Shown here: positions 1-64,000 of the stretch, one piece after another
Layout: each line of letters starts with the position of its first letter
How positions within the stretch are numbered: position 1 is the first letter of the stretch
Assembly (NCBI RefSeq): GCF_014836875.1
Contig: NZ_JACSQC010000001.1
Location: 496,001-560,000, forward strand
Reading direction: 5' to 3'
DNA: 64,000 nt
DNA from: Arthrobacter pullicola
GTDB lineage: Bacteria; Actinomycetota; Actinomycetes; Actinomycetales; Micrococcaceae
Made by a program: the position numbers and the translations under genes
Notes under the pieces: model-generated
The model's input: only the letters and a program-made list of their open reading frames with translations
What the model was told of the DNA's origin: nothing
The model's database searches: none

Positions 1-1115
1 AGGCCGGGCAGCAGGGGAGACCAGGCGGGTTGCGGGAGTGTGTGCCTCCCGGTGCCGGGGACATCCAGCGTCTGCCGGATGGCCGCCTCGGCAGCGTTCC
101 AGTCATAGCGTGCCGGGATCTCGAACATGGCCCACTCCCGGTCCAGCGCCGAAGAGGCATAGTCGTTGCCGGCGTCGATGGCGGTCTGGTGCTCGCCGCT
201 GACCGCCAGCACGGCGCCGCGCAGGACGATCAGCGGCCACAGTGCCTGGATCTCGGCGTCGGACAGCGGGGCCTGCTCATGAAAGGCCCGGATCATCGGC
301 AGGACGGTGAGCGGATTGCCGCTGCTGCCGGGGGACAGCTCGTGGTGGAACAATGACGCGCAGGCGACGGCGAGTTCGCCCACCCGCCAGCTGTACATGG
401 CATCGCTGAAATCGATGATTCCCGCCAGCTCCGGAATGCCCTGGGCGGTGAGCGCATAAACCACGTTGTCATCGGTCATGTCCCCGTGCACCGCCTGGAC
501 GGGCAGCTGGTCCTTCAACGGGCCCAGCGCGGCGGTGACCCGCTTCAGCGTGGCAACCAGCAGCTCCCGCTTCCAGCTGCTGCGGACAAACGACACCAGC
601 GCGGTCACCACTTCTTCGCCGGCCCGCAGATCCCACTGCAGGGACCGGGACAGGCCTGGATGCTGGAAGCCCGCCAGCGCGCGGCTGGTCCGGCCCAGCC
701 AGCTCCCGAGGTCGCTTCGGAGGGACGGGCTGAGATACTTCCGGTCAATGACCGGGGTGCCCTCCACGAAGGTCAGCAGCCGCAGGCAATGCTCCCTTCC
801 GTCCAGCACCGGTAGTTCCACGAATTGTCCGGCCACCGATTCCAGCGGCAGCGGCGTGGAAAACCCGGCACCGGTGAGGCGCTGCATTGCCGCGTTCTGC
901 GCTTCGATCTCGGTCCGGGAAAACTCCGGATTACTGATTTTCAGCAGGCGGCGGTGCCCGGCGGCGGTGGTGAGCAGGAAGTTCCGGTCCTGCTGGCTGC
1001 CCAGCTCTTTCACCGCCGTGACGTCCACGGCGAAAAACTCTGCCGCCCATTCCGCCGCCAGGGCAGGAGAAACGTCCGGGCGGGGCAAACCGGTGGGTTC
1101 GATCAGTGCAGGCAT
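1..1115 (-). CDS. APH-family phosphotransferase, C-terminus beyond window
   Basis: About 371 residues are visible, starting at the ATG at 1115 (MPALIEPTGL) with a GGGAG ribosome site just upstream. The kinase-like phosphotransferase signature is clear: HGDMTDDN at residues 210-217 is the catalytic-loop HxDxxxxN motif, and IIDFSDAMYSW is the metal-binding Asp block. Family members phosphorylate small alcohols or amino-alcohols, or aminoglycosides, in the cytoplasm. The frame stays open to position 1, so the C-terminus is missing. In related actinobacteria this domain is often fused to a class III aminotransferase; that is family knowledge and cannot be checked here. The gene is transcribed away from the GntR gene at 1317. 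No resistance role can be claimed from the sequence. Confidence 0.8.
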   Translation of the reverse strand, partial: MPALIEPTGLPRPDVSPALAAEWAAEFFAVDVTAVKELGSQQDRNFLLTTAAGHRRLLKISNPEFSRTEIEAQNAAMQRLTGAGFSTPLPLESVAGQFVELPVLDGREHCLRLLTFVEGTPVIDRKYLSPSLRSDLGSWLGRTSRALAGFQHPGLSRSLQWDLRAGEEVVTALVSFVRSSWKRELLVATLKRVTAALGPLKDQLPVQAVHGDMTDDNVVYALTAQGIPELAGIIDFSDAMYSWRVGELAVACASLFHHELSPGSSGNPLTVLPMIRAFHEQAPLSDAEIQALWPLIVLRGAVLAVSGEHQTAIDAGNDYASSALDREWAMFEIPARYDWNAAEAAIRQTLDVPGTGRHTLPQPAWSPLLPG

Positions 1116-1243
1116 ATGTCACTAACTCCCATGGGGTTTTTCGAATAAGAAGCCACTAAGGAAATAGTGCAGCAACCGGGCAGCTGAAAGCGCACAACCT
1201 GCCGTCACAAACGGACCCTTTCCCAGGCTGCCTAACAAAACCG

Positions 1244-1299
1244 TTGACAGCTCCGATGTGATGTGGGTTACTTGGTCAACGGTTAACCGTAATCGGTTA
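1244..1299 (+). promoter_or_regulatory. Promoter and candidate GntR operator
   Basis: TTGACA at 1244-1249 is a perfect -35 hexamer. A weak -10 (GTTACT-like) lies about 17 bp downstream. Just after it come the palindrome CGGTTAACCG (1280-1289) and an overlapping inverted repeat, TAACCG at 1284-1289 and CGGTTA at 1294-1299 separated by TAAT. The position, directly before the GntR gene, fits autoregulation of the tct operon by its own regulator. The motif itself is seen; the binding protein is inferred. Confidence 0.55.
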
Positions 1300-1316
1300 G
1301 CGAGAAGAAGGGTCCC

Positions 1317-2003
1317 ATGGCAAACGCACTGCTTCCGAAAAACCTCCCGCTGCCTCCCATGCAGGCACTGGGCGAGCTGGTCCTGTCCCGGCTCCGCCAC
1401 GCCGTCATCGCCGGTGAGATTGCGCGGGGCACCCATCTGGTCGAGTCCCAGCTGTCGGAGATGTTCGACGTCAGCCGCGGGCCGATCCGGGACGCCCTGA
1501 AACAGCTGGAAGCAGAAGGGCTCGTCGAAAGCCGGCGCAGGGGAGTCTTCGCCATCGGCCTGACCTCCACCGACGTCGATGAGCTGTACATGATCCGCGA
1601 GCTCCTCGAGATCCAGGCGCTCCGCCTGGCAGCCAAGGTGCCCGACGGCGAGATCTGGGCCTCCGTTGTCAGGAACCTCTCAGCCATGGAAGAACGCGCC
1701 GCGGCGGGAGACCCGCTGGCGTTCGCCCGGGCGGACCTCGCCTTCCACTCGGCCATCTACGGCGTCGCCGGGAGCAAGCGGCTCGAAAGCATCTGGCAGC
1801 AGTACGAACCGACCTTCGCCGTCATGCTCGAGCTGACCAACGCGGAAGACCGGGACCTCGGGCCCACCTGCCAGGACCACATCGACCTGTTCACCACGGT
1901 GATGGCCGGCGATCTGGAACGGGCCGAAGAGATGCTCCGTGAACACCTGCAGGGTTCACGGACCAGACTCTCGAACGCGTTCAGCAGGCTCGGGAACGAC
2001 TAA
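1317..2003 (+). CDS. GntR-family (FCD subfamily) regulator of the first TTT operon
   Basis: A 228-residue transcriptional regulator. Residues about 15-80 form the winged helix-turn-helix (VESQLSEMFDVSRGPIRDAL), and the rest is an all-helical FCD ligand domain with the expected Asp/His metal-site positions (RADLAFHSAIY, QDHIDLF, MLREHL). FCD regulators usually sense organic acids or sugar acids. It starts at ATG 1317 behind a purine-rich AGAAGAAGGG. It is 46 bp upstream of the tctC gene in the same direction, so it is probably the local regulator acting at the palindromes at 1280-1299. Effector unknown. Confidence 0.88.
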   Translation: MANALLPKNLPLPPMQALGELVLSRLRHAVIAGEIARGTHLVESQLSEMFDVSRGPIRDALKQLEAEGLVESRRRGVFAIGLTSTDVDELYMIRELLEIQALRLAAKVPDGEIWASVVRNLSAMEERAAAGDPLAFARADLAFHSAIYGVAGSKRLESIWQQYEPTFAVMLELTNAEDRDLGPTCQDHIDLFTTVMAGDLERAEEMLREHLQGSRTRLSNAFSRLGND

Positions 2004-2049
2004 AGCCCTACGCAGCACCTCCCCGCATCCACCAACAAGGAAGTTGATA

Positions 2050-3012
2050 ATGGAAAAATCACGTTCGCACCTCATCATCGGCGTTCTCGCCGCTTCAGCC
2101 ATCGGCCTCACCGCCTGCGGCAGCAGCAGCAGCGCCAGCGACGACGCAGCAGGGTTCCCCGAGAAGGACATCACCTTTATTGTGCAGGCAGCTGCCGGCG
2201 GCGGCTCGGACCTCACCTCGCGTGCACTCGCCGCTGAGCTGGAGAAGGAACTGGGTGTTTCGGTTGTGGTTGAGAACCGTCCCGGCGCCTCCGGCTCGAC
2301 CGCCATGCAGTACATTGCCGACTCCGATACGGACGGCTACACGATCGGCTTCGTGCCCGTGGAAATCTCGATGCTGGGCCACCAGGGCTTCGACATCGAC
2401 CCGGCGAACTACGACTTCCTGGGCCAGATCATGCTCTCTCCCGGCGTGGTTTCCGTACCCGCGGACAGCCCCTACGAAACCCTGGAGGACCTGATCGAGG
2501 CCGGCAAGGAGAAGCCCCTCAACATGGCGAACTCCGGCCCCGGCTCGATCTGGGAAGCCGCAGAACTGGGCCTGGCAGACGCTGCCGGAACCCAGGTAGT
2601 GCCAGTGCCGTTCGACGGCGGCGCCCCCGCAGTCGCAGCCGTCATCGGTAGCCAGGTTGACGGCGCCGTCGGCGGCACCTCGGAGACCGCGGCCGCGCAC
2701 GACGCCGGCCAGGTCCGGGCGCTGGCCGTCCTCCACGACGAGCGCCACCCGATGCTTCCGGACGTCCCGACCGCATCCGAGCTGGGCTATGACCTCCAGT
2801 TCGGCGGCTGGGGCGGCGTCTACGCACCCGCTGGCCTGCCCGACGAGGTGCTTGAAGTCCTGACCAAGGCCATCGAAACCTCCGCGCAGTCGGAGTCCTT
2901 CGTGGAGACCATCTCCAAGGGCGGTGCCCTGCCGGTTTACAAGTCCCCGACCGACTTCACCGACTTCATCAACTCCGAGTACGAGCGCTTCGGAAAGCTC
3001 CTGGCGAAGTAA
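2050..3012 (+). CDS. tctC: TctC-type solute-binding lipoprotein (TTT system 1)
   Basis: Extracytoplasmic binding protein of a tripartite tricarboxylate transporter, 320 residues. The ATG at 2050 has AAGGAAG upstream and is followed by a lipoprotein signal whose lipobox LTAC places the lipidated Cys at about residue 20. The mature part has the family pattern: DITFIVQAAAGGGSD near the N-terminus, VVENRPGASG, and VPTASELGYD near the C-terminus. TctC proteins bind carboxylates through a water-mediated carboxylate pincer, so the ligand is probably an acidic compound. Two bp separate it from tctB. A longer open frame reaching back into the GntR gene lacks a signal peptide and is rejected. Confidence 0.9.
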   Translation: MEKSRSHLIIGVLAASAIGLTACGSSSSASDDAAGFPEKDITFIVQAAAGGGSDLTSRALAAELEKELGVSVVVENRPGASGSTAMQYIADSDTDGYTIGFVPVEISMLGHQGFDIDPANYDFLGQIMLSPGVVSVPADSPYETLEDLIEAGKEKPLNMANSGPGSIWEAAELGLADAAGTQVVPVPFDGGAPAVAAVIGSQVDGAVGGTSETAAAHDAGQVRALAVLHDERHPMLPDVPTASELGYDLQFGGWGGVYAPAGLPDEVLEVLTKAIETSAQSESFVETISKGGALPVYKSPTDFTDFINSEYERFGKLLAK

Positions 3013-3014
3013 CC

Positions 3015-3569
3015 ATGAAATCCGCCTCCCCCCAGAGGCGGAGCGATCCGGGTGCGGAGCCTGCGGTTCAGGCTCCGCACCCGGAGGTCTCCGCCCAACC
3101 CGCTGACACGGGCGTACCTGCCCGCGATTCCCGCCCGCTGGAAATCGGCGCTGCCCTTGTGGTTGCCGCCGTCACGGCAGCGGTGTATTTCCTGGCGAAG
3201 AACATCGAAGTGCGCATCGAAACGCCCGGTGTCGGCCCCCGCACCTGGCCGGAGCTGCTCGGTGCCGCCGGTTTCGGCTTCTCCGCCCTGCTGCTGCTGA
3301 TGGCAGTGTTTGGGCGCACCGCTGACCGGAGCGACCTGGATGGCGCCACACGCACCGGGTGGCTCCGGCTCCTGGTGACCCTCGCAGCCACCGTCGCGTT
3401 CATCGTGCTCTGGCCCCTCATCGGCTTCATCTATGTGGCGCCCCTGCTCATCTCGGCCGTCACCGCCATTGCCGGCGGCCGGACCCTCCGGGCGCTCGCC
3501 GTGTACCCCATCCTCGCCACTGCGGGGATCTATGTCCTCTTCCATCTCCTGCTCAAGGTGCCACTATGA
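3015..3569 (+). CDS. tctB: TctB-type small membrane subunit (TTT system 1)
   Basis: A 184-residue small integral membrane subunit of the tripartite tricarboxylate transporter. A polar N-terminal 45 residues is followed by four hydrophobic helices, beginning IGAALVVAAVTAAVYFLA and ending AVYPILATAGIYVLFHLL, the usual TctB topology. TctB sequences are weakly conserved, so position counts: it sits between tctC and tctA and overlaps tctA by ATGA at 3566-3569, implying translational coupling. The first 40 residues are longer and more charged than usual, but the ATG lies directly after the tctC stop. Confidence 0.85.
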   Translation: MKSASPQRRSDPGAEPAVQAPHPEVSAQPADTGVPARDSRPLEIGAALVVAAVTAAVYFLAKNIEVRIETPGVGPRTWPELLGAAGFGFSALLLLMAVFGRTADRSDLDGATRTGWLRLLVTLAATVAFIVLWPLIGFIYVAPLLISAVTAIAGGRTLRALAVYPILATAGIYVLFHLLLKVPL

Positions 3570-5167
3570 ACACGTTCTCAATCGGCATGGAAGCGGTGCT
3601 GGATCCGACCACCCTGATCTGCCTGCTGGTCGGCCTCGCCGTCGGAACCATGGTGGGTGTTTTCCCCGGCATCACCGGTTCCATGGCCGTGGCCCTGGCC
3701 TCCGGATTCACCCTCACCCTGGAACCGGTGCAGGGCCTGGCCGTCCTGCTCAGCATCTACGTGGGCGCCAACTACGGCGACCGCATCCCCTCCATCCTGG
3801 TGAACACACCGGGCACCCCCGCAGCGATCGCCACCACCTTCGACGGCTATCCCATGGCTAAACAAGGCAAAGCCGGGCTGGCGCTGGTGATGTCCTCCAT
3901 GGTCTCCACCGTCGGCATCCTGGCCTCCATGGTCCTCTTCATCCTGGCCGCACAGCCGGTGGCACAGCTGGCGCTGAAATTCGGTCCGCCTGAAATGTTC
4001 GCGCTGGTGGTCTTCGGCCTGACCATCATGATTTCCATTTCCTCCAAGTCGCTGGTCAAGGGCGTTCTCGCCGGACTGATCGGGCTCACCATCGCAACCA
4101 TCGGCCGGGACCCCATCACGGGCGACCAGCGGTTCACCTTCGGCCTGAACGACCTGACCGGCGGACTCGACTTCATTGCCGTGATCATTGGCCTGTTCGG
4201 CATTGCCGAGCTGTTCGACCAGCTCCTCACGTACCGCGAAACGAAGGTCAAGCCGATTTCCTCGCTGGGCCGGGTCTGGCCCACCAAGGCGGAGTACCGG
4301 CAGGTTGCCAAGCCCACCGCCCTGGGCACCGGCATCGGCGCCTTCGTCGGCGTCGTGCCCGCTGCCGGCGGCGACATCGCCGGCCTCATCGGCTGGGACC
4401 GGGCACGCGGCATGTCGAAGGAAAAGGACAAATTCGGCAAGGGGTCCATCGAGGGAATCTCCGCTGCCGACAGCGCCTCCAGCGCCACGCTCGGCGGGTC
4501 GCTGACCACCACCATGGCCCTGGGTATTCCCGGTGACTCGGTGATGGCCGTCATGATCGGCTCCATGGTGATCTGGGGACTGCAGCCCGGCCCCCAGCTC
4601 TTCACCAACCGGCCGGACCTGGTGGTCTCCATCGCAGCCATCATGATCCTGGCGACCATCGTCTCCTTCGGCGTAAGCCTGGTCCGGATGCGCGGCATGG
4701 TCCGTCTCATGGATCTGCCCAACCACTATGTCTGGTCAGCAATCCTCATTTTCTGCCTGGTCGGTACCTACACGGTGACCAACAACGTGTACACGGTCAT
4801 CGTGATGCTCGTTTCGGGCGTCATTGGCCTGATCATGAAGCGCACCGGATTCCCTGCCGGTCCGGTTGTCCTCGGCTTGCTGCTGGGACCGCTGGCTGAA
4901 TCCAACCTCCGCCGGTCCCTGCTGATCGACGGTCCGTCGGTCTTCTTCACGCATCCGATCTCCCTCACGCTGCTGATCCTCGCCGCCGTGTCCATCGCCA
5001 TTCCGATTATCGGAAAAGCCCGGTCCGCCCGTTCCGGCAAAGCTGCGGGATCGCTCGAGGACCAGCTGGTTGACCGCACCGCGCGCGAAGCCGGTTACGA
5101 CGGCGGTTCCGGGACCGGTTCCGACAACGCCCAGGACGCCGAGGCGGATCGAAGCGGCAGCAAATGA
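3566..5167 (+). CDS. tctA: TctA-type large membrane subunit (TTT system 1)
   Basis: Large permease subunit, 533 residues, with the TctA hallmarks: GLAVGTMVGVFPGITGS near the N-terminus, YGDRIPSILVNTPGTPAA, the second glycine-rich repeat GAFVGVVPAAGGDIAGL, and GIPGDSVMAVMIGS. About ten to twelve membrane segments are visible. It imports the carboxylate captured by TctC using the ion gradient. The ATG at 3566 overlaps the tctB stop; the frame is open further upstream, but that portion is a tctB shadow. The last 50 residues are a charged cytoplasmic tail. The stop overlaps the next start by ATGA at 5164. Confidence 0.92.
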   Translation: MNTFSIGMEAVLDPTTLICLLVGLAVGTMVGVFPGITGSMAVALASGFTLTLEPVQGLAVLLSIYVGANYGDRIPSILVNTPGTPAAIATTFDGYPMAKQGKAGLALVMSSMVSTVGILASMVLFILAAQPVAQLALKFGPPEMFALVVFGLTIMISISSKSLVKGVLAGLIGLTIATIGRDPITGDQRFTFGLNDLTGGLDFIAVIIGLFGIAELFDQLLTYRETKVKPISSLGRVWPTKAEYRQVAKPTALGTGIGAFVGVVPAAGGDIAGLIGWDRARGMSKEKDKFGKGSIEGISAADSASSATLGGSLTTTMALGIPGDSVMAVMIGSMVIWGLQPGPQLFTNRPDLVVSIAAIMILATIVSFGVSLVRMRGMVRLMDLPNHYVWSAILIFCLVGTYTVTNNVYTVIVMLVSGVIGLIMKRTGFPAGPVVLGLLLGPLAESNLRRSLLIDGPSVFFTHPISLTLLILAAVSIAIPIIGKARSARSGKAAGSLEDQLVDRTAREAGYDGGSGTGSDNAQDAEADRSGSK

Positions 5168-6318
5168 CGGCGGCTGTGGGGCACCCGGGACTCACCGCCG
5201 GCATCGATCGACGCTGGGTGCTTCCGCCGTCGGACACCGCGGCACAGCAGTGCCACGCCTCCTCTGTCCTGTCCGTGGGCGGCCGGCTGCTCTGTGCCTG
5301 GTTCGCCGGCACGGCCGAAGGCACCCCGGACAACCGGATCTGGCTCTCCGCGACTGACCACACCGGCCGCTGGCAGGAGCCCCGGCCGGTGGCAGGGGAA
5401 GGCACCGAAGCGCACTGGAATCCGGTCCTGGCCGCAGGCCCGGACGGCAGCGTCTGGCTTTTCTACAAACGCGGTGCTGCGATCTCGGCCTGGCAGACCT
5501 GGGTCCGGGTAAGCCGTGACGCCGGGCGCACCTGGAGCGGTCCCCGGGAACTGGTTCCCGGGGACCGCGGCGGGCGCGGACCGGTGAAGAACCCGCCGGT
5601 CCTGCCGCCTGGCGGCGGCTGGCTGGCACCGGGCTCCGAGGAGCGCTGGCTGCCGGGCGGCGCCGTCTGGGACTGCTTCGCCGACCGCTCGGATGACGGC
5701 GGCGCCACCTGGGTCAAGACCGCCATTCCCGTTGACCGGAGCCGGCTTTCCGGCGCCGGCGTGATCCAGCCCTCGCTGTGGACGAAGGGAAACACCATCG
5801 GCGCGCTGATGCGCTCCAGCGAGGGATTTGCCTATGCCGCGGAATCCACCGACGGCGGCAGGACCTTCTTCCCGGCGCAGCCGACGAACCTCCCGAACAA
5901 CAACAGCGGCCTGACCGTGGCTGCCATTGGCGAGGACCTCCTGGCCTGCGTCCACAACCCGGTGGCCGAGAGCTGGGGTCCGCGCTGCCCGCTGGCGGTC
6001 TCCTTCTCCACGGACGGAACCCGGTGGGGACCGCCCGCCCTGGTCCTGGAGGACGGCCGCACTCCGCTGGAGGGCATCTTCCCGGCTGCCGCCGGTTCAC
6101 GTACGGAAGCCGGAACCCAAGCTCCCGGCTTCGAACCCCGTGACACCGGGGTGGTCACCGACGGGCGCGGCGAATACTCCTACCCGTCAGCCGCCATCCA
6201 CGGTGACCAGCTGGTCGTTACCTACACCTGGCAGCGGCGGGGGATCGTCAGCGCCGCCCTCCCGCTTGCGGCCCTCCGGCTCGCTGCGGCCCGCGCAGCC
6301 GCGCAGTCCGCTTCCTAA
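5164..6318 (+). CDS. BNR-repeat sialidase-like glycoside hydrolase
   Basis: A 384-residue six-bladed propeller-type protein of the sialidase/BNR superfamily. Four Asp-box motifs are visible: SRDAGRTW, SDDGGATW, STDGGRTF and STDGTRW. There is no signal peptide, so it acts in the cytoplasm on an imported compound. Start and tctA stop overlap (ATGA at 5164), putting it in the transporter operon. Related GH33 enzymes release sialic acid, Kdo or 3-deoxy-lyxo-heptulosarate from glycosides. Next to a pyruvate-aldolase-type gene, a ketosidic 3-deoxy-ulosonate linkage is the likeliest target, but this is inference; several BNR families are not hydrolases at all. Confidence 0.75.
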   Translation: MTAAVGHPGLTAGIDRRWVLPPSDTAAQQCHASSVLSVGGRLLCAWFAGTAEGTPDNRIWLSATDHTGRWQEPRPVAGEGTEAHWNPVLAAGPDGSVWLFYKRGAAISAWQTWVRVSRDAGRTWSGPRELVPGDRGGRGPVKNPPVLPPGGGWLAPGSEERWLPGGAVWDCFADRSDDGGATWVKTAIPVDRSRLSGAGVIQPSLWTKGNTIGALMRSSEGFAYAAESTDGGRTFFPAQPTNLPNNNSGLTVAAIGEDLLACVHNPVAESWGPRCPLAVSFSTDGTRWGPPALVLEDGRTPLEGIFPAAAGSRTEAGTQAPGFEPRDTGVVTDGRGEYSYPSAAIHGDQLVVTYTWQRRGIVSAALPLAALRLAAARAAAQSAS

Positions 6319-6399
6319 CGCAGCACCTGCTTCACCCCCAGCACTTTATGACACAGCTTCATCGGCTCCAATCTCCGCACCACCGAAAGGCTCTACCCC

Positions 6400-7287
6400 A
6401 TGACCGCACAGATCATCAGCGCCCTCCCGCTTCCCTTCACCGAAGACGGGGCTGTGGACTGGTCCGCGTACGAGGCCCTGCTCGCCCGCGTTGAGCCGCA
6501 CGCCCACGGAGTCCTCGTCGCCGGGACCACCGGTGAATTCCCGGCGCTGGACGACGACGAGCGGCTCGAAACGTTCCGCCGGGCAATCGTGGCCTTCGGC
6601 GCAGACCGGGTCATCGCCCACATCGGACACGCCAGCCCCCACCAGGTCATCCGGCTCGGCCACGCGGCCGAGCGCCTGGGCATAACCCGGATGGCAACCC
6701 TGAACCCGTATTACCTGCCCGCTGATGATGACGCTGTTTATGAGTTCTACGAGGTAGTGACCGCCGCACTTCCCGGCGTCGACCACTACGTGTACTTGTT
6801 CCCGGAACGGACCGGCATCACCGTCGGCGTGGCCGTGTTCGAGCGGATCATGCAGCTGCCCGGCATCCGCGGAGTAAAGCTCTCCGGTGCCGCCAGCGAG
6901 GAACTCGAGGCCTACGCCAAGTGCCTGCTGCCCGGCCAGGAACTCTACTCCGGCAATGACGCCACCCTGCCGTTCGTGATGTCCAGCGGCGGCACCGGCG
7001 TTGTTTCCGGCGTATCGGCTGCTTTCCCGGCGACCTTCGCAGCGCTGGCCCGAGCCGTCGACAGCGCCGGCCCGGCGTCCTCCGGTGACGCAGCCGGAGC
7101 AGATGAAGCGCAGGCGCTGCAGCACACGGTGGAGAACCTGGTCTCCCTGGCCGGGCCCTCAATCATCCGGTTGAAGGCCGCCATCGCGGTGAACGTTCCC
7201 GGCAGCTGGCGCAGCCGTATGCCGATGGCAGCACTCGACGCGCCCCTGGCCGCCGATCTGTCCGCCGCCGCCGCCAGCCACGCCTAG
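6400..7287 (+). CDS. DHDPS/N-acetylneuraminate lyase-family pyruvate aldolase
   Basis: A 295-residue TIM-barrel class I aldolase. The signature GTTGEFPAL binds the carboxylate, YVYLFPE supplies the catalytic tyrosine (about Y132) and GVKLSG carries the Schiff-base lysine K160, close to the Y133/K161 spacing of dihydrodipicolinate synthase. The start ATG 6400 lies behind a GAAAGG site. It is not in a lysine context: it sits between a sialidase-like gene and sugar isomerase and kinase genes, so a catabolic lyase that splits pyruvate from a deoxy-ulosonate is more likely than DapA. The C-terminal 60 residues include a loose Gly/Asp/Ala segment not typical of DapA. Confidence 0.82.
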   Translation: MTAQIISALPLPFTEDGAVDWSAYEALLARVEPHAHGVLVAGTTGEFPALDDDERLETFRRAIVAFGADRVIAHIGHASPHQVIRLGHAAERLGITRMATLNPYYLPADDDAVYEFYEVVTAALPGVDHYVYLFPERTGITVGVAVFERIMQLPGIRGVKLSGAASEELEAYAKCLLPGQELYSGNDATLPFVMSSGGTGVVSGVSAAFPATFAALARAVDSAGPASSGDAAGADEAQALQHTVENLVSLAGPSIIRLKAAIAVNVPGSWRSRMPMAALDAPLAADLSAAAASHA

Positions 7288-7338
7288 ACCTCTTAACTTC
7301 GCACCATCACCTGATCGACCTGATCACAAGGAGAAGCA

Positions 7339-8973
7339 ATGAGCACGTACACCTTCCCAGCTGAACAGCACCTGCCCGCCCTGAAGGAAAAGACCGTCTA
7401 CGTCGTCGCCAGCGGCGACCTGCGGCTGAGCGCCAACTTGGCCGGCTGGGGCACCCAGCAGCAGCTCGAGGCAGACTTCGCCGCCGCCGTCGGGCGCTTC
7501 GGATTCACCGTGGAACGCGCCCACGGAATCAATCCGGAGACCGGCCACGGGTTTATCGACAGCCAGCGCGCCGGCATGGACGTTTTCCGCAACATCCCGG
7601 CCGAGGCACCGCTGGTGGTGGTCGACGCCGTCTGGCAGTACAGCCACCACGTCCTCGCAGGCCTGCGCTCGCACCGCGGCCCCATCCTGGTGGTAGCCAA
7701 CTGGGCCGGGGACTTCCCCGGGCTGGTGGGCCTGCTTAACCTCACAGGCTCCCTGACCAAAGCCGGCGTGCCGTATTCCGCCCTGTGGAGCAAGGACTTC
7801 AGCGACGAATGGGCCATCGGCAAGGTGGAGGAATGGCTCCGCACCGGCACCATCAACCACGACCTCAGTCATGTCCGCGACCTGCCCGCCCTGCCGGATT
7901 CGGACGAAACCCGGCTGGGCGCCGCGCTGGCCCGGCAGCTCCGGGAGGAAAAAGCGATCATCGGTGTGTTCGATGAAGGCTGCATGGGTATGTACAACGC
8001 CATCATTGACGACGAGCTGCTGAACCCCCTGGGCATCTACAAGGAACGGCTGTCCCAGTCGGCGCTGCTCGCCGAAATGCGCCTGGTGACGGACGGGGAG
8101 GCAAAGGAAGTCCGGCAGTGGCTCGACGACGCCGGCTTCACCTTCCACTTCGGGCCGGACGACGCCGAGGACCTCACCGAGGCGCAGGTGCACGAGCAGC
8201 TCAAGATGTACGTGGCCGCCGTGCGCATCGCGGACGACTTCGGCGCCGACGCGATCGGCATCCAGTACCAGCAGGGACTTAAGGACATGGCCCCGGCCTC
8301 CGACCTGGTGGAAGGCCTGCTCAACAACGTTTCCCGGCCGCCGGTCCTCGCCCGCGACGGCTCCCGGGAGCTGTACCCGGGTGCTGCCCTGCCGCACTTC
8401 AACGAGGTTGACGAAGGTGTGGCCGTGGACGCCCTGGTCACCAACCGGATTTGGACGGCCATGGGCCTGGACCCGGCGAACACCCTCCACGACATCCGCT
8501 GGGGCGAAGAATACGACGGCGAGTTCGTCTGGGTTTTCGAGATCTCCGGCGCGGTCCCGGCGTCCCACAACGGCGGCTACGACAAATCGTTCGGCCACCG
8601 CCAGCCCGCGGTGTTCTTCCCCCGCGGCGGGTCCACGCTCTCCGGCACGTCCAAGCCCGGCGAGATCGTCTGGTCCCGCGTCTTCATCATGGACGACGAA
8701 CTGCACGTGGACCTCGGCCGGGGCCACGTGGTGGCCCTGCCCGAGGAAGAGACCCAGCGCCGGCTCAACGCCACGGACAAGCAGTGGCCGATCATGCACG
8801 CCGTCCTGCACGGAGTCTCCCGCGACCAGCTGATGGCCCGGCACAAGGCCAACCATGTCCAGGTGGTCTACGCCCCGGACGCGGAGACCGCGGACAAGGC
8901 ACTGGCCGCCAAGGCTTCCCTGTTCCATGAGCTGGGTGTGTACGTACACCTGTGCGGCGAAGTGGCGCTGTAG
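7339..8973 (+). CDS. L-fucose/D-arabinose isomerase-family protein
   Basis: A 544-residue cytoplasmic aldose-ketose isomerase of the FucI/AraA fold. It has the two-domain N-terminal part (VVASGDLRLS, PLVVVDAVWQYSHHVLAGLRS), the metal-site Glu region FDEGCMGMYNAI, and a C-terminal barrel with GHRQPAVFFPRGG and YVHLCGE. Fucose isomerases also interconvert D-arabinose and D-ribulose, which would fit a Kdo-type route: aldolase gives D-arabinose, this gene gives D-ribulose, and the following kinase phosphorylates it. The start has an AAGGAGAAGC ribosome site at about 7328. Length is a little below E. coli FucI. Substrate unproven. Confidence 0.82.
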   Translation: MSTYTFPAEQHLPALKEKTVYVVASGDLRLSANLAGWGTQQQLEADFAAAVGRFGFTVERAHGINPETGHGFIDSQRAGMDVFRNIPAEAPLVVVDAVWQYSHHVLAGLRSHRGPILVVANWAGDFPGLVGLLNLTGSLTKAGVPYSALWSKDFSDEWAIGKVEEWLRTGTINHDLSHVRDLPALPDSDETRLGAALARQLREEKAIIGVFDEGCMGMYNAIIDDELLNPLGIYKERLSQSALLAEMRLVTDGEAKEVRQWLDDAGFTFHFGPDDAEDLTEAQVHEQLKMYVAAVRIADDFGADAIGIQYQQGLKDMAPASDLVEGLLNNVSRPPVLARDGSRELYPGAALPHFNEVDEGVAVDALVTNRIWTAMGLDPANTLHDIRWGEEYDGEFVWVFEISGAVPASHNGGYDKSFGHRQPAVFFPRGGSTLSGTSKPGEIVWSRVFIMDDELHVDLGRGHVVALPEEETQRRLNATDKQWPIMHAVLHGVSRDQLMARHKANHVQVVYAPDAETADKALAAKASLFHELGVYVHLCGEVAL

Positions 8974-8974
8974 C

Positions 8975-10474
8975 GTGAACGGCTCCTTCCCCCGCCAAGC
9001 TGTGCTCGGCGTCGACATCGGAACCAGCAGCAGCAAGGGTGTCCTGGTGGACCTCGAGGGCAACGTCCTGGCCTCCGAGACCCGCGAACACCGGGTTGAC
9101 CGGCCGCACCCCGGCTGGGTCGAGATGGATGCAGCAGTGTGGTGGGAGGAGTTCCGCAGCATCACTGCTGCGCTCGTGACGGATGCCGTGACAATCGTTG
9201 GCGTCGGGGTCAGCGGGATGGGTCCCTGCGTTCTCGTCACCGACGAGCACTCCACGCCGCTGCGTCCGGCCATTCTGTACGGGGTGGACACCCGGGCCAC
9301 GGCGGAGATCGCCGCACTCACCGCGGAGCTTGGCGGTGATGCGGAAATCCTGGGCCGCTGCGGGTCAACGCTCTCCACACAGGCGGTGGGCCCGAAGCTG
9401 GAGTGGCTGGCTGCCCACGAACCGGAGGTCTTTGCCGCGGCCCGGCGACTGTACATGCCGGCGTCGTGGCTGGCCTACAACCTGACCGGGGAGTACGGGC
9501 TTGACCACCACTCCGCCAGCCAGTGCACCCCGCTCTACGATTCGGACGCCCTCGTCTGGTACAAACCCTGGACCGAGCGGATCGCACCGGACCTGGACCT
9601 GCCGCCGCTGCTCTGGCCCGGCGACGTCGTCGGGCAGGTGACGGCGGCAGCCTCCCGGGTGACGGGCCTTCCGGCCGGCGTTCCGGTGTGCATCGGGACG
9701 ATCGACGCCTGGACCGAGGCGGTGAGCGTCAGCGCCACCGAGCCGGGGGACCTGATGCTGATGTACGGGACCACCATGTTCCTGGTGCACACGGTCGCGG
9801 AACGGATCGACGTCCCGGAACTCTGGGGAACCGTCGGTGCCTTCGAGGGCACCAGATGCCTGGCCGGAGGAATGGCCACCTCCGGAGCCATCACCGGCTG
9901 GCTGCGGGAGATCTTCGGCTCCCCGGGGTATCCGGAGCTGCTCGCCGAAGCCCAGGAATCCGGCCCGGGAGCGCACGGAATCCTGATGCTCCCGTACTTC
10001 GCGGGTGAAAGGACGCCGATCGCTGATCCGGACGCCCGCGGTGTCATCGCCGGGCTCACCCTGTCCACGACCCGCGGAGACTTGTACCGGGCTGCACTGG
10101 AAGCGACGGCGATGGGCGTGCGCCACAACATCGAGGCGATGGAAGCCGCCGGCGGCGACATCACCCGGATCGTGGCGGTGGGCGGCGGAACGCAGGGCGG
10201 ACTCTGGACCCAGATCGTGTCCGATGTGACCGGACGCGAACAGGTGATTCCTGCCCGGACCATCGGCGCGAGTTACGGGGCGGCTTTCCTGGCCGCACAG
10301 ATCTCAGCGAGGGATTCGGTTCAAATCTCCGAGTGGAACCCGGTGCAGCAGGTCATCCGTCCTGACCCGTCCCTGCGTGAACGCTACGACTCCCTCTACA
10401 GTCTGTACCGCGGGCTCTACGAAGCGTCGCGGAGCATCCAGCACCGGCTGGCCGAGAGCCAGCGCCAGCGCTGA
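8975..10474 (+). CDS. FGGY-family carbohydrate kinase
   Basis: A 499-residue sugar kinase, likely for a ketopentose such as xylulose or ribulose. The phosphate-1 loop is near the N-terminus (GVDIGTSSSKGVLVD), GTIDAWTEA is the central FGGY region, and AVGGGTQGGLWTQIVSDVTG is the adenosine-binding C-terminal motif. I place the start at the GTG at 8975, one base after the isomerase stop, because the homologous N-terminus begins there; the frame is open further upstream inside the isomerase gene. No good ribosome site is visible, suggesting translational coupling. It is the last gene of the operon, and a strong hairpin follows at 10485. Confidence 0.88.
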   Translation: MNGSFPRQAVLGVDIGTSSSKGVLVDLEGNVLASETREHRVDRPHPGWVEMDAAVWWEEFRSITAALVTDAVTIVGVGVSGMGPCVLVTDEHSTPLRPAILYGVDTRATAEIAALTAELGGDAEILGRCGSTLSTQAVGPKLEWLAAHEPEVFAAARRLYMPASWLAYNLTGEYGLDHHSASQCTPLYDSDALVWYKPWTERIAPDLDLPPLLWPGDVVGQVTAAASRVTGLPAGVPVCIGTIDAWTEAVSVSATEPGDLMLMYGTTMFLVHTVAERIDVPELWGTVGAFEGTRCLAGGMATSGAITGWLREIFGSPGYPELLAEAQESGPGAHGILMLPYFAGERTPIADPDARGVIAGLTLSTTRGDLYRAALEATAMGVRHNIEAMEAAGGDITRIVAVGGGTQGGLWTQIVSDVTGREQVIPARTIGASYGAAFLAAQISARDSVQISEWNPVQQVIRPDPSLRERYDSLYSLYRGLYEASRSIQHRLAESQRQR

Positions 10475-10484
10475 ACCCGGCGAT

Positions 10485-10515
10485 TCGAACCCGGCACGCG
10501 TTGTGCCGGGTTCGA
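10485..10515. terminator. Bidirectional hairpin terminator
   Basis: A perfect 13-bp stem (10485-10497 with 10503-10515, arms TCGAACCCGGCAC and GTGCCGGGTTCGA) closes a 5-base loop. It lies between the FGGY kinase stop and the oppositely oriented NTF2-like gene. There is no U-tract, as is common in high-GC actinobacteria. The arms resemble a tRNA T-arm, but no other tRNA parts surround it. Confidence 0.7.
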
Positions 10516-10569
10516 GTCCATCGACTTGGGGGTCCGCGCCCGTCCGGGCGGAGACCCAGGCACCTGCAG

Positions 10570-10809
10570 TCAGGGAACCGCCACCATGTAGGAATCAACC
10601 TCGCTGATCAGGCGCTCAATACTCAGATCCGGGCTGCCCTCGAACCCCGGAGCGCCGATTTCGGCGTCGAACTCCGCCTTGCCGCGGGTGGTGCGGGCGC
10701 CGTGGATGCGCCAGACGACGTCGTCAGTGAGGCAGGCAAGGATCGCCTGGTGGTCGCTGCGCCGGAAACCGTCCATGTAATGGCGGGCCTGTTCCTCTTG
10801 GGTACTCAC
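10570..10809 (-). CDS. Short NTF2/SnoaL-like protein, probably truncated
   Basis: 79 residues with a typical SnoaL-like N-terminal half: HYMDGFRRSDHQAILACLTDDVVWRIHG, then TTRGKAEFDAEI. NTF2-fold proteins need about 120 residues to close the cone-shaped sheet, and this one stops after EVDSYMVAVP, so roughly a third is missing. Its GTG start overlaps the metal ATPase stop (GTGA at 10806-10809), so it should be translated together with the ATPase. It could be a decaying gene or a minimal subunit; no role in metal transport is evident. Confidence 0.6.
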   Translation of the reverse strand: MSTQEEQARHYMDGFRRSDHQAILACLTDDVVWRIHGARTTRGKAEFDAEIGAPGFEGSPDLSIERLISEVDSYMVAVP

Positions 10810-12788
10810 GCGTGACCCCTCCTTGCGGGTCGGGGAGGTTCCGAATCAGACGGAACCTGAGACTTCAGCCGTCTAGTCCTTTTCGCCTCCCGCCGGAACA
10901 GCTTCCGGCCGTGGAGTGCACGCAGCGCATTCAGGATCGCCACCAGGTCCACGAGTTCCTGGGTCAGGGCCCCGGCCACGGCAGGAATCAGGCCGAAGGA
11001 CGCCACGAGCATCAGCACAATGCTCAGTGCGATCCCGAGCCAGATGCTGCTCAGCGCCACCTGCAGGGTCCGCCTGCCGATGTCCACGGCGGTTGCCACC
11101 TTGGAAATATCATCGGCCACAATCACGACGTCGGCAGATTCGCTGGCAGCCGTGGAACCGCGCGCTCCCATGGCGATTCCGACATCGGCTGCCGCGAGCA
11201 CCGGGGCGTCATTGACGCCGTCGCCCACCATGATCACCGGGCGATGGGGGAGAGCCGCGACGGCGGCGACCTTGTCCTGGGGCAGCAGCTCGGCCTGGAC
11301 CTGCGTAATGCCCACCTCCGCTGCCATGCTCTCCGCGGTGGCCAGCCCGTCTCCGGTGAGCATCACGGTTTCGGTGATGCCGAGGTCCCGCAGCCGGTCC
11401 AGGGTGGCGGACGCGTTGTCCCGGGCGGTGTCGCTCATGACCAGGGTGCCGGCGAAGCGGCCGTCCACGCTGAGGTAGACGCCCATCTGGCCGGGGAACA
11501 GGTCCACCGGACGGGTCTGCGGATCCACTTCGGCGACAAACCGGCGCTTGCCAACCCGGACCGTGCGGCCGCGGATCAGCGCTTCGACGCCGTTGGTCGC
11601 CACTTCCTGCGCGGTGTCGGCCGGGGCAGGGTGCAGGCCGCGCTGCTCCGCGGCGGCCAGGACGGAGGCCGCCAGCACGTGGGAGGAGTACTGCTCCGCT
11701 GAGGCCGCCAGCGTCAGGAGGTCATCAGCGCTGAAACCGGGTTCCGGGTTCACTGCCACCAGTTCGGGCCGGCCGTAGGTCAGGGTGCCGGTTTTGTCGA
11801 AGGCAGCGCTCTGCGCCCGGGCAAGCTGCTCCAGCACCGCTCCGCCCTTGACGATGATGCCGCTGCCGGCCGCCCGGCTCATCCCGCCCATAAAGGCCAC
11901 CGGTGCGGCGATCAGCAGGGGGCAGGGCGTGGCCAGCACCAGGACCTCCGCGAACCGGACCGGATCCCCGGACACTGCCCAGGCGATCCCGGCGATCAGC
12001 AGGGACACGGCCGTGAACGGCACGGCATACCGGTCCGCCAGCCGCACCACGGGAGCCTTCGATTCCGATGCCTCCTGCACCAGGGCGACGATCCGCTGGT
12101 ACTGGCTGTCCGCCGTCGTCGCTGTGGCCCGGATCCGGACCGCGTGGGTGCCGTTCACCGAGCCGCTCATCACGGTGTCTCCGGCGGTGCGGGCCACGGG
12201 CATCGACTCACCGGTCAGCGAGGATTCGTCAAAGGAGGCGGCGTCGGAGAGCAGGATGCCGTCCACCGGAACCACTTCGGCCGGTTTGACCAGCAGGACA
12301 TCCCCGACCGTGACTTCGGTGGCGGGAATGTCCTCCGCAGGGCCCTGGCCGTGGTTGGGGGAACCTGGAACCTGCTCGCCGGTGTCGACGCCGGAGGGCA
12401 GCCGGTGCGCAATGTCCGGAGCGCGGTCCAGCAGCGCGTTCAGCTCGCGCTTAGCCCGTCCCGCGGCATAGTCCTCCAGCGCTTCCCCGCCGGAGAGCAT
12501 CAGGACAATGATCAGCGCCGCGATGTACTCGCCGACGGCAACCGTGGCGAGCATGGCGACAACAGCCAGGATGTCCAGCCCCCAGTGTCCGCGCAGAATA
12601 TCCCGCACCATGCCCACACTTGTCAGCCCCACAACACCGAGGGTGAAGAGGGTGGCGATCCACTGAGCCGTGGTGTCCGCGCCGGCTCCGAGGAGGAGCA
12701 GGACGACGGCGATGACCACCACAGTGGCGGCGACGACGGGATAACGCCGGAGCGCCCGGCCGGCAGCGGTTCCACGGTTGAAGACCAT
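10806..12788 (-). CDS. P1B-type heavy-metal P-type ATPase with TPC motif
   Basis: 660 residues. It has the actuator motif TGES (192-195), phosphorylation motif DKTGTLT (Asp331), hinge GDGVNDAP and about six to eight membrane helices. The metal-site motif in the membrane is TPC (287-289) rather than CPC or SPC, and there is no N-terminal CxxC or His-rich metal-binding domain. The usual HP pair of the nucleotide domain appears as SSHV, with the proline absent. These features exclude a standard CopA or ZntA and leave the ion open; TPC variants have been placed with Ni/Fe/Co-type P1B ATPases. A GCAAG...CTTGC inverted repeat lies upstream at 12824-12839. Confidence 0.87.
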   Translation of the reverse strand: MVFNRGTAAGRALRRYPVVAATVVVIAVVLLLLGAGADTTAQWIATLFTLGVVGLTSVGMVRDILRGHWGLDILAVVAMLATVAVGEYIAALIIVLMLSGGEALEDYAAGRAKRELNALLDRAPDIAHRLPSGVDTGEQVPGSPNHGQGPAEDIPATEVTVGDVLLVKPAEVVPVDGILLSDAASFDESSLTGESMPVARTAGDTVMSGSVNGTHAVRIRATATTADSQYQRIVALVQEASESKAPVVRLADRYAVPFTAVSLLIAGIAWAVSGDPVRFAEVLVLATPCPLLIAAPVAFMGGMSRAAGSGIIVKGGAVLEQLARAQSAAFDKTGTLTYGRPELVAVNPEPGFSADDLLTLAASAEQYSSHVLAASVLAAAEQRGLHPAPADTAQEVATNGVEALIRGRTVRVGKRRFVAEVDPQTRPVDLFPGQMGVYLSVDGRFAGTLVMSDTARDNASATLDRLRDLGITETVMLTGDGLATAESMAAEVGITQVQAELLPQDKVAAVAALPHRPVIMVGDGVNDAPVLAAADVGIAMGARGSTAASESADVVIVADDISKVATAVDIGRRTLQVALSSIWLGIALSIVLMLVASFGLIPAVAGALTQELVDLVAILNALRALHGRKLFRREAKRTRRLKSQVPSDSEPPRPARRGHA

Positions 12789-12823
12789 GCTCTTGTTGTA
12801 AGCCTATCGGCGGCCCTTTTCCA

Positions 12824-12839
12824 GCAAGAGAATGCTTGC
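12824..12839. promoter_or_regulatory. Inverted repeat upstream of the metal ATPase
   Basis: GCAAG (12824-12828) and CTTGC (12835-12839) form a 5-bp inverted repeat with a 6-base spacer, 36 bp before the ATPase start codon. The position suits an operator for a metal sensor of MerR or ArsR type, but no such regulator is encoded nearby. Low-information site. Confidence 0.3.
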
Positions 12840-12892
12840 CTAACCCGGCACAACCCACACGTTCCGGGGCGGCCACGTCCGGCAGCGGGAAG

Positions 12893-13606
12893 CTAGCGCA
12901 GCTGCGCCTCAATCAGCCGCACGCTCTCCATCAGCCGGGCTCCGATGCCTGCCTCGTCCTTCCCGGAGCCGAAATACACCACGGAGAGCGACGCCGGCAG
13001 CTGGCCCGGCACCTGGATCGGTGCCGCGACGGCGCCGACGCCGTCAATTACCTCGCTGAAGCTGGTGGCATAGCCGCGCTCGCGGGCAAGCCGGGCCTCT
13101 GGCCGGTAGGGCTGCCCCGGAGCGAGCCGGTTCCAATGCTCCTCCGTCACCGCGGACTGGATGGCGATCCCCGGAGCTCCGACCGTGAACGAATGCCGGG
13201 TACCGGGCCGCTGGATCAGCGCGGTCCGGCTGTGCCGGGGTTCCACGGTGACCAGGGTGACGCAGTCGTGCTGGTCCCACACCGCGATGAACGCGGTCAT
13301 GGACAGCTCGTTGGCAACGACGGTCAGCTCCGGCAGGGCCGCGGACTGCAGGTCGCGGGAGACTCCCCGGGCCAGCGCGGCCAGTCCGGGCGCGGCGGAG
13401 ACCCGGCCGGCGTCGTCGCGCATCACCAGTGAATGCGCTTCCAGGGTGCGCAGGATCCGGTACGCGATGGACCGGTGGACACCCAGGCCGGCGGAGAGTT
13501 CAGCGATGCTCAGCGGTGCTTCCGAGTCCGCCAGCAGCTCCAGCGCCTGGATACCGCGGGAGAGGGTTTGGGATTGGGAACCGGCACCCGCGGACGCAGA
13601 AGTCAT
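12893..13606 (-). CDS. IclR-family regulator at the end of the metal ABC operon
   Basis: 237 residues with an N-terminal winged helix (SIAELSAGLGVHRSIAYRIL, residues about 33-52) and an IclR effector-binding domain (AVWDQHDCVTLVTVEPRH, VGAPGIAIQS). IclR proteins normally control carbon-source genes. Here its ATG overlaps the permease stop (ATGA at 13603-13606), so it is the fourth translationally coupled gene of the metal-uptake operon. The C-terminal ligand domain looks slightly degenerate but intact. Whether it senses anything metal-related is unknown. Confidence 0.85.
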   Translation of the reverse strand: MTSASAGAGSQSQTLSRGIQALELLADSEAPLSIAELSAGLGVHRSIAYRILRTLEAHSLVMRDDAGRVSAAPGLAALARGVSRDLQSAALPELTVVANELSMTAFIAVWDQHDCVTLVTVEPRHSRTALIQRPGTRHSFTVGAPGIAIQSAVTEEHWNRLAPGQPYRPEARLARERGYATSFSEVIDGVGAVAAPIQVPGQLPASLSVVYFGSGKDEAGIGARLMESVRLIEAQLR

Positions 13607-14493
13607 GCGCCAATCATAGGCTGACTCGGCTGCCGTCCCTCAGTCCGGCGCCGGTGCCGGGCTGCCAGCGCACGGCCCGCCACGCCCTGGCGCGGGCTGA
13701 AGAGGTAGGCGAGGGCGAACACGCAGCCCTGGGCCAGCACCACCATGGCACCGGTCGCCGTATCCAGGTAATAACTGGCATAAATCCCCGCGACGGCGCA
13801 GGCCGCCGCCATCGCCGGGGCGATCAGCAGCATCCGCGAGAAGCGGTCCGTGAGCAGATAGGCGGTGGAACCGGGGATGATCAGCATCGCCACCACCAGC
13901 ACCACACCCACGGCTTGGAGGGCGACGACGGCGGTCAGCGCCAGCAGTCCCAGCAGCGCCGCGCCCAGCACCCGCGGATTCAGCCCGACGGCGTGCGCGT
14001 GGGTGGGATCGAAGGCGTACAGCGTGAAATCGCGGCGCTTGAACAGCAGCGCGGCCAGGGTCAGGGCGGCGAGGATGCCGATCTGCAGCAGATCTCCCGT
14101 GCTGACGCCGAGCAGGTTGCCGAAGATGATGTGATTCAGGTCCGTCTGGCTGGGCGTTACCGAGATCAGCACCAGGCCGGCAGCGAACAATGTGGTGAAC
14201 ACGATGCCGATCGCGGCGTCCTCCTTCACCCGGGAGGTGTCCCGGACCAGGCCGATCAGCCCCACCGCCAGGAACCCGAAGACCACCGCGCCCACCGCGA
14301 ACGGCACCCCGGCAATGTACGCCAGCACCACGCCGGGCAGCACGGCATGGGACACGGCGTCGCCCATCAGGGACCAGCCGATCAGCACCAGCCAGCAGGA
14401 AAGCACGCCGCAGACGACGGCGGCGATCACCGCCGTGGCCAGGGCGCGGACCATAAAATCGTAGGCCAGTGGTTCCAGCAGGGCCTCGATCAT
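13603..14493 (-). CDS. Metal ABC transporter permease (ABC-3 family)
   Basis: 296 residues, with about eight membrane helices and the ABC-3 family pattern: LIGWSLMGDAVSHAVLPGVVLAYI near the N-terminus, and the central DPTHAHAVGLN coupling region after the RRRDFTLYAFD stretch. It forms the membrane channel for Mn(II) or Zn(II), in a cluster with its ATPase and binding lipoprotein. The start overlaps the ATPase stop (ATGA at 14490-14493) and the stop overlaps the IclR start. The last 30 residues are a charged Arg/His-rich tail. Confidence 0.9.
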   Translation of the reverse strand: MIEALLEPLAYDFMVRALATAVIAAVVCGVLSCWLVLIGWSLMGDAVSHAVLPGVVLAYIAGVPFAVGAVVFGFLAVGLIGLVRDTSRVKEDAAIGIVFTTLFAAGLVLISVTPSQTDLNHIIFGNLLGVSTGDLLQIGILAALTLAALLFKRRDFTLYAFDPTHAHAVGLNPRVLGAALLGLLALTAVVALQAVGVVLVVAMLIIPGSTAYLLTDRFSRMLLIAPAMAAACAVAGIYASYYLDTATGAMVVLAQGCVFALAYLFSPRQGVAGRALAARHRRRTEGRQPSQPMIGA

Positions 14494-15272
14494 GGCCGGC
14501 TCCCGTCCGCGGCTCCCGGCTGGGCACCCTCCAGTACATTAAGGCCGAAGGCCCGGGCCAGCTGCTCCGGCTGCAGCACCTCTTCCGGGGTCCCATAAGC
14601 CAGGACCCGGCGCATCAGGAGCACTGCTTCATCAGCCAGCTGGGGCAGGGCGTGCAGGTCGTGGGTGGAGACCAGGACAGTGCGGCCTTCGGCGGCGAGC
14701 TGGCGCAGCAGGGCGGTGATGGTGGCTTCGGAGCGCTTGTCGACGCCGGCGAACGGCTCATCCAGCAGCAGCACCGAGGCGCCCTGGGCAATTCCGCGGG
14801 CCACGAAGGCGCGTTTCTTCTGCCCGCCGGAGAGCCGGCCGATCTGCCGGTCCGCGAGGTCCTGCAGTTCCACCCGTGCCAGGGCATCGCGAACGGCATC
14901 CCGGTCCGCCGGGCGCGGCCGGCGGCTGGGGCCCATGTGTCCGTAGCGGCCGGTCATCACCACGTCCCGGACGGAGAGCGGGAAGCTCCAGTCCACGTCT
15001 TCACTCTGCGGGACATAGGCCACCAGGCCGGCCTTCCGGGCTTTCGCCGGCGGCAGCCCGGCGATGCGGACTTCTCCAGCGGCAGGTTTGAGCAGGCCCA
15101 TCAGCGCCTTGAAGAGCGTGGATTTGCCGGAACCGTTCATCCCGACCAGCCCGCAGACCCGGCCCGGATCGACGGCGAGGCTGACGCCGTCGAGCGCTGT
15201 CACGTCGTCATACCGGACCGTCACCGCCTTCAGTTCCAGGGCCGGTGCCGCCGTCCCGTCCGCCGGATTCAC
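14490..15272 (-). CDS. Metal ABC transporter ATP-binding protein
   Basis: 260 residues with the full ABC set: Walker A GMNGSGKST, Q-loop VPQSEDVDW, signature LSGGQKKR, Walker B VLLLDEPF and the switch His in STHDL. The VDW after the Q-loop is typical of Mn/Zn/Fe importers of the MntA/TroB type. It starts with GTG at 15272, overlapping the lipoprotein stop (GTGA). It powers the adjacent ABC-3 permease. Confidence 0.92.
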   Translation of the reverse strand: MNPADGTAAPALELKAVTVRYDDVTALDGVSLAVDPGRVCGLVGMNGSGKSTLFKALMGLLKPAAGEVRIAGLPPAKARKAGLVAYVPQSEDVDWSFPLSVRDVVMTGRYGHMGPSRRPRPADRDAVRDALARVELQDLADRQIGRLSGGQKKRAFVARGIAQGASVLLLDEPFAGVDKRSEATITALLRQLAAEGRTVLVSTHDLHALPQLADEAVLLMRRVLAYGTPEEVLQPEQLARAFGLNVLEGAQPGAADGSRP

Positions 15273-16201
15273 CAGGTGCTCCCGGTCAGAGCATCGACGA
15301 TGGTTTGGGCGTCGTGCCGGATCAGGTCCAGGTAGGTGGGGACCGGGCCGCCGGCTTCGGAGAGCGAGTCGACGTAGAGGGTGCCGCCGAACTCCGCATC
15401 GGTTGCCGCGAGGACCTGTTTCATCGGGGCGTCGGAGACAGTGGATTCACAGAACGCGGCCGGAACCTCGTTTTCCCGAATGAACCCGATTACGGCGGTG
15501 ATCTGCTGCGGAGTGGCCTGCTGCTCGGCATTGACCGCCCAGATGAAGCGTTCGGTCAGGCCGGCGTCGCGGGCGAGGTAGGAGAAGGCCCCTTCGCAGG
15601 TGACCAGGGCCCGCTGATTCGCCGGCAGTGCCCCGAGGTCCGTGACCAGCTGGTCCTGGATCTTCTGCAGCTCGGCCTTGTAGGTCTCGGCGTTGGCCCG
15701 GAAGGCTGCGGCGTGGTCCGGGTCGAGGCCGGCGAAGGCATCCGCCATGTTGTCCACGTAGATCATGGCATTCAGGGGAGACATCCAGGCGTGCGGGTTG
15801 GGCAGTCCTGCGTAGGCATCTTCGGTGATGCTGATCGGTTCCACACCGTCACTGACGGTGATGCGCGGAACATCCAGATCGGCGGTGAACTGCTCAAACC
15901 AGGCCTCGAGATTCATGCCGTTGTCCAGGATGAGGTCCGCGCCGGCAGCGCGGCGGATGTCTCCGGGGGTGGGCTCGTAGCCGTGGATTTCCGCACCGGG
16001 CTTGGTAATCGATTCGACCTGGAGGTGCTCACCCGCGACGTTGCGGGCCATGTCCGCCAGGACGGTAAAGGTGGTCAGGACAACGGGTCTGCCGTCGTCT
16101 CCTTCGGATGAGCCGGAGGCACCGGCACAGGCCGAGAGGGCGAGGAGCAGCGCAGCGGCTGGCAGCGCTGCCAGCCGGCGGGAAAGGGAAGTCAAGGGCA
16201 T
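15269..16201 (-). CDS. Metal-binding lipoprotein of the ABC importer
   Basis: A cluster A-I (ZnuA/PsaA/MntC type) solute-binding protein, 310 residues from the ATG at 16201. The lipobox LSAC follows a hydrophobic signal. Metal ligands fit the family: His in EIHGYEPTPGD, His in NPHAWMSPLNA, a Glu/Tyr region in CEGAFSYLA, and an Asp at GTLYVDSLSE. There is no His-rich zinc loop, which favours manganese (inference). A longer frame starting at 16246 is rejected because that ATG lies inside a 20-bp operator palindrome. First gene of the four-gene operon. Confidence 0.9.
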   Translation of the reverse strand: MPLTSLSRRLAALPAAALLLALSACAGASGSSEGDDGRPVVLTTFTVLADMARNVAGEHLQVESITKPGAEIHGYEPTPGDIRRAAGADLILDNGMNLEAWFEQFTADLDVPRITVSDGVEPISITEDAYAGLPNPHAWMSPLNAMIYVDNMADAFAGLDPDHAAAFRANAETYKAELQKIQDQLVTDLGALPANQRALVTCEGAFSYLARDAGLTERFIWAVNAEQQATPQQITAVIGFIRENEVPAAFCESTVSDAPMKQVLAATDAEFGGTLYVDSLSEAGGPVPTYLDLIRHDAQTIVDALTGSTW

Positions 16202-16235
16202 GAGCAGTACCCTAAGTTCGGTGTGATGATTAAAC

Positions 16236-16255
16236 AAGTTCGGCATGCCGAACTT
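16236..16255. promoter_or_regulatory. 20-bp palindromic operator of the metal ABC operon
   Basis: AAGTTCGGCATGCCGAACTT is a perfect 20-bp palindrome 35 bp before the lipoprotein start codon. A half-site, AAGTTCGG, recurs at 16214-16221. The core TTCGGCATGCCGAA recurs as TTCGGCGTGCCTAA upstream of the NRAMP gene (27275-27288). The symmetry and 6-2-6 architecture resemble DtxR/MntR-family boxes, so a Mn-responsive repressor is the likely binder. The repressor gene is not in the window. Confidence 0.8.
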
Positions 16256-16303
16256 TGTCAGTCACCGGTCGTTTGGGTCAGTTCCCCACCCTTGGCTGGA
16301 CTC

Positions 16304-16528
16304 TCAGGGAAGCCGGCGGCGGCTGAGGAGCCCGGAGATCAGGAGGAGCATCCCGCCGGCGAGCGGCCAGAAGAGGTACATGGAGATGATCCCGCCGAGG
16401 AAGGCGGTCACCAGGACAGTGATCATAACACCGGCGACCAGCAGGATTCCCGCCACGATGCGCATCCGTCCACGGTGTGGAGGAGGGATGGGAGGAAGCC
16501 AGGCGGGACGTTCGTCAATCCACTCCAT
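16304..16528 (-). CDS. Small two-helix membrane protein
   Basis: 74 residues: a polar proline-rich start (MEWIDERPAWLPPIPPPHRG) followed by two hydrophobic segments (IVAGILLVAGVMITVLVTAF and ISMYLFWPLAGGMLLLISGL) and a short Arg-rich tail. The composition is that of a real membrane protein and GC at third positions is high. No family is recognised. It stands alone between the metal operon promoter and the DinB gene, on the opposite strand to DinB. Confidence 0.6.
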   Translation of the reverse strand: MEWIDERPAWLPPIPPPHRGRMRIVAGILLVAGVMITVLVTAFLGGIISMYLFWPLAGGMLLLISGLLSRRRLP

Positions 16529-16669
16529 CGGGTCAGTTTAGGACCGCTTCCGGAGCTTGGAACGGGTGCGTGGTGTTTTTCTTCCTCTTGCGGTGGAACG
16601 ATGTCGGCAGGGCAACAAGCCATCCGGCGGCCGCCGCCGTCGTCGTCCAGATATCCGTATTGGAGTGCC

Positions 16670-17191
16670 ATGGAACCGAGCGACCTGCTCATTGACGCAT
16701 TCGGGCGCCTGCCCGGGACCATTCGGCGGGTCCTCCACGACCTTCCCGTGGGGCAGCTGAATCACCGGCCGTACCCGGAGGGAAACTCGATTGCGTGGCT
16801 GATCTGGCACCTGGCCCGGGTGGAGGACGCCCAAATCGCGCCCATGGCCGGGCACCAGCAGGCCTGGACGGAGGAAGGATGGGCAAGCCGGGTGGGGCTG
16901 CCGCTGATGGTGGAGGACACCGGCTACGGGCACACCTCCGAGGAGGTGGCCAAGGTCCAGGTGCAGTCCGCTGAGGTGCTGCAGGGTTATTACGACGCCG
17001 TGAGCGCGCGGACGGTCGCGTTCGTCTCGGGGTTGACGCCCGAAGATCTGGACCAGGTGGTGGACACCTCCTGGGATCCGCCGGTGACGCTCGGTGTCCG
17101 GCTGATCAGCTCCCTGGCTGACTGCCTGGAACACGCCGGGCAGGCTGCCTACATCCGCGGGATGCTCGCGGGGGGAAGTATGGGGTCATGA
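16670..17191 (+). CDS. DinB-like (DUF664-type) protein
   Basis: 173 residues forming a DinB/YfiT-like four-helix bundle. The start is the ATG at 16670 with GGAG upstream; open sequence before it is not coding-like. The metal-ligand histidines are recognisable: IAWLIWHLARVED carries the first, and DCLEHAGQAAYIRGM the last pair region. Actinobacterial relatives include mycothiol-dependent S-transferases and maleylpyruvate isomerase-like enzymes. Its stop overlaps the GerW-like start (ATGA at 17188). Confidence 0.8.
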   Translation: MEPSDLLIDAFGRLPGTIRRVLHDLPVGQLNHRPYPEGNSIAWLIWHLARVEDAQIAPMAGHQQAWTEEGWASRVGLPLMVEDTGYGHTSEEVAKVQVQSAEVLQGYYDAVSARTVAFVSGLTPEDLDQVVDTSWDPPVTLGVRLISSLADCLEHAGQAAYIRGMLAGGSMGS

Positions 17192-17490
17192 ACATCCTGG
17201 CAGAGCTCGCCGAAACCTTCCGTTCCACCGCCGTCAGCAAGGCCTACGGCGAGCCCGTGCAGGTCGGCGGTGAAACCCTGGTGCCGGTGGCACTGGTGCA
17301 GGCCGGTTTCGGCGGTGGCGGAGAGGCCGACGGCGACGGCGGCGGGGGTGCCGGGGGACTGGTGGTTCCGCTGGGTGTTTATGCCGGCCGCGAGGGAGGT
17401 CCGGCGGAGTTCCGGCCGAACCCCATCACGCTGGTAGCGGTGCTGACGCCGATCGTCTGGATTCTGGTGCGGGGCCTGCGCAAGCGGTAA
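17188..17490 (+). CDS. GerW/YtfJ-like small protein
   Basis: 100 residues. The pattern GEPVQVGGETLVPVALVQAGFG, a long Gly/Asp/Ala loop and a hydrophobic end (ITLVAVLTPIVWILV) matches the GerW/YtfJ family, named from Bacillus spore proteins but widespread in non-sporulating actinobacteria. The start overlaps the DinB stop. The C-terminal hydrophobic segment followed by RGLRKR suggests membrane anchoring. Function unknown outside Bacillus. Confidence 0.65.
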   Translation: MNILAELAETFRSTAVSKAYGEPVQVGGETLVPVALVQAGFGGGGEADGDGGGGAGGLVVPLGVYAGREGGPAEFRPNPITLVAVLTPIVWILVRGLRKR

Positions 17491-17577
17491 CAAACTCCGC
17501 AAGCTGGAATACCTGCGCAAGCTGAGGTGGCCTGGGGCGGGCCTGCCGCGTCGTCGTTGCAAATCGCGCCGCCGTCC

Positions 17578-17907
17578 TTAGATCCGGATGTAGGCTGCGC
17601 CGGAGAACTGGGCCTGCGCCAGAGCAACAACAGCGGCAGGAACCGTCACTACTGCAGGCCGGAGCTGGTCCACGGTGATGCCGCGTTTACCCATCCCGAC
17701 CAGACAGGCTTCAACTTCGGTGTTCGCCGGCAGGACCACAGGATCAGAGCCTGTGAGGCCGTCCAGTGCGGCGCCGTTCACGATCACCCGGATACCGGTC
17801 TGCGGCTGCCGTTCGCCCAGCGTGGCTGCTGCCGCCAAAGCCCGCTGAACATCTCCGGCTTCGTTGGAGGCGTGCAGCACCACCACGTCGCGGTATTCCT
17901 TGGACAT
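17578..17907 (-). CDS. DsrE-family protein
   Basis: 109 residues with the DsrE/DsrF-like fold pattern: VVVLHASNEAGDVQRALAAA near the N-terminus and GIRVIVNGAALDGL in the middle. A single Cys (EVEACLVGMGKRGI) sits where sulfurtransferase members of the family carry their active Cys. It is transcribed 10 bp downstream of the Cys-rich copper protein gene, so the two probably form a small operon; a thiol or copper-stress link is inferred. Confidence 0.8.
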   Translation of the reverse strand: MSKEYRDVVVLHASNEAGDVQRALAAAATLGERQPQTGIRVIVNGAALDGLTGSDPVVLPANTEVEACLVGMGKRGITVDQLRPAVVTVPAAVVALAQAQFSGAAYIRI

Positions 17908-17917
17908 TTAGTGGAAC

Positions 17918-18325
17918 CTAAGCCGAAATCGTCAGCAGCAGTGCGTCGCAGGCGGCTGCGCAGCGGTGGCAGGCCTGAGCGCAGATCCGGCAGTGCTCGT
18001 GGGCGGACGCATGCTGCTCGCACTCTTCAGCGCAACGGCGGCAGGCGGCAGCGCAGGCGCGGATGAGCTCCACGGAAGAGGCATAGTCCTTGCCGGCCCG
18101 GGCCAGGACCTTCCCGGTGGCAGCGCAGACTTCGGCGCAGTCCAGGTCTGCGCGGATGCAGCTGACCATGTCTCCGAGCATGTCCTCGCTGAGACAGGCA
18201 TCAGCGCAGGCAGCGCAGGTCTGCACACAGTCGAAACAGGCCTCGACGCAGGCGGCCACAGCCTCCATGTCCACGTTGGAGTTACCGGCCGGGTGGGAGG
18301 TCAGCATGTCTTTGATCAGGCTCAC
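17918..18325 (-). CDS. Four-helix-bundle copper-storage-like protein (Csp/DUF326)
   Basis: 135 residues with 18 cysteines, spaced mostly as CxxxC and CxxC along amphipathic helices (EACFDCVQTCAACADAC, AAACRRCAEECEQHA, HCRICAQACHRCAAAC). This is the layout of Csp proteins, whose helices line a core that stores many Cu(I) ions. There is no twin-arginine or other signal, so it is the cytosolic (Csp3-like) type. First gene of a two-gene unit with DsrE. No CsoR-type regulator is next to it. Confidence 0.88.
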   Translation of the reverse strand: MSLIKDMLTSHPAGNSNVDMEAVAACVEACFDCVQTCAACADACLSEDMLGDMVSCIRADLDCAEVCAATGKVLARAGKDYASSVELIRACAAACRRCAEECEQHASAHEHCRICAQACHRCAAACDALLLTISA

Positions 18326-18452
18326 GGTGTGCTCCTTAGCGGGTTTTGGGCGTCAGTGCCGGGCGTTTTATCCGCACCCCCGCTGCGCCCGGCGGCGCAC
18401 TGCTTCGAGCGTAGCCAAGGCGTCCGGCGAGCCTCAACCACACGGGCGGATT

Positions 18453-18482
18453 TTGCCCCGAACCTAGGCGAGTGCATAGAAT
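18453..18482 (+). promoter_or_regulatory. Probable promoter of tRNA-Ala
   Basis: TTGCCC (18453-18458) and TAGAAT (18477-18482) are separated by 18 bp and end about 70 bp before the tRNA. The -10 matches five of six consensus bases. No other gene on this strand lies between. Confidence 0.45.
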
Positions 18483-18552
18483 CGGCGTAGCCTGGCAAGG
18501 CTGTTATCCGATGTTTATCCGGTGCTTCGGTGCCGGGCGGCAGTCAGGGCAA

Positions 18553-18625
18553 GGGGCTTTAGCTCAGTTGGTAGAGCGTTTCGTTCGCAATGAAAAGGTC
18601 AGGGGTTCGATTCCCCTAAGCTCCA
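18553..18625 (+). tRNA. tRNA-Ala (anticodon CGC)
   Basis: A 73-nt cloverleaf. The acceptor stem GGGGCTT pairs with AAGCTCC and contains the G3-U70 pair that identifies alanine tRNAs. The D-stem is GCTC/GAGC, the anticodon loop TTCGCAA gives anticodon CGC (reads GCG), and the T-stem AGGGG/CCCCT closes loop TTCGATT. The discriminator base is A73; the CCA end is not encoded. A strong terminator follows. Confidence 0.96.
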
Positions 18626-18630
18626 CAAGA

Positions 18631-18657
18631 AAACCCCCGGGAAACCGGGGGTTTTTG
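18631..18657 (+). terminator. Intrinsic terminator after tRNA-Ala
   Basis: A 10-bp perfect stem (AAACCCCCGG with CCGGGGGTTT) with a GAAA loop and a run of T after it. It starts 6 bases after the tRNA. Confidence 0.9.
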
Positions 18658-19033
18658 CTTGTCCGGGGTGGGGCGGGGCCGGCCGGAGCGGGTCCGGGAC
18701 GGCGGCAACGAAAATCCCAGCTCGCAGAGCTCGCAGGGATTATTAAAGCCGCCTTCCCCCGGGCCCCTCCAGCCTCGTCGTCCTTCTGGCCTCGCGGGTC
18801 CGGCTCCCCTCCGTTCCTGGCTGGTATTGGACACTGAGCGCGACCGCGGATCAACACGGGCACGCGTTCCCACTGTTTGTTAGCTCCTGTGGCTGGTGTG
18901 ACCCCATTGGCCCCACGAGGCTACAAAGAGTGGGAATCCGTGTCGCCAAGGGGGAAGCCCATCGATGCCGATGAATCCGGGTTTCAGTGTCATGGCCGCA
19001 AGATAGGTGGACTGCTGGCCCCGATGAGCCGGG
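18658..19033. other. Intergenic stretch without a recognisable gene
   Basis: About 375 bases between the tRNA terminator and the next gene's 3' end. Open frames here are GC-driven and have no ribosome site or family pattern. The only structure seen is the nested inverted repeat at 18867-18936. Confidence 0.6.
18867..18936. other. Nested inverted repeat, possible structured RNA
   Basis: TTCCCACT (18867-18874) pairs perfectly with AGTGGGAA (18929-18936). Inside it, CTCCTGTGGC can pair with GCCCCACGAG at eight of ten positions, leaving a loop of about 16 bases. It could be a transcribed structured RNA or a terminator for the leftward gene pair. I do not recognise a known RNA family, and the strand is undetermined. 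Confidence 0.35.
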
Positions 19034-19618
19034 TTACGCAGACTCCCGCCCGTGCCGGTAGCCCCGGCGGACCTCCGCGATGGCACGGGCAATATTGGGA
19101 TCCCGCCCCGAGGCAGTCATGATCGTGTCGAAATCGGTGAGCCCGATGTCCCCGTACCGGCGGATCACCTCGATCTCCGTCCGCTTGGGGCCGCGTGCCC
19201 GCACGGGCTGTCCGGCGAGGGCTGCCTGTCCTGCCAGGGCGGCGCGGCCGGTGCGGATCATCCGCAGCTCCCCGCCGACATCGTCAGGGAAACGGAACGT
19301 CTTCCCCTTCCGCGCCGTCATCAGCAGCCGCCACTGCTCACGCTGCAGCTGCGGTGCGTCCGGGAAGAACTGGGCGACGGCGTCGTTCAGTGCGGCGGTT
19401 TCCGTCTCCTCCCGGCGCGGGCGCAGGACCAGCCTCTCCCTGGCGATCAGAAGGGGGTAAACCACCAGCAGGATGGCCAGCAGCACGGCGATCACGTTAA
19501 ACCCGCCGAAGATCACGAAGGCCGCAGCGGTGAAAATGAGCCGGCTGACGGCCTTCTCCGAATAGGAACGCGGCGGGGTGAATGGCACTCCAACACGCAC
19601 GCTCGATTCTTCACTCAT
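19034..19618 (-). CDS. Membrane-anchored protein of unknown function
   Basis: 194 residues from the ATG at 19618, which overlaps the upstream gene's stop (ATGA). A TTG two codons earlier is possible but less likely. A hydrophobic hairpin (LIFTAAAFVIFGGFNVIAVLLAILLVVYP split by Gly/Asn) near residues 28-58 is followed by a soluble domain rich in Arg and Glu. No family recognised. Coupling to the coiled-coil gene upstream suggests that the two products act together at the membrane. Confidence 0.7.
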   Translation of the reverse strand: MSEESSVRVGVPFTPPRSYSEKAVSRLIFTAAAFVIFGGFNVIAVLLAILLVVYPLLIARERLVLRPRREETETAALNDAVAQFFPDAPQLQREQWRLLMTARKGKTFRFPDDVGGELRMIRTGRAALAGQAALAGQPVRARGPKRTEIEVIRRYGDIGLTDFDTIMTASGRDPNIARAIAEVRRGYRHGRESA

Positions 19619-20208
19619 TCCCAACCGCCTTTCAGCTCTGCCAGGGCTTCTGCTTCCCGCGCCAGCCGGGTGGCCTCACGCAGTTCTTCGTCAAAGGAGT
19701 TTCCGCTGCCGTGCTGGCCGGGGGCACCGGGGGTGCCCAAGCCGTCCAGCCGGGCCCGGCTCTGTTCCACCGTGACTGCCAGCCGCAGCTGGGCCTGGGC
19801 CTTCACCAGATCGGAGAGCAGCTCCTGCACCCGCTCGCTCCGGGTACGGATATCGGCGAGGTGGGCGTTGGCCCTGGACTCACGGTCCATGGCGAGGCCG
19901 TGCATCCGCCGGGCAGTGGCGGCAAGGGTCAACGCGGCCTGCGAGGCATTCGTGGGCCCGGCCATCACCGATTCCACGGCCTCCCTGCGCAGCCGGTAGG
20001 CCTCGGCAACTGAGGCGAAATGAGCGGAGGCCTCCGCAGCCACCCGTTCCTGCTGTTCCAGCGTCCGTCCCGAGGCTTTGGCGGAGTTCATGGCGCTTAT
20101 CAGGCGGGCATGGATTTCTTCATGGTTTCCGCGCGGTGGCGGCGGCGTTCTGAGCCGTCCGTCGACAGTTTCTCGCAGGCGGCGAAGATCGTGGAGTAAT
20201 CGAGCCAT
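19615..20208 (-). CDS. Coiled-coil protein of unknown function
   Basis: 197 residues, almost entirely alpha-helical by composition, with heptad-like stretches (GRTLEQQERVAAEASAHFASVAEAY, ADIRTRSERVQELLSDLVKAQAQ, each broken by few helix breakers) and a Gly/Pro-rich break near residue 160. No signal peptide. It is reminiscent of PspA-like or cell-envelope accessory proteins, but I cannot assign it. First gene of a two-gene unit, divergent from the penicillin-binding protein. Confidence 0.7.
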   Translation of the reverse strand: MARLLHDLRRLRETVDGRLRTPPPPRGNHEEIHARLISAMNSAKASGRTLEQQERVAAEASAHFASVAEAYRLRREAVESVMAGPTNASQAALTLAATARRMHGLAMDRESRANAHLADIRTRSERVQELLSDLVKAQAQLRLAVTVEQSRARLDGLGTPGAPGQHGSGNSFDEELREATRLAREAEALAELKGGWE

Positions 20209-20554
20209 GATTCTCCTAGTCCGGTGTAGCTCCGGGCTTCACTGGACGCCGGTGTCCAAGTCAGCGGGGCCGGCAGTGGAACCGATATGAGGTTCGCTGC
20301 TGTACGCCGCCGCTCCCGGGCGTTACAGGGAAGTGTGCAGGAGTCTAGCAGCGGCAGGCCCCCGGGTGGGATGGGGGTCCGGAAGATTAGTTGGGACACA
20401 GCCAAACCCGGGACAAAAGGAACGGAGCATGAATCCCGTCACTCCCACTGCCGGCGGATTATCCTCGTTGCCCGCATGGATGCAACGGTAATGCCCGGTA
20501 TTGGCTGGCCAATCAATCTAAAAATCAAAGGTTCCTGGGTTATGCTCCCTTATC
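20209..20554. other. Divergent promoter region before the PBP gene
   Basis: 346 bases with no supported gene. It holds the 14-bp inverted repeat ATTGGC-TG-GCCAAT at 20500-20513 about 40 bases before the PBP start, in a locally AT-richer tract (AATCAATCTAAAAATCAAAG), which is the likely promoter and control region. Confidence 0.5.
20500..20513. promoter_or_regulatory. Palindrome in the PBP promoter region
   Basis: ATTGGC and GCCAAT are perfect inverted arms separated by TG. The position, upstream of the AT-rich tract before the PBP start, suits an activator or repressor site. Binding factor unknown. Confidence 0.3.
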
Positions 20555-22918
20555 ATGGCTGCACGTAAATCTTCCGTGTTCACCACGGCAACCACCTTCG
20601 GACGACTGCTTTCCTTCCTGGGAGTCAGTGTGCTCTGCGGCGTGCTCGTTGCCGGGCTGTTCGTTCCCATGGCCGCGGGTACCGGTTCGGCGGCCTCGGC
20701 CTCCATCAAGTTCTTTGATGGACTGCCTGCAGACCTGGAACGGGCCACCCTGGCGACGCCCACCAAGATTGTGGCCTCTGACGATTCCCTGATCGCGACC
20801 CTCTATGAGGAGAACCGCCAACCGGTCACCTTCGACCAGATCTCACCCCACATGGTGGATGCGATCCTGGCCGTGGAAGACAACCGGTTCTACGAACACG
20901 GCGGCGTCGACGTCGAGGGTATCCTGGGCGCCGTTGCCAGCAACATTTCCAGCGGCACCAACCGCGGTGCCTCCACGATTACGCAGCAGCTCGTCACCAA
21001 CGTCCTGATCAACTCCGCGAATGAGCGCGGCGAAGAAGCCACGTACAGCGGAAGCAAGGGTGTTTCCGACAAGATCCGGGAAATCCGGCTGGCCATTGCC
21101 GTGGAAAATGAGATGTCCAAGGACGAGATCCTTGAGGGCTACTTCAACATCGTCCCGTTCACGGGCAACACCTACGGTGTCCAGGCGGCCTCCAAGTACT
21201 TCTTCAACAAAGACGCCATTGACCTGAACATCCAGGAGAGCGCCCTGCTCGCGGGCCTGGTCAACGGGCCGGGCTACTACGATCCGCAGCTCTACCCCGA
21301 CCGCGCGCTGGAGCGGCGCAACCTGGTTCTGGGAACCATGCTGGAAAACGGCAAGATTGACCAGGCCCAGTACGACGCCGCTGTTGCCACCGGCCTGGAC
21401 CTGACCATCACCCCCACCCTGAACGGCTGCGTCGGCGCCGAGCAGGCTCCCTACTTCTGCGCGTACGTGGAGAACCTGGTCCTGAACAGCGAAGAGTTCG
21501 GTGCCACCCGGGCAGAGCGCGAGTCCGTGCTGTACCGTTCCGGGCTGACCATCAAGACCACCCTGGATCCGCAGGTCCAGCAGGCAGCACAGGATGCCGT
21601 CAACGAGACCGCCAACCCGGACACCACAGACGGGCAGGTTGGCCATTCCATGGTGAGCCTGGAGCCGGGCACTGGAAACATCCTCTCCATGGCCCAGAAC
21701 ACCCGGTACAACCCCGGCGAAAATCCGGGCGACTCCGTGCTGAACTTCAACGTGGACCAGTACCAGGACGGTGATCCGACAAAGAGCCTCGGCGGGGTGG
21801 GCGGTTTCCAGCCCGGCTCAACGTTCAAGCCGTTCACGGTGGCGGCCTGGGCCGACGCCGGCAAGTCACTGAACACGCAGCTGGACGGCCGGAAGAAAAC
21901 CTATCCGCAGGGAGACACCTGGACAGCCAGCTGTATGGACGGCGGCAACTTCGTAGTTAATGAAGCGGAGGGGTACACGCCGCAGAACTACGGCGACACC
22001 AACTACGGTGATGCCACCGTGCTGCGCGGCCTCGCCCAGTCGCTGAACACCATCACCATGTCCTCGGCCAAGCAGCTGGACCTGTGCCGGATCATGAACA
22101 TTGCCGAGTCCATGGGCATCCACAACGGTAAGAGCGCCTCGGGTGAAGAGGAATCGCTGTCCGTTAGCCCGTCGGCTTTGCTCGGCGGCGTGGAGGATGT
22201 CTCTCCCATGGTCATGGCACAGGCCTTCGCCGGCTTCGCTGCCGAAGGCAACGTGTGCGAGCCGCGTGCGCTGCTGGAGGTCACGGCCGCCAACGGAACC
22301 ACGTACGAGGTCCCCGAACCCGAGTGCGAACAGGTCATCAGCAAGGAGACCGCCCGCGCCGTGAACTACGCGACGCAGGAAGTCATGAAGTCGGGTTCCG
22401 GTTCGCTCCTGAACTACGGCAACCAGCCCGTGGCCGGCAAGACCGGTACCAATGACAGCCGGTCGCAGACCTGGTTCATCGGGTACAACTCGGGGATGGC
22501 GACTGCCAGCTGGATCGGCAACTGGAAGGCCGGCACCGGCTCGCTGTCCGGGCTGCAGATTGGCGGCAGGATTTACCCCGAAATTGACGGTTCGTTGATC
22601 GCGGCTCCGTCCTGGGCCAAGTTCATGCAGCAGGCAGGCGACCTCCACCCGGGTGAACCGTTCGCCAATCCGCCGAGCAACCTGCTGACGAACCCGAACC
22701 CGAGCCCCAGCCCGTCGGAATCGGACGATGACAAGGACGAGGAGAAAGACGCAACGCCGTCGGCCACGCCGTCGGCGCGGCCCAGCGTTCAGCCCACTCA
22801 GCCCGCGCCCGTGGTGCCGACGTCGGAGCCCACTCCGACCGTTCCGGTGACCCCGAGCCCGTCGCAGACACCGACACAGGCCCCGGAAGCGGCACCGACG
22901 CCGGAGGTAACGGGGTAG
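20555..22918 (+). CDS. Class A (bifunctional) penicillin-binding protein
   Basis: 787 residues. An N-terminal membrane anchor (residues 18-42) precedes a GT51 glycosyltransferase domain with the catalytic motif EDNRFYEHGGVD (Glu108) and GASTITQQL. The transpeptidase domain has STFK (Ser422, Lys425), SLN and KTGT. It polymerises and cross-links peptidoglycan outside the membrane. The final 90 residues are a Pro/Thr/Ser/Glu-rich disordered tail, as in actinobacterial PonA-type proteins. Start ATG 20555. A terminator hairpin follows at 22948. Confidence 0.93.
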   Translation: MAARKSSVFTTATTFGRLLSFLGVSVLCGVLVAGLFVPMAAGTGSAASASIKFFDGLPADLERATLATPTKIVASDDSLIATLYEENRQPVTFDQISPHMVDAILAVEDNRFYEHGGVDVEGILGAVASNISSGTNRGASTITQQLVTNVLINSANERGEEATYSGSKGVSDKIREIRLAIAVENEMSKDEILEGYFNIVPFTGNTYGVQAASKYFFNKDAIDLNIQESALLAGLVNGPGYYDPQLYPDRALERRNLVLGTMLENGKIDQAQYDAAVATGLDLTITPTLNGCVGAEQAPYFCAYVENLVLNSEEFGATRAERESVLYRSGLTIKTTLDPQVQQAAQDAVNETANPDTTDGQVGHSMVSLEPGTGNILSMAQNTRYNPGENPGDSVLNFNVDQYQDGDPTKSLGGVGGFQPGSTFKPFTVAAWADAGKSLNTQLDGRKKTYPQGDTWTASCMDGGNFVVNEAEGYTPQNYGDTNYGDATVLRGLAQSLNTITMSSAKQLDLCRIMNIAESMGIHNGKSASGEEESLSVSPSALLGGVEDVSPMVMAQAFAGFAAEGNVCEPRALLEVTAANGTTYEVPEPECEQVISKETARAVNYATQEVMKSGSGSLLNYGNQPVAGKTGTNDSRSQTWFIGYNSGMATASWIGNWKAGTGSLSGLQIGGRIYPEIDGSLIAAPSWAKFMQQAGDLHPGEPFANPPSNLLTNPNPSPSPSESDDDKDEEKDATPSATPSARPSVQPTQPAPVVPTSEPTPTVPVTPSPSQTPTQAPEAAPTPEVTG

Positions 22919-22947
22919 CAAACCCCGGCACCCGATCCACCACTTTT

Positions 22948-22979
22948 GGCCCCTCCCGACATATAAGACGGGAGGGGCC
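22948..22979 (+). terminator. Hairpin terminator after the PBP gene
   Basis: GGCCCCTCCCG and CGGGAGGGGCC form a perfect 11-bp stem around a 10-base AT-rich loop, 29 bases after the PBP stop. No U-tract follows. Confidence 0.8.
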
Positions 22980-23082
22980 ATCCGGTTCTCCCGGCTCGGC
23001 TAGATTGTCCCTATCGGGGCAGCTCATCCGCTCTCCGTGCCTTTCGGGGGAACCGGCAGGCCACTGATCCAGGAAGAGCGCA

Positions 23083-24024
23083 TTGACTGCAAACCCGCCG
23101 GCCATCTCCGTCCGGGGATTGACCAAAAGATACGGCTCCACCACCGCGGTGGATGACATTTCCTTCGAGGTGGAACAGGGCAGCGTTTTTGCGTTCCTGG
23201 GTACCAACGGCGCAGGTAAATCGACCACCATCGGCTGCCTGACCACCGTCAACCCGTTCGAAGCGGGCACGGCAGAGGTAGCCGGGTTCAATGTGCGGAC
23301 GGCCGGGGAAGGCGTGCGCCGGAATATCGGCGTCGTTTTCCAGGAATCGATCCTGGACCCGCTGCTGACCGGGCGGGAAAACCTGCGCGTGCGGGCCCGT
23401 TTCTATTCCTCCGACTCGGCCGGCAATGAAGCGCGGATCGAGGAACTGTCCACCCTGATCGGTCTGGGCGACTTCCTGGACCGCCGCTACGGAACCTATT
23501 CCGGCGGCCAGCGCCGCCGCGTGGACATCGCCCGGGCCCTGCTGCACGCGCCGCCGATCATCTTCCTGGACGAACCCACGGCCGGCCTGGACCCGGCCAG
23601 CCGGGCAATTGTCTGGTCCACTATCCACGAACTGCGGGACCGCCACGGGCTCACCGTCTTCCTCACCACGCACTACATGGAGGAAACAGAGGAAGCGGAC
23701 CGGGTCTGCATCATTGACGCGGGGCGCATCATCGCCGACGGCACCCCCGCGGAACTCCGGGCACAGCACAGCTCCAGCATCCTCACCCTCACCACGGCCG
23801 ACCTGCCCGGTCTGGAAGCCCTTGCCGCTGAACTGGGCGGGACCATCAAATCCGTGGAAGGCGCCGTCGTGCGCCTTGGTGTGGAAACTGCGGAAACCGC
23901 CCGCCTGATCCTGGCCCGGCACGGTGCCGCCGTCCGGGACTTCGAGTTCAGGCACGGCACCATGGACGACGTTTTCCTGGCCCTGACCGGCCGGATCCCA
24001 GCCCTGGAAGGAGCCCAGGAATGA
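23083..24024 (+). CDS. DrrA-like ABC exporter ATP-binding protein
   Basis: 313 residues with Walker A GTNGAGKST, signature YSGGQRRR, Walker B IIFLDEPTAGLDP and switch TTHYMEE, the pattern of the daunorubicin-resistance (DrrA) family. It starts with TTG at 23083 behind an AGGAAGAG site. The C-terminal 80 residues are the DrrA-type extension. The stop overlaps the permease start by ATGA. Likely exports a hydrophobic compound or lipid; substrate unknown. Confidence 0.9.
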   Translation: MTANPPAISVRGLTKRYGSTTAVDDISFEVEQGSVFAFLGTNGAGKSTTIGCLTTVNPFEAGTAEVAGFNVRTAGEGVRRNIGVVFQESILDPLLTGRENLRVRARFYSSDSAGNEARIEELSTLIGLGDFLDRRYGTYSGGQRRRVDIARALLHAPPIIFLDEPTAGLDPASRAIVWSTIHELRDRHGLTVFLTTHYMEETEEADRVCIIDAGRIIADGTPAELRAQHSSSILTLTTADLPGLEALAAELGGTIKSVEGAVVRLGVETAETARLILARHGAAVRDFEFRHGTMDDVFLALTGRIPALEGAQE

Positions 24025-24908
24025 ACGCCATCATGGACCTCACCGCCCGGAACCTGAGGCTCTTCTTCCGTGACCGGCTGGGCGTGTTCTTCTCCCTGGT
24101 CTCGGCACTGGTCGTGTTCCTGCTCTACACCCTGTTCCTGGGCAACCTGCAGACCGAAGGGCTCGGCCAGTCCTTTCCGCAGGCAACCAGCGGGGAGATC
24201 AAGGGCTTTGTGGACAGCTGGATGTTCGCCGGGATCCTGGGCATCACCTCCATTACGACGGCGCTGGGCGCCATGAACGTGTTTGTGGAGGACTCCGGGT
24301 CTGGCCGGTTCCGTGATTTCCTGGTCTCACCCATCCAGCGCGGGAAACTGATCCTCGGCTACCTGCTCTCAGCCACCTTGATTTCCCTGATCATGACCGC
24401 CCTGGTGCTGATCGTCAGCCTGGTCTACCTCTACACGGTCAGCAGCGTGACCCTGGGCGCCGGCCAGCTGCTGCGCATCTGCGGATACCTGGTGCTTTCC
24501 TGCGTCGCCTTCGGCGCGCTGAGCGCGTTCGTGGTCTCCTTCATCCGCACCGCGGGGGCCTATTCCGCGCTGTCCACAATCGTGGGCACCGTCCTAGGGT
24601 TCCTGGCCGGCTCCTACATTCCGGTGGGTAATTTCCCGGACGGTGTGCGCACCTTCGTGAGCGCACTGCCGTTTATGCAGTCCTCCATGCTGCTCCGGCA
24701 GGAAATGACCGCCGACACCCTGCCGGCCATGACCGGGGACCAGCCGGCCGCGACGGCGGAACTGCAGGAGGTCTTCGGCATCACAGCGCAGGTTGGGGAC
24801 TGGCAGGTGGGGACCGGCTACGTGCTCTTCAGCCTCGTGGCGATGGCCGTGGTCTTCACGCTGCTGGCGACGGTGCGCATCCGCCGCCGCATCCACGTGC
24901 AGGCGTAG
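24021..24908 (+). CDS. ABC-2 type permease, partner of the DrrA-like ATPase
   Basis: 295 residues with six membrane helices in the ABC-2 pattern: [25 protein letters not shown] near the N-terminus, then [25 protein letters not shown], a typical coupling-helix segment, and [19 protein letters not shown], a typical DrrB segment. An extracytoplasmic loop lies between residues about 225 and 255. It is coupled to the ATPase gene by the overlapping start. Confidence 0.9.
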
Positions 24909-24996
24909 GGTTCCCGCGGGGCCCCTAGCAGCGCGGGGGCAGGCGGTTCCACACTGGAGGAACCGGCCTAACGGCCGGCGATCCCAAGGAGCAGCC

Positions 24997-25971
24997 ATGA
25001 CTACCGATTCCGTCCTGATTATCGGCTCCGGTCCCGCAGGCTACACCGCCGCCGTCTACGCTGCCCGCGCCGGCCTGGCACCCCGGGTCATGGCCGGTTC
25101 CGTGACGGCCGGCGGCGCGTTGATGAACACCACAGAGGTGGAGAACTTCCCCGGCTTCCCTGATGGAATCCAGGGTCCGGACCTCATGGAGGCCCTCCGC
25201 CGGCAGGCAGAAAAGTTCGGTGCGGTGGTGGAGTTCGACGACGTCGTCTCAGTGGACCTGTCCGGCCACACCAAGCGGGTGGTCACCGGCGGCGGAACCA
25301 CCCGGAAAGCCCGCACCGTCATCCTCGCCACCGGCTCCGCGTATAAGGAACTGGGCCTGGCCGAAGAAAAGAAACTGAACGGCCGGGGCATTTCCTGGTG
25401 TGCCACCTGCGACGGCTTCTTCTTCCGGAACCAGGATGTTGCGGTGGTGGGCGGGGGAGACTCGGCCATGGAAGAGGCTCTGTTCCTGACCCGCTTCGCC
25501 CGGAGCGTGACGGTGGTGGTCCGCCGCAGCGAGCTCCGGGCCTCCCGGATCATGGCCCAGCGGGCCAAGTGCCACGAGAAGATCCATTTCGCCTGGAACA
25601 GCGAAGTCACCGCGATCCAGGGCGGGGACAAGGTCACCGGGCTGACACTGGCGGACACCGTCACGGGCGAAACCCGTGAACTCGCCGTCGGGGGAGTCTT
25701 CGTGGCAATCGGACACGTCCCGCGCACGGAACTGCTGCACGGGCAGGTCGATCTGGACGACGCCGGCTACATCCGGGTGGTCTCACCCACCACCCAGACG
25801 AACGTGGACGGCGTTTTTGCCTGCGGTGATGCCGTGGACCACCGGTACCGGCAGGCCATCACCGCCGCCGGCACCGGCTGCTCCGCAGCCTTGGACGCGG
25901 AACGCTACCTCGCGGCCGTCCAGGATGCCGATGCCATTGCCACCGCGCTGGTGGAGGGAGCGCTGGACTAG
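24997..25971 (+). CDS. trxB: Thioredoxin reductase-family flavoprotein
   Basis: 324 residues from the ATG at 24997, with AAGGAG nine bases upstream. FAD motif [10 protein letters not shown], redox-active CATC (Cys135, Cys138), NADPH motif [10 protein letters not shown] and the FAD-binding end [10 protein letters not shown] are all present. This is the low-molecular-weight bacterial TrxB type that reduces thioredoxin with NADPH. No thioredoxin gene is adjacent. In actinobacteria trxB is usually near trxA and the origin region, so this may be a second copy. Confidence 0.9.
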
Positions 25972-25983
25972 TGAAATGTGGGT

Positions 25984-27252
25984 CTAAGCCGCGCCGCTGA
26001 AAGTCAGGACGAGCAGGGCAATGTTCAGCGTAATGAGCAGGAGCGCGACGACGGCACCCAGGGCAGTGGTCCACCAGCGGTTGCGGTGGATGCCCATGAG
26101 GTCTGCACTGGAGGTCAGCCACAGCAGCGGCACCAGCGCGAAAGGTATGCCGAAGGAGAGCACCACCTGGCTCAGGACCAGGGCCCAGGTCGGATCAATG
26201 CCCGCTGCGAGAATGCCCAGAGCCGGCAGCAGCGTGACCAGCCGGCGCAGCAGCATCGGGATGCGGATCTTGAGCAGGCCCTGCATGATTTCGGCACCGG
26301 CATAGGCGCCCACCGAGGTGGACGCCAGCCCGGAGGCCAGCAGTCCGAGCGCGAAGAGGAACGCGATTCCGCCCCCGAGAGCGCCCTCGATGGCCGCGTG
26401 TGCGCCGTCGAGCGTGTCCGTGCCGTCCACGCCCTGCAGCGAAGTTGCCGCCAGCAGCAGGATGGCCAGGTTCACCGTGCCGGCGACTGCCAGTGCAATG
26501 GTGACGTCCCAGCGGGTGGCCCGGATCAAGGTTGTGGTGGTCATATGCTGCGTCCGTTCCGGGAAACGGTCGCGGGTGAGGGCCGAATGCGCATAGATGG
26601 CATGCGGCATCACTGTCGCACCGAGGATGGAAGCGGCCAGCAGGACGGACTCGGCGCCCTCGAACCGAGGAACCAGTCCCTGCGCCACGGCTCCCGGTTC
26701 CGGTGGAGCGATGAATACCCCGGCCGTGAATCCGATGACGATGATGGCCATCATCGAGACGATCACATACTCAAAACCGCGGTGCCGTCCGCTGCCCTGC
26801 AGGGCCAGGACTGCCATGGACACGGTGCCGGTGATGATGCCGCCGGCCAGCAGCGGCAGATCGAAGAGCAGCCAGAGTGCGACGGCGCCGCCGATCACCT
26901 CAGCCACGTCGGTCGCCATGGCCACCAGTTCGGCCTGCAGCCAGTACAGCCGGCGGCCGGTTGGGGATTTGACCCGCCGGCCCACGAGTTCCGGCAGGCT
27001 CCGCCCGGTGGCGAGCCCCAGTTTGGCGGAGAGGTACTGCACCAGCCAGGCCATGGTGTTGCCTGCGACGACGACCCACACCAGGAGGTAGCCGAACCGT
27101 GCACCGGCGGTCATGTTGCTGGCCACGTTGCCTGGATCCAGGTACGCCACCCCAGCCACCAGCGCCGGGCCGAGCAGCCAGGGCAGGCGGGTTTTTGCCG
27201 CGCCCCGGCCGGGCCGGGAAGCGGTGTCGGAGGGCGCTGCTTTGTGGAGCAT
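25984..27252 (-). CDS. mntH: NRAMP-family divalent metal transporter (MntH)
   Basis: 422 residues from the ATG at 27252. The metal-site motif of helix 1, DPGN, is in AYLDPGNVASN, and helix 6 has the MPHAIYAHS motif; about eleven membrane helices are present. It imports Mn(II) with protons. A longer frame to 27297 runs over the putative operator and is rejected. The upstream motif TTCGGCGTGCCTAA (27275-27288) resembles the palindrome before the metal ABC operon, tying both importers to one regulator. Confidence 0.92.
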   Translation of the reverse strand: MLHKAAPSDTASRPGRGAAKTRLPWLLGPALVAGVAYLDPGNVASNMTAGARFGYLLVWVVVAGNTMAWLVQYLSAKLGLATGRSLPELVGRRVKSPTGRRLYWLQAELVAMATDVAEVIGGAVALWLLFDLPLLAGGIITGTVSMAVLALQGSGRHRGFEYVIVSMMAIIVIGFTAGVFIAPPEPGAVAQGLVPRFEGAESVLLAASILGATVMPHAIYAHSALTRDRFPERTQHMTTTTLIRATRWDVTIALAVAGTVNLAILLLAATSLQGVDGTDTLDGAHAAIEGALGGGIAFLFALGLLASGLASTSVGAYAGAEIMQGLLKIRIPMLLRRLVTLLPALGILAAGIDPTWALVLSQVVLSFGIPFALVPLLWLTSSADLMGIHRNRWWTTALGAVVALLLITLNIALLVLTFSGAA

Positions 27253-27274
27253 ATGGCTAACGTAGCACCGTGAG

Positions 27275-27288
27275 TTCGGCGTGCCTAA
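27275..27288. promoter_or_regulatory. Metal-regulator box upstream of mntH
   Basis: TTCGGCGTGCCTAA differs at two of 14 positions from the core of the perfect palindrome at 16239-16252 and lies 22 bases before the mntH start. This suggests a shared DtxR/MntR-like repressor site. Confidence 0.65.
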
Positions 27289-27379
27289 GAGTTTCACACA
27301 GGAGTGCGCAACATCTTACGGTTTGGTCGCCGCCGTCACTTTTCGGCTGTCTGGCCGCCGCCGGAGGGCCGGGAAAAAG

Positions 27380-27628
27380 TTACCCAGCGGCTTCCGGGCT
27401 GCCGTCCTCCACCACCGGTTCGCAGCGGGTGCGGTGCTGCAGCACGGCCAGCCAGGCCAAGGCGCCGCCCACCGGCAGTAGCAGGATCACCGCGCACCAA
27501 AGCGCCCGTTCTCCGCCGGCTGCCCAGTCCGTGCGGTAGAGGCTGAACAGTGCCCCGGCCGTCAAGGTGAGGACGAGGAGCAGCAGCAGGACGGCTGCTG
27601 GAATCCACATCAGAAACTCAACGGGCAT
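27380..27628 (-). CDS. PLDc_N-like small membrane protein
   Basis: 82 residues from the ATG at 27628 (MPVEFLMWIPAAVLL). Two hydrophobic helices are separated by SLYRTDWAAGGERALWCAVILL, the usual layout of the phospholipase D N-terminal-like (PLDc_N) family, which here lacks any phospholipase domain. Small stand-alone members are common in actinobacteria and uncharacterised. Divergent from the 27830 gene. Confidence 0.65.
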   Translation of the reverse strand: MPVEFLMWIPAAVLLLLLVLTLTAGALFSLYRTDWAAGGERALWCAVILLLPVGGALAWLAVLQHRTRCEPVVEDGSPEAAG

Positions 27629-27829
27629 GATTGACCGGGCACTTTCGACGAAAGAATGGGGAGGGAATCCTGCTGGAACCGGAAGGGCCCGAACCGCTGT
27701 TCGGCCGGCACGGTTCCCAGCGTAGGTTTCCCGTGCCGTGCAGCACATCATCCTTGAAGATGAGTTCGGTGCTGCCTTTGATCATCCCTGCACATGAGAG
27801 GCCGGCAGGGGCACGGCTAGAGTTGAAGA

Positions 27830-28378
27830 ATGTCCGCTCCCGCACCCTCTGCGTTTGCCCGCAGCTTCACTCTTGTTATGACTGCCATCAGCATCCCCAT
27901 GGCCATCGTTATGCCGCTGTGGGTCACTGCCGGACGCATCCTGTTCGGCGTGGAGGGCCAGCTCGTCCCGATCTTTGCCCTGACCGCCGGTCCGGTCCTC
28001 GCCGTCCTGATGCTCACGGCGGCCGTGAAAATCACTGTCCAGGCCAAGGCCCGGCGCCCGTTCGGAGCCCCGCTCAAGACCTCGCTCCTGCTGCTGGGCA
28101 ATTACGTCCTGGCAGGCGCGTTCGGCTTCTTCGTGCCGGACTTCGGCACTCCTGCCAGCGGGTCAGTGCTGTCCGGCCTGGCCGGCGAGGACGTACTGGG
28201 TTATTCGGCGGCCCTGGCCAACCCGTTCGGCATCGCCACGCTGTTCATATCGGTGGTGGTCCTGGTGCGGGCCTTCCGCGACGCTGCGGCTACCCGCCAG
28301 GACCAGGTTTCCGCCACGGTGCTGCCGGTTCCTTGGCCGGAATGGCCGGAGCGCTCTGCCAGGGCAGCTTCCCGGTAA
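27830..28378 (+). CDS. Four-helix membrane protein of unknown function
   Basis: 182 residues with four clear membrane helices, beginning LVMTAISIPMAIVMPLWVTA and ending FGIATLFISVVVLVRAF, and a basic segment (KITVQAKARRPFG) between the second and third. No family recognised. Its 3' end overlaps the oppositely oriented DUF1622 gene by 89 bases, an unusually long convergent overlap; both reading frames keep good membrane-protein composition. Confidence 0.7.
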   Translation: MSAPAPSAFARSFTLVMTAISIPMAIVMPLWVTAGRILFGVEGQLVPIFALTAGPVLAVLMLTAAVKITVQAKARRPFGAPLKTSLLLLGNYVLAGAFGFFVPDFGTPASGSVLSGLAGEDVLGYSAALANPFGIATLFISVVVLVRAFRDAAATRQDQVSATVLPVPWPEWPERSARAASR

Positions 28379-28682
28379 CCTCCAGCTGCAGGGAATAGCT
28401 CAGGAAGGTTCGGATCAGCACAATCACGGCCAGCACACCCAGGGACTCGAAGGTGGGTGTGATGGCCACCGTGCGGATGATGTCCGCGGCGACGAGCAGC
28501 TCCAATCCCAGCAGGATCGCCCGCCCCAGCTGCTGCCGATAGACCTCATAGACACTGGGCCGGTGCTGGAGCAGTCCCGTGCCGGCAATGATGGTCGCCA
28601 CCACCGCACCGGCAACGATCGCTGCCACCCCTGCCAGGTCCACCAGCGCACCGGCTGATTCGATGAGTTCGTGGAAATCCAT
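28290..28682 (-). CDS. DUF1622-like membrane protein
   Basis: 130 residues from the ATG at 28682; a GTG four codons earlier is an alternative. It has three hydrophobic helices, with the central conserved stretch YRQQLGRAILLGLELLVAAD and IIRTVAITPTFESLGVLAVI that marks the DUF1622 family. The C-terminal 25 residues are Pro/Ala-rich and lie in the region shared with the convergent gene. Function unknown. Confidence 0.75.
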   Translation of the reverse strand: MDFHELIESAGALVDLAGVAAIVAGAVVATIIAGTGLLQHRPSVYEVYRQQLGRAILLGLELLVAADIIRTVAITPTFESLGVLAVIVLIRTFLSYSLQLEVTGKLPWQSAPAIPAKEPAAPWRKPGPGG

Positions 28683-28824
28683 GCCTGGACACACCCGCCC
28701 CTTCAGCCCTGGAATGCCGGCGCATCCCGTGTCAGCCCGCTCAGCCCGCTCAGTCCCTCAGTTCGCTCAGTTCCTCAGCCCGCTCAGTCCACTGAGCTCC
28801 AATGCCGGTCCGGCTGTCAATGGC

Positions 28825-29142
28825 CTAGCGTGCCGGAGCCGCCGGTTGGGGTGAAGTGCCGTAGTAGAAGGCAAAGTCGTCATAGGGGTCGCGCCAGGCG
28901 GAATCGTCCCGTGGAATGCGGACGACGGCGGCGGCAGGGACCCAGCGGTTGTGGGCCCGCGCGTCGTCGTCTATCCAGTGCACAAGCACATGCGTGCGGG
29001 TCCAAGCAGCGGCCTTGCCGTCCACCTTCAACTCGTCCGTATGGCAGCGGATGTAGGGTTCCCGCCGGTAGGGTGCGTGGGCAACGCGCGGACCGGCGGC
29101 AGCTGCCTGGGGGTGCGGGGCAGGGCGGGTGGAGGTTCTCAT
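28825..29142 (-). CDS. Small hypothetical protein
   Basis: About 105 residues from the ATG at 29142; an ATG ten codons upstream (29172) is also possible. It has two recognisable blocks, EPYIRCHTDELKVDGKAAAW and HVLVHWIDDDARAHNRWVP, and ends DPYDDFAFYYGTSPQP. It looks soluble and not repetitive, but I know no family. The 140 bases upstream carry no clear promoter. Confidence 0.5.
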   Translation of the reverse strand: MRTSTRPAPHPQAAAAGPRVAHAPYRREPYIRCHTDELKVDGKAAAWTRTHVLVHWIDDDARAHNRWVPAAAVVRIPRDDSAWRDPYDDFAFYYGTSPQPAAPAR

Positions 29143-29282
29143 GCACTCCACTGTCGCTGCCGGCACTGACATTGCTTCCAGCCGGCGGCTGCCGGAAGCG
29201 GCTGCCGGAAGCGGCGGCCGGCTCCGCGCGGCCCGGCCTTCGCCGGAAGGGACACCGGTGGGTCCGTGCCGGACCGGTGCTG

Positions 29283-29747
29283 CTAAGAGGCCAGATCCCG
29301 CCATTTTGCGGCCGCTCGGGTGCCCAGGGCTGTCCCGCTGTCCTTGACTCTGCGCGGAATCATCCGGATAACCGGAGCCAGGTCCGAGCGGGGGAAACGT
29401 GCAGCCTCGGCTGACCGCGGCGGCTGGGCAGGCTGCTCCGGACGGATGACCCGGGCCGGCAGATCTGCCGCGGCAGGTGCCGGGACGGCCGGCTGGCGGT
29501 TCATCAGCAGGTAGGCCAGCGCCACGGGAGCGATCAGCAGGGAGATCAGGGTGACGGTGCCCACCGCATACAGTGCGAGCATCGCGTAGAACGGGCGTTC
29601 GAAGAGGGACGCAACGAATGCAGCGCTGCCGAAAAGCAGCCACAGCCAGAACACCCCAACCAGAATCAGGGCCGTCCGGGCACGGCGGTAGAGCATTACG
29701 GAGCGGCGGCGTGGTGAAGGCACGCGCGCCTGAGACTCACTGCTCAA
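29283..29747 (-). CDS. Two-helix membrane protein of unknown function
   Basis: 154 residues: an Arg-rich N-terminus, two membrane helices (TALILVGVFWLWLLFGSAAF and a second at about residues 58-80) and a long Pro/Ala/Arg-rich cytoplasmic tail. No family recognised. Divergent from the MFS gene. Confidence 0.6.
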   Translation of the reverse strand: MSSESQARVPSPRRRSVMLYRRARTALILVGVFWLWLLFGSAAFVASLFERPFYAMLALYAVGTVTLISLLIAPVALAYLLMNRQPAVPAPAAADLPARVIRPEQPAQPPRSAEAARFPRSDLAPVIRMIPRRVKDSGTALGTRAAAKWRDLAS

Positions 29748-29872
29748 TTGGAACTCCCCAGCTCAGCGGGCCCGGTGATGGTGGACCCTAAGGCTGATAT
29801 TAGTCCTTTTTGGTCCGTAACACTGGCATACACAGGCCACAATGGTGTGTGTCGTTCCAGGAAGGGAAAATC

Positions 29873-31192
29873 TTGCGCTCCACCCCGGGCCCCGGCCTGC
29901 TTTTTGTACTGGTATGTGCCATGGGTGCCGGTCCGGTCATGAACTACGGACTGTCAGCGACGAGCACCCTGATCATGGCTGACCTGGGGATCAGCGAGGC
30001 CCAGTTCGGGCTGCTGGCGGCCACCTGCTTCTGCAGCGCGGCGTTGTCCTCCATGTCCCTGGGCCGGCTCAGCGACCGCATCAGCGCCCGCTCCCAGCTG
30101 CTGATCATCTTCGGCGGCACGGCACTGGCCCTGGTGTTTATGGCGCTCTCGGGAAATTATCTCTGGCTGCTGGCCGCCGTCCTGTTCTCCGGGCCGGCGC
30201 AGGCTATTTCCAATCCCACCACCAACCGGATCATCATCCACTCCGTGGAGCCCGCCAAACGCCCCGGTTGGATGGGCATCAAGCAATCCGGTGTGCAGGC
30301 AAGCCAGCTCTTTTCCAGCCTGTTCTTCCCGGCGGCCGCACTGTTCGCCGGGTGGCGCGGTGCCGCCGTCGGCGCTGCTGCCGTGCTGGGCCTGCTGCTG
30401 CTCTACTCCTGGAACCGCCTGCCCAAGGAGCCGCGCCAACCGGCTGCGGACAAAGCCAGCCGCGCACCGGTGAACCGCAGGTTCCCCGCGCCGGTTTGGC
30501 TGCTCGCCGCCTTCGCCCTGTTCTCCGGGGCGGGTATGCAGGCCACCAACGTCTATCTGCCGCTGTTTGCCCAGCGGGAGCTTGGCTTCTCCCTGCTGCT
30601 GGCCGGAGCCACCGCGGCCGCGGCCGGCGTCGTCGGCGTGGCATCGCGCGTGCTGTGGGGCCGGCGGATGGCCGAAGGCGTCCGTGCCTCCAGCCTGCTG
30701 CTGGTCCTGGCCGCCGGGGCCATCTGCGGTGCGGGACTGCTCCTGGCTGCCGGAGAGACAGGCGTGCCCGCGCTGCTGTGGGCCGGGGTGCTGTTCCACG
30801 GTGCCTCTGTCCTGGGTGTCAACGTGGTGGTGATGGCCGGGGTCCTCCGGGAAGTGCCCAAGCAGCGGGTTGGTGCCGCCTCCGGTGCAGTCTCGCTGGG
30901 TATGTATGCGGGCTTTGCGCTTGGCCCCCTGGCCATGGGACTGCTGCTGGAGTTCTCCGGCGGATTCCTGGACGGCTGGCTGTTCATTGGCGGCGCCTAC
31001 CTGCTGTGCATCGCCACCGGGCTGGGATACCGCCGGCTGGAGTCGCGCGGCGCGGAGGGAACGTCGGCAGATGAAAGTCCGGCTCACAGTTCCCGCACAG
31101 GAACGAACAAGGATGCCGAAAGCCGCCTGGGGGATGATCGGAACGGCGCCACGGGCGCAGCTGCGCCCGGCCGGCCGCACCCGGGTGGCTAA
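29873..31192 (+). CDS. MFS transporter
   Basis: 439 residues from a TTG at 29873 with an AGGAAGGG site seven bases upstream; an earlier GTG (29810) would add a non-hydrophobic leader and is less likely. Twelve membrane helices, with the MFS loop motif GRLSDRISARSQ between helices 2 and 3 and a long central loop. It resembles the cyanate/nitrate-type or drug-type major facilitator families, without a specific match. The tail after residue 400 is hydrophilic. It precedes the two-component system by 46 bases. Confidence 0.82.
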   Translation: MRSTPGPGLLFVLVCAMGAGPVMNYGLSATSTLIMADLGISEAQFGLLAATCFCSAALSSMSLGRLSDRISARSQLLIIFGGTALALVFMALSGNYLWLLAAVLFSGPAQAISNPTTNRIIIHSVEPAKRPGWMGIKQSGVQASQLFSSLFFPAAALFAGWRGAAVGAAAVLGLLLLYSWNRLPKEPRQPAADKASRAPVNRRFPAPVWLLAAFALFSGAGMQATNVYLPLFAQRELGFSLLLAGATAAAAGVVGVASRVLWGRRMAEGVRASSLLLVLAAGAICGAGLLLAAGETGVPALLWAGVLFHGASVLGVNVVVMAGVLREVPKQRVGAASGAVSLGMYAGFALGPLAMGLLLEFSGGFLDGWLFIGGAYLLCIATGLGYRRLESRGAEGTSADESPAHSSRTGTNKDAESRLGDDRNGATGAAAPGRPHPGG

Positions 31193-31238
31193 GCTGTCCC
31201 CCAAAGCTGGTTCCCGCGGACCCGATGGAAAGGCTTAC

Positions 31239-31982
31239 ATGACCGAGGCCCCGAACAACTTCGCAGCCAACCTGCCCAAGCTTATGCACCCGGACGGCAC
31301 CCCCATCCGGGCCCTGGTGGTTGACGACGAACCCAACCTCGCTGACCTGATCAGCATGGGCCTGCGGATGACCGGCTGGGAGGTTGCCACCGTCGGAGAC
31401 GGACGTTCCGCCGTCGCGAAGGCACGCGAGTTCCGTCCGGACGTCCTGGTCCTGGACGTGATGCTCCCGGAATTCGACGGCGTTGAGGCGCTCGGTAAGA
31501 TCCGCAGCTTCGACCCGGACGTTCCGGCCCTCTTCCTGACGGCCAAAGACGCTGTGGAGGACAGGATTGCGGGCCTGGCGGCCGGCGGCGACGATTACGT
31601 AACCAAGCCGTTCAGCATGCAGGAGGTTCTGCTGCGCCTGCACCGGCTGGTCCAGCGCTCCGGAGCCGCCTCAGCGGACACCTCTGAACTCGTGGTGGGA
31701 GACCTGGTGCTCAACCTGGATACCCGGGAAGTCACCCGGGGCGGGGAGGAGATCCAGCTGACGGCCACCCAGTTCGAACTGCTGCGTTTCCTGATGGAGA
31801 ATCCCCGCCGCGTGGTCAGCAAGACGCAGATCCTGGACCGGGTCTGGGACTACGACTTCGGCGGGCAGGCGAACATCGTGGAACTGTACATCTCCTACCT
31901 GCGCAAGAAGATCGACGTCGACCGTCCGCCGATGATCCATACCGTCCGCGGAGCCGGATACGTGCTTAAACCGGCCACATGA
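31239..31982 (+). CDS. OmpR/PhoB-family response regulator
   Basis: 247 residues. The receiver domain has the acidic pair VVDDE, phospho-acceptor Asp73 (LVLDVMLPEFDG), Thr in FLTAKD and Lys in VTKPFS. The C-terminal winged helix includes LTATQFELLRFLMENPRRVV and VELYISYLRKKID. Start ATG 31239 behind GGAAAGG. It overlaps the histidine kinase start by ATGA at 31979, so the pair forms one signalling unit. The trigger is unknown. Confidence 0.92.
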   Translation: MTEAPNNFAANLPKLMHPDGTPIRALVVDDEPNLADLISMGLRMTGWEVATVGDGRSAVAKAREFRPDVLVLDVMLPEFDGVEALGKIRSFDPDVPALFLTAKDAVEDRIAGLAAGGDDYVTKPFSMQEVLLRLHRLVQRSGAASADTSELVVGDLVLNLDTREVTRGGEEIQLTATQFELLRFLMENPRRVVSKTQILDRVWDYDFGGQANIVELYISYLRKKIDVDRPPMIHTVRGAGYVLKPAT

Positions 31983-33571
31983 GCGGTTCGGGAGGCAGTC
32001 CGGGACAGGGACAGGGGCCGGGGCAGGCAGTGCCGCGGGCCGCTGCCGGGTCACATAGTGCACCCGGGTCGCAGCCCGGGCAGCCGCGCTGGCAGCGGTG
32101 GCTGGAGGGCTGGCGGCTGCGAAGCAAGCTCCTGGCCGCCACGCTGGCACTGCTGCTCCTCACCTGCCTGACCATCGGCTTCTTCAGCCACGCCGTCATG
32201 AACGTCTACCTGACCCGGCAGCTGGACCAGACGCTGATCGGGGCCTCCGACCGGGCAGTTGGTTTCCAGTTCCCGCACGGCAGGTTCCCCGACCCGGACC
32301 GGGATCCTCTCGATGCCCCGGGCCAGGGGCGGATCGGGATGCTGGGCGCCCGGGTCACGGACGGTGCCGTGGTCGGCGCCGCGGTTGTGCAGCCGGACGG
32401 TTCGCGGGCTCCGCTGCTGGAATCCGACCTGGATATCATCGCGGCGGTGCCGCCGGTCCGCGAGCCGGTCACCCGTACGCTTTCGGTGGGTGAGTACCGG
32501 CTCGTGGCGCAGCCTCAGGCGGGGACGATTGGAACCGTGGTGGTCTCCGGGCTTCCGCTCGCGGAAAAGAACAACACTCTCTTCTCGCTCGGCCTGACCA
32601 TTGCCGGGGTTTCGGCAGTGGGCCTGGCCGTCACCGGGGTGCTCAGCTATCTGATTATCCGGCGTGCGCTGCGTCCCCTGGAAAAGGTCTCCGCGCTCGC
32701 CACCCAGGTGGCCACCATGCCGCTGGAATCGGGCGACGTCGACCTGCCGGAGCGGGTGCCGGAGGAGCTGACGCACCCGGCCACGGAGGTTGGCAGTGTG
32801 GGGCTGGCGGTCAACCGGATGCTGGACAACGTCTCCCATGCCCTGGCGGTGCGCCAGCGCAGCGAAACGCAGGTCCGGCAGTTCGTCGCCGACGCCAGCC
32901 ACGAGCTGCGGACGCCGCTGACCTCCATCCGCGGTTACACCGAAATGGTGCGTCTCACGGAGGATCTCAGTGCCAACGGCCAGCAGTCGCTGGGGCGGGT
33001 GGAAGCCGAGTCCCGCCGCATGACCGGACTGGTGGAGGACCTGCTGCTGCTCGCCCGCCTGGATGAAGGCCGCGGGGAGGTCCGCGAGGAAGTGGACCTG
33101 ACCCAGCTGGTGATTGAATCGGTCAGCGACGCCCGGGTGGCGGCGCAGGACCACAACTGGACCATTTCCCTGCCGGAAGAGCCCGTGATTGTGCAGGGAG
33201 ACCCCGGCCAGCTGCGGCAGGTCCTGATCAACCTTCTGACCAACGGCAGCCGGCACACCGATCCGGGGACAACCATCAGTACCCGGCTGGCTCCGGCGGA
33301 CGGGGGAGGGGCGGTGATTACCGTGGCCGATAACGGTCCCGGCATCCCGGCTCCCTTCCAGGAGCACATCTTTTCCCGCTTCACCCGGGCCGATGCCGCC
33401 CGCAGCGGGCGGGCCGCATCCTCCGGCCTGGGGCTGGCGATCGTGGCTGCGATCGTCAGCGCTCATCAGGGAAGCATTCACCTGGAAAGCGAGCCGGGCC
33501 GCACGGTCTTCACCGTCCGGCTGCCGGCAGGCAACGTGCCGAACCGGGGTCCGTCCAGCCCGCCGCAGTAA
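31979..33571 (+). CDS. Sensor histidine kinase
   Basis: 530 residues. A Gly/Gln/Pro-rich cytoplasmic lead of 40 residues, a first membrane helix (LAATLALLLLTCLTIGFFS), an extracytoplasmic sensor of about 130 residues, a second helix, a HAMP linker, then the phospho-acceptor box ASHELRTPLTSIRGY and an ATPase domain with N-box NLLTNGSRH and GPGIP and GLGLAI blocks. It is coupled to the response regulator by overlap. Sensor domain not recognised. Confidence 0.92.
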   Translation: MSGSGGSPGQGQGPGQAVPRAAAGSHSAPGSQPGQPRWQRWLEGWRLRSKLLAATLALLLLTCLTIGFFSHAVMNVYLTRQLDQTLIGASDRAVGFQFPHGRFPDPDRDPLDAPGQGRIGMLGARVTDGAVVGAAVVQPDGSRAPLLESDLDIIAAVPPVREPVTRTLSVGEYRLVAQPQAGTIGTVVVSGLPLAEKNNTLFSLGLTIAGVSAVGLAVTGVLSYLIIRRALRPLEKVSALATQVATMPLESGDVDLPERVPEELTHPATEVGSVGLAVNRMLDNVSHALAVRQRSETQVRQFVADASHELRTPLTSIRGYTEMVRLTEDLSANGQQSLGRVEAESRRMTGLVEDLLLLARLDEGRGEVREEVDLTQLVIESVSDARVAAQDHNWTISLPEEPVIVQGDPGQLRQVLINLLTNGSRHTDPGTTISTRLAPADGGGAVITVADNGPGIPAPFQEHIFSRFTRADAARSGRAASSGLGLAIVAAIVSAHQGSIHLESEPGRTVFTVRLPAGNVPNRGPSSPPQ

Positions 33572-33619
33572 CACCCGGCGGCCCGGGATCCTGGCTCCCG
33601 GTTTCCGGGGCTCCCCGAA

Positions 33620-35095
33620 CTACCCGGCGGTGTCCGGGGCCGGAGCAGCCGGTCCCGGGGTTGTGTGCCGCGGACTGTCCGGATTCAGCAGCGAGTGCCG
33701 GCGCCCGTAGAACCAGTACAGGGCCATCCCGATCAGCAGCCAGATCCCGAACCGGACCCAGGTCTCCCAGTGCAGCTGCAGCATCAGGAATCCGGAGGCC
33801 AGGACGCCGAACGCCGGCACCCAGGGCATCAGCGGAAGCCGGAATTCCCTCGGCGCGTCCGGCTGGGTGCGGCGCAGCACAATCACCGCGATGCACACCA
33901 CCACGAAGGCCGCGAGGATGCCAATATTGGTCAGGTCCGCCACCGCCCGGATCGGGAAGAACCCGGCCAGCAGAGCGGAGGCGCCGCCGGCGATCCAGGT
34001 CACCCGCTGCGGTGTGCCGCGCGAGTCGGTGCCGGCGAACCAGCGCGGCAGCAGCCCGTCGCGGCTCATCGAGAACCAGACCCGGGTAACACCGAGCAGG
34101 AACGTCAGCATCACGGTCAGGATCGAAATGACGGCGAACGCCGAAATCACCGTGGCGATCACCGGCAGCCCCACGCTCTGGAAGGCGGAGGCGAATCCCG
34201 CCGTCGGGCTGATCTCCGAGTAGTTCTGCATGCCGGTGAGGACCAGGGTGGCCAGCACATAGAGCAGCATCGCCACGCCCAGGGAGAGCAGGATGGCCTT
34301 GGGCATGTGCTTCTTGCCATCCGTTGCCTCCTCCGCCGCGGTGCTCATGGCGTCGTAGCCAAAGACGGCGAAGAACACCGTGGCGGCCCCGGTAAAGACC
34401 ACACCGAAGCCGTTGGGCAGGAACGGAGTGTAATTGTCGGTGTTCACAAAGAACACGCCGAGCCCAATGATGAACAGGATTAGCAGGACCTTCAGTGCCA
34501 CGGCCACCAGTTCGAACCGGCCGAAGGTCCTGGTGCCGCGGCTGAGGATGAAGGTGATGAACAGGCAGACGACGACGGCGGGCAGGTTCACCAGGCCGCC
34601 TTCGATAACGTCTCCGGTGCCCTGCATCCAGACCGGAACGTCGACACCGATTCCGGCCATGAACTCAGTGAAATACCCCGAAATACCAATGGCGACGACG
34701 GCGACGATCGCCGTGTACTCCAGCAGCAGGTCCCAGCCGATGAACCAGCCGATGATCTCCCCGAGCGCGACATACCCGTAGGTGTAGGCCGATCCGGCCC
34801 GCGGCACCATCCCGGCGAACTCCGCGTAGGACAGTGCAGCCGCGGCGCTCGCGAGCCCGGCGATGAGGAAGGAGATGACGACGGCGGGTCCAACCCCCTC
34901 CGAGTCCGGCCCGCCGTTGGCTACCAGTCCGGCGAGCGTGAAGATGCCGATTCCGATAATGCCGCCGACGCCGATGGCGGTCAGCTGCCACAGGCCAAGG
35001 CTTTTGAAGAGCTTGGTTCCTTCACCGGCTTCCGCCTCGGTATCTTCGATCGGCTTGCGCCGGAAGACTGAGCGTTCCTTATCTGCCACGGACAT
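33620..35095 (-). CDS. APC-family amino-acid permease
   Basis: 491 residues with about twelve to fourteen membrane helices and the cationic-amino-acid-transporter pattern: ITAIGVGG-like TAIGVGGIIGIGIFTLAG in helix 1, GSAYTYGYVALGE, and VFFAVFGYDAMSTAAEEATD. Such permeases take up basic or neutral amino acids. Start ATG 35095 with AAGGAG upstream. It is convergent with the histidine kinase; no amino-acid enzyme is adjacent. Confidence 0.85.
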   Translation of the reverse strand: MSVADKERSVFRRKPIEDTEAEAGEGTKLFKSLGLWQLTAIGVGGIIGIGIFTLAGLVANGGPDSEGVGPAVVISFLIAGLASAAAALSYAEFAGMVPRAGSAYTYGYVALGEIIGWFIGWDLLLEYTAIVAVVAIGISGYFTEFMAGIGVDVPVWMQGTGDVIEGGLVNLPAVVVCLFITFILSRGTRTFGRFELVAVALKVLLILFIIGLGVFFVNTDNYTPFLPNGFGVVFTGAATVFFAVFGYDAMSTAAEEATDGKKHMPKAILLSLGVAMLLYVLATLVLTGMQNYSEISPTAGFASAFQSVGLPVIATVISAFAVISILTVMLTFLLGVTRVWFSMSRDGLLPRWFAGTDSRGTPQRVTWIAGGASALLAGFFPIRAVADLTNIGILAAFVVVCIAVIVLRRTQPDAPREFRLPLMPWVPAFGVLASGFLMLQLHWETWVRFGIWLLIGMALYWFYGRRHSLLNPDSPRHTTPGPAAPAPDTAG

Positions 35096-35291
35096 ATTGG
35101 CTCCTTGACCGGCTGGGGGTGCGTCTGTGCAGTATCAACCGTGGTGTGCGGCTTTTGTAACCCCCGGCAGCCGGTTTTGCGGCGGGGGAGGCGGGAATCC
35201 GGAGTGCCGGTGCGGGGTCACCGGGAAGGCCGCCTGCGGGAAATTACCTCCGCGTGATCGTAGAGGATGTTGGAAATAGTAGGCTTCCGCT

Positions 35292-35990
35292 ATGGAACCC
35301 ACCGCATCAGCCCTCGGTTTTTCCCGCCGAATCCTCCGGGACGAGGTCTATGACTACATTGTTGATCTTCTCCTCAGCGGCAACTTTGAACCAGGAGCGG
35401 CGCTGAATATCGACTCGCTCTCCCGGCAGCTCGAGGTATCGCCAACCCCGATCCGTGAAGCACTGGTACAGCTTGAGCACACCGGCCTGGTGCAGCGCGT
35501 TGCCCTCAAGGGGTACCGGGTGGCACCGCCGCTGAGCCGGGGGCAGATGGAAGAACTGTTCGATGCCAGGGCGATTGTCGAGGTGGCGGCGGTCGAGCGG
35601 ACCAGTGCCGATTTGGATTCCCTGCTCCCTGCCCTGATCGAAGCCCATGAGGAGCACCGCCAGGCGGCCATACTGTTCCAGGAGGCCGATCCGGCAGAAC
35701 GTGCCGCGGGATACAGGCGCTATTTCGAGGCCGACTGGAAGTTCCACGAGACCATCCTGCGGAAATGTGGAAACCGCTACCTGCACCAGATGGCCCAGAC
35801 GGCCAGCACCCACTCGCACCGGATGCGGCAGAGTGCCACCCGCGGCTCCAACGACACGGCACTTGCCGTCACCGAGCATCAGGCGGTGCTGGACCGGCTG
35901 GCGCGGGGAGACGTGGCCGGCGCCGCCCGGGCCATGAAGGAACACATCGCCAATGCCCGGACCAGGGCCCTTACGGAAGCCGCGGACTGA
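35292..35990 (+). CDS. GntR-family (FCD subfamily) regulator of the second TTT operon
   Basis: 232 residues: a winged helix-turn-helix (IDSLSRQLEVSPTPIREALV) followed by an FCD domain with the metal-site pattern (FEADWKFHETIL, HQMAQ, EHQAVL, MKEHI). It precedes a tctCBA operon in the same orientation, as the 1317 gene does. Its stop codon lies in the first of three 13-bp tandem repeats. The likely operator is the AGATC/GATCT inverted repeat at 36119. Effector presumably the transported acid. Confidence 0.88.
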   Translation: MEPTASALGFSRRILRDEVYDYIVDLLLSGNFEPGAALNIDSLSRQLEVSPTPIREALVQLEHTGLVQRVALKGYRVAPPLSRGQMEELFDARAIVEVAAVERTSADLDSLLPALIEAHEEHRQAAILFQEADPAERAAGYRRYFEADWKFHETILRKCGNRYLHQMAQTASTHSHRMRQSATRGSNDTALAVTEHQAVLDRLARGDVAGAARAMKEHIANARTRALTEAAD

Positions 35991-36017
35991 AGCCGCGGAC
36001 TGAAGCCGCGGACTGAA
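35979..36017. repeat. Three tandem copies of a 13-bp unit at a stop codon
   Basis: GCCGCGGACTGAA occurs three times head-to-tail (35979-35991, 35992-36004, 36005-36017). The first copy contains the GntR stop codon TGA, so the duplications extend the 3' untranslated stretch without altering the protein. This looks like replication slippage. Confidence 0.9.
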
Positions 36018-36118
36018 GCCCCTGTGTGCCGCGGCTAAATGAGTCCCCCGCCTAAATAAGTCGCGCGCCTAACTCAACAGTTGCGCCCGGCCGTGACGGA
36101 TGCCACACTGTGTTTCGT

Positions 36119-36134
36119 AGATCAAATAGGATCT
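36119..36134. promoter_or_regulatory. Candidate GntR operator before tctC-2
   Basis: AGATC and GATCT are inverted arms with spacer AAATAG in a markedly AT-rich tract (36110-36150) between the regulator and the second tctC. The location suits a promoter plus repressor site. Confidence 0.4.
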
Positions 36135-36200
36135 TTTATATTTTCAAAAATCAGCCTTCCGCTGGAATGGCGACTACGCAGCTATCAAGGGAGATACGCA

Positions 36201-37172
36201 GTGTCGAGAGTTGTGAATGTGATGGGTGTCCTCCTGGCGGGAAGCCTTGCCCTCACCGCCTGTGGCGCGTCGAGCTCAAGCGGCTCCACCGAAGGAGGGG
36301 CCTACAAACCGGGCGGCAACGTCACCATGACCGTGCCTTTTGGCGCCGGTGGCGGCAGCGACCTTTCCGGGCGGGCAATCGCAGCAGGCCTGGAGAAGAT
36401 CACCGGCGTCAACATCAGCACCGAGAACAAGGAGGGCGGCTCCGGAGCAGTAGGTTACGCCGCGTTCCTGGCCAAGGCAGGCAAGGCTGATCAGCTGCTG
36501 GCCACGGAAACGGCGATGCTGGCCCTGCCGCTGACCCAGGACGTCCCCTTCACCTACGAGGACTTCACCCCGATCATGAAGCTCGGCGACGACTTCACGC
36601 TGCTGACAGTCAGCCCGGATTCCCCTTACGAAACCTGCACTGACGTCGTCAACGCCGCCAAGGACGGACGCGTTGTTGCGGCCGTCTCAGGGGCGACCAG
36701 CCTCGACCAGATTGTCTTCTCGCTGATCGAAAAGGAAACCGGCGTCGAATTTGACCGGGTTCCGTACGAATCGGGCAACGAAGTGGTTGCCGGGCTGCTG
36801 GGCGGCCAGGTGGACGTCATTTCGGTAAACCCCGGAGAAGTACTTGGCCAGTTGGAAGCCGGAACCCTCAAGCCCCTCTGCGCCATTGCGGAGAACCGCT
36901 ACGAGTTCGACTCCCTGAAGGACATTCCCACGGCCGCCGAGCAGGGTATCGATGTAGCCTTCGCCCAGTTCCGGGGGTTCATCGCACCCGGGAACATCAC
37001 CGACGAGGAAAAGCAGTTCTGGATCGACGCCGCTAAGGAATTCGAGCAGACCGACGAATATGCCGCCTACATTGAGGACAACCTCATGCAGGCCAACGCG
37101 GTCTACGGCGACGATTTCAAGGAATACCTCACCGGCAATGCTGAGGACCTGGCCAAAGTCCTCGGAGAATAA
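36201..37172 (+). CDS. tctC: TctC-type solute-binding lipoprotein (TTT system 2)
   Basis: 323 residues from the GTG at 36201, which has AGGGAG seven bases upstream and starts a short lipoprotein signal with lipobox LTAC. Family landmarks: VTMTVPFGAGGGSDLSG, INISTENKEGGSGAVGY-like segment and PTAAEQGIDVAF. It binds a carboxylate for TctAB-2. It differs from the first TctC in most positions, so the systems are not recent duplicates. An upstream in-frame ATG (36081) would bury the signal and is rejected. Confidence 0.9.
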   Translation: MSRVVNVMGVLLAGSLALTACGASSSSGSTEGGAYKPGGNVTMTVPFGAGGGSDLSGRAIAAGLEKITGVNISTENKEGGSGAVGYAAFLAKAGKADQLLATETAMLALPLTQDVPFTYEDFTPIMKLGDDFTLLTVSPDSPYETCTDVVNAAKDGRVVAAVSGATSLDQIVFSLIEKETGVEFDRVPYESGNEVVAGLLGGQVDVISVNPGEVLGQLEAGTLKPLCAIAENRYEFDSLKDIPTAAEQGIDVAFAQFRGFIAPGNITDEEKQFWIDAAKEFEQTDEYAAYIEDNLMQANAVYGDDFKEYLTGNAEDLAKVLGE

Positions 37173-37175
37173 TCC

Positions 37176-37721
37176 GTGTCAGCTGCAACCCGGTTAATTC
37201 CGAACCTTGTTATCGCCGCGCTCGGAGTGGCGGCTGCGGTCATCGCCGCCGGCTACGGCGTCATTGGCGACGACGGCCGGATCGGTCCTGGTTTCCTGCC
37301 GGCGCTCTGCGGCGTCCTGCTGGTCCTGTTCGCTGTGGTCAACTCAGTGAGTTCCCACCGGAACAGGACATCTGCCGAGGACATCGCAGAGCGTCTGGCG
37401 CTCGGGTCCGACGCCGGTGACCATGGGCTTCCCGTGGAAGAGCCGGATGAGGACGGCGTGGACATTTACGGCCGGTCCCAGCGCCAGCGCGACCGCATGC
37501 TCTGGGCCGTCGTCGGCATCATCCTGGCCACCGTCCTCCTGACCCCGGTGCTGGGGTTCATCGTGGCCTTCGCCGTCATGCTCGTTGTTATTGCCGTGGC
37601 TGTTGAGCGCCGGAAAATCCTGCCATCACTCATGGTCAGCGTCATCACGCTGGCGGTTACGTACACCATCTTTGTCGTATTGCTCCAAGTGCCGCTTCCA
37701 CAGGGCTTACTCGGAATCTAG
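37176..37721 (+). CDS. tctB: TctB-type small membrane subunit (TTT system 2)
   Basis: 181 residues, GTG start at 37176 just after the tctC stop, with GGAG in the end of tctC as ribosome site. Four hydrophobic helices are split by a long acidic loop (residues about 60-100, VEEPDEDGVDIYGRSQRQRD), typical of TctB. It joins TctA to the binding protein. Confidence 0.85.
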   Translation: MSAATRLIPNLVIAALGVAAAVIAAGYGVIGDDGRIGPGFLPALCGVLLVLFAVVNSVSSHRNRTSAEDIAERLALGSDAGDHGLPVEEPDEDGVDIYGRSQRQRDRMLWAVVGIILATVLLTPVLGFIVAFAVMLVVIAVAVERRKILPSLMVSVITLAVTYTIFVVLLQVPLPQGLLGI

Positions 37722-37730
37722 GAGACCACC

Positions 37731-39233
37731 ATGCTGGACAATCTAATCCTGGGTTTCTCGACCGCCCTTACTGTGGAAAACCTTGTTTGGTGTTTCATCG
37801 GAGTGCTGATGGGAACAGTCATCGGCCTGATGCCTGGACTCGGCTCAACAACCGGTATTGCCATTCTGATTCCGCTGACCCTTGGCATGGAGCCGGTTAC
37901 CGCGCTCATTATGCTGGCCGGTATTTACTACGGTGCCCAATACGGCGGCACCATCACCTCTGTCCTGATTTCCACTCCAGGTGAGGCCGCCAGCGTGGTG
38001 ACGACTCTGGACGGGTACCAAATGGCCCGGCGGGGCCAGGCGGGATCCGCGCTGGCGATTGCAGCGATCGGCTCCTTTATCGCAGCGATCATTTCCCTGG
38101 CCCTCCTCATGGCGCTTGCGCCGCCGTTTGCCAAGCTGGCACTCAACTTCGGGCCGGTCGAGAACCTGGCCATCATGATCCTGGGCCTGATTACGGTCGT
38201 GAGTTTCGTGGGCGGATCGATGTCCAAGGGCCTGATGATGGTGACCGCCGGGCTGCTGATCAGCACCGTCGGAATTGCGTCCGGATTCAGCACCGCCCGC
38301 TTCACTTTCGGCAACGTCAACCTCCTGGGCGGGATCCCCTTCGTGGAGGTCATGATCGGGCTGTTTGCCCTCGGGGAAGTCATGCACCAGATCCGGGTCG
38401 GCGCGGCGGCACCCATCCGGGCGCGGTTCAAGGACATGATGCTCAGCCGGCGGGACCTGACCAAATCGATGCCGTCCATCTTCCGCGGAAGCTTCATCGG
38501 GTTCATCCTGGGCTGCCTGCCGGGTGCGGGTTCGACCCTCGCCTCCTTCCTCTCCTATGGAGTGGAACGCCGGGTGTCCAAGAACAAGGACAACTTCGGA
38601 AAAGGCGCCATTGAAGGCGTTGCCTCACCGGAAAGTGCCAACAACGCAGCGGCCAACGCGAACTTCGTGCCGACCCTCGCCCTGGGCATCCCGGGCGGTG
38701 GCACCACGGCGGTGCTGCTGGGGGCCTTCACGATCTATGGCCTGCAGCCCGGACCGCTCCTCTTCGAACAGCAGCCCACCCTGGTGTGGGGACTGCTGGT
38801 CTCCTTCTTCATCGGCAACGTCATGCTGCTGGTGCTCAACCTGCCCCTCGCACCGGTCTTCGCCCAGATGCTGCGGATCCCCTACGCGTACCTTTACCCC
38901 ATCATCATCCTGACCAGCCTGGTTGGCGCCTATTCGGTGAGCAACAACATGTTCAGTGTCTGGCTCGTGGTCATCTTCGGAGTCGTGGGATTCCTCATGA
39001 AGGAGTTCGATTTCCCCATTGCGCCCTTCGTGCTCGGGCTCGTGCTCGGTCCGCTGCTGGAGAAGTCGCTGGTGCAGACGTCAGCACTGGGCCAGGGAAA
39101 CTTCATGATCATGTTCCAGAGCCCGATTTCCGTCGGCATCCTCCTGCTCGCACTGCTTCTTGCCATCGGCCCGGCAGTCCTCAGCAGGTTCCAAACAACC
39201 TCGTCCAAGCAAAAGGACCTTACGAATGCCTGA
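37731..39233 (+). CDS. tctA: TctA-type large membrane subunit (TTT system 2)
   Basis: 500 residues with the TctA repeats: GVLMGTVIGLMPGLGSTTG in the N-terminal half and GFILGCLPGAGSTLASF in the second half, plus YGGTITSVLISTPGE and GIPGGGTTAVLLGA. Ten to twelve membrane helices. It imports the substrate captured by TctC-2. The next gene starts inside its last codons (ATG 39226), consistent with coupled translation. Confidence 0.93.
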   Translation: MLDNLILGFSTALTVENLVWCFIGVLMGTVIGLMPGLGSTTGIAILIPLTLGMEPVTALIMLAGIYYGAQYGGTITSVLISTPGEAASVVTTLDGYQMARRGQAGSALAIAAIGSFIAAIISLALLMALAPPFAKLALNFGPVENLAIMILGLITVVSFVGGSMSKGLMMVTAGLLISTVGIASGFSTARFTFGNVNLLGGIPFVEVMIGLFALGEVMHQIRVGAAAPIRARFKDMMLSRRDLTKSMPSIFRGSFIGFILGCLPGAGSTLASFLSYGVERRVSKNKDNFGKGAIEGVASPESANNAAANANFVPTLALGIPGGGTTAVLLGAFTIYGLQPGPLLFEQQPTLVWGLLVSFFIGNVMLLVLNLPLAPVFAQMLRIPYAYLYPIIILTSLVGAYSVSNNMFSVWLVVIFGVVGFLMKEFDFPIAPFVLGLVLGPLLEKSLVQTSALGQGNFMIMFQSPISVGILLLALLLAIGPAVLSRFQTTSSKQKDLTNA

Positions 39234-40263
39234 TCCGCACACCCTTGCTGCCGAGGCCGCGCCTCTACCCGCGCGGTCGGCGGCAGACACCGCTCCCTAT
39301 GACAGCGCATCGTGGCCGATCGCCGCGGCGCTCCTGCAGTATCCCGGACGCAAACCGGACGGTTCGCTCGTCCAGGATGCCCCCGCCAACGAGTGGGTCG
39401 ACACGCTTTCGCAGGTGAGCGCCGTCGGATTCAACGCCGTTGACCTGACGGACAGCTGGCTAAAGCCCGGAGATCTCTCCGCAGGCCGGCTCGCCGAGCT
39501 GAACACGGCATTGAGCCTTTCCGGTGTCCAGGCTCCGGTGCTGTCGATCGTGCGCACCAGTGTGCTGGACCGGGAACACGGAGACGCGAACTTCGCCTAC
39601 ACCATGCGTTCCATCGCCGCAGCGGCGGAAATTGGAGCAGGCACCCTGTCCCTGGGCCTGCACCAGCAGCTGACCGCGGAGCAGCAGGAACGGCTGTGGT
39701 TCTGGACCGCGCAGGGCGCCGGGGACCCTCCCGGTGATCCGGAAACCTGGGACCTGGCCGTGAAGCGCTTCCGGGCGATCGGGCAGGAAGCCGCCCGGTA
39801 CAACATGCAGGTCTCCCTCGAGCTGTATGAGGACACTTACCTGGGAACTGCGGACAGCGCCGTCCGGCTTATTGAGGACATCGGCTTGGCCAACGTGGGC
39901 ATTAATCCGGACATTGGAAACCTCGTACGGCTGCACCGTCCGATTGAGAGCTGGCAGGAAATCCTCCACAAGACGCTGCCGTATACCAACTACTGGCAGG
40001 TCAAGAACTACTTCCGGGACGAAAACCCCGAAACCGGAGCCATCACTTCGCTGCCGGCGCCCCTTGAACTCGGCTTTATCAATTACCGGCAGGCGGTTCA
40101 GCAGGCCGTGGCTGCCGGTTTCAACGGTGTTTTCTGCTGCGAACACTACGGCGGGGACGGCCTCGGCATCAGCGCCATGAATCAACGCTACCTTCGGACG
40201 CTTTTGAAATCCGCCCTTACCCCGGCATGCAGCAGCGCCCAGTTTCAGGAGACAATCCCATGA
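39226..40263 (+). CDS. Sugar-phosphate isomerase/epimerase-type TIM barrel
   Basis: 345 residues of the AP-endonuclease-2-like/xylose isomerase-like TIM barrel family. Metal-site positions are suggested by SLELYEDTYLG (Glu), NVGINPDIGN (Asp), YWQVKNYFRDENP and FCCEHYGGDGLG (Glu). Related enzymes isomerise or epimerise ketoses, hydroxypyruvate or 2-oxo-tetronates (OtnI). Start ATG 39226 overlaps tctA; the stop overlaps the kinase start by ATGA. A four-carbon substrate is suggested by the neighbours, not shown. Confidence 0.75.
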   Translation: MPDPHTLAAEAAPLPARSAADTAPYDSASWPIAAALLQYPGRKPDGSLVQDAPANEWVDTLSQVSAVGFNAVDLTDSWLKPGDLSAGRLAELNTALSLSGVQAPVLSIVRTSVLDREHGDANFAYTMRSIAAAAEIGAGTLSLGLHQQLTAEQQERLWFWTAQGAGDPPGDPETWDLAVKRFRAIGQEAARYNMQVSLELYEDTYLGTADSAVRLIEDIGLANVGINPDIGNLVRLHRPIESWQEILHKTLPYTNYWQVKNYFRDENPETGAITSLPAPLELGFINYRQAVQQAVAAGFNGVFCCEHYGGDGLGISAMNQRYLRTLLKSALTPACSSAQFQETIP

Positions 40264-41981
40264 CAGCAATGCAGCTGGACGCCTCAACTTTCGCCGCGGA
40301 CATGCTGGACGGATTTACGGCTGCCAACCCGCAGTACGTCAAAGCTGTGGACGGCGGGGTGATCCGCTCCACGGTCATCCCTGACGGCCAGGCCGCACTG
40401 GTCATCGGCGGCGGCTCCGGCCACTATCCTGCGTTCGCAGGACTGGTGGGGCCGGGCCTGGCCGCCGGCGCTGTGTGCGGCAACATCTTTGCCTCACCTT
40501 CGGCCTCCCAGATTTGCCGGGTGGCCCGCGCGGTCCACCGCGGCGGGGGAGTCCTCCTCGGCTACGGCAACTATGCGGGTGACGTGCTCCATTTCGGACT
40601 GGCGCGGGAACAGCTGCGAGCCTCCGGAATCGATGCCCGCACCATTGCAGTGACCGATGACATTGCCAGCGCACCTGCCGATCAGCTCCACAAGCGCCGC
40701 GGAATTGCCGGAGACCTCACCGTCTTCAAGGTGGCCGGAGCTGCGGCGGAAGCGGGTTACAGCCTCGATGCCGTGGAGCAGGTCGCCCGGCGGGCCAACC
40801 ACCGGACCCGCTCGCTCGGAGTGGCTTTCTCCGGGTGCACCCTTCCGGGGGCGGATAGACCGCTGTTCTCGGTTCCGGACGGGATGATGGCTGTTGGAAT
40901 GGGCATCCATGGCGAGCCCGGTATTTCCGAGCTGCCGCTGCCCACCCCGGATGAACTCGCGAAGGTGCTCGTCCACGCCCTGCTCAATGACCGGCCGGAG
41001 AACGCCGGGGAGCGTGTGGTCGTCCTGCTGAACGGGCTGGGAACCGTCAAGTACGACGAGCTTTTTGTCCTCTACAGCAAGGTCCGGCTCCTGCTTGAGG
41101 GCGAGGGCCTGACGATTGTGGAACCGGAATGCGGTGAGCTCGTCACCAGCCTGGACATGTCCGGCGTCTCCCTCACCCTTCTCTGGCTGGACGAAGAGCT
41201 TGAATCCCTCTGGGCCGCACCGGCCGGCAGCCCCGCCTTCCGCAAGGGCGCGGTGAGTGCTGAACCCGATCTGTCTTCCCCCGATGAGGAAGCAGCCGGG
41301 CCTGCCGGGCCGCCTGAAGGCAGCAGCCATACCGCCGCCAGCGTCCTCGCCGTCGAGCTCTTTGAGGCGGTGGACCGCATGCTGACCCAGGCGGAATCCG
41401 CTCTGGGCGATCTGGACGCGATAGCGGGCGACGGCGATCACGGCATCGGCATGGCCCGCGGAGCGCGGGCCGCCGCGCAGGCAGCACGCCGCCGGGCGGA
41501 GAGCGGCAGCGGAATCGGCGCCGTTACCCTCGCAGCAGGGGAAGCCTGGGCCGAGGAAGCGGGGGGAACCTCAGGTGCGCTGTGGGGGGCAGCCATCTGT
41601 GCCGTTTCCTCGACCCTTCTCCGTTCGGCGGACCTATCCTCTGCCACAGCCGTGCAGGCTGTTGACGCGGCCCTTGCCGCGATGCAGTCACTTGGCAAGG
41701 CGGAGCCGGGGGACAAGACCATGGTCGACTCCTTTGTGCCGTTTGCCGTGACCCTGCGCCAGGAAATGGCGGCCGGCAAAACCCTGGAGCACGCCTGGCA
41801 GGCCGCCGCCGCCGCTGCCACCTCGGCAGCAGCCGCTACCGCCGAACTCCGGCCCAACCTCGGCAGGGCCAGGCCCCTGGCTGAGCGAAGCCTTGGCCAT
41901 CCCGACCCCGGAGCGGTGTCGCTGGCCATGATCGCCAGCACCATCGGAGAGAACATCAAGAAAGAGGACATCCGTGGATAA
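40260..41981 (+). CDS. Fused DhaK-DhaL-type kinase (tetrulose or dihydroxyacetone)
   Basis: 573 residues: an N-terminal DAK1 domain ([12 protein letters not shown]; the covalent-substrate His in [12 protein letters not shown]) and a C-terminal ATP-binding DAK2 domain ([29 protein letters not shown]). It is ATP-dependent, unlike PTS-driven DhaKLM. The loop GHYPAF differs from the canonical GHEPAH of dihydroxyacetone kinases, as expected for relatives that act on erythrulose (LerK/DerK of mycobacteria). Neighbouring RpiB- and TIM-like isomerases match that pathway. Start ATG 40260. Confidence 0.87.
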
Positions 41982-42441
41982 GAAGTTCCGAATCGTCATT
42001 GGATCCGATGAGGCCGGGTTTGACTACAAAGAGGCGCTGAAAGCCGATCTGATGAAAAACCCCCTGGTGGGGGACGTTGTCGACGTGGGCGTTACCGGGC
42101 AAGAGTCCACTGACTACCCCCACGTTGCGGTGGAAGCCGCCCGCCTGATTGCTGCCGGAAAAGCAGACCGCGGACTGCTGATCTGCGGTACCGGCCTCGG
42201 CGTGGCAATAGCCGCCAACAAGGTCAAAGGCATCCGTGCGGTGACCGCGCACGACAGTTACTCGGTGGAGCGGTCAGTCCTGAGCAACGATGCGCAGATC
42301 CTGACCATGGGCCAGCGCGTCATTGGCCTTGAACTTGCCCGCCGCCTGGCAGCCGAGTGGCTGACCTACAGCTTCAACCCCCAGTCCGCGTCCGCCAGCA
42401 AGGTCGCGGCGATCCGCTCATATGAGGAAGTCACAGCATGA
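41974..42441 (+). CDS. RpiB/LacAB-family sugar-phosphate isomerase
   Basis: 155 residues, GTG start at 41974 overlapping the kinase end. The RpiB active-site Cys is Cys71 in [16 protein letters not shown]. The first motif is GSDEAGF, where pentose-phosphate RpiB proteins have GSDHAGF, so a catalytic-pocket His is replaced by Glu12-region Glu. RpiB homologues in erythritol and erythrulose pathways isomerise D-erythrulose 4-phosphate. That fits this operon better than ribose 5-phosphate. Confidence 0.85.
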
Positions 42442-43445
42442 ACACCACTGAACTGCTCCCCCGCATCGCGGTAACACTCGGCGACCCGGCCGGCGTCGGC
42501 CCTGAGCTTGCCGTCAGGCTGCTGGCGCGGCCGGAGACCACTCGCATGGCGGAGGTCTACATTCTTGCCGACGCCGCAGAGGTGGAGGCCGCTGCGCAGG
42601 CAGCCGGGGTAGTTGTTCCGCTGAGCGCGGCGCCCCGGCCCGGCTACGCCGTCCTGCTGGACGATGCGTCGGCGCCGGCCGAAGCCATCCCGGTCCAGCA
42701 GGTCTCCCAGGCCGCGGGGGAACGTACGCTTCATCAGCTGAAGAGGGCCGTCGCCCTGGCCAATGCCGGCGAAGTTGAAGCTATTCTTTTCACGCCCCTG
42801 AACAAAACAAGCCTCAAGCTTGGCGGCATGAATGAAGAGGACGAGCTGCGCTGGTTCGCACGGGAACTTGACTACGAAGGTACGACCAGCGAACTCAACG
42901 TCCTTCCCGGCCTGTGGACAGCCCGGGTCACCTCACACATTCCGGTCAGCGAGATCGCGGAACGCATTACCGTCGGGAATGTACTGAACACGATCCGCCT
43001 CCTGCACTCCGTCCTGGTTGACTCAGGGCTGGAGAGCCCCCGCATTGCTGTCTGTGCCCTGAACCCCCACGCCGGAGAAAACGGAAACTTTGGCCGTGAG
43101 GAAATCGATCAGATTGCGCCCGGAATCGCTGCCGCCCGCGAGGACGGGATGGACGCTTCCGGTCCGTTCCCCTCCGATACCGTTTTCCTCGCTGCGAAGC
43201 GGGGGGACTTCGACGGTGTTGTTACGATGTACCACGATCAGGGGCAGATCGCCATGAAGCTGATCGGATTCGACCGCGGGGTAACCATCCAGGGCGGGCT
43301 GCCCATCGTGATCGCCACGCCGGCGCACGGCACCGCATTCGACATCGTCGGGAAGAATGCCGCCAACCTCGGGGCAACTGAACACGCCTTCGAACTCGCA
43401 GTGAAGGTCGGCTCCCGGATCCGCGCAGCGAAAGCGGCCGTCTGA
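42438..43445 (+). CDS. PdxA-like 4-phospho-tetronate dehydrogenase
   Basis: 335 residues of the PdxA family, with the three metal histidines in [18 protein letters not shown] and [14 protein letters not shown]-terminal [12 protein letters not shown] and [15 protein letters not shown]. PdxA makes pyridoxal precursors, but PdxA2 paralogues in catabolic operons oxidise and decarboxylate 4-phospho-D-threonate or -erythronate to dihydroxyacetone phosphate. The operon context supports the latter. The start overlaps the RpiB-like gene (ATGA at 42438). Confidence 0.85.
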
Positions 43446-43446
43446 C

Positions 43447-44220
43447 ATGACCGGCAGGACCGTTACCGTCGGTATCAGCACCAAAATGTACCTCGGGTAC
43501 GCGTCCTCCAAAGCGTGGCTGGAAGCGGTGATGGCCGTTGCCAGGGAATCGGAGGCCGTTTCCGCTGGGACGGTGAAGCTGTTCATCGCGCCGTCCTTCC
43601 CCGTGCTGGAGACGGCGCTGGGGCTCGCCGGCGGAACACCGGTCCAGATCGCTGCGCAAAACGCATCGGAGCAGGACTCCGGCCCGCTGACTGGAGAGGT
43701 CAGCCCAGCCTTTTTGGCAGAAATGGGCGTCTCGCTGGTGGAGCTGGGCCATGCCGAACGGCGGGAGCTCTTCGGTGAAGACGACGCTGTGGTGGCTGCG
43801 AAAAGTGCAGCCGCCCAGCGGAACAACCTGCAGCCGCTGCTGTGCATTGGGGAAAAGAGCCGGGTTGCCCCGGAGGAGGCAGCCCGGCTCAGCTACGCAC
43901 AGTTCGCCTCGGCACACGTGGACCCGGACGGACCAACGCCCGTGGTTGCCTATGAGCCACTCTGGGCCATCGGCGCCACGGAGCCCGCCGAGCCGGCGTA
44001 TGTGCGCGCAGTTGCGGCCCGGCTTCGGGAGCAGCTTCCCGGGAATGCGACGCTGCTGTACGGCGGAAGCGCCGGACCGGGCCTGCTCCCGCTTCTCTAC
44101 CCCCACGTGGACGGACTGTTCCTTGGGCGTTTTGCCCACGATCCGGGCAACCTCGCACTCATCCTCGAGGAGGCGGCCGTGCTCCTGGCGGCGGAGGAAC
44201 GGCCACACGCCCGGGCCTAG
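43447..44220 (+). CDS. Triosephosphate isomerase-like enzyme
   Basis: 257 residues of the TIM family. Catalytic Lys13, His102 (LVELGHAERR) and Glu170 (VAYEPLWAIG) and the phosphate loop GGSAGP are present. The canonical NWKMN around Lys13 is STKMY, so the conserved Asn is lost; this is seen in TIM-like enzymes with other substrates such as L-erythrulose 1-phosphate isomerases. In this operon it probably handles a tetrulose phosphate or the DHAP made by the PdxA-like enzyme. The stop overlaps the convergent SMR gene by 4 bp. Confidence 0.85.
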   Translation: MTGRTVTVGISTKMYLGYASSKAWLEAVMAVARESEAVSAGTVKLFIAPSFPVLETALGLAGGTPVQIAAQNASEQDSGPLTGEVSPAFLAEMGVSLVELGHAERRELFGEDDAVVAAKSAAAQRNNLQPLLCIGEKSRVAPEEAARLSYAQFASAHVDPDGPTPVVAYEPLWAIGATEPAEPAYVRAVAARLREQLPGNATLLYGGSAGPGLLPLLYPHVDGLFLGRFAHDPGNLALILEEAAVLLAAEERPHARA

Positions 44221-44567
44221 GGGGTTTCCTGTTTCTCCGCGGCAGGGACGGCCTTGTCCACGAACTTCAGTCCGATGACGCAGCCGATGATCCCGGCGAG
44301 GAACAGGACCTTGAGCACCCCGGGTTCCTCGGTGCCGGTGGCCATGGCCCAGGCCACGGTGAGGACGGCGCCGAGCCCGGTCCACACAGCGTAGGCAGTA
44401 CTGATGGGGATGAACTTCATGGCGTAGCCAAGCCCTGCCATGGACAGCGCCGCAGCGGCGGCGAAGATCACCGAGGGCAGCAGGACGGTGAACCCGTTCG
44501 ACGCCTCCAGTGCGGTGGCCCAGACCGCTTCGAGGACGGCGCTGAGAATCAGGACAATCCAAGCCAT
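44217..44567 (-). CDS. SMR-family transporter, second subunit
   Basis: 116 residues with four membrane helices and the SMR signature MAWIVLILSAVLEAVWATAL, carrying the essential Glu13, and STAYAVWTGLGAVLTV. The tail (VDKAVPAAEKQETP) is longer than in its partner. It is 2 bp downstream of the other SMR gene; paired SMR genes often make heterodimers. The upstream guanidine-III riboswitch marks the pair as guanidinium exporters (Gdx type) rather than general drug pumps. Confidence 0.9.
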   Translation of the reverse strand: MAWIVLILSAVLEAVWATALEASNGFTVLLPSVIFAAAAALSMAGLGYAMKFIPISTAYAVWTGLGAVLTVAWAMATGTEEPGVLKVLFLAGIIGCVIGLKFVDKAVPAAEKQETP

Positions 44568-44569
44568 GG

Positions 44570-44884
44570 CTAAGCCACCACCTTCAGGCCGACAACGCAG
44601 CCAATGATGCCCATCAGCAGCACCACCTTCGCCACCGTTGCCTTCTCGCCGCCGAACGCCATGGCATAGGCAGCGGTGAGGACGGCGCCAATGCCCACCC
44701 AGACGGCGTAGGCCGTGCCAACGGGGATGCTCAGCATCGCCCATGCGAGCCCGGCCATGCTGGCGGTCAACGCCAGGACGAACACGATGCTGGGGAGGGG
44801 GTTGCGGAAGTTGTTCGACTTTCCGAGTGCTGTTGCCCAGACGGCTTCAAGCATCCCGGAAGCGATGAGAATGACCCACGCCAT
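44570..44884 (-). CDS. SMR-family transporter, first subunit (guanidinium exporter)
   Basis: 104 residues, four membrane helices, Glu13 in IASGMLEAVWATAL, and GTAYAVWVGIGAVLTAAYA. It carries no extra domain. The start ATG 44884 has AAAGGA as ribosome site, and that site directly abuts the riboswitch aptamer, so translation should be ligand-controlled. The pair probably expels guanidinium using the proton gradient. Confidence 0.92.
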   Translation of the reverse strand: MAWVILIASGMLEAVWATALGKSNNFRNPLPSIVFVLALTASMAGLAWAMLSIPVGTAYAVWVGIGAVLTAAYAMAFGGEKATVAKVVLLMGIIGCVVGLKVVA

Positions 44885-44898
44885 TTGCTAAATCCTTT

Positions 44899-44939
44899 GG
44901 CCAGTCTTGTCGCGTGCCGGGTACTGAACCGTCGTCCGG
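44899..44939 (-). promoter_or_regulatory. Guanidine-III (ykkC-III) riboswitch
   Basis: On the minus strand the conserved blocks appear in order: CCGGACGA, then GUACCCGG, then ACAAGAC. The two CCGG segments can pair as P1, and CAGU with ACUG (plus GG with CC) as the interleaved P2, giving the class-III pseudoknot. The aptamer ends one base before the AAAGGA ribosome site of the SMR gene, so ligand binding can free or trap that site. The class is known upstream of SMR guanidinium exporters in actinobacteria. Confidence 0.92.
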
Positions 44940-45244
44940 GGGCCGGGAGGTGCGGGCCCTGTTTCCAAGGTAGCAAAATCCCCGCTGCGGCGCCGCGGAT
45001 GTTCAGCGGAGCCGTCGCGGCGCCGCCGCAGCGTCAAACTCCATGTCGGTGCGGCGCAGGGTGTTGAGGATCGCGGTGCCCTCGCAGCGCCGGGTGATCA
45101 GGCCTGCTGACCGACGGCTCCACCCCGGTCCGGGACGCCGCGGCCCAGGTTGCCGCCTCCACAGGAGCCCGCCCCACCGCCTGATTCCGGCGGTCAGCCG
45201 GCGTACCCGCCGTCAGGCAGCTGTGAGCTGGCAGGCGGGTACGC

Positions 45245-46240
45245 CTAGCCCGCAGCTTCTTCCATGCCAGCGGTGTCCGGGCCGGAGAACCGGCTGCGGT
45301 ATTTGGACGGCGGCAGGGCGTACTGGCCGGCGAAGCACTGCCGGAACTGATCGGCGGAGCTGAACCCGCAGCGGCGGGCGATGACCGCCACAGGAAGCTG
45401 CCCGGACTCCAGCAGCCGGGCAGCGGCGTCGAGCCTGGCCGAGCGGACGAACCGGGCCGGCGGCATACCAAGTTCGGATTGGAACAGCCGGCTCAGGTGG
45501 CGTCCGCTGACACCAACATGGCTCGCGATGGCGGGCGTGGAAAGGTCGTCTGCCAGATGGGCGGCAACGTACCGGGTGGCCGCGTGCACCGTTCCGCTGC
45601 ACCCGTTGTCCGCGGCCACGAAGACGCTCATCTGCGCCTGGTCGCCGGGGCGGTGGAGGTAGGTGACCAGATCACGGGCCACCTGCCGGGCAAGAGCGGC
45701 ACCGTGGTCCTCCTGGATGAAGGAGAGCGTCAGGTCAAGGGCACTGGTCACCCCGGCCGCCGTGGCAATTTTTCCGTCCCGGATATAGATCGGCGCCGGG
45801 TCCACGGTCACCCGTGGAAAGCGCCCGGCGAGGTCCGGAGCGAACCGCCAGTGCGTCGTCGCACGCCTGCCGTCCAGCAGCCCGGCTGCGGCAAGGATGC
45901 TGGCACCGGTGCACACCGAGGCAACCCGGCTGCTGGAGGCCGCCAGCCGGCGGATTTGCTGCAGCAGGGACCCGGTGGCAGCGGCCTCCTCATGCCCGGT
46001 CCCTCCGGCCACGATCATGGTCTCCACGGGCCCGGGGAACTTCTCCAGGGAGCCGTCCACCGAAAGGGTCAGGCCCGTGGCGCACCGTACCGGTGTGCCA
46101 CCCGGAGCGAGGACATGCACCCTGTACGGATGCGTGAGCTGCCCGATGTGGTTGGCCAGGAACAGGGGTGTGGTGATGCAGGCAATGTCCAGCAGCTCCG
46201 CCTGGTGGTAGGCGACGACCGCCATCGAATGAGATTCCAT
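45245..46240 (-). CDS. GlxA-type AraC-family regulator with DJ-1/PfpI domain
   Basis: 331 residues from the ATG at 46240 (MESHSMAVVAYHQ). The N-terminal DJ-1/PfpI-like domain has the nucleophile elbow VCTGASILAAAG; the C-terminal AraC domain has two helix-turn-helix units (TPAIASHVGVSGRHLSRLF and LPVAVIARRCGFSSADQFRQ). Such regulators control catabolic or stress genes. It is divergent from the alpha/beta hydrolase, its likeliest target. The frame is open far upstream, but that portion is a shadow. Confidence 0.88.
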   Translation of the reverse strand: MESHSMAVVAYHQAELLDIACITTPLFLANHIGQLTHPYRVHVLAPGGTPVRCATGLTLSVDGSLEKFPGPVETMIVAGGTGHEEAAATGSLLQQIRRLAASSSRVASVCTGASILAAAGLLDGRRATTHWRFAPDLAGRFPRVTVDPAPIYIRDGKIATAAGVTSALDLTLSFIQEDHGAALARQVARDLVTYLHRPGDQAQMSVFVAADNGCSGTVHAATRYVAAHLADDLSTPAIASHVGVSGRHLSRLFQSELGMPPARFVRSARLDAAARLLESGQLPVAVIARRCGFSSADQFRQCFAGQYALPPSKYRSRFSGPDTAGMEEAAG

Positions 46241-46339
46241 CCGGGTCCTATCCGAGATCCTGGGACGAGTATCCCAGAATGACGGACCAAGGTCAGGGGT
46301 GCAGGGTGAAAGCGCCCTGACCGGTCCTAGCCTCGAAGT

Positions 46340-47086
46340 ATGAACCCACAACCAGATTCGTACAGCACCGGCCCCCGAGTCCTGCTGCTGCCCGGTGCAT
46401 GGATGGGTTCCTGGATCTGGGAACCCATCGCCGAAACCCTGCGCAGCCGCGGCCTCGGCGCGCAGGCTGTGACCCTGGCCGGGCTGGAACCGGATGCGGC
46501 TGCCGGGCAGCGGGCCGCCGTCCGCCTGGCTGACCACGTTGACCAGGTCAGCATCTTGGCAGCGCACGGCAGCCCGGTTGTCCTGGTGGCACATTCCTAT
46601 TCCGGAATGGTCGCCGCCCAGGTCGCCGACCGGCTGGGAGACCAGGTCCGCTCCACCATCCACTTCCAGAGTTTCCTGCCGGTGGACGGTCTCAGCCTGA
46701 TTGACCTGTGGGGGCCCGACGGCGGTGCCCGCGCGCAGGAGCGCGCAGACATCATCGCCGACGGCTGCCTGTGGGCAGCACCGCCCGCCGCGGCGCTCGA
46801 CGCGGAGCCTGGGCTGAGCGCTGATGACAGGTCCTGCCTGGCCGGCCGGTTCACCCCGCACCCCGGCCGGACCGTGCTGGACCAGGCTTCCCTGGAACAG
46901 CCTGTGGATTCCCAGCACGGCGTGTTTGTTACACGTTCCCGCGCCCAGCTGCCGGCTGCCCTGGTCGGCGCGGCGGACTGGAGGATCGAGATCCTGCCCG
47001 GCGGCCACTGGCCCATGCTGGAACACCCGGGGGAGGTCACCGAGCTCATCGGGGACCACACCGCCGCGGTGGACAGCCTGCTCTAG
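46340..47086 (+). CDS. Alpha/beta hydrolase
   Basis: 248 residues. The oxyanion-hole region LLLPGAWMGSWIWEP, nucleophile Ser in VAHSYSGMVAAQV and catalytic His in GGHWPMLEHPGE are visible; the acid is less clear. The small size and lack of a long lid suggest an esterase-like or salicylate-esterase-like enzyme. No signal peptide. It is 99 bases from the divergent regulator and its stop overlaps the convergent BCCT gene by 4 bp. Confidence 0.85.
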   Translation: MNPQPDSYSTGPRVLLLPGAWMGSWIWEPIAETLRSRGLGAQAVTLAGLEPDAAAGQRAAVRLADHVDQVSILAAHGSPVVLVAHSYSGMVAAQVADRLGDQVRSTIHFQSFLPVDGLSLIDLWGPDGGARAQERADIIADGCLWAAPPAAALDAEPGLSADDRSCLAGRFTPHPGRTVLDQASLEQPVDSQHGVFVTRSRAQLPAALVGAADWRIEILPGGHWPMLEHPGEVTELIGDHTAAVDSLL

Positions 47087-48843
47087 GAACCGCTGCCGCG
47101 GTCCTTCCGGATGGGCAGGACGCGGCGCCTGAACTGTTTCTTGACGGCGGCATCGACATGTTCGGCCACGTGGGCTGTCAGCTCTTCGCGGGCCAGTTTC
47201 CGCTGCGCCCGCAGGAGCGCTTCGTGTTCCTGGTGGAAGGCCTTGGCCGTGGCGGCGCACATCATGAGGATGACCACGCTGAAGGGCACTGCGGTGAGGA
47301 TCGCAGCGGTCTGGATTGCTTCCAGGCCGTTGGCCAGCAGCAGGGCGATGGCTACGGCAGCGGCGGAAAGCGCCCAGAAGATGCGGATCCAGTTCTTGGG
47401 TTCCACCTCCCCGCCGGTGGAGAGCATCCCCATCACCAGGGCGCCGGAGTCGGCGGAGGTGATGAAGAAGATCCCGATGAGCAGGACGGCGCCGATGGTG
47501 AGAGCGGTCCCGCCGGGGAGCCCATTCAGCATGCCGAACAGCGCTCCCTCTGTATCCACGGTTCCGTCCGGCTCTATGAGGCCGCCATCGCCGAAGAGTT
47601 CCCGGTAGATAGCCGTGCCGCCCAGGACGGAGAACCAGAGGAAGCCAACGATGCTGGGAACCAAGAGGACGCCAGCCACGAATTGCCGGACGGTGCGGCC
47701 CTTGGAAATCCGGGCGATGAAGATGCCGACGAACGGGGCCCAGGAGATCCACCAGCCCCAGTAGAAGGTGGTCCAGGCTGCCTGCCAGGCCTCACCCTCG
47801 GCGCCTGAGAAGGCGAGGGTGTTGAACGTCAGGCCGACGACGTTCTGCAGGTAGTTGCCAATGGACTGCACGAATTCCCGCAGGAGGAACAGGGTGGGTC
47901 CGGTAAACAGAACGAACAGCAGCAGCGCGCCGGCGAGTATGAGGTTGGCGTTGGACAACCACTTCATGCCCTTCCCCACACCGGAGACCAGGGAAGCGAT
48001 GGTGAGGGTGATGATGCAGAGAATCAAACCGATCTGCGTCAGCTTTGTGGCCTGGATGAGGTTGGCTTCTTCGAGCCCGGCAGAGATCTGCAGGACACCC
48101 AGGCCCAGGGAGGTGGCAACACCAAAGAGGGTTCCCACCAGTGCGACGATGTCCACCAGGTTGCCCCAGCCGCCGGAGACGCGCCGGGTGCCCAGCAGCG
48201 GTTCGAGGGTCCAGCGGATGGTAATGGGCCGGCCCCTGCGGTGGACGGCGTACGCGATGGAGACACCCACCACCACATAGATGGCCCAGGCGTGCAGTCC
48301 CCAGTGAAGGTAGGTCTGGGTGAGGGCACGCTGGGCGAGCTGGATTGGAGTGCCCGCAACGCCCGGCGGCGGAGATGCGTAGTGGCTAAGGGGTTCGGCG
48401 ACGCCAAAGAAGACAAGCCCGATGCCCATGCCGGCAGCAAACAGCAGCGCGAACCAGGACATCACCGAGAATTCGGGCTCGTCTTCGTCCTTGCCGAGTT
48501 TGATGTCACCGTAGCGGCTCAGCCCGATCCAGAGAGCGAAGGCAACGAACACGGCGACGGCTGCGACGTAGTACCAGCCGAACCACCTAATGACGTTGGT
48601 TTGGATGGAAGTGAACATCTCCGTGGCCGCGGAGGGAAACACAATCGCGAAGAACGCGAAAACCACAATGATGGCGGCCGCGGGCCAGAACACCCATCTG
48701 TCGACTCTCTTGACGGGGGGCCTCGCCTGGGGTGCCGGTTCCACCTCCACCTCCGCCTCCGCCTCGGAGTTGGAGGTCGCTGTACTTTCCTCTGGTTCGT
48801 TCTCCGGATCTTCGCTGGTACTGGCGCCTGGTGTGGCGGACAT
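47083..48843 (-). CDS. BCCT-family betaine/choline/carnitine transporter
   Basis: 586 residues from the ATG at 48843, with AGGAGGAG nine bases upstream; a TTG two codons earlier is possible. Twelve membrane helices and BCCT motifs: MGIGLVFFGVAEPLSHYASP, GMKWLSNAN and the Trp-rich FYWGWWISWAPFVGIF. The acidic N-terminus (about 45 residues) and charged C-terminal tail (RRRVLPIRKDR) resemble osmosensory members that take up compatible solutes. Substrate inferred as betaine-like. Confidence 0.92.
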   Translation of the reverse strand: MSATPGASTSEDPENEPEESTATSNSEAEAEVEVEPAPQARPPVKRVDRWVFWPAAAIIVVFAFFAIVFPSAATEMFTSIQTNVIRWFGWYYVAAVAVFVAFALWIGLSRYGDIKLGKDEDEPEFSVMSWFALLFAAGMGIGLVFFGVAEPLSHYASPPPGVAGTPIQLAQRALTQTYLHWGLHAWAIYVVVGVSIAYAVHRRGRPITIRWTLEPLLGTRRVSGGWGNLVDIVALVGTLFGVATSLGLGVLQISAGLEEANLIQATKLTQIGLILCIITLTIASLVSGVGKGMKWLSNANLILAGALLLFVLFTGPTLFLLREFVQSIGNYLQNVVGLTFNTLAFSGAEGEAWQAAWTTFYWGWWISWAPFVGIFIARISKGRTVRQFVAGVLLVPSIVGFLWFSVLGGTAIYRELFGDGGLIEPDGTVDTEGALFGMLNGLPGGTALTIGAVLLIGIFFITSADSGALVMGMLSTGGEVEPKNWIRIFWALSAAAVAIALLLANGLEAIQTAAILTAVPFSVVILMMCAATAKAFHQEHEALLRAQRKLAREELTAHVAEHVDAAVKKQFRRRVLPIRKDRGSGS

Positions 48844-49026
48844 TCCCAATTTCTCCTCCTGCGCTGTGAAGCGCTCAGACTGCTCTGATGAATGCTTCGT
48901 TGCGTGTTCTGCAGCATGTAAGTCTACTGATCAACTCTGCGCAAAGATCGGCCGCAGCGAAAGTCCGCCAGCATTGATGCCCGATTGAGATACGGAACAC
49001 CGATTTCAATCCGGCAGGCGCGTGCA

Positions 49027-49046
49027 TAGGCAGCCTGCTCTGCCTA
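49027..49046 (-). terminator. Hairpin at the 3' end of the flavin reductase-like gene
   Basis: TAGGCAG and CTGCCTA form a 7-bp perfect stem with a 6-base loop. The downstream arm includes the stop codon of the 49044 gene. Lies in the region shared with the BCCT promoter. Confidence 0.5.
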
Positions 49047-49664
49047 GCCCTTCTGGTAGTGCCCGGGCCACTCATCGGCGGGGATGCGGGAGATGGTCCG
49101 GACTTCGCCGATGGTTCCCCATTCGTTCAGGCCCAGCCGGGAGAGCGGCCGCAGCCTCTCGATTCGCGGGTGGGTATCGGCGTCGAGTGCCTCCGCTGCC
49201 ACCGCCGCGTGGATGATCTCGCCGTAGACCACAAAACAGTCGCCCACCGGGTGGATCTCATGCAGCCGGCATTCCAGCGCCACGGGAGAACTGGCCACGC
49301 GGGGCGGACGCACTGTGGCGCTCGGCTCCCGGGCGATGCCGGCGGCATCGAATTCGCTTACACCGGAGGCGAAGCCGGTGCCGGTGGCGTTCACGGCCTC
49401 GAAGAGTTCCTCCGGCGCCAGGCTGATGACGAACTCCCCGGTCTGGCGGATGTTACGCAGCGAGTCCTTTTCCCCCACCGAGGTGAAGGAAACCATCGGC
49501 GGGTCTACCGAGGCGACGGTGAAGAACGAGTGCGGGGCCAGATTGTCCACGCCGCCTGAGGAAACAGTGGACACCCAGGCGATCGGCCGCGGCACCACCA
49601 CGGAGGTCAGCAGGCGGTAGAAGGCACGCCCGCCCATGGCAGCTGGCTTAAAATCCGTTCTCAT
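49044..49664 (-). CDS. Flavin reductase-like FMN-binding protein
   Basis: 206 residues of the FMN-binding split-barrel family. Typical blocks: LTSVVVPRPIAWVSTVSSGG, NLAPHSFFTVASVDPPMVSF and FVISLA. Relatives reduce flavins for two-component monooxygenases or bind FMN for other reductions. No partner monooxygenase is adjacent on this strand. Start ATG 49664. Confidence 0.85.
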   Translation of the reverse strand: MRTDFKPAAMGGRAFYRLLTSVVVPRPIAWVSTVSSGGVDNLAPHSFFTVASVDPPMVSFTSVGEKDSLRNIRQTGEFVISLAPEELFEAVNATGTGFASGVSEFDAAGIAREPSATVRPPRVASSPVALECRLHEIHPVGDCFVVYGEIIHAAVAAEALDADTHPRIERLRPLSRLGLNEWGTIGEVRTISRIPADEWPGHYQKG

Positions 49665-49713
49665 CCTCCGAGCCTAGCGGGGAGCTGGGTCATGGCCGTG
49701 AGCATAATGGGCT

Positions 49714-50079
49714 ATGAGCATCATCAAGATCAACGCAATCACCGTCCCTGCCGACTCCGGCGATGAGCTGGCGCACCGCTTCGCGGCACGTGCCGGTGCG
49801 GTCGACAACCAGGAGGGCTTCGAAGGGTTCGAGCTGCTTCAGCCGACCGACGAGCGCAGCACCTGGCTGGTCATCACCCGGTGGCGCGATGAGAAGTCCT
49901 TCCAGGACTGGGTTGCTTCCAAGAACTTCGGCCAGGGGCATGGCCATGGTGAAAGCCATGGTGAGAGCCATGGCGACAGCCACGGGGAAGGCGCGGATGC
50001 GGCGCGGCAGAAGCCGGTTGGGGTCAGCGCTGAGCTGTGGAGCTACCGGATCGCCGGCGGCAGCACCCCGGAAGCCTAA
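49714..50079 (+). CDS. MhuD/IsdG-type ABM monooxygenase with His-rich insert
   Basis: 121 residues. The first 75 follow mycobacterial MhuD: IIKINAITVPADSG with the catalytic Asn, AVDNQEGFEGFELLQP and the Trp in SFQDW. Where MhuD has the short loop with its haem-ligand His, this protein has a His/Gly repeat (four HGES-like units, residues about 78-92). MhuD degrades haem for iron. Here the repeat could bind haem or metal, or be a neutral expansion. Stand-alone; divergent from the flavin reductase-like gene. Confidence 0.8.
   Translation: MSIIKINAITVPADSGDELAHRFAARAGAVDNQEGFEGFELLQPTDERSTWLVITRWRDEKSFQDWVASKNFGQGHGHGESHGESHGDSHGEGADAARQKPVGVSAELWSYRIAGGSTPEA
49945..49992 (+). repeat. Four 12-bp tandem units coding HGES-like repeats
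   Basis: CATGGTGAAAGC, CATGGTGAGAGC, CATGGCGACAGC and CACGGGGAAGGC lie head-to-tail inside the MhuD-like gene, coding HGES, HGES, HGDS and HGEG. In-frame, so the protein is expanded rather than broken. Confidence 0.9.
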
Positions 50080-50188
50080 GCTTCCTGCCGGCGGGGGAAG
50101 CGCCCGGCGGCCGGTTCCCAAACCCGGCCGGGGCTGGGATGGTGGAACAGGGGCACGGTGCAAGACCGACTTTGAAACCAGGTGCAGC

Positions 50189-50416
50189 ATGGAACTGATC
50201 CCGGGCAACTCCCTCATTACGGAAACACCGGAAGCCGGCCGCAGGCTGGCCATGGATATGGCTTTGCACAGCATTTACGCGATCCAGCCGGACGGAGAGA
50301 TCCTCAAGACCGGCAGGACGGTCTATGCCACCGATCCGGATGAACTGATTGCGTCCTCCCAGGTGGTGGCCCTGGAATTCGCCACTATCGCGGCGGCGAA
50401 CAACTACTGGCGCTGA
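50189..50416 (+). CDS. Small protein of unknown function
   Basis: 75 residues from the ATG at 50189 (MELIPGNSLITETPEAGRRL), ending TIAAANNYWR. It reads as a compact soluble protein (AIQPDGEILKTGRTVYATD). No family is recognised. It overlaps the convergent oxidoreductase by 13 bases. A weak AGG lies upstream; the longer frame in the same phase is a shadow of the MhuD-like gene. Confidence 0.5.
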   Translation: MELIPGNSLITETPEAGRRLAMDMALHSIYAIQPDGEILKTGRTVYATDPDELIASSQVVALEFATIAAANNYWR

Positions 50417-51861
50417 GCGGTCCCCGGTCTGCCCGCCGGGGCGATGTTGTGATTGCGCCGGAACAGGTTCCCCGGGTCCACCGCCTGCTTCAGGGCCGCC
50501 AGCCGGGCCAGTTTCTCCCCGGAGTACACGCTTGGGGCGGCCTGCACGGGATCCTCCGCGCCCATGAAGTTCACGTATTGGCCACCGCCGGAGTGCGGCT
50601 CCATGTCAGCGGCCAGTCCGCGCACGAACGCGGTGTGGTGGGCGTCGTCCTCGGAATCGTTCCAGAAGCCGTAGACGTTCAGCCAGTAGCCGGCGCCGCG
50701 GACCGGGAACGACGTCGCGTCCTCCGGTACCCGGGCAAAAGCGCCGCCCATGTGGTGGATGTCGAAGCCGGTGCCGCGCCAGGACTGTTCCCGCCCGCGG
50801 CGGGTGAGGACCTCGATGACGTCCCCGTCCAGCGCGTCGAAGGACGTGTTCTTCCAGTAGGCACGTGACCCGTCCGGAAACAGCGGGTCCACCGAGGACT
50901 GCCAATCGGTCCAGGGCACCGGGTCCACCATCTCGGCATCCGGGGGAGCGAGCGTGCGCAGGCGGCGGACGGCGTCGTCGGCGGCCTGATGGTCTTCACC
51001 CGCCCAGGCGAACCCCACCGCCAGGACCGGATCGTCGCCCATGTCCCAGTCCGGCGGCGGCACCAGGAAAGACGCGATGCTGGTGAGTTCATCAGGCAGG
51101 TCCCCGGTCCAGGCCTCGAAGGCCCGCAGCGCTTCCGGGAACCGGTCCGCGCCGTAAACCAGGTTGCCGCTGTACACGGTCTCCGGAACGGGCCAGGCCC
51201 GGAAGGTGAAGGACGTGACGACGCCGAAGTTCCCGCCCCCTCCGCGCAGGCCCCAGAACAGTTCGGGCTCCTCCTGCGCCGACGCATGCACCGCCGTGCC
51301 GTCCGCCAGCACGACGTCGGCTCCGATCAGGTTGTCCACGCTGAGTCCGTGGGCGCGGGTCATCCAGCCGACGCCCCCGCCCAGGGTCAGCCCGGCCACT
51401 CCCGTTTTTGACACAACTCCGAGTGGAACGGCCATACCGAACGGAACGGTTGCCGTGTCGATGTCCGCAATGGTGGCGCCTCCATCCACCGTGACCGTAC
51501 GGTCTATCGGATCGACCTCCACCGTCCGCAGCCCGCCGAGGTCGAGCACTATGCCGCCGTCGACAGTGCCGTTGCCGGCCACGTTATGGCCGCCGCCGCG
51601 GACAGCCAGCGGCAGCCCCGTGACCTGCGCGAAGGCCAGCACCGGAGCGACGTCGTCCGGGCTGGCCGCCCGCACCACGGCGGCGGGCAGCACATCGATC
51701 ATCCCGTTCCAGACGAGGCGCTGGTCCTCATACCCCGCGTCGCCGGGCAGGACCACTGTCCCTGAAACGGCGTCCGCGAGGGCCGGATACAGGCTGTCCT
51801 CCGGCTGGGGCCAGGGCACAGCTGCCGAAGCGGAATCGGAGAGGGTTGGGTTTTCGGTCAT
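50404..51861 (-). CDS. FAD-binding (berberine-bridge-type) oxidoreductase
   Basis: 485 residues from the ATG at 51861. The PCMH-type FAD domain includes VRGGGHNVAGNG, whose His is the usual covalent FAD link, and GLTLGGGVGWMTRAHG; the C-terminal BBE segment ends NIAPAGRPG and includes YVNFMG. The second covalent-link Cys of bicovalent members is not seen (PLGVVSKTGVAG), so attachment is probably to His only. Such enzymes oxidise sugars, alcohols or alkaloids. Substrate unknown. Confidence 0.87.
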   Translation of the reverse strand: MTENPTLSDSASAAVPWPQPEDSLYPALADAVSGTVVLPGDAGYEDQRLVWNGMIDVLPAAVVRAASPDDVAPVLAFAQVTGLPLAVRGGGHNVAGNGTVDGGIVLDLGGLRTVEVDPIDRTVTVDGGATIADIDTATVPFGMAVPLGVVSKTGVAGLTLGGGVGWMTRAHGLSVDNLIGADVVLADGTAVHASAQEEPELFWGLRGGGGNFGVVTSFTFRAWPVPETVYSGNLVYGADRFPEALRAFEAWTGDLPDELTSIASFLVPPPDWDMGDDPVLAVGFAWAGEDHQAADDAVRRLRTLAPPDAEMVDPVPWTDWQSSVDPLFPDGSRAYWKNTSFDALDGDVIEVLTRRGREQSWRGTGFDIHHMGGAFARVPEDATSFPVRGAGYWLNVYGFWNDSEDDAHHTAFVRGLAADMEPHSGGGQYVNFMGAEDPVQAAPSVYSGEKLARLAALKQAVDPGNLFRRNHNIAPAGRPGTAQRQ

Positions 51862-52139
51862 GATCCACCGCCTTGGGAGCACCCGTGCTCCGCCCGGGCC
51901 GGGAGGAGCGCAGGAGTGGGGAACTGGTAACTGAACCCAGTGTTGGCTTCTCCCGCGGCAGATTCAACGGGTTCCGGAGAAGTCCGCGCGGCCCGGCTGC
52001 AACCGCCCGGATTCGGGTTGTTTCTTGCGGCATCCGATTGTGTTTGGCGGGGACCGGACGAAGACTTGGGGATGGGCCCGACGTCGTCGCGCTGCCGGAT
52101 CCCGCCGCTGCCGACGCCGCTGCCAGGCAAGGAGCAAAC

Positions 52140-53165
52140 GTGGAATTACCGTCGGTTCACAGCACCCAGGTGGATCTGTGGGCACGGGCCTTCCGGGCCG
52201 ACCGCCCGCTGTTCGAGGCCGCCGAGACGGCAATCCATGCGGCCGTTGTTGCCCGGCTGGGCGATGACGGATTGAACTACCACCACATTCAGCACCGGGT
52301 GAAGGGCACCGGATCACTCAGCGAGAAGCTGTCCCGGACCCTGCCCGACGGCACGCCGAAATATCCCAGCGGAATGGGGGACATCGACGACGTGATCGGC
52401 CTGCGGGTGATTCTCTTCCTGGACTCGGATATTCGCAGTGCCATCAACGCCCTCAGCGGAGCGTTCGACCAATTGGGCCACGTGGACAAGGCCGGCGAGC
52501 AGCGTTCCCGCGGCGAGTTCGGCTACTCGGGCCAGCACCTGGTGCTTGCCGTTCCGGAGCGGAATCCGCCGCCTGGCTGCGAAGCGTTCTGCGGCCAGCG
52601 GTTCGAGGTGCAGCTGCGCACCATCCTGCAGCATGCCTGGGCCGAGTTTGAGCACGACATCCGCTACAAGGGCGGCGGCGAGGTGCCCCCGGAGGTCAAC
52701 CGGGCCTTCACCCTGGCCTCTGGCCTGATCGAACTTGCGGACCGTGAGTTCGACACCATCAACGAACTGGTCACGGCGCAGAAGGCCCGCGACGAGCGGG
52801 AAGCCGTGCACGCCGTCGCAGCACCCTCGCTCACGCTCACCGCCGATGCGGTCCGCGGCATCCTGGAGCACGAACTGCCGCAGAATCCGCGCAGCCGGGC
52901 CGACCAGTACGAGTGGCTGGTGGAAGTGCTGCGCGCCAACGGGGTGGTCTCCGTGCCGCAGGCCTACGCCCTGTTCAAGACCGCCGACTGGGCCATTGTG
53001 TCCCGGCGGATCGAGTACCGGTTCCGTCCCGGCCACGTCCGTGCCGCCGACGACGTGCTGCTGCACCGTTTTGGGCAGGACTACGTGGAACGCACCCAGC
53101 TGATGGACGACGACGGCACCCGCCGCGCGAAGCTGGAGTACCGGCTGCGGCGGCTGGGCGGGTAG
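52140..53165 (+). CDS. RelA/SpoT-domain small alarmone synthetase with C-terminal extension
   Basis: 341 residues from the GTG at 52140 (GGAG five bases upstream). Residues about 35-195 form the (p)ppGpp synthetase domain: RVKGTGSLSEKL, GDIDDVIGLRVILFL, EFGYSGQHL and FEVQLRTILQHAWAEFEHDIRYK. There is no HD hydrolase, TGS or ACT domain, so it is a SAS-type enzyme. About 110 further residues after 230 (SRADQYEWLVEVLRANGVV, YRFRPGHVRAADD) are not typical of short SAS proteins. No neutralising antitoxin-like gene is adjacent. Either an alarmone synthetase or a toxic relative. Confidence 0.82.
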   Translation: MELPSVHSTQVDLWARAFRADRPLFEAAETAIHAAVVARLGDDGLNYHHIQHRVKGTGSLSEKLSRTLPDGTPKYPSGMGDIDDVIGLRVILFLDSDIRSAINALSGAFDQLGHVDKAGEQRSRGEFGYSGQHLVLAVPERNPPPGCEAFCGQRFEVQLRTILQHAWAEFEHDIRYKGGGEVPPEVNRAFTLASGLIELADREFDTINELVTAQKARDEREAVHAVAAPSLTLTADAVRGILEHELPQNPRSRADQYEWLVEVLRANGVVSVPQAYALFKTADWAIVSRRIEYRFRPGHVRAADDVLLHRFGQDYVERTQLMDDDGTRRAKLEYRLRRLGG

Positions 53166-53222
53166 GGGTTGTGGCGGGTGATCCCCGGTTTGCTCCCCGG
53201 CGCCGGCCGGGGCGCGGCCAGA

Positions 53223-55025
53223 TCAGCGGCGGTGGTGGACCTCCTGCAGCCCGTAGACCGGGGTGGGCAGACCCTCCATCCTGGCCTTCAGCTGCAGGGC
53301 CAGGAAGATGGAATAGTGCCGGCTTTGGTGCAGATTTCCGCCGTGAATCCAGAGGTTGTCCACGTTGGTGGGCTTCCACATGTTCCGCAGTTCCCCTTCC
53401 CACGGGCCGGGGTCCTTGGTGGTGTTGGAACCGTACCCCCAGCACTTACCCACCTGGTCCGCGGTTTCGGGGGAGATGAGGTCGGCCAGCCAGTTATTCA
53501 TCGATCCGTAGCCGGTGGCATAGACGATGATGTCCGCGTCCAGCTCGGTGCCGTCGTGAAGCACCGCGCCGCTGCCGGTGAGCTTGGCGACCTGTCCGTT
53601 CTTCAGCTTCACCCGCCCATCGATGATCAGCTGCGAGGCGCCGACGTCGATGTAGTAGCCGGAACCGCGCCTGAGGTACTTCAGGAACAGGCCGGACCCG
53701 TCGTCGCCGAAGTCGAGGTCAAAGCCGGCTTGGTGGAGCTGGTCGTAAAAGTCAGCGTCGTGTTCGGCGATCGTCTCGTAGATGGGGATCTGCGCGTCCG
53801 GGAGGATCCGGTAGGGCAGCGAGGCGAAGAGCATGTCCGCCTTCTCGGTGGTGGTTCCGGCGGCCATTGCGCGTTCCGAGTAGAGGTCTCCCAGCGCGAA
53901 CTCCATCAGCGAATCGCTGCGCACGATGTGGGTTGAGGAGCGTTGGAGCATTGTGACGTCGGCGCCGTGCTCCCAAAGATCGGCCGCGATGTCGTGGGCG
54001 GAGTTGTTTGACCCGATGATCAGGGCCTTCTTTCCGGACTGGTCGCCGCCGCCCGGGTACTGCGAGGAATGGTACTGCTCGCCCAGGAAGGCTTTAGCGC
54101 CGTCGAACTCCGGAATGTTCGGGTACCCGGAAACTCCCAGGGCGAACACCAGCTGCTGCGGGCGCAGTGTTACGTCCTCGCCGCGGCGACGGACCCGCAG
54201 TTCCCAGGTGCCGGCGTCGTCGTCGTACTGCGCGCCCAGGCACTCCGTGCCGGACCAGTAATCCAGCTCCATCAGCGCTGTGTAGTGCTCCAGCCAGTCG
54301 CCGATCTTGTCCTTGGGTGCGAAGACCGGCCAGTCATCGGGGAACTTGAGGTAGGGGAGGTGGTCGTACCAGACGGGGTCGTGCAGGGCGAGGGACTTGT
54401 AGCGCTTGCGCCAGGAATCACCGGCCCGCTCGTTCCGTTCAATCACGATCGTCGGGACGTTCTGCCGGCGCAGCCGGGCAGCCAGGCCGATTCCGCCCTG
54501 TCCGCCGCCCACGATCACGCAGTAGGGCTGCTCCTCGTAGCCAAGCCGCTCCTGGTGCTCCTGCTTTTCCTCGAGCCAGGACTTCCGCCCGCGGGTGATG
54601 GTGTGTTCCACGCCTTTGGGCCGGGTGGTCCCCTTCTGCTCCTCGTGGCCCTTGAGTTCCTGCATGGTGGTCAGCAGTGTCCAGGCTTTTCCGTTGCGCA
54701 GGCGGAGGTGCCCCCAACCCCGGGACAGCGCCGTTTCGAACGTAATCCAGGCTTCGGCAGCGCCCGCAGTGCCGCTGGCCGGTTCAGCCAAGGCCCATCC
54801 GGAAGGGGCGGTGTTGTCCAGGACGGCGTCGAGCATGTCCTTGATCTGGGCCCGGCCTTCCAAGGTCTTGAGGTTCCAGGTGAAGGAAACGAAGTCCCGC
54901 CACAGCCCGTCCTCCTCAAAGAGGTCCGCTGCGGCGGCGGTGTCCCTGTCTTGCAGGGCGGTGCCGAGTGCGGCGAGCCAGGATTCGACCTCCTGGTCCG
55001 GTGCCGTCATTGCAGAATCAGCCAT
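53223..55025 (-). CDS. NTF2-like domain fused to a flavin monooxygenase
   Basis: 600 residues from the ATG at 55025 with AAAGGAG upstream. Residues 10-125 read as an NTF2/SnoaL-like domain (LGTALQDRDTAAAADLFEED, LWRDFVSFTWNL). From 165 on it is a YUCCA/FMO-type enzyme: FAD motif GGGQGG (173-178), FMO fingerprint FLGEQYHSSQY, NADPH motif GSNNSAHD and ATGY. Such class B monooxygenases oxidise N, S or carbonyl groups. The frame is open upstream but no start fits better. Substrate unknown. Confidence 0.9.
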   Translation of the reverse strand: MADSAMTAPDQEVESWLAALGTALQDRDTAAAADLFEEDGLWRDFVSFTWNLKTLEGRAQIKDMLDAVLDNTAPSGWALAEPASGTAGAAEAWITFETALSRGWGHLRLRNGKAWTLLTTMQELKGHEEQKGTTRPKGVEHTITRGRKSWLEEKQEHQERLGYEEQPYCVIVGGGQGGIGLAARLRRQNVPTIVIERNERAGDSWRKRYKSLALHDPVWYDHLPYLKFPDDWPVFAPKDKIGDWLEHYTALMELDYWSGTECLGAQYDDDAGTWELRVRRRGEDVTLRPQQLVFALGVSGYPNIPEFDGAKAFLGEQYHSSQYPGGGDQSGKKALIIGSNNSAHDIAADLWEHGADVTMLQRSSTHIVRSDSLMEFALGDLYSERAMAAGTTTEKADMLFASLPYRILPDAQIPIYETIAEHDADFYDQLHQAGFDLDFGDDGSGLFLKYLRRGSGYYIDVGASQLIIDGRVKLKNGQVAKLTGSGAVLHDGTELDADIIVYATGYGSMNNWLADLISPETADQVGKCWGYGSNTTKDPGPWEGELRNMWKPTNVDNLWIHGGNLHQSRHYSIFLALQLKARMEGLPTPVYGLQEVHHRR

Positions 55026-55193
55026 ATCCACTCCTTTGTGGGTTCGGTCCTTCGGGGTGCGGTGCGCCGCCATGCCGCTCCCAGTAAACGCGCCGCGGGC
55101 CCGCTGCGGTAGGGATGATGGCCCGAATCGGCGGATCGAAGAGGCCGGTACCGCGGGGTTAGGGTGGAAGGAGTCCAACCTGAAGGAGAAACT

Positions 55194-55493
55194 GTGGCAT
55201 CCCTGCTGACCCCGCTCATCACGTCCGCCGGTCTGATCGGCGGCTACAAGACCGCCCGCGACACCGGCAACCGGCAGCTTGGCGGAGCAGTGCTGGCCGC
55301 TGCGGGTGCGGCGGCGTTCGCCCTGTGGAAGCGCGACGCCGGCACCGGGACCGCCGTCGCCCTCACCTCCACCTATGTTGCCGCCTTCGGCCTGTCCCAT
55401 CCGCTGGCCAAGAAGCTGGGTGCCTGGCCTGCGGTGTACACGGTCACTGCGGCCACCGCTGCTGCCTCGCTGGTGTTCGGGCGGCGGAAGTAG
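55194..55493 (+). CDS. Small membrane protein of unknown function
   Basis: 99 residues from a GTG at 55194 with AAGGAG eight bases upstream. Three to four short hydrophobic segments (LLTPLITSAGLIGGY, GGAVLAAAGAAAFALW, ALTSTYVAAFGLSHPLA, AVYTVTAATAAASLVF). No family recognised. It stands divergent from the FMO gene and is 50 bp before the DUF2945 gene. Confidence 0.65.
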   Translation: MASLLTPLITSAGLIGGYKTARDTGNRQLGGAVLAAAGAAAFALWKRDAGTGTAVALTSTYVAAFGLSHPLAKKLGAWPAVYTVTAATAAASLVFGRRK

Positions 55494-55543
55494 CGTTGCC
55501 GGCGGCTTTCACTGCGGAACTTTCACTGAGGAAAGGGGCAGGT

Positions 55544-55759
55544 ATGCCTGAACACTTCTCTGTGGGGGACCACGTTTCGTGGAACTCCGAAGCCGGCCGG
55601 GTCTCGGGCCGGATCATCAGGGTGCACACGTCGGACTTCGACTACAAGGGGCACACCCACCGGGCTTCCCCGGAGGAGCCGCAGTACGAGATCCAGAGCG
55701 ACAAGACAGACCATGTTGCCGCTCACAAGGGCAGTGCACTCCGCCTCCTCAAGGAGTGA
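55544..55759 (+). CDS. DUF2945/hypervirulence-associated TUDOR-like protein
   Basis: 71 residues, ATG 55544 with GGAAAGGGG upstream. The pattern FSVGDHVSWNSEAGRVSGRI, TRASPEEPQYEIQSDKT-like segment and HVAAHKGSALRLL marks the DUF2945 family, a small beta-barrel found in bacteria and fungi. Function unknown. It overlaps or abuts the DUF488 gene, suggesting one operon. Confidence 0.8.
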   Translation: MPEHFSVGDHVSWNSEAGRVSGRIIRVHTSDFDYKGHTHRASPEEPQYEIQSDKTDHVAAHKGSALRLLKE

Positions 55760-55764
55760 GCGCC

Positions 55765-56301
55765 GTGGGAAAGCCGCCAATCTTCACCATCGGACATTCC
55801 AACCGGCCACTGGATGAGTTTCTGGAGCTCCTTCAGGAGAGCGCTATTGAGCAGGTGGCTGACGTCCGGAAGCTGCCGGGCTCCAAGAAATACCCGCAGT
55901 TCAACAACGATGCCCTCGAAGTGTCCCTGGCGGAACACGGCATCAAGCTGATCCGGCTGGAAGCGCTGACCGGCCGCCGTCCGGTCAACAAGGACGTACC
56001 GTTCGAGGTGAACGCCTGGTGGGAGAACCGGAGCTTCCACAACTACGCGGACCACGCGCTCTCCGCGGAGTTCCGTGAGGCGCTCGCGGCTCTGCTCGGC
56101 ACATCAGCGTCGTCCCGGACGGCGCTGATGTGCTCGGAGGCGGTGTGGTGGCGGTGCCACCGGCGGATTATTGCCGATCACCTTCTGGTCCGGGACGCAG
56201 AGGTCTGCCATATCCTCGGCAAGGGCCAGGTGAAACCGGCCGAGCTGAGCGCCGGTGCCGTGGTTGACGCAGATCGAGGGCTTACTTATCCGGCCCTCTG
56301 A
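55765..56301 (+). CDS. DUF488 family protein
   Basis: 178 residues from the GTG at 55765 (AAGGAG eight bases upstream; a GTG three codons earlier overlaps the previous stop and is an alternative). The family hallmarks are FTIGHSNRPLDEF, VADVRKLPGSKKYPQFN and the C-terminal CSEAVWWRCHRR pair of Cys/His residues. DUF488 proteins are soluble and uncharacterised, with a possible nucleic-acid or redox role. Probably cotranscribed with DUF2945. Confidence 0.87.
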   Translation: MGKPPIFTIGHSNRPLDEFLELLQESAIEQVADVRKLPGSKKYPQFNNDALEVSLAEHGIKLIRLEALTGRRPVNKDVPFEVNAWWENRSFHNYADHALSAEFREALAALLGTSASSRTALMCSEAVWWRCHRRIIADHLLVRDAEVCHILGKGQVKPAELSAGAVVDADRGLTYPAL

Positions 56302-56356
56302 GCCCAAAGCCGTGATTTTTTGGGACGGCATCAGCCTTTGGCACCGGGTCAGGCCG

Positions 56357-56815
56357 TCAGGCCGGAAGCGCCAGGTGCAGGACCGGGTAGGGGCGGCCGT
56401 CGCCGTCGAGTTCGCTGCGGCCCACCTGCACGAACCCGCGGCTCAGATAGAACCCGAGGGCTCCTTCATTTTGTTCGTTGACATCGAGCCGGGTAACTCC
56501 GTAGCTGGCGATGGCCTCGGAGAGCAGGGCCGAACCAACACCCTGTCCCCGGGCCGGATCGGAGACAAACAGCATCTCCAACGTCCCTTCCGAAACACCT
56601 GCGAAACCCAGCACATGAGACCCGCGCTCAGCAACAATGAGCGTCACCGCCGGGAAATACGCCGAGGCCAGGTTTCCTTCAATCCGTTCAAAGTCGGATT
56701 CCGCCAGGAAATCGTGGGTTGCCCTCACCGCGCTGCGCCAGATCTCGACCAGGCGTGGGTACTCGGGCGTCCCGTGGCTAGGACGAATCGTCAGCTGCTG
56801 CTCCGTCTCATTCAT
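56357..56815 (-). CDS. GNAT-family acetyltransferase
   Basis: 152 residues with the acetyl-CoA loop RGQGVGSALLSEAI and the C-terminal GFYLSRGFVQVGRSELD, typical of YjaB/PhnO-like GNAT enzymes. Start ATG 56815. The acceptor is unknown. Lies 56 bases from the end of the LLM gene on the same strand. Confidence 0.88.
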   Translation of the reverse strand: MNETEQQLTIRPSHGTPEYPRLVEIWRSAVRATHDFLAESDFERIEGNLASAYFPAVTLIVAERGSHVLGFAGVSEGTLEMLFVSDPARGQGVGSALLSEAIASYGVTRLDVNEQNEGALGFYLSRGFVQVGRSELDGDGRPYPVLHLALPA

Positions 56816-56871
56816 GGACCCATTTTCTCACTGCAGCTCCCACGGTGCTTCCAGGCCGCTGAGGGCGCCGC

Positions 56872-57891
56872 TTACCGCCAGCCGGCGTCGGGAGCCACCA
56901 GCTTCACGATGTTCTCCAGCAGTGCCGCGTTGTAGTCAACACCCAGCTGGTTGGGCACGGTGACCAGCACGGTGTCGGCTTCGCGGACCGCGGCGTCGGC
57001 GGCCAGCTCCTGCGCGATGACATCCGGCTCTCCGACGTAACTGCGGCCAAACCGGGCCAGCCCGCCGTCGAGCCGGCCCACCTGGTCGCGGCTCTCGGCC
57101 TGCGCCCGCAGCCCGAAGTAGCGGCGGTCGGCGTCGGAGACCAGCGGAATGATGCTGCGGCTGACGGAAACGCGCGGCGTGCCCGGGTGGCCGGCGTCGG
57201 CCCAGGCCTGGCGGTAAACCTGGATCTGCTCTGCCTGCAGCTCGTCGAACGGAACACCGGTGTCCTCGGTCAGCAGGGTGGAGCTCATCAGGTTCATGCC
57301 CTGCTCGCCGGTCCATTTCGCCGTCGCCCGTGTCCCGGAGCCCCACCAGATGCGCTCGCTGAGCCCGGGCGACTGAGGTTCGATCGCGAGCAGGCCGCTG
57401 GACCCGGTCATCTCCGGGTTGGCCGGCGCGATGCCGTGTCCGGCGATCGCGGCACGGAAGACGGCCGTGTGGCGGCGGGCGAGGTCGGCGTCGGACTCGC
57501 CCTCGGCCGGAACATAGCCGAAAGACTCGGCCCCGCGCAGGGCGGGTTCGGGGGATCCCCGGCTGATGCCGAGCTGCAGCCTGCCGCCGCTGATCAGGTC
57601 CGTGCCGGCCGCTTCCTCAGCCATATAAAGCGGATTCTCGTAACGCATGTCGATGACGCCGGTGCCGAGTTCAATCCGGCTGGTGCGCGCCGCCATCGCA
57701 GCCAGCAGCGGGAACGGAGAGGCCTGCTGCGGGGCGAAGTGGTGGACCCGGACGAAGGCGCCGTCGGCCCCGACGTCCTCCGCGGCGACGGCCAGCTCAA
57801 TTGCCTGCAGCAGCGCCTCCCGGGCGGTCGGCGTCAGGGAGCCCGGAACATCGCGGTAATGGCCGAAGGAAAGGAAGCCAATTTTCTTCAT
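56872..57891 (-). CDS. LLM-class flavin-dependent oxidoreductase
   Basis: 339 residues from the ATG at 57891 (MKKIGFLSFGHYRDVPGS). The luciferase-like pattern is clear: DGAFVRVHHFAPQQASPFPLL, IELGTGVIDMRYENPLYMAE and GGRLQLGISRGSPE. It uses FMNH2 or F420. No reductase partner is next to it, although a flavin reductase-like gene lies at 49044. The frame is open upstream but without a ribosome site. Confidence 0.87.
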   Translation of the reverse strand: MKKIGFLSFGHYRDVPGSLTPTAREALLQAIELAVAAEDVGADGAFVRVHHFAPQQASPFPLLAAMAARTSRIELGTGVIDMRYENPLYMAEEAAGTDLISGGRLQLGISRGSPEPALRGAESFGYVPAEGESDADLARRHTAVFRAAIAGHGIAPANPEMTGSSGLLAIEPQSPGLSERIWWGSGTRATAKWTGEQGMNLMSSTLLTEDTGVPFDELQAEQIQVYRQAWADAGHPGTPRVSVSRSIIPLVSDADRRYFGLRAQAESRDQVGRLDGGLARFGRSYVGEPDVIAQELAADAAVREADTVLVTVPNQLGVDYNAALLENIVKLVAPDAGWR

Positions 57892-57991
57892 ATCTGCAAC
57901 AGCGCCCTGGCCGGGACGGATATTCCGCCGCGGCTCCGGCCATGCGGCAACCCCTGTTTCCCGGGCCGCCCCGGGGCTAGACTCGCGGACC

Positions 57992-58348
57992 ATGGCACAC
58001 GAACTCGTGGCACTTGAAACCGAGGGCTGGCACGCCCTTTCCACCGGACCGGAAGAGGCCACCGCGTTTTATGACCGGGTGCTGGCACGGGAGCCCGTGA
58101 TTATGCTGACCAACGGGCTGCGGATTACCGACCGGAGCCAGATCATCGCGTCCATGGGCGGTCCGCCGTGGACCAGTTTCGAGATTATCGAACCGCTGGA
58201 GACCTATCTGGGGCCCGACGTCGGATTCCTCACCTACAAGGTGCGGGCGGACCGGGACGGCACGCCGTACACCGCGCTGCTCAGCAGCGTCTATGCCAGG
58301 GAGGACGGCGAGTGGAAGCTGGCCCTGCACCAGCACACGCCGTACTGA
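57992..58348 (+). CDS. DUF4440/SnoaL-like protein
   Basis: 118 residues with an NTF2-like fold: LVALETEGWHALSTGPEEATAFYDRVL at the start and the ending AREDGEWKLALHQHTPY. Function unknown; members degrade or bind small molecules. Its last ten codons reappear downstream at 59072 and, less exactly, at 60346, which makes this gene's 3' end the likely target site of two insertions. Confidence 0.85.
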   Translation: MAHELVALETEGWHALSTGPEEATAFYDRVLAREPVIMLTNGLRITDRSQIIASMGGPPWTSFEIIEPLETYLGPDVGFLTYKVRADRDGTPYTALLSSVYAREDGEWKLALHQHTPY

Positions 58349-58359
58349 GGTTGAGCCTT

Positions 58360-58956
58360 CTAGTGCTGCTCCGCGGGCTGGGCATGAAGACTCTCATCGG
58401 CAGGACCGAAAGAGGCCCGGGAGAAGGAAACGGTGAGTCCCGCCCGTTCCGGTGCTGCGACGTAGAGGCCGGCCCTGGTGGAACCGGTGATGTCCAGATG
58501 CGCCACCCGGATGGTCCGCCAGGGCGCCTTTTCACTGCGTGCTCGAAGGACCACCGAGTTCCCCGTCCAGCTGGCACGGATGGTTACGTTGGTGTGGGCC
58601 CATTCCGGCACGGGGCTGAGGGACCAGTCGGAGTATTCACGCGTCACGACGGCACCCACATGAGGTTCACCGTCGGTGATTTCGACGCCCGCCTTGATCC
58701 AGTTGGACTCATCGGTGCGGATCATGAGGCCGGCTTGGTCATAAAGACTGTCGTAGGAGGTTTTGAACGTGACTTCCAGGGCGCCGTCTCCAGTGACGGG
58801 AGCAAGGAGGGCGTGCCCTGAATCCCGCTGGAAACCGTAGTACGTCTTTTCCCAGTAGTCGCTGCCCTGGACTGCCTCAACCAGGAGATTGCCGCCGTCG
58901 GCTTCGCTGCTGACAGGCGGATGCGTCCATGTGGCCTGGTCCAAAAACTCCTGCAT
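58360..58956 (-). CDS. DUF1349 (concanavalin-like) protein
   Basis: 198 residues from the ATG at 58956, with a GGCAGG site upstream. The DUF1349 pattern is plain: DYWEKTYYGFQRDSGHALLAP, YDQAGLMIRTDESNWIKAGVE, DWSLSPVPEW and RAGLYVAAPERAGLTVSFS. The fold is a beta-sandwich like GH16 lectin-type domains; some relatives bind sugars. It lies between two copies of the DUF4440 3' end and has somewhat lower GC than the flanks. Confidence 0.87.
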   Translation of the reverse strand: MQEFLDQATWTHPPVSSEADGGNLLVEAVQGSDYWEKTYYGFQRDSGHALLAPVTGDGALEVTFKTSYDSLYDQAGLMIRTDESNWIKAGVEITDGEPHVGAVVTREYSDWSLSPVPEWAHTNVTIRASWTGNSVVLRARSEKAPWRTIRVAHLDITGSTRAGLYVAAPERAGLTVSFSRASFGPADESLHAQPAEQH

Positions 58957-59071
58957 AGTCCTGCCCTGTCCCCTCGGTGTGGTTCCTCTAGGTGTTGATC
59001 TGTACATCAAAGTATCGATGACAAGGTTCGGCAGCATGAAGAGTCAACCAGCGTGACACTCCCATTTTTAT

Positions 59072-59104
59072 AAACTCGCGCTGCACCAGCACACGCCGTA
59101 TTGA
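59072..59104 (+). pseudogene. Relic of a DUF4440-like 3' end
   Basis: The reading KLALHQHTPY and stop repeats the last ten codons of the gene ending at 58348. Four codons differ only at synonymous third positions (AAA, CTC, GCG, TAT), and the central 20 bp (59081-59100) are identical to 58325-58344. The synonymous drift shows that it was once coding. Upstream of 59072 the similarity ends abruptly in AT-rich sequence. Confidence 0.75.
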
Positions 59105-59181
59105 AATCCGGTCAAAAGGTGCGGGGATTTGAGTCCGCGTAGAAGGTGGACGGCGGAATCCGCGCCGTCCACCTCATCACG

Positions 59182-60273
59182 TCAGAGGTAGCTGTGGACA
59201 CTCTTTCGAAGCGCTTCGGCATGGTTGTAGATCTCGTCCAGCGAGTTGATCGGCATCCGGGTTTCCACCTTGTCTTCGTCGAAGATACCCACGTACTTCT
59301 GGCTTCGGTTGAAGTGAAGCCGGGCTATGGGCTTCCGGTTATTGTCATCAAGAAGCACAGCGAAGTACGTCTTTGCATCTCGCTGTGTTACCCGGGAAGG
59401 GGCTACTTCGCTACAGACAATTGCGCGCACGATTTGGAAACCTTCGAGTTCCTCAAGGGTCGTCTCGATTCCGTCATTGTCCGCTAGATCCTTCTCCACC
59501 TCGGGTTCGCTCGTCAGCGCGGCAGCTGACTGTTCTGCATTAGCAGTCTGAAGTGTGTCCGTCCCCAAAGCCGTTTTCAGCCTGCCATTTACCTGGTCGT
59601 TGAGGAACTGCTTAGCGGCTTTGATGACTAGGGGAGTGAACTGCTCTCGAACCTTTTGCGTGACCGCTCCCTCATATACGCGAGAGGTGAAGTACTTGAT
59701 CCAATCGTCATCCGGCTCTTTGAACTGGGCGGCAATGATGCGCTTAATTTGGCCGATGTACTTCAACTCACCCGCCGCGTTGATGACCGAATCGAGGTCG
59801 AAGACATCTTTGGACAGCTTCTGCAATTCCGGTATAAGAGTCTCATCGATGTCGTTGAGGTCAAGTACGAGGAAAGGCTTCGCATCCATCCGGTTGGGTG
59901 CATCCAGATCAGTGAAGAACTGGTAGTGCTCACCGTTGGTCAGGATGGCGATTCGCGCGTTGGTTACGGCGAAGTAGCGGTAGAGCTGAGAAGCGTGCTC
60001 TATCTTGACGGGTTCCTTCGATTTCTTGCACTCGATAAGAATCTGAACTTCACCGTTATGCACAATGGCGTAGTCGACTTTTTCGCCTTTTTTTACGCCA
60101 ACATCGGCGGTGAACTCGGGGACTACCTCTAAGGGGTTGAACACGTCGTAGCCAAGAATCGTGGATATGAACGGCATAATGAACGCGTTCTTCGTTGCCT
60201 CTTCAGTCTCGATTGAGGCCCGCTGTTGCCGTACTTTTGCGGCCAATGCGAGCAGGCGTTCTGCGAAATCCAT
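59182..60273 (-). CDS. Stand-alone HsdR-N-type PD-(D/E)xK nuclease-fold protein
   Basis: 363 residues matching the N-terminal nuclease domain of type I restriction subunits: ATKNAFIMPFISTILGYDVF, Asp67 (KVDYAIV), Glu81-Cys-Lys83 (IECKK), and the conserved QLYRYFAVTNARIAILTNG. There is no helicase, and no HsdM or HsdS nearby. The C-terminal 150 residues include VRAIVCSEVAPSRV and LHFNRSQKYVGIFD, seen in similar phage and defence proteins. GC is about 50 percent, well below the neighbours, so it is an import. Possibly a single-gene defence factor. Confidence 0.82.
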   Translation of the reverse strand: MDFAERLLALAAKVRQQRASIETEEATKNAFIMPFISTILGYDVFNPLEVVPEFTADVGVKKGEKVDYAIVHNGEVQILIECKKSKEPVKIEHASQLYRYFAVTNARIAILTNGEHYQFFTDLDAPNRMDAKPFLVLDLNDIDETLIPELQKLSKDVFDLDSVINAAGELKYIGQIKRIIAAQFKEPDDDWIKYFTSRVYEGAVTQKVREQFTPLVIKAAKQFLNDQVNGRLKTALGTDTLQTANAEQSAAALTSEPEVEKDLADNDGIETTLEELEGFQIVRAIVCSEVAPSRVTQRDAKTYFAVLLDDNNRKPIARLHFNRSQKYVGIFDEDKVETRMPINSLDEIYNHAEALRKSVHSYL

Positions 60274-60345
60274 GGTTCCCCCATTTTTTGAAAGCTTTTT
60301 GAAAGTCTATCCCTGCGGTCTGACACTTGCATGTTCATAACCCGG

Positions 60346-60369
60346 CACCTTCACCAGGGCCCGTACTGA
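60346..60369 (+). pseudogene. Second, weaker relic of a DUF4440-like 3' end
   Basis: The reading HLHQGPY and stop resembles the LHQHTPY ending of the DUF4440 gene. At DNA level CACCAG, then CCGTACTGAGATACGG aligns with CCGTATTGAAATCCGG at 59095-59110 (three mismatches). It marks the far end of the low-GC nuclease gene. A GGCCGC/GCGGCC hairpin follows at 60375. Confidence 0.4.
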
Positions 60370-60374
60370 GATAC

Positions 60375-60392
60375 GGCCGCCCTACAGCGGCC
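60375..60392. terminator. Hairpin between relic and IclR gene
   Basis: GGCCGC and GCGGCC form a perfect 6-bp stem with a 6-base loop, lying between converging transcription from the left and the IclR stop at 60410. Confidence 0.5.
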
Positions 60393-60409
60393 CGGAACGG
60401 TGAGCCCGA

Positions 60410-61276
60410 TCACAGCGGGTGATCCTTTCGGTGCTGCTCCAGGAACTCCATGGAGTTCCTGGAGGAATGCACCAAAGCGCGGTATTTGCCGCCGCCCGCT
60501 GACTCGGGGCCGCCCGGCGGCAGATACGCGGCCTGCAGCGCTGCCGAAATCTGGCGGGCGGCGTCCTTGAGTAGACGGACCGTGGGAAGCGCCGGAGCGG
60601 AGTCATTCGGAACCACCACACTGATGGCGGCAACAACTGATTCCTTCAATCCGTAGACCGGAACGGCAATTCCCCGGGCAGCGGGATGAATGAAGCCGCT
60701 GCCCACTGCGTGGCCCTGTTCGCGGATCTGGGCGAGCAAACGCCGGAGGTGAGCCGGGCTCTGGACCGTATCTTCGGTGTATTTCACCAGCCCGGAGGTC
60801 AGAACCTCGGCCTGGAAACTGCCGGGAGCGTGTGCCAGCAGAACCAGCCCGCTGGAGGAGGCATGAAGCGGCAGCCGGCCGCCGATCAGGGTCACGTTGA
60901 CGACGGCATTCCGGGTCGACAGCCGTTCCAGGAACAGCACTTCATGGCCCTGCAGGATGCCCAGCTGGGCGTGCTGCCGAACAGAAAAATGGATGTCCTG
61001 CAGGTAGGGCATGGCTATTTCCCGCAGACCCAGGGCGCCCGGCGTGCGGCAGGCGATCTCCCACAGGCGCACACCTATGCGGTAGGTCTTATCCCGTTCC
61101 CGTTCCAGCAGGCCAAACTGCTCAAGTTCCGCCACCACCCGGTGGGTCGTTGCCAGCGGCAGGCCGCTCCGCTGCGACAACTGGGACACGGTGAGAAAGG
61201 CCGAGTCCACGTCGAAGGTACCCAGAATCTGCATAATCCGGCTGAGCGCGGACCTCCCGGCAGAAGCGTTGGCCAT
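60410..61276 (-). CDS. IclR-family regulator of the P450 cluster
   Basis: 288 residues: winged helix (LTVSQLSQRSGLPLATTHRVV, with a break) then an IclR effector domain (GHEVLFLERLSTRNAVVNV, LHASSSGLVLLAHA, GIAVPVYGLKESVVAAISV). Start ATG 61276 with AAAGGAAA. It is divergent from the binding-protein/P450 genes and most likely regulates them; IclR proteins often sense aromatic acids. Confidence 0.88.
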   Translation of the reverse strand: MANASAGRSALSRIMQILGTFDVDSAFLTVSQLSQRSGLPLATTHRVVAELEQFGLLERERDKTYRIGVRLWEIACRTPGALGLREIAMPYLQDIHFSVRQHAQLGILQGHEVLFLERLSTRNAVVNVTLIGGRLPLHASSSGLVLLAHAPGSFQAEVLTSGLVKYTEDTVQSPAHLRRLLAQIREQGHAVGSGFIHPAARGIAVPVYGLKESVVAAISVVVPNDSAPALPTVRLLKDAARQISAALQAAYLPPGGPESAGGGKYRALVHSSRNSMEFLEQHRKDHPL

Positions 61277-61417
61277 ATTTTCCTTTCAACGGAAACGAGC
61301 TGGAGCCTGAATTGTGACACATCCCATACTCAGTGCAACGGAGTCGGGCCGGTGAAGATCCGATTCCAGCCAGAGCTTTGCATCCGGCGCAATGAGGCGC
61401 CCTTTGGGAGGAAAACC

Positions 61418-62368
61418 ATGGATCGACGCAGAAATCACCGGCGTTACTTCGCACTCACGGCTGTGGCTGGCGCCGCTCTGGGGCTGGCTGCCTGCGGTTC
61501 CTCGGGGCAGGCTGCGGCCGGGGAAGCCGTGCAGGTGGGCTACTTCCCCCTGGTGCATACCTCCACCGCCGTCAATGCCGAGGAAAACGGCCTGTTCGAA
61601 GCTGAGGGCCTGGACGTGGAGCTGGTTCAGACGCAGGGCGGGGCCGCTGCGATTCCCACTCTGATCTCGGGCGACATCGATGTGGCCTATGCCAACTACA
61701 CCTCGGCGCTGCTGGCGGTGAAGCAGGGGCTGCCGGTGCGCTTCATTTCCGGGAACGACGTCGGTGCCGCTGACCACGGTATCTTCGTCGCGGAGGATTC
61801 AGGCATCGAAACGGTGGAGGATCTGGCCGGCAAGACGTTCGCGGTGAACAATCTCCAGAACATCGGTTCAGTTGCGGTCTATGCGCTGCTTGAGGACGCC
61901 GGCCTGGATCCTTCGGCCGTGGACCTGATCGAGATGCCGTACCCGGATATGCAGGCCGCTTTGGAACGCGGGGCGGTGGACGCCATCTGGCAGGTTGAGC
62001 CGTTCCAGGCCAGTGCGGCCGCCGCGGGGTTCGTCAAACTCTCCGACCTGTTCACCGGTCCGGTCGACGGAATGCCGGTGGCCGGATGGATCACAACGGA
62101 GACGTTCCTGCAGGAAAATCCCGAGGCAGTCGAAGCGTTCCGCAAGGCCATCGCGGCCTCAGGGGAGGAACTCCAGGACAACCGTGCGCGGCTGGTCGAG
62201 CTGGTCCCAACGTTTACCAAGGTTCCCGCGGAGGTCGTGGAGCAAATCGAAATGCCCAGGTTCGAGGGCAGGCTCGACGGCGGCCAGCTGCAGAAAACGG
62301 CAGACCTGATGCACAAATACAACATCATCGACGCCGCATTGGACACCCGTCCACTGCTCGCCGAGTAG
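61418..62368 (+). CDS. NMT1/SsuA-type solute-binding lipoprotein
   Basis: 316 residues from the ATG at 61418 with GGGAGGAAAA upstream. A lipoprotein signal ends in LAAC. The domain pattern (VQVGYFPLVHTSTAVNAEENG, GLDVELVQTQGGAAAIPTLI, GDIDVAYANYTSALLAVKQG) is that of nitrate/sulfonate/taurine-type binding proteins, which also capture aromatic acids. No permease or ATPase follows at once; they may lie beyond 64000. Ten bases separate it from the P450 gene. Confidence 0.88.
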   Translation: MDRRRNHRRYFALTAVAGAALGLAACGSSGQAAAGEAVQVGYFPLVHTSTAVNAEENGLFEAEGLDVELVQTQGGAAAIPTLISGDIDVAYANYTSALLAVKQGLPVRFISGNDVGAADHGIFVAEDSGIETVEDLAGKTFAVNNLQNIGSVAVYALLEDAGLDPSAVDLIEMPYPDMQAALERGAVDAIWQVEPFQASAAAAGFVKLSDLFTGPVDGMPVAGWITTETFLQENPEAVEAFRKAIAASGEELQDNRARLVELVPTFTKVPAEVVEQIEMPRFEGRLDGGQLQKTADLMHKYNIIDAALDTRPLLAE

Positions 62369-62378
62369 GAGGAAAGCC

Positions 62379-63584
62379 ATGACCACCACGACTGAATTCG
62401 AGATCCCCGTTCTTGACCTGGACCCGTTCGCCGATGACTTTCTGGCCGATCCGTACGAGGCCCACGTCCAGCTGCGCGAATCCGGACCCGTGACCTGGCT
62501 GAACCGTTATCAGGTCTGGGCCGTTGCCCGCCACGACGAGGTCTCCCAGGTCTTCGCGGACCATGAAACGTTTATTTCCTCCGCCGGCGTCGGCATCACG
62601 GATTTCCGCAAAGACAAACCGTGGCGGGCACCAAGCCTGCTGCTGGAGGCCGATCCGCCGGAGCACACCCGGGCGCGGCATGTTGTCACCAGCATTCTCA
62701 ACCCCAAATTCCTGCGCGAGCTCAAGGCCGGTTTCCAGGAACGGGCGGAGCACGTGGCGGAACGGGTTGCGGCACTCGGCGACATTGACGGAGTCAAGGA
62801 CCTGGCCGAGGCGTACCCGCTTGAAGTTTTCCCGGACTTTGTGGGGCTCCCCAAGGAGGGCCGGGAGAATCTGCTGCCCTACGGCTCCATGGTCTTTAAT
62901 ACCTTCGGACCCCGCAACGGGCATTTCGAAAAAGCCATGGAAAAGGGCTCGCAGGCAGCCGGCTGGGTGATGGAACAGTGCCAACCCGGTGCGCTCCAGG
63001 GGGACGGGCTGGGGAACCGGATCCACGCCGCCGCTGCAGAGGCCGGCTACGCCGCCGAGGACTCCGCCAGGCTGCTGCGCTCCTTCCTTTCAGCCGGCGT
63101 GGACACCACCGTTCACGGGATCGGCAACGCCCTGCTCTGCCTTGCCCAACATCCGGAGCAGTACCGGCTGCTGCACCATGACCCGTCGCTGGCCCGCGCC
63201 GCATTCGAAGAGACGATCCGGTACGAATCACCGGTCCAAACCTTCTTCCGTACGACGTCCCGCGAGACTGAACTTTCCGGCACCAGAATTCCCGAAGGCG
63301 CCAAAATCCTGATGTTTATTGCCGCTGCTAACCGGGATCCCCGCCGATGGGAGAACCCGGAAGACTTTGACATCACCCGCAAAACCATGGGCCACGTTGG
63401 CTTCGGGTTCGGCATCCACGCCTGCCTGGGCCAGATGCTCGCCCGGCTGGAGGGTGAATGCATCCTCTCCGCACTGGCCCGGCGCGTGCAGAAGATCGAG
63501 ATCATCGGAGCGCCCGTGCAGCAACTCAACAACACATTGCGCGGACTGGATTCACTGCCGCTTCGCCTCACCCCGTCCGCCTGA
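62379..63584 (+). CDS. CYP199-like cytochrome P450
   Basis: 401 residues. I-helix AGVDTT, K-helix EETIRYES, FRTTSRETELSG, NRDPRRWENPEDFDITRK, and the haem loop GFGFGIHACLGQMLARLEGE with the proximal Cys. The C-terminal third closely follows CYP199A-type enzymes (ending NNTLRGLDSLPLRLTP), which O-demethylate or hydroxylate para-substituted benzoates such as 4-methoxybenzoate. It needs the ferredoxin encoded next. The ATG lies behind AGGAGGAAAG. Exact substrate unproven. Confidence 0.92.
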   Translation: MTTTTEFEIPVLDLDPFADDFLADPYEAHVQLRESGPVTWLNRYQVWAVARHDEVSQVFADHETFISSAGVGITDFRKDKPWRAPSLLLEADPPEHTRARHVVTSILNPKFLRELKAGFQERAEHVAERVAALGDIDGVKDLAEAYPLEVFPDFVGLPKEGRENLLPYGSMVFNTFGPRNGHFEKAMEKGSQAAGWVMEQCQPGALQGDGLGNRIHAAAAEAGYAAEDSARLLRSFLSAGVDTTVHGIGNALLCLAQHPEQYRLLHHDPSLARAAFEETIRYESPVQTFFRTTSRETELSGTRIPEGAKILMFIAAANRDPRRWENPEDFDITRKTMGHVGFGFGIHACLGQMLARLEGECILSALARRVQKIEIIGAPVQQLNNTLRGLDSLPLRLTPSA

Positions 63585-63615
63585 ACCGCGTCCGTCCAAA
63601 CCACCGGAGCCCACC

Positions 63616-63930
63616 ATGCCAAAAGTAACCTTTGTCCAGCCTGACGGCACTGAAATGATTGTCGACGCCGGAGCCGGCACCAGCGTTATGCGCACGGCGG
63701 TTTCCTCCGGAGTTCCCGGAATTGTTGCCGAATGCGGCGGCAGCGCGATGTGCGCCACCTGCCACGTCTACGTTGATCCCGGTGACCGGGCGGCGCTGCC
63801 GGAAATGCTCGCTGTGGAGGACGAGATGCTGGACTGCGCGGCAGCCGAGCGGGAAGAAGGCAGCCGCCTCTCCTGCCAGCTCCCCGTAGCCACGGATATC
63901 CGGGTCCGCATTCCGGAAACGCAGGTTTAG
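63616..63930 (+). CDS. [2Fe-2S] ferredoxin, electron donor to the P450
   Basis: 104 residues of the putidaredoxin/adrenodoxin type. Cluster ligands are C39, C45 and C48 (ECGGSAMCATCH) and a fourth Cys in RLSCQLPV. The GIVAECGG and VDPGDRAALPEM blocks are typical. It passes electrons from the reductase at 63931 to the P450. ATG 63616. Confidence 0.93.
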   Translation: MPKVTFVQPDGTEMIVDAGAGTSVMRTAVSSGVPGIVAECGGSAMCATCHVYVDPGDRAALPEMLAVEDEMLDCAAAEREEGSRLSCQLPVATDIRVRIPETQV

Positions 63931-64000
63931 ATGATGGGAACAGCCAACTCCGCTGGTGCCACTCTGATTGTCGGAAACTGCCAGGCCGGTGTGCAGCTGG
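63931..64000 (+). CDS. Start of a ferredoxin reductase-like flavoprotein (partial)
   Basis: 23 residues are visible (MMGTANSAGATLIVGNCQAG, continuing). The LIVGNCQAG block is the beginning of an FAD Rossmann motif, as in putidaredoxin reductase-like enzymes, and the position after the ferredoxin gene supports this. The start could be either of the two adjacent ATGs. The rest is beyond the window. Confidence 0.65.
   Translation, partial: MMGTANSAGATLIVGNCQAGVQL

What the first reader, a model, noticed from the sequence alone, without database searches (positions are those of the whole stretch)
58300..60400. Serial single-gene modules bounded by repeated copies of a gene's 3' end
The last ten codons of the DUF4440-like gene (ending 58348) recur at 59072-59104 with a 20-bp identical core and only synonymous changes, and a weaker copy with a shared post-stop tail occurs at 60346-60376. 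Between copies one and two is a single DUF1349 gene; between two and three a single low-GC HsdR-N-type gene. Reconstitution of a gene 3' end at each junction is what site-specific integration or accretive recombination at a gene end produces, yet no integrase is present. This may be a small-cargo hotspot.
Basis: partly seen in the sequence, partly recalled or inferred. Interest (0 to 1): 0.75.

Follow-up and report, generated by a model that had tools for sequence, protein, structure and literature searches.

The report
Variable gene slot with recombination scar
A gap between two genes of an Arthrobacter-type bacterium has been filled with different genes in related species, and here two fillings sit side by side with a 33-base scrap of the neighbouring gene between them; this is best read as ordinary gene turnover with a readable scar rather than a new mobile element.

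Summary
The core observation is real: the last 33 bases of the DUF4440 gene (58316-58348) recur at 59072-59104 with 29 matches and only silent differences, and a genome search finds just these two. The third copy (60346-60376) is not established. In eight related genomes, this one included, DUF4440 is followed by a HAD hydrolase gene, and the slot between them varies: empty (G025), HsdR-N gene (G005), HNH gene (G022), an unassigned gene (G016), an IclR-P450 block (G023), DUF1349 plus that block (G024, G017), and DUF1349 plus HsdR-N plus the block here. Against the closest relative, 1405 bp here replace 8 bp. In A. gandavensis HsdR-N directly follows DUF4440, tail to tail, as it follows copy 2 here. 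Copy 2 is therefore best read as the tip of a second DUF4440 allele that stood beside HsdR-N before two versions of the slot were joined. Site-specific integration is not supported: no recombinase found, second gene end in 1 of 29 genus genomes, gene-end copies not significantly commoner beside HsdR-N than beside control genes. The region has 6-12 comparable breaks per relative.

The parts
57992..58348 (+). DUF4440 gene (118 aa), intact; left border of the variable slot; its end 58316-58348 is copy 1
   Evidence: PF14534 E 3.6e-9; full-length orthologues at 77-95% aa identity in 9 of 28 other genus genomes
58360..59037 (-). DUF1349 gene; shared at this place with G024 (A. gallicola) and G017 (A. 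luteolus); the longest ATG/GTG/TTG frame in G024 starts later (198 aa)
   Evidence: PF07081 E 3.2e-58; 96% and 86% aa identity; G024 frame
59007..59071 (.). 65 bp of unknown origin between the end of homology to G024 and copy 2; GC 44.6%
59072..59104 (+). copy 2: tip of a second DUF4440 allele (KLALHQHTPY and stop), not part of an intact gene
   Evidence: 29/33 to copy 1, 30/33 to the G017 allele, differences silent
59182..60273 (-). stand-alone HSDR_N gene (363 aa)
   Evidence: PF04313 E 2.3e-13; D67, E81, K83 and Q96 the same in 63 of 63 aligned sequences
59007..60411 (.). segment present here and replaced by 8 bp in the closest relative G024; right edge uncertain by about 30 bp because a CCCTACAGCGG motif recurs there
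60346..60376 (+). claimed third copy; not established
60410..61276 (-). IclR-type regulator gene, first gene of a block (binding protein, P450) that itself lies between DUF4440 and HAD
   Evidence: PF01614 E 2.2e-29; orthologues in 3 of 28 other genus genomes (G024, G017, G023), all beside this slot

Best explanation
The interval between the DUF4440 gene and a convergent HAD hydrolase gene (about 1.2 kb beyond the window's right end) is a variable slot that relatives fill with different genes. In this genome two versions have been joined: one with DUF4440 followed by DUF1349 and the IclR-P450 block (as in A. gallicola and A. luteolus) and one with DUF4440 followed directly by HsdR-N (as in A. 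gandavensis). The 33-base copy 2 is the leftover tip of the DUF4440 allele that stood next to HsdR-N. Shown: the variability, both arrangements in relatives, a near-exact site without the insert in G024, and that copy 2 is a different, silently diverged allele. Inferred: that the join came from DNA of a relative, with a non-homologous join at the gene tip and perhaps a homologous one elsewhere, without a recombinase; and which version was the recipient. The HsdR-N protein is most likely a stand-alone nuclease spread as a single gene, possibly for phage defence (inferred).
For: Slot contents between DUF4440 and HAD in 8 genomes: none in G025; HsdR-N in G005; HNH in G022; an unassigned 183-aa gene in G016; IclR-P450 block in G023; DUF1349 plus block in G024 and G017; DUF1349, HsdR-N and block here. 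G001 and G021 have an ABM-domain gene next to DUF4440 and no HAD match in the fetched stretch. Window 59007-60411 is replaced by 8 bp in G024; identity in 150-bp bins is 90.7-98.2% to the left (57900-59006) and 93.3-98.0% to the right (60412-64000). In G005 37 bp separate the DUF4440 stop from the HsdR-N stop, here 77 bp separate copy 2's stop from it, same order and orientation. Against the 7 alleles that end in TPY, copy 2 differs only at silent positions or in the kind of stop codon. HsdR-N is patchy and changes place: 88 of 395 family genomes at E up to 1e-60, 22 of 32 genera, one match each; 35 different 5' surroundings in 63 loci and 28 different 3' surroundings in 61; relatives in 46 plasmid records (25 over at least 80% of the protein) and 18 phage records.
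Against: No genome with this DUF4440 tip next to this HsdR-N allele was found in 29 genus genomes. The 65 bp before copy 2 and the 138 bp right of HsdR-N have no convincing long match there (best for the latter 22 of 22 bases in G013). There is no step in identity to G024 at the insert edges, so no imported homologous tract is visible and the homologous half of the proposed event is not shown. HsdR-N of G000 and G005 agree at only 38.7% of four-fold sites, the lowest of 18 frames compared, so G005 itself is not a recent source. The third copy, if real, would favour the accretion rival.
Confidence: 0.68

Rival explanations
1. Site-specific or accretive integration at the DUF4440 3' end: each cargo enters at the gene tip, restores the gene with its own copy, and pushes the old tip to its far side.
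For: Order gene, cargo, displaced tip, cargo fits; the copies have the same orientation and intact stops. Successive fillings here lie on the same side of DUF4440. A weak third copy lies at the expected place.
Against: No recombinase among the frames of the interval scanned with Pfam. DUF1349 in G024 and G017 and the fillings of G005, G022 and G016 show no far-side tip (by eye; pattern). In G005 against the empty G025 the filling starts after the DUF4440 stop without a second tip. Third copy not established.
Confidence: 0.08
2. Ancestral retention: DUF4440 followed by HsdR-N was the older order here, DUF1349 with a new DUF4440 end was recombined in leaving the old tip as copy 2, and G024 and G017 lost HsdR-N.
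For: HsdR-N of G000 and G005 are at least as diverged as other genes of the pair (four-fold identity 38.7% against 47.4-65.5% for 17 other frames) and both lie next to a DUF4440 end in the same slot.
Against: Needs losses in G024 and G017, and copy 2 shows no non-silent change although it would be an old remnant.
Confidence: 0.18
3. Local duplication of the resident gene tip unrelated to HsdR-N.
For: Copies lie only 756 bp apart.
Against: Copy 2 has 3 differences to the G017 allele and 4 to the resident one, all silent, which drift of a dead copy would not readily give; it also stands where A. gandavensis has DUF4440 relative to HsdR-N.
Confidence: 0.06

Closest known systems
Hotspots of gene turnover without mobility genes (Oliveira et al. 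2017, PMC5635113; passages seen; author name recalled)
   Same: Conserved border genes with changing content and no mobility gene found; the paper proposes double homologous recombination at flanking core genes
   Different: DUF4440 is intact in 10 of 29 genus genomes, so the left border is not a core gene; the number of breaks is not visibly higher here than along the region
Homology-facilitated illegitimate recombination (PMC3240628; abstract and outline seen)
   Same: One homologous and one illegitimate join could leave a stray piece of a neighbouring gene
   Different: The homologous join is not demonstrated here
Islands integrated at gene 3' ends by site-specific recombinases (recalled, no call)
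   Same: Repeated gene tip in the same orientation
   Different: No recombinase found, no tip at the other fillings examined
[quoted passage not shown] two passages seen)
   Same: Similar size (about 1.04 kb); present in one of two compared strains, listed opposite a gene without similarity; role called unclear
   Different: Not compared by sequence here

Membership tests
Site-specific integrated element at a gene 3' end | integrase or other recombinase in the insert | tested here: not met
   DUF1349 and HSDR_N by Pfam; 8 further overlapping frames of the interval gave no Pfam family at E 0.001
Site-specific integrated element at a gene 3' end | same core sequence at both ends of each insert | tested here: not met
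   Two gene tips in 1 of 29 genus genomes; none seen by eye at the far junctions of G024, G017, G005, G022, G016
Site-specific integrated element at a gene 3' end | empty site equals one core copy | tested here: inconclusive
   G025 has one tip and no filling, but the G005 filling starts after the stop codon
Hotspot without mobility genes | same border genes, changing content | tested here: met
   DUF4440 and HAD in 8 genomes with 7 different contents
Hotspot without mobility genes | turnover higher than elsewhere | tested here: inconclusive
   Breaks of 300 bp or more along the aligned window: 6 (G024), 8 (G023), 12 (G005), 10 (G025), 11 (G022); the slot is one of them in G024, G023 and G005, and the G025 and G022 chains end at DUF4440. 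Only 5 relatives and one region; content diversity per slot was not scored
Homology-facilitated illegitimate recombination scar | one homologous and one non-homologous end | tested here: inconclusive
   Non-homologous join seen; no homologous tract visible against G024
HSDR_N nuclease | Pfam HSDR_N above cutoff and D...ExK residues | tested here: met
   PF04313 50.9 bits, cutoff 25.1; D67, E81, K83 in 63 of 63; meaning of the motif recalled; activity not tested
Type I restriction-modification system | full HsdR with HsdM and HsdS alongside | tested here: not met
   363-aa protein matching HSDR_N only; neighbours DUF1349 and IclR

The most novel reading that the evidence does not exclude
The end of the DUF4440 gene is a recurrent entry point for small cargo that travels with the donor's own copy of the gene tip, so that host recombination at a short gene-end homology gives a gene cassette system without transposase or integrase; copy 3 would be the oldest displaced tip.
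Probability: 0.07. Interest if true: 0.55.

Novelty: new member of a known kind. Interest (0 to 1): 0.25.

Why it matters
It is a small, readable example of how genes change places between related bacteria without a visible mobile element, with the tip of a second allele left as evidence. It also shows a stand-alone HsdR-N nuclease as a gene that changes place often in this family, a modest lead for phage-defence work.

Tried and rejected
Third copy: local alignment against background stretches; left as unproven. A 29-base likeness between the DUF4440/DUF1349 end and the IclR end (58344-58372 and 60412-60440, 76%) was considered as a sign of IclR-end duplication; set aside as probably chance because unrelated pairs of similar length and likeness stand in the same list.

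General rule that HsdR-N arrives with gene fragments. Any direct repeat within 500 bp: 21 of 63 HsdR-N loci against 65 of 391 control genes (Fisher p 0.003); copies on both sides: 11 of 63 against 40 of 391 (p 0.13). Some of the 21 look like dispersed repeats or repeated domains, which I did not sort formally. A gene-end test that allows any reading frame gave 3 of 63 (L170, L179, window) against 10 of 391 (p 0.40), but by their positions L170 and L179 pass it in frames other than the gene's own. An in-frame version gave 2 of 63 (L220, window) against 4 of 394 (p 0.19); L170, judged a gene-end copy by eye, fails it. So the rule is not supported for gene ends. The 63 loci are the 60 plus window, G005 and G009, out of 88 matching genomes; the 25 weakest matches were not fetched. 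A first pass used 30 loci.

The earlier idea of two different right-hand borders was dropped; the odds were shifted slightly (best explanation 0.70 to 0.68, retention rival 0.20 to 0.18, local duplication 0.05 to 0.06), none of it forced by a number.

Gap control used 80-kb stretches of 5 relatives; G017, G016, G001 and G021 were not included. Solved-structure search of HsdR-N: no match at E 0.01. PADLOC: one weak type IIG hit, E 1.4e-6; NCBIfam: none for HsdR-N. No structure prediction was made. Paper searches (no paper; 7 listed, none on the point by title and abstract start) did not help.

Full report
The window lies in a 3.62-Mb assembly (15 contigs) of a genus that, by equal contig lengths, contains Arthrobacter gallicola (G024), A. 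luteolus (G017), A. sp. Edens01 (G016), A. gandavensis (G005), A. sp. APC 3897 (G021) and A. koreensis (G025). The reported repeat is real: 58316-58348 and 59072-59104 agree at 29 of 33 bases with a 20-base identical core. The core with up to two mismatches occurs only at these two places in the assembly. The four differences are silent third-position changes. The third copy is weak: 46 of 1776 background stretches score as well with the 33-base end, 17 of 1776 with the tail, and 54 to 1511 of 4952 depending on the allele used. I do not rely on it.

Comparison across the genus settles most of the question. Full-length DUF4440 orthologues occur in 9 of 28 other genus genomes (the other genus genomes have only matches below 40% identity, or none). 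In 8 genomes, counting this one, a HAD hydrolase gene follows further right, convergent with DUF4440 (in this genome at G000:C7:561229-561912, beyond the window). Between them lie: nothing (G025), HsdR-N (G005), an HNH gene (G022), an unassigned 183-aa gene (G016), the IclR-binding protein-P450 block (G023), DUF1349 plus that block (G024, G017), and DUF1349, HsdR-N and the block here. G001 and G021 have an ABM-domain gene next to DUF4440 and no HAD match in the stretch fetched. Against G024 the window has 1405 bp (59007-60411) in place of 8 bp; 150-bp bins are 90.7-98.2% identical to the left and 93.3-98.0% to the right, with no step at the edges.

What copy 2 is follows from G005. There the DUF4440 stop is followed, tail to tail and after 37 bp, by an HsdR-N gene 91% identical in protein. 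Here copy 2's stop is followed, tail to tail and after 77 bp, by HsdR-N. Copy 2 has 3 silent differences to the G017 allele and 4 to the resident one, and none but silent or stop-codon differences to the 7 alleles ending in TPY. I read it as the tip of the DUF4440 allele that belonged with HsdR-N, left when a DUF4440-HsdR-N version and a DUF4440-DUF1349 version of the slot were joined. Which was the recipient is open. HsdR-N of G000 and G005 agree at 38.7% of four-fold sites, the lowest of 18 frames compared (47.4-65.5% for the others). Its lower GC3 (0.657 against 0.70-0.87 for six neighbours) may account for part of this, but it speaks against a recent exchange between these two lineages.

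Site-specific integration is not supported. No recombinase was found among the frames of the interval. Two gene tips exist in 1 of 29 genus genomes. G004 carries a lone tip, but as a decayed gene with codons 36-48 fused to 109-118. In G005, against the empty G025 site, the filling begins after the DUF4440 stop with no second tip beyond it (by eye). For contrast, about 0.3 kb upstream of DUF4440 in G022 an 11.5-kb element with a recombinase-like 469-aa protein (judged by eye, not searched) splits the luciferase-like gene.

The slot does not stand out in number of breaks. Along the same window there are 6 breaks of at least 300 bp against G024, 8 against G023, 12 against G005, 10 against G025 and 11 against G022; one near 35108-44250 is present in all five. 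The DUF4440 slot is one of them in G024, G023 and G005; the G025 and G022 chains end at DUF4440.

The HsdR-N gene itself changes place often. It is found in 88 of 395 family genomes drawn, in 22 of 32 genera, with one match each at E up to 1e-60. By clustering of 1.5-kb flanks it has 35 different 5' surroundings in 63 loci and 28 different 3' surroundings in 61. Relatives lie in 46 plasmid records (25 over at least 80% of the protein) and 18 phage records. In the genus it occurs in 3 of 29 genomes: here and in G005 in the DUF4440-HAD slot, and in G009, which lacks a DUF4440 match, between an alpha/beta hydrolase and a gene that by likeness is the ABM-domain gene of G001. D67, E81, K83 and Q96 are the same in 63 of 63 aligned sequences, as expected of a working nuclease (motif meaning recalled). 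In L170 the last 64 codons of the neighbouring gene recur next to HsdR-N (194 bp, 92%), and in L179 482 bp of a neighbour lie on its other side, so similar scars exist. They are not significantly commoner than at control genes: 3 of 63 against 10 of 391 in any frame, 2 of 63 against 4 of 394 in frame. Any direct repeat is commoner, 21 of 63 against 65 of 391, p 0.003, which I note as an unexplained result of mixed make-up.

Literature: hotspots without mobility genes, explained by recombination in flanking genes, are described (PMC5635113, passages), and joining by one homologous and one illegitimate end is described (PMC3240628, abstract). A Campylobacter study notes a stand-alone HsdR-N protein in one of two strains, role unclear (PMC8713573, passages). 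I therefore file this as a new example of a known kind.

Noticed in passing
G022 C3 about 463630-475120 (L156): An 11.5-kb insertion with a recombinase-like 469-aa protein (by eye) splits the luciferase-like monooxygenase gene beside DUF4440; its borders overlap by 7 bases in the alignment.
   Followed up: partly
G004 C1 about 3479977-3480045 (L065): DUF4440 survives only as codons 36-48 fused to 109-118, apparently an internal deletion.
   Followed up: yes
60437-60464: A perfect 28-base palindrome (two 14-base arms, no spacer) inside the IclR 3' coding end, also present in G024, about 26 bases from the insertion edge.
   Followed up: no
35108-44250: The largest variable stretch of the window: about 9 kb here, 15 bp to 3.1 kb of other content in five relatives.
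   Followed up: no
L170 8317-8884 (G211): A 194-bp extra copy of a gene's 3' end at 92% identity stands between that gene and HsdR-N, a similar-looking scar in another genus.
   Followed up: partly
59007-59071: 65 bp of 44.6% GC with no convincing match in 29 genus genomes; it extends the DUF1349 reading frame at its start.
   Followed up: partly
63 HsdR-N loci (window, L040, L066): Direct repeats of any kind lie near HsdR-N about twice as often as near control genes (21 of 63 against 65 of 391); cause not worked out.
   Followed up: partly
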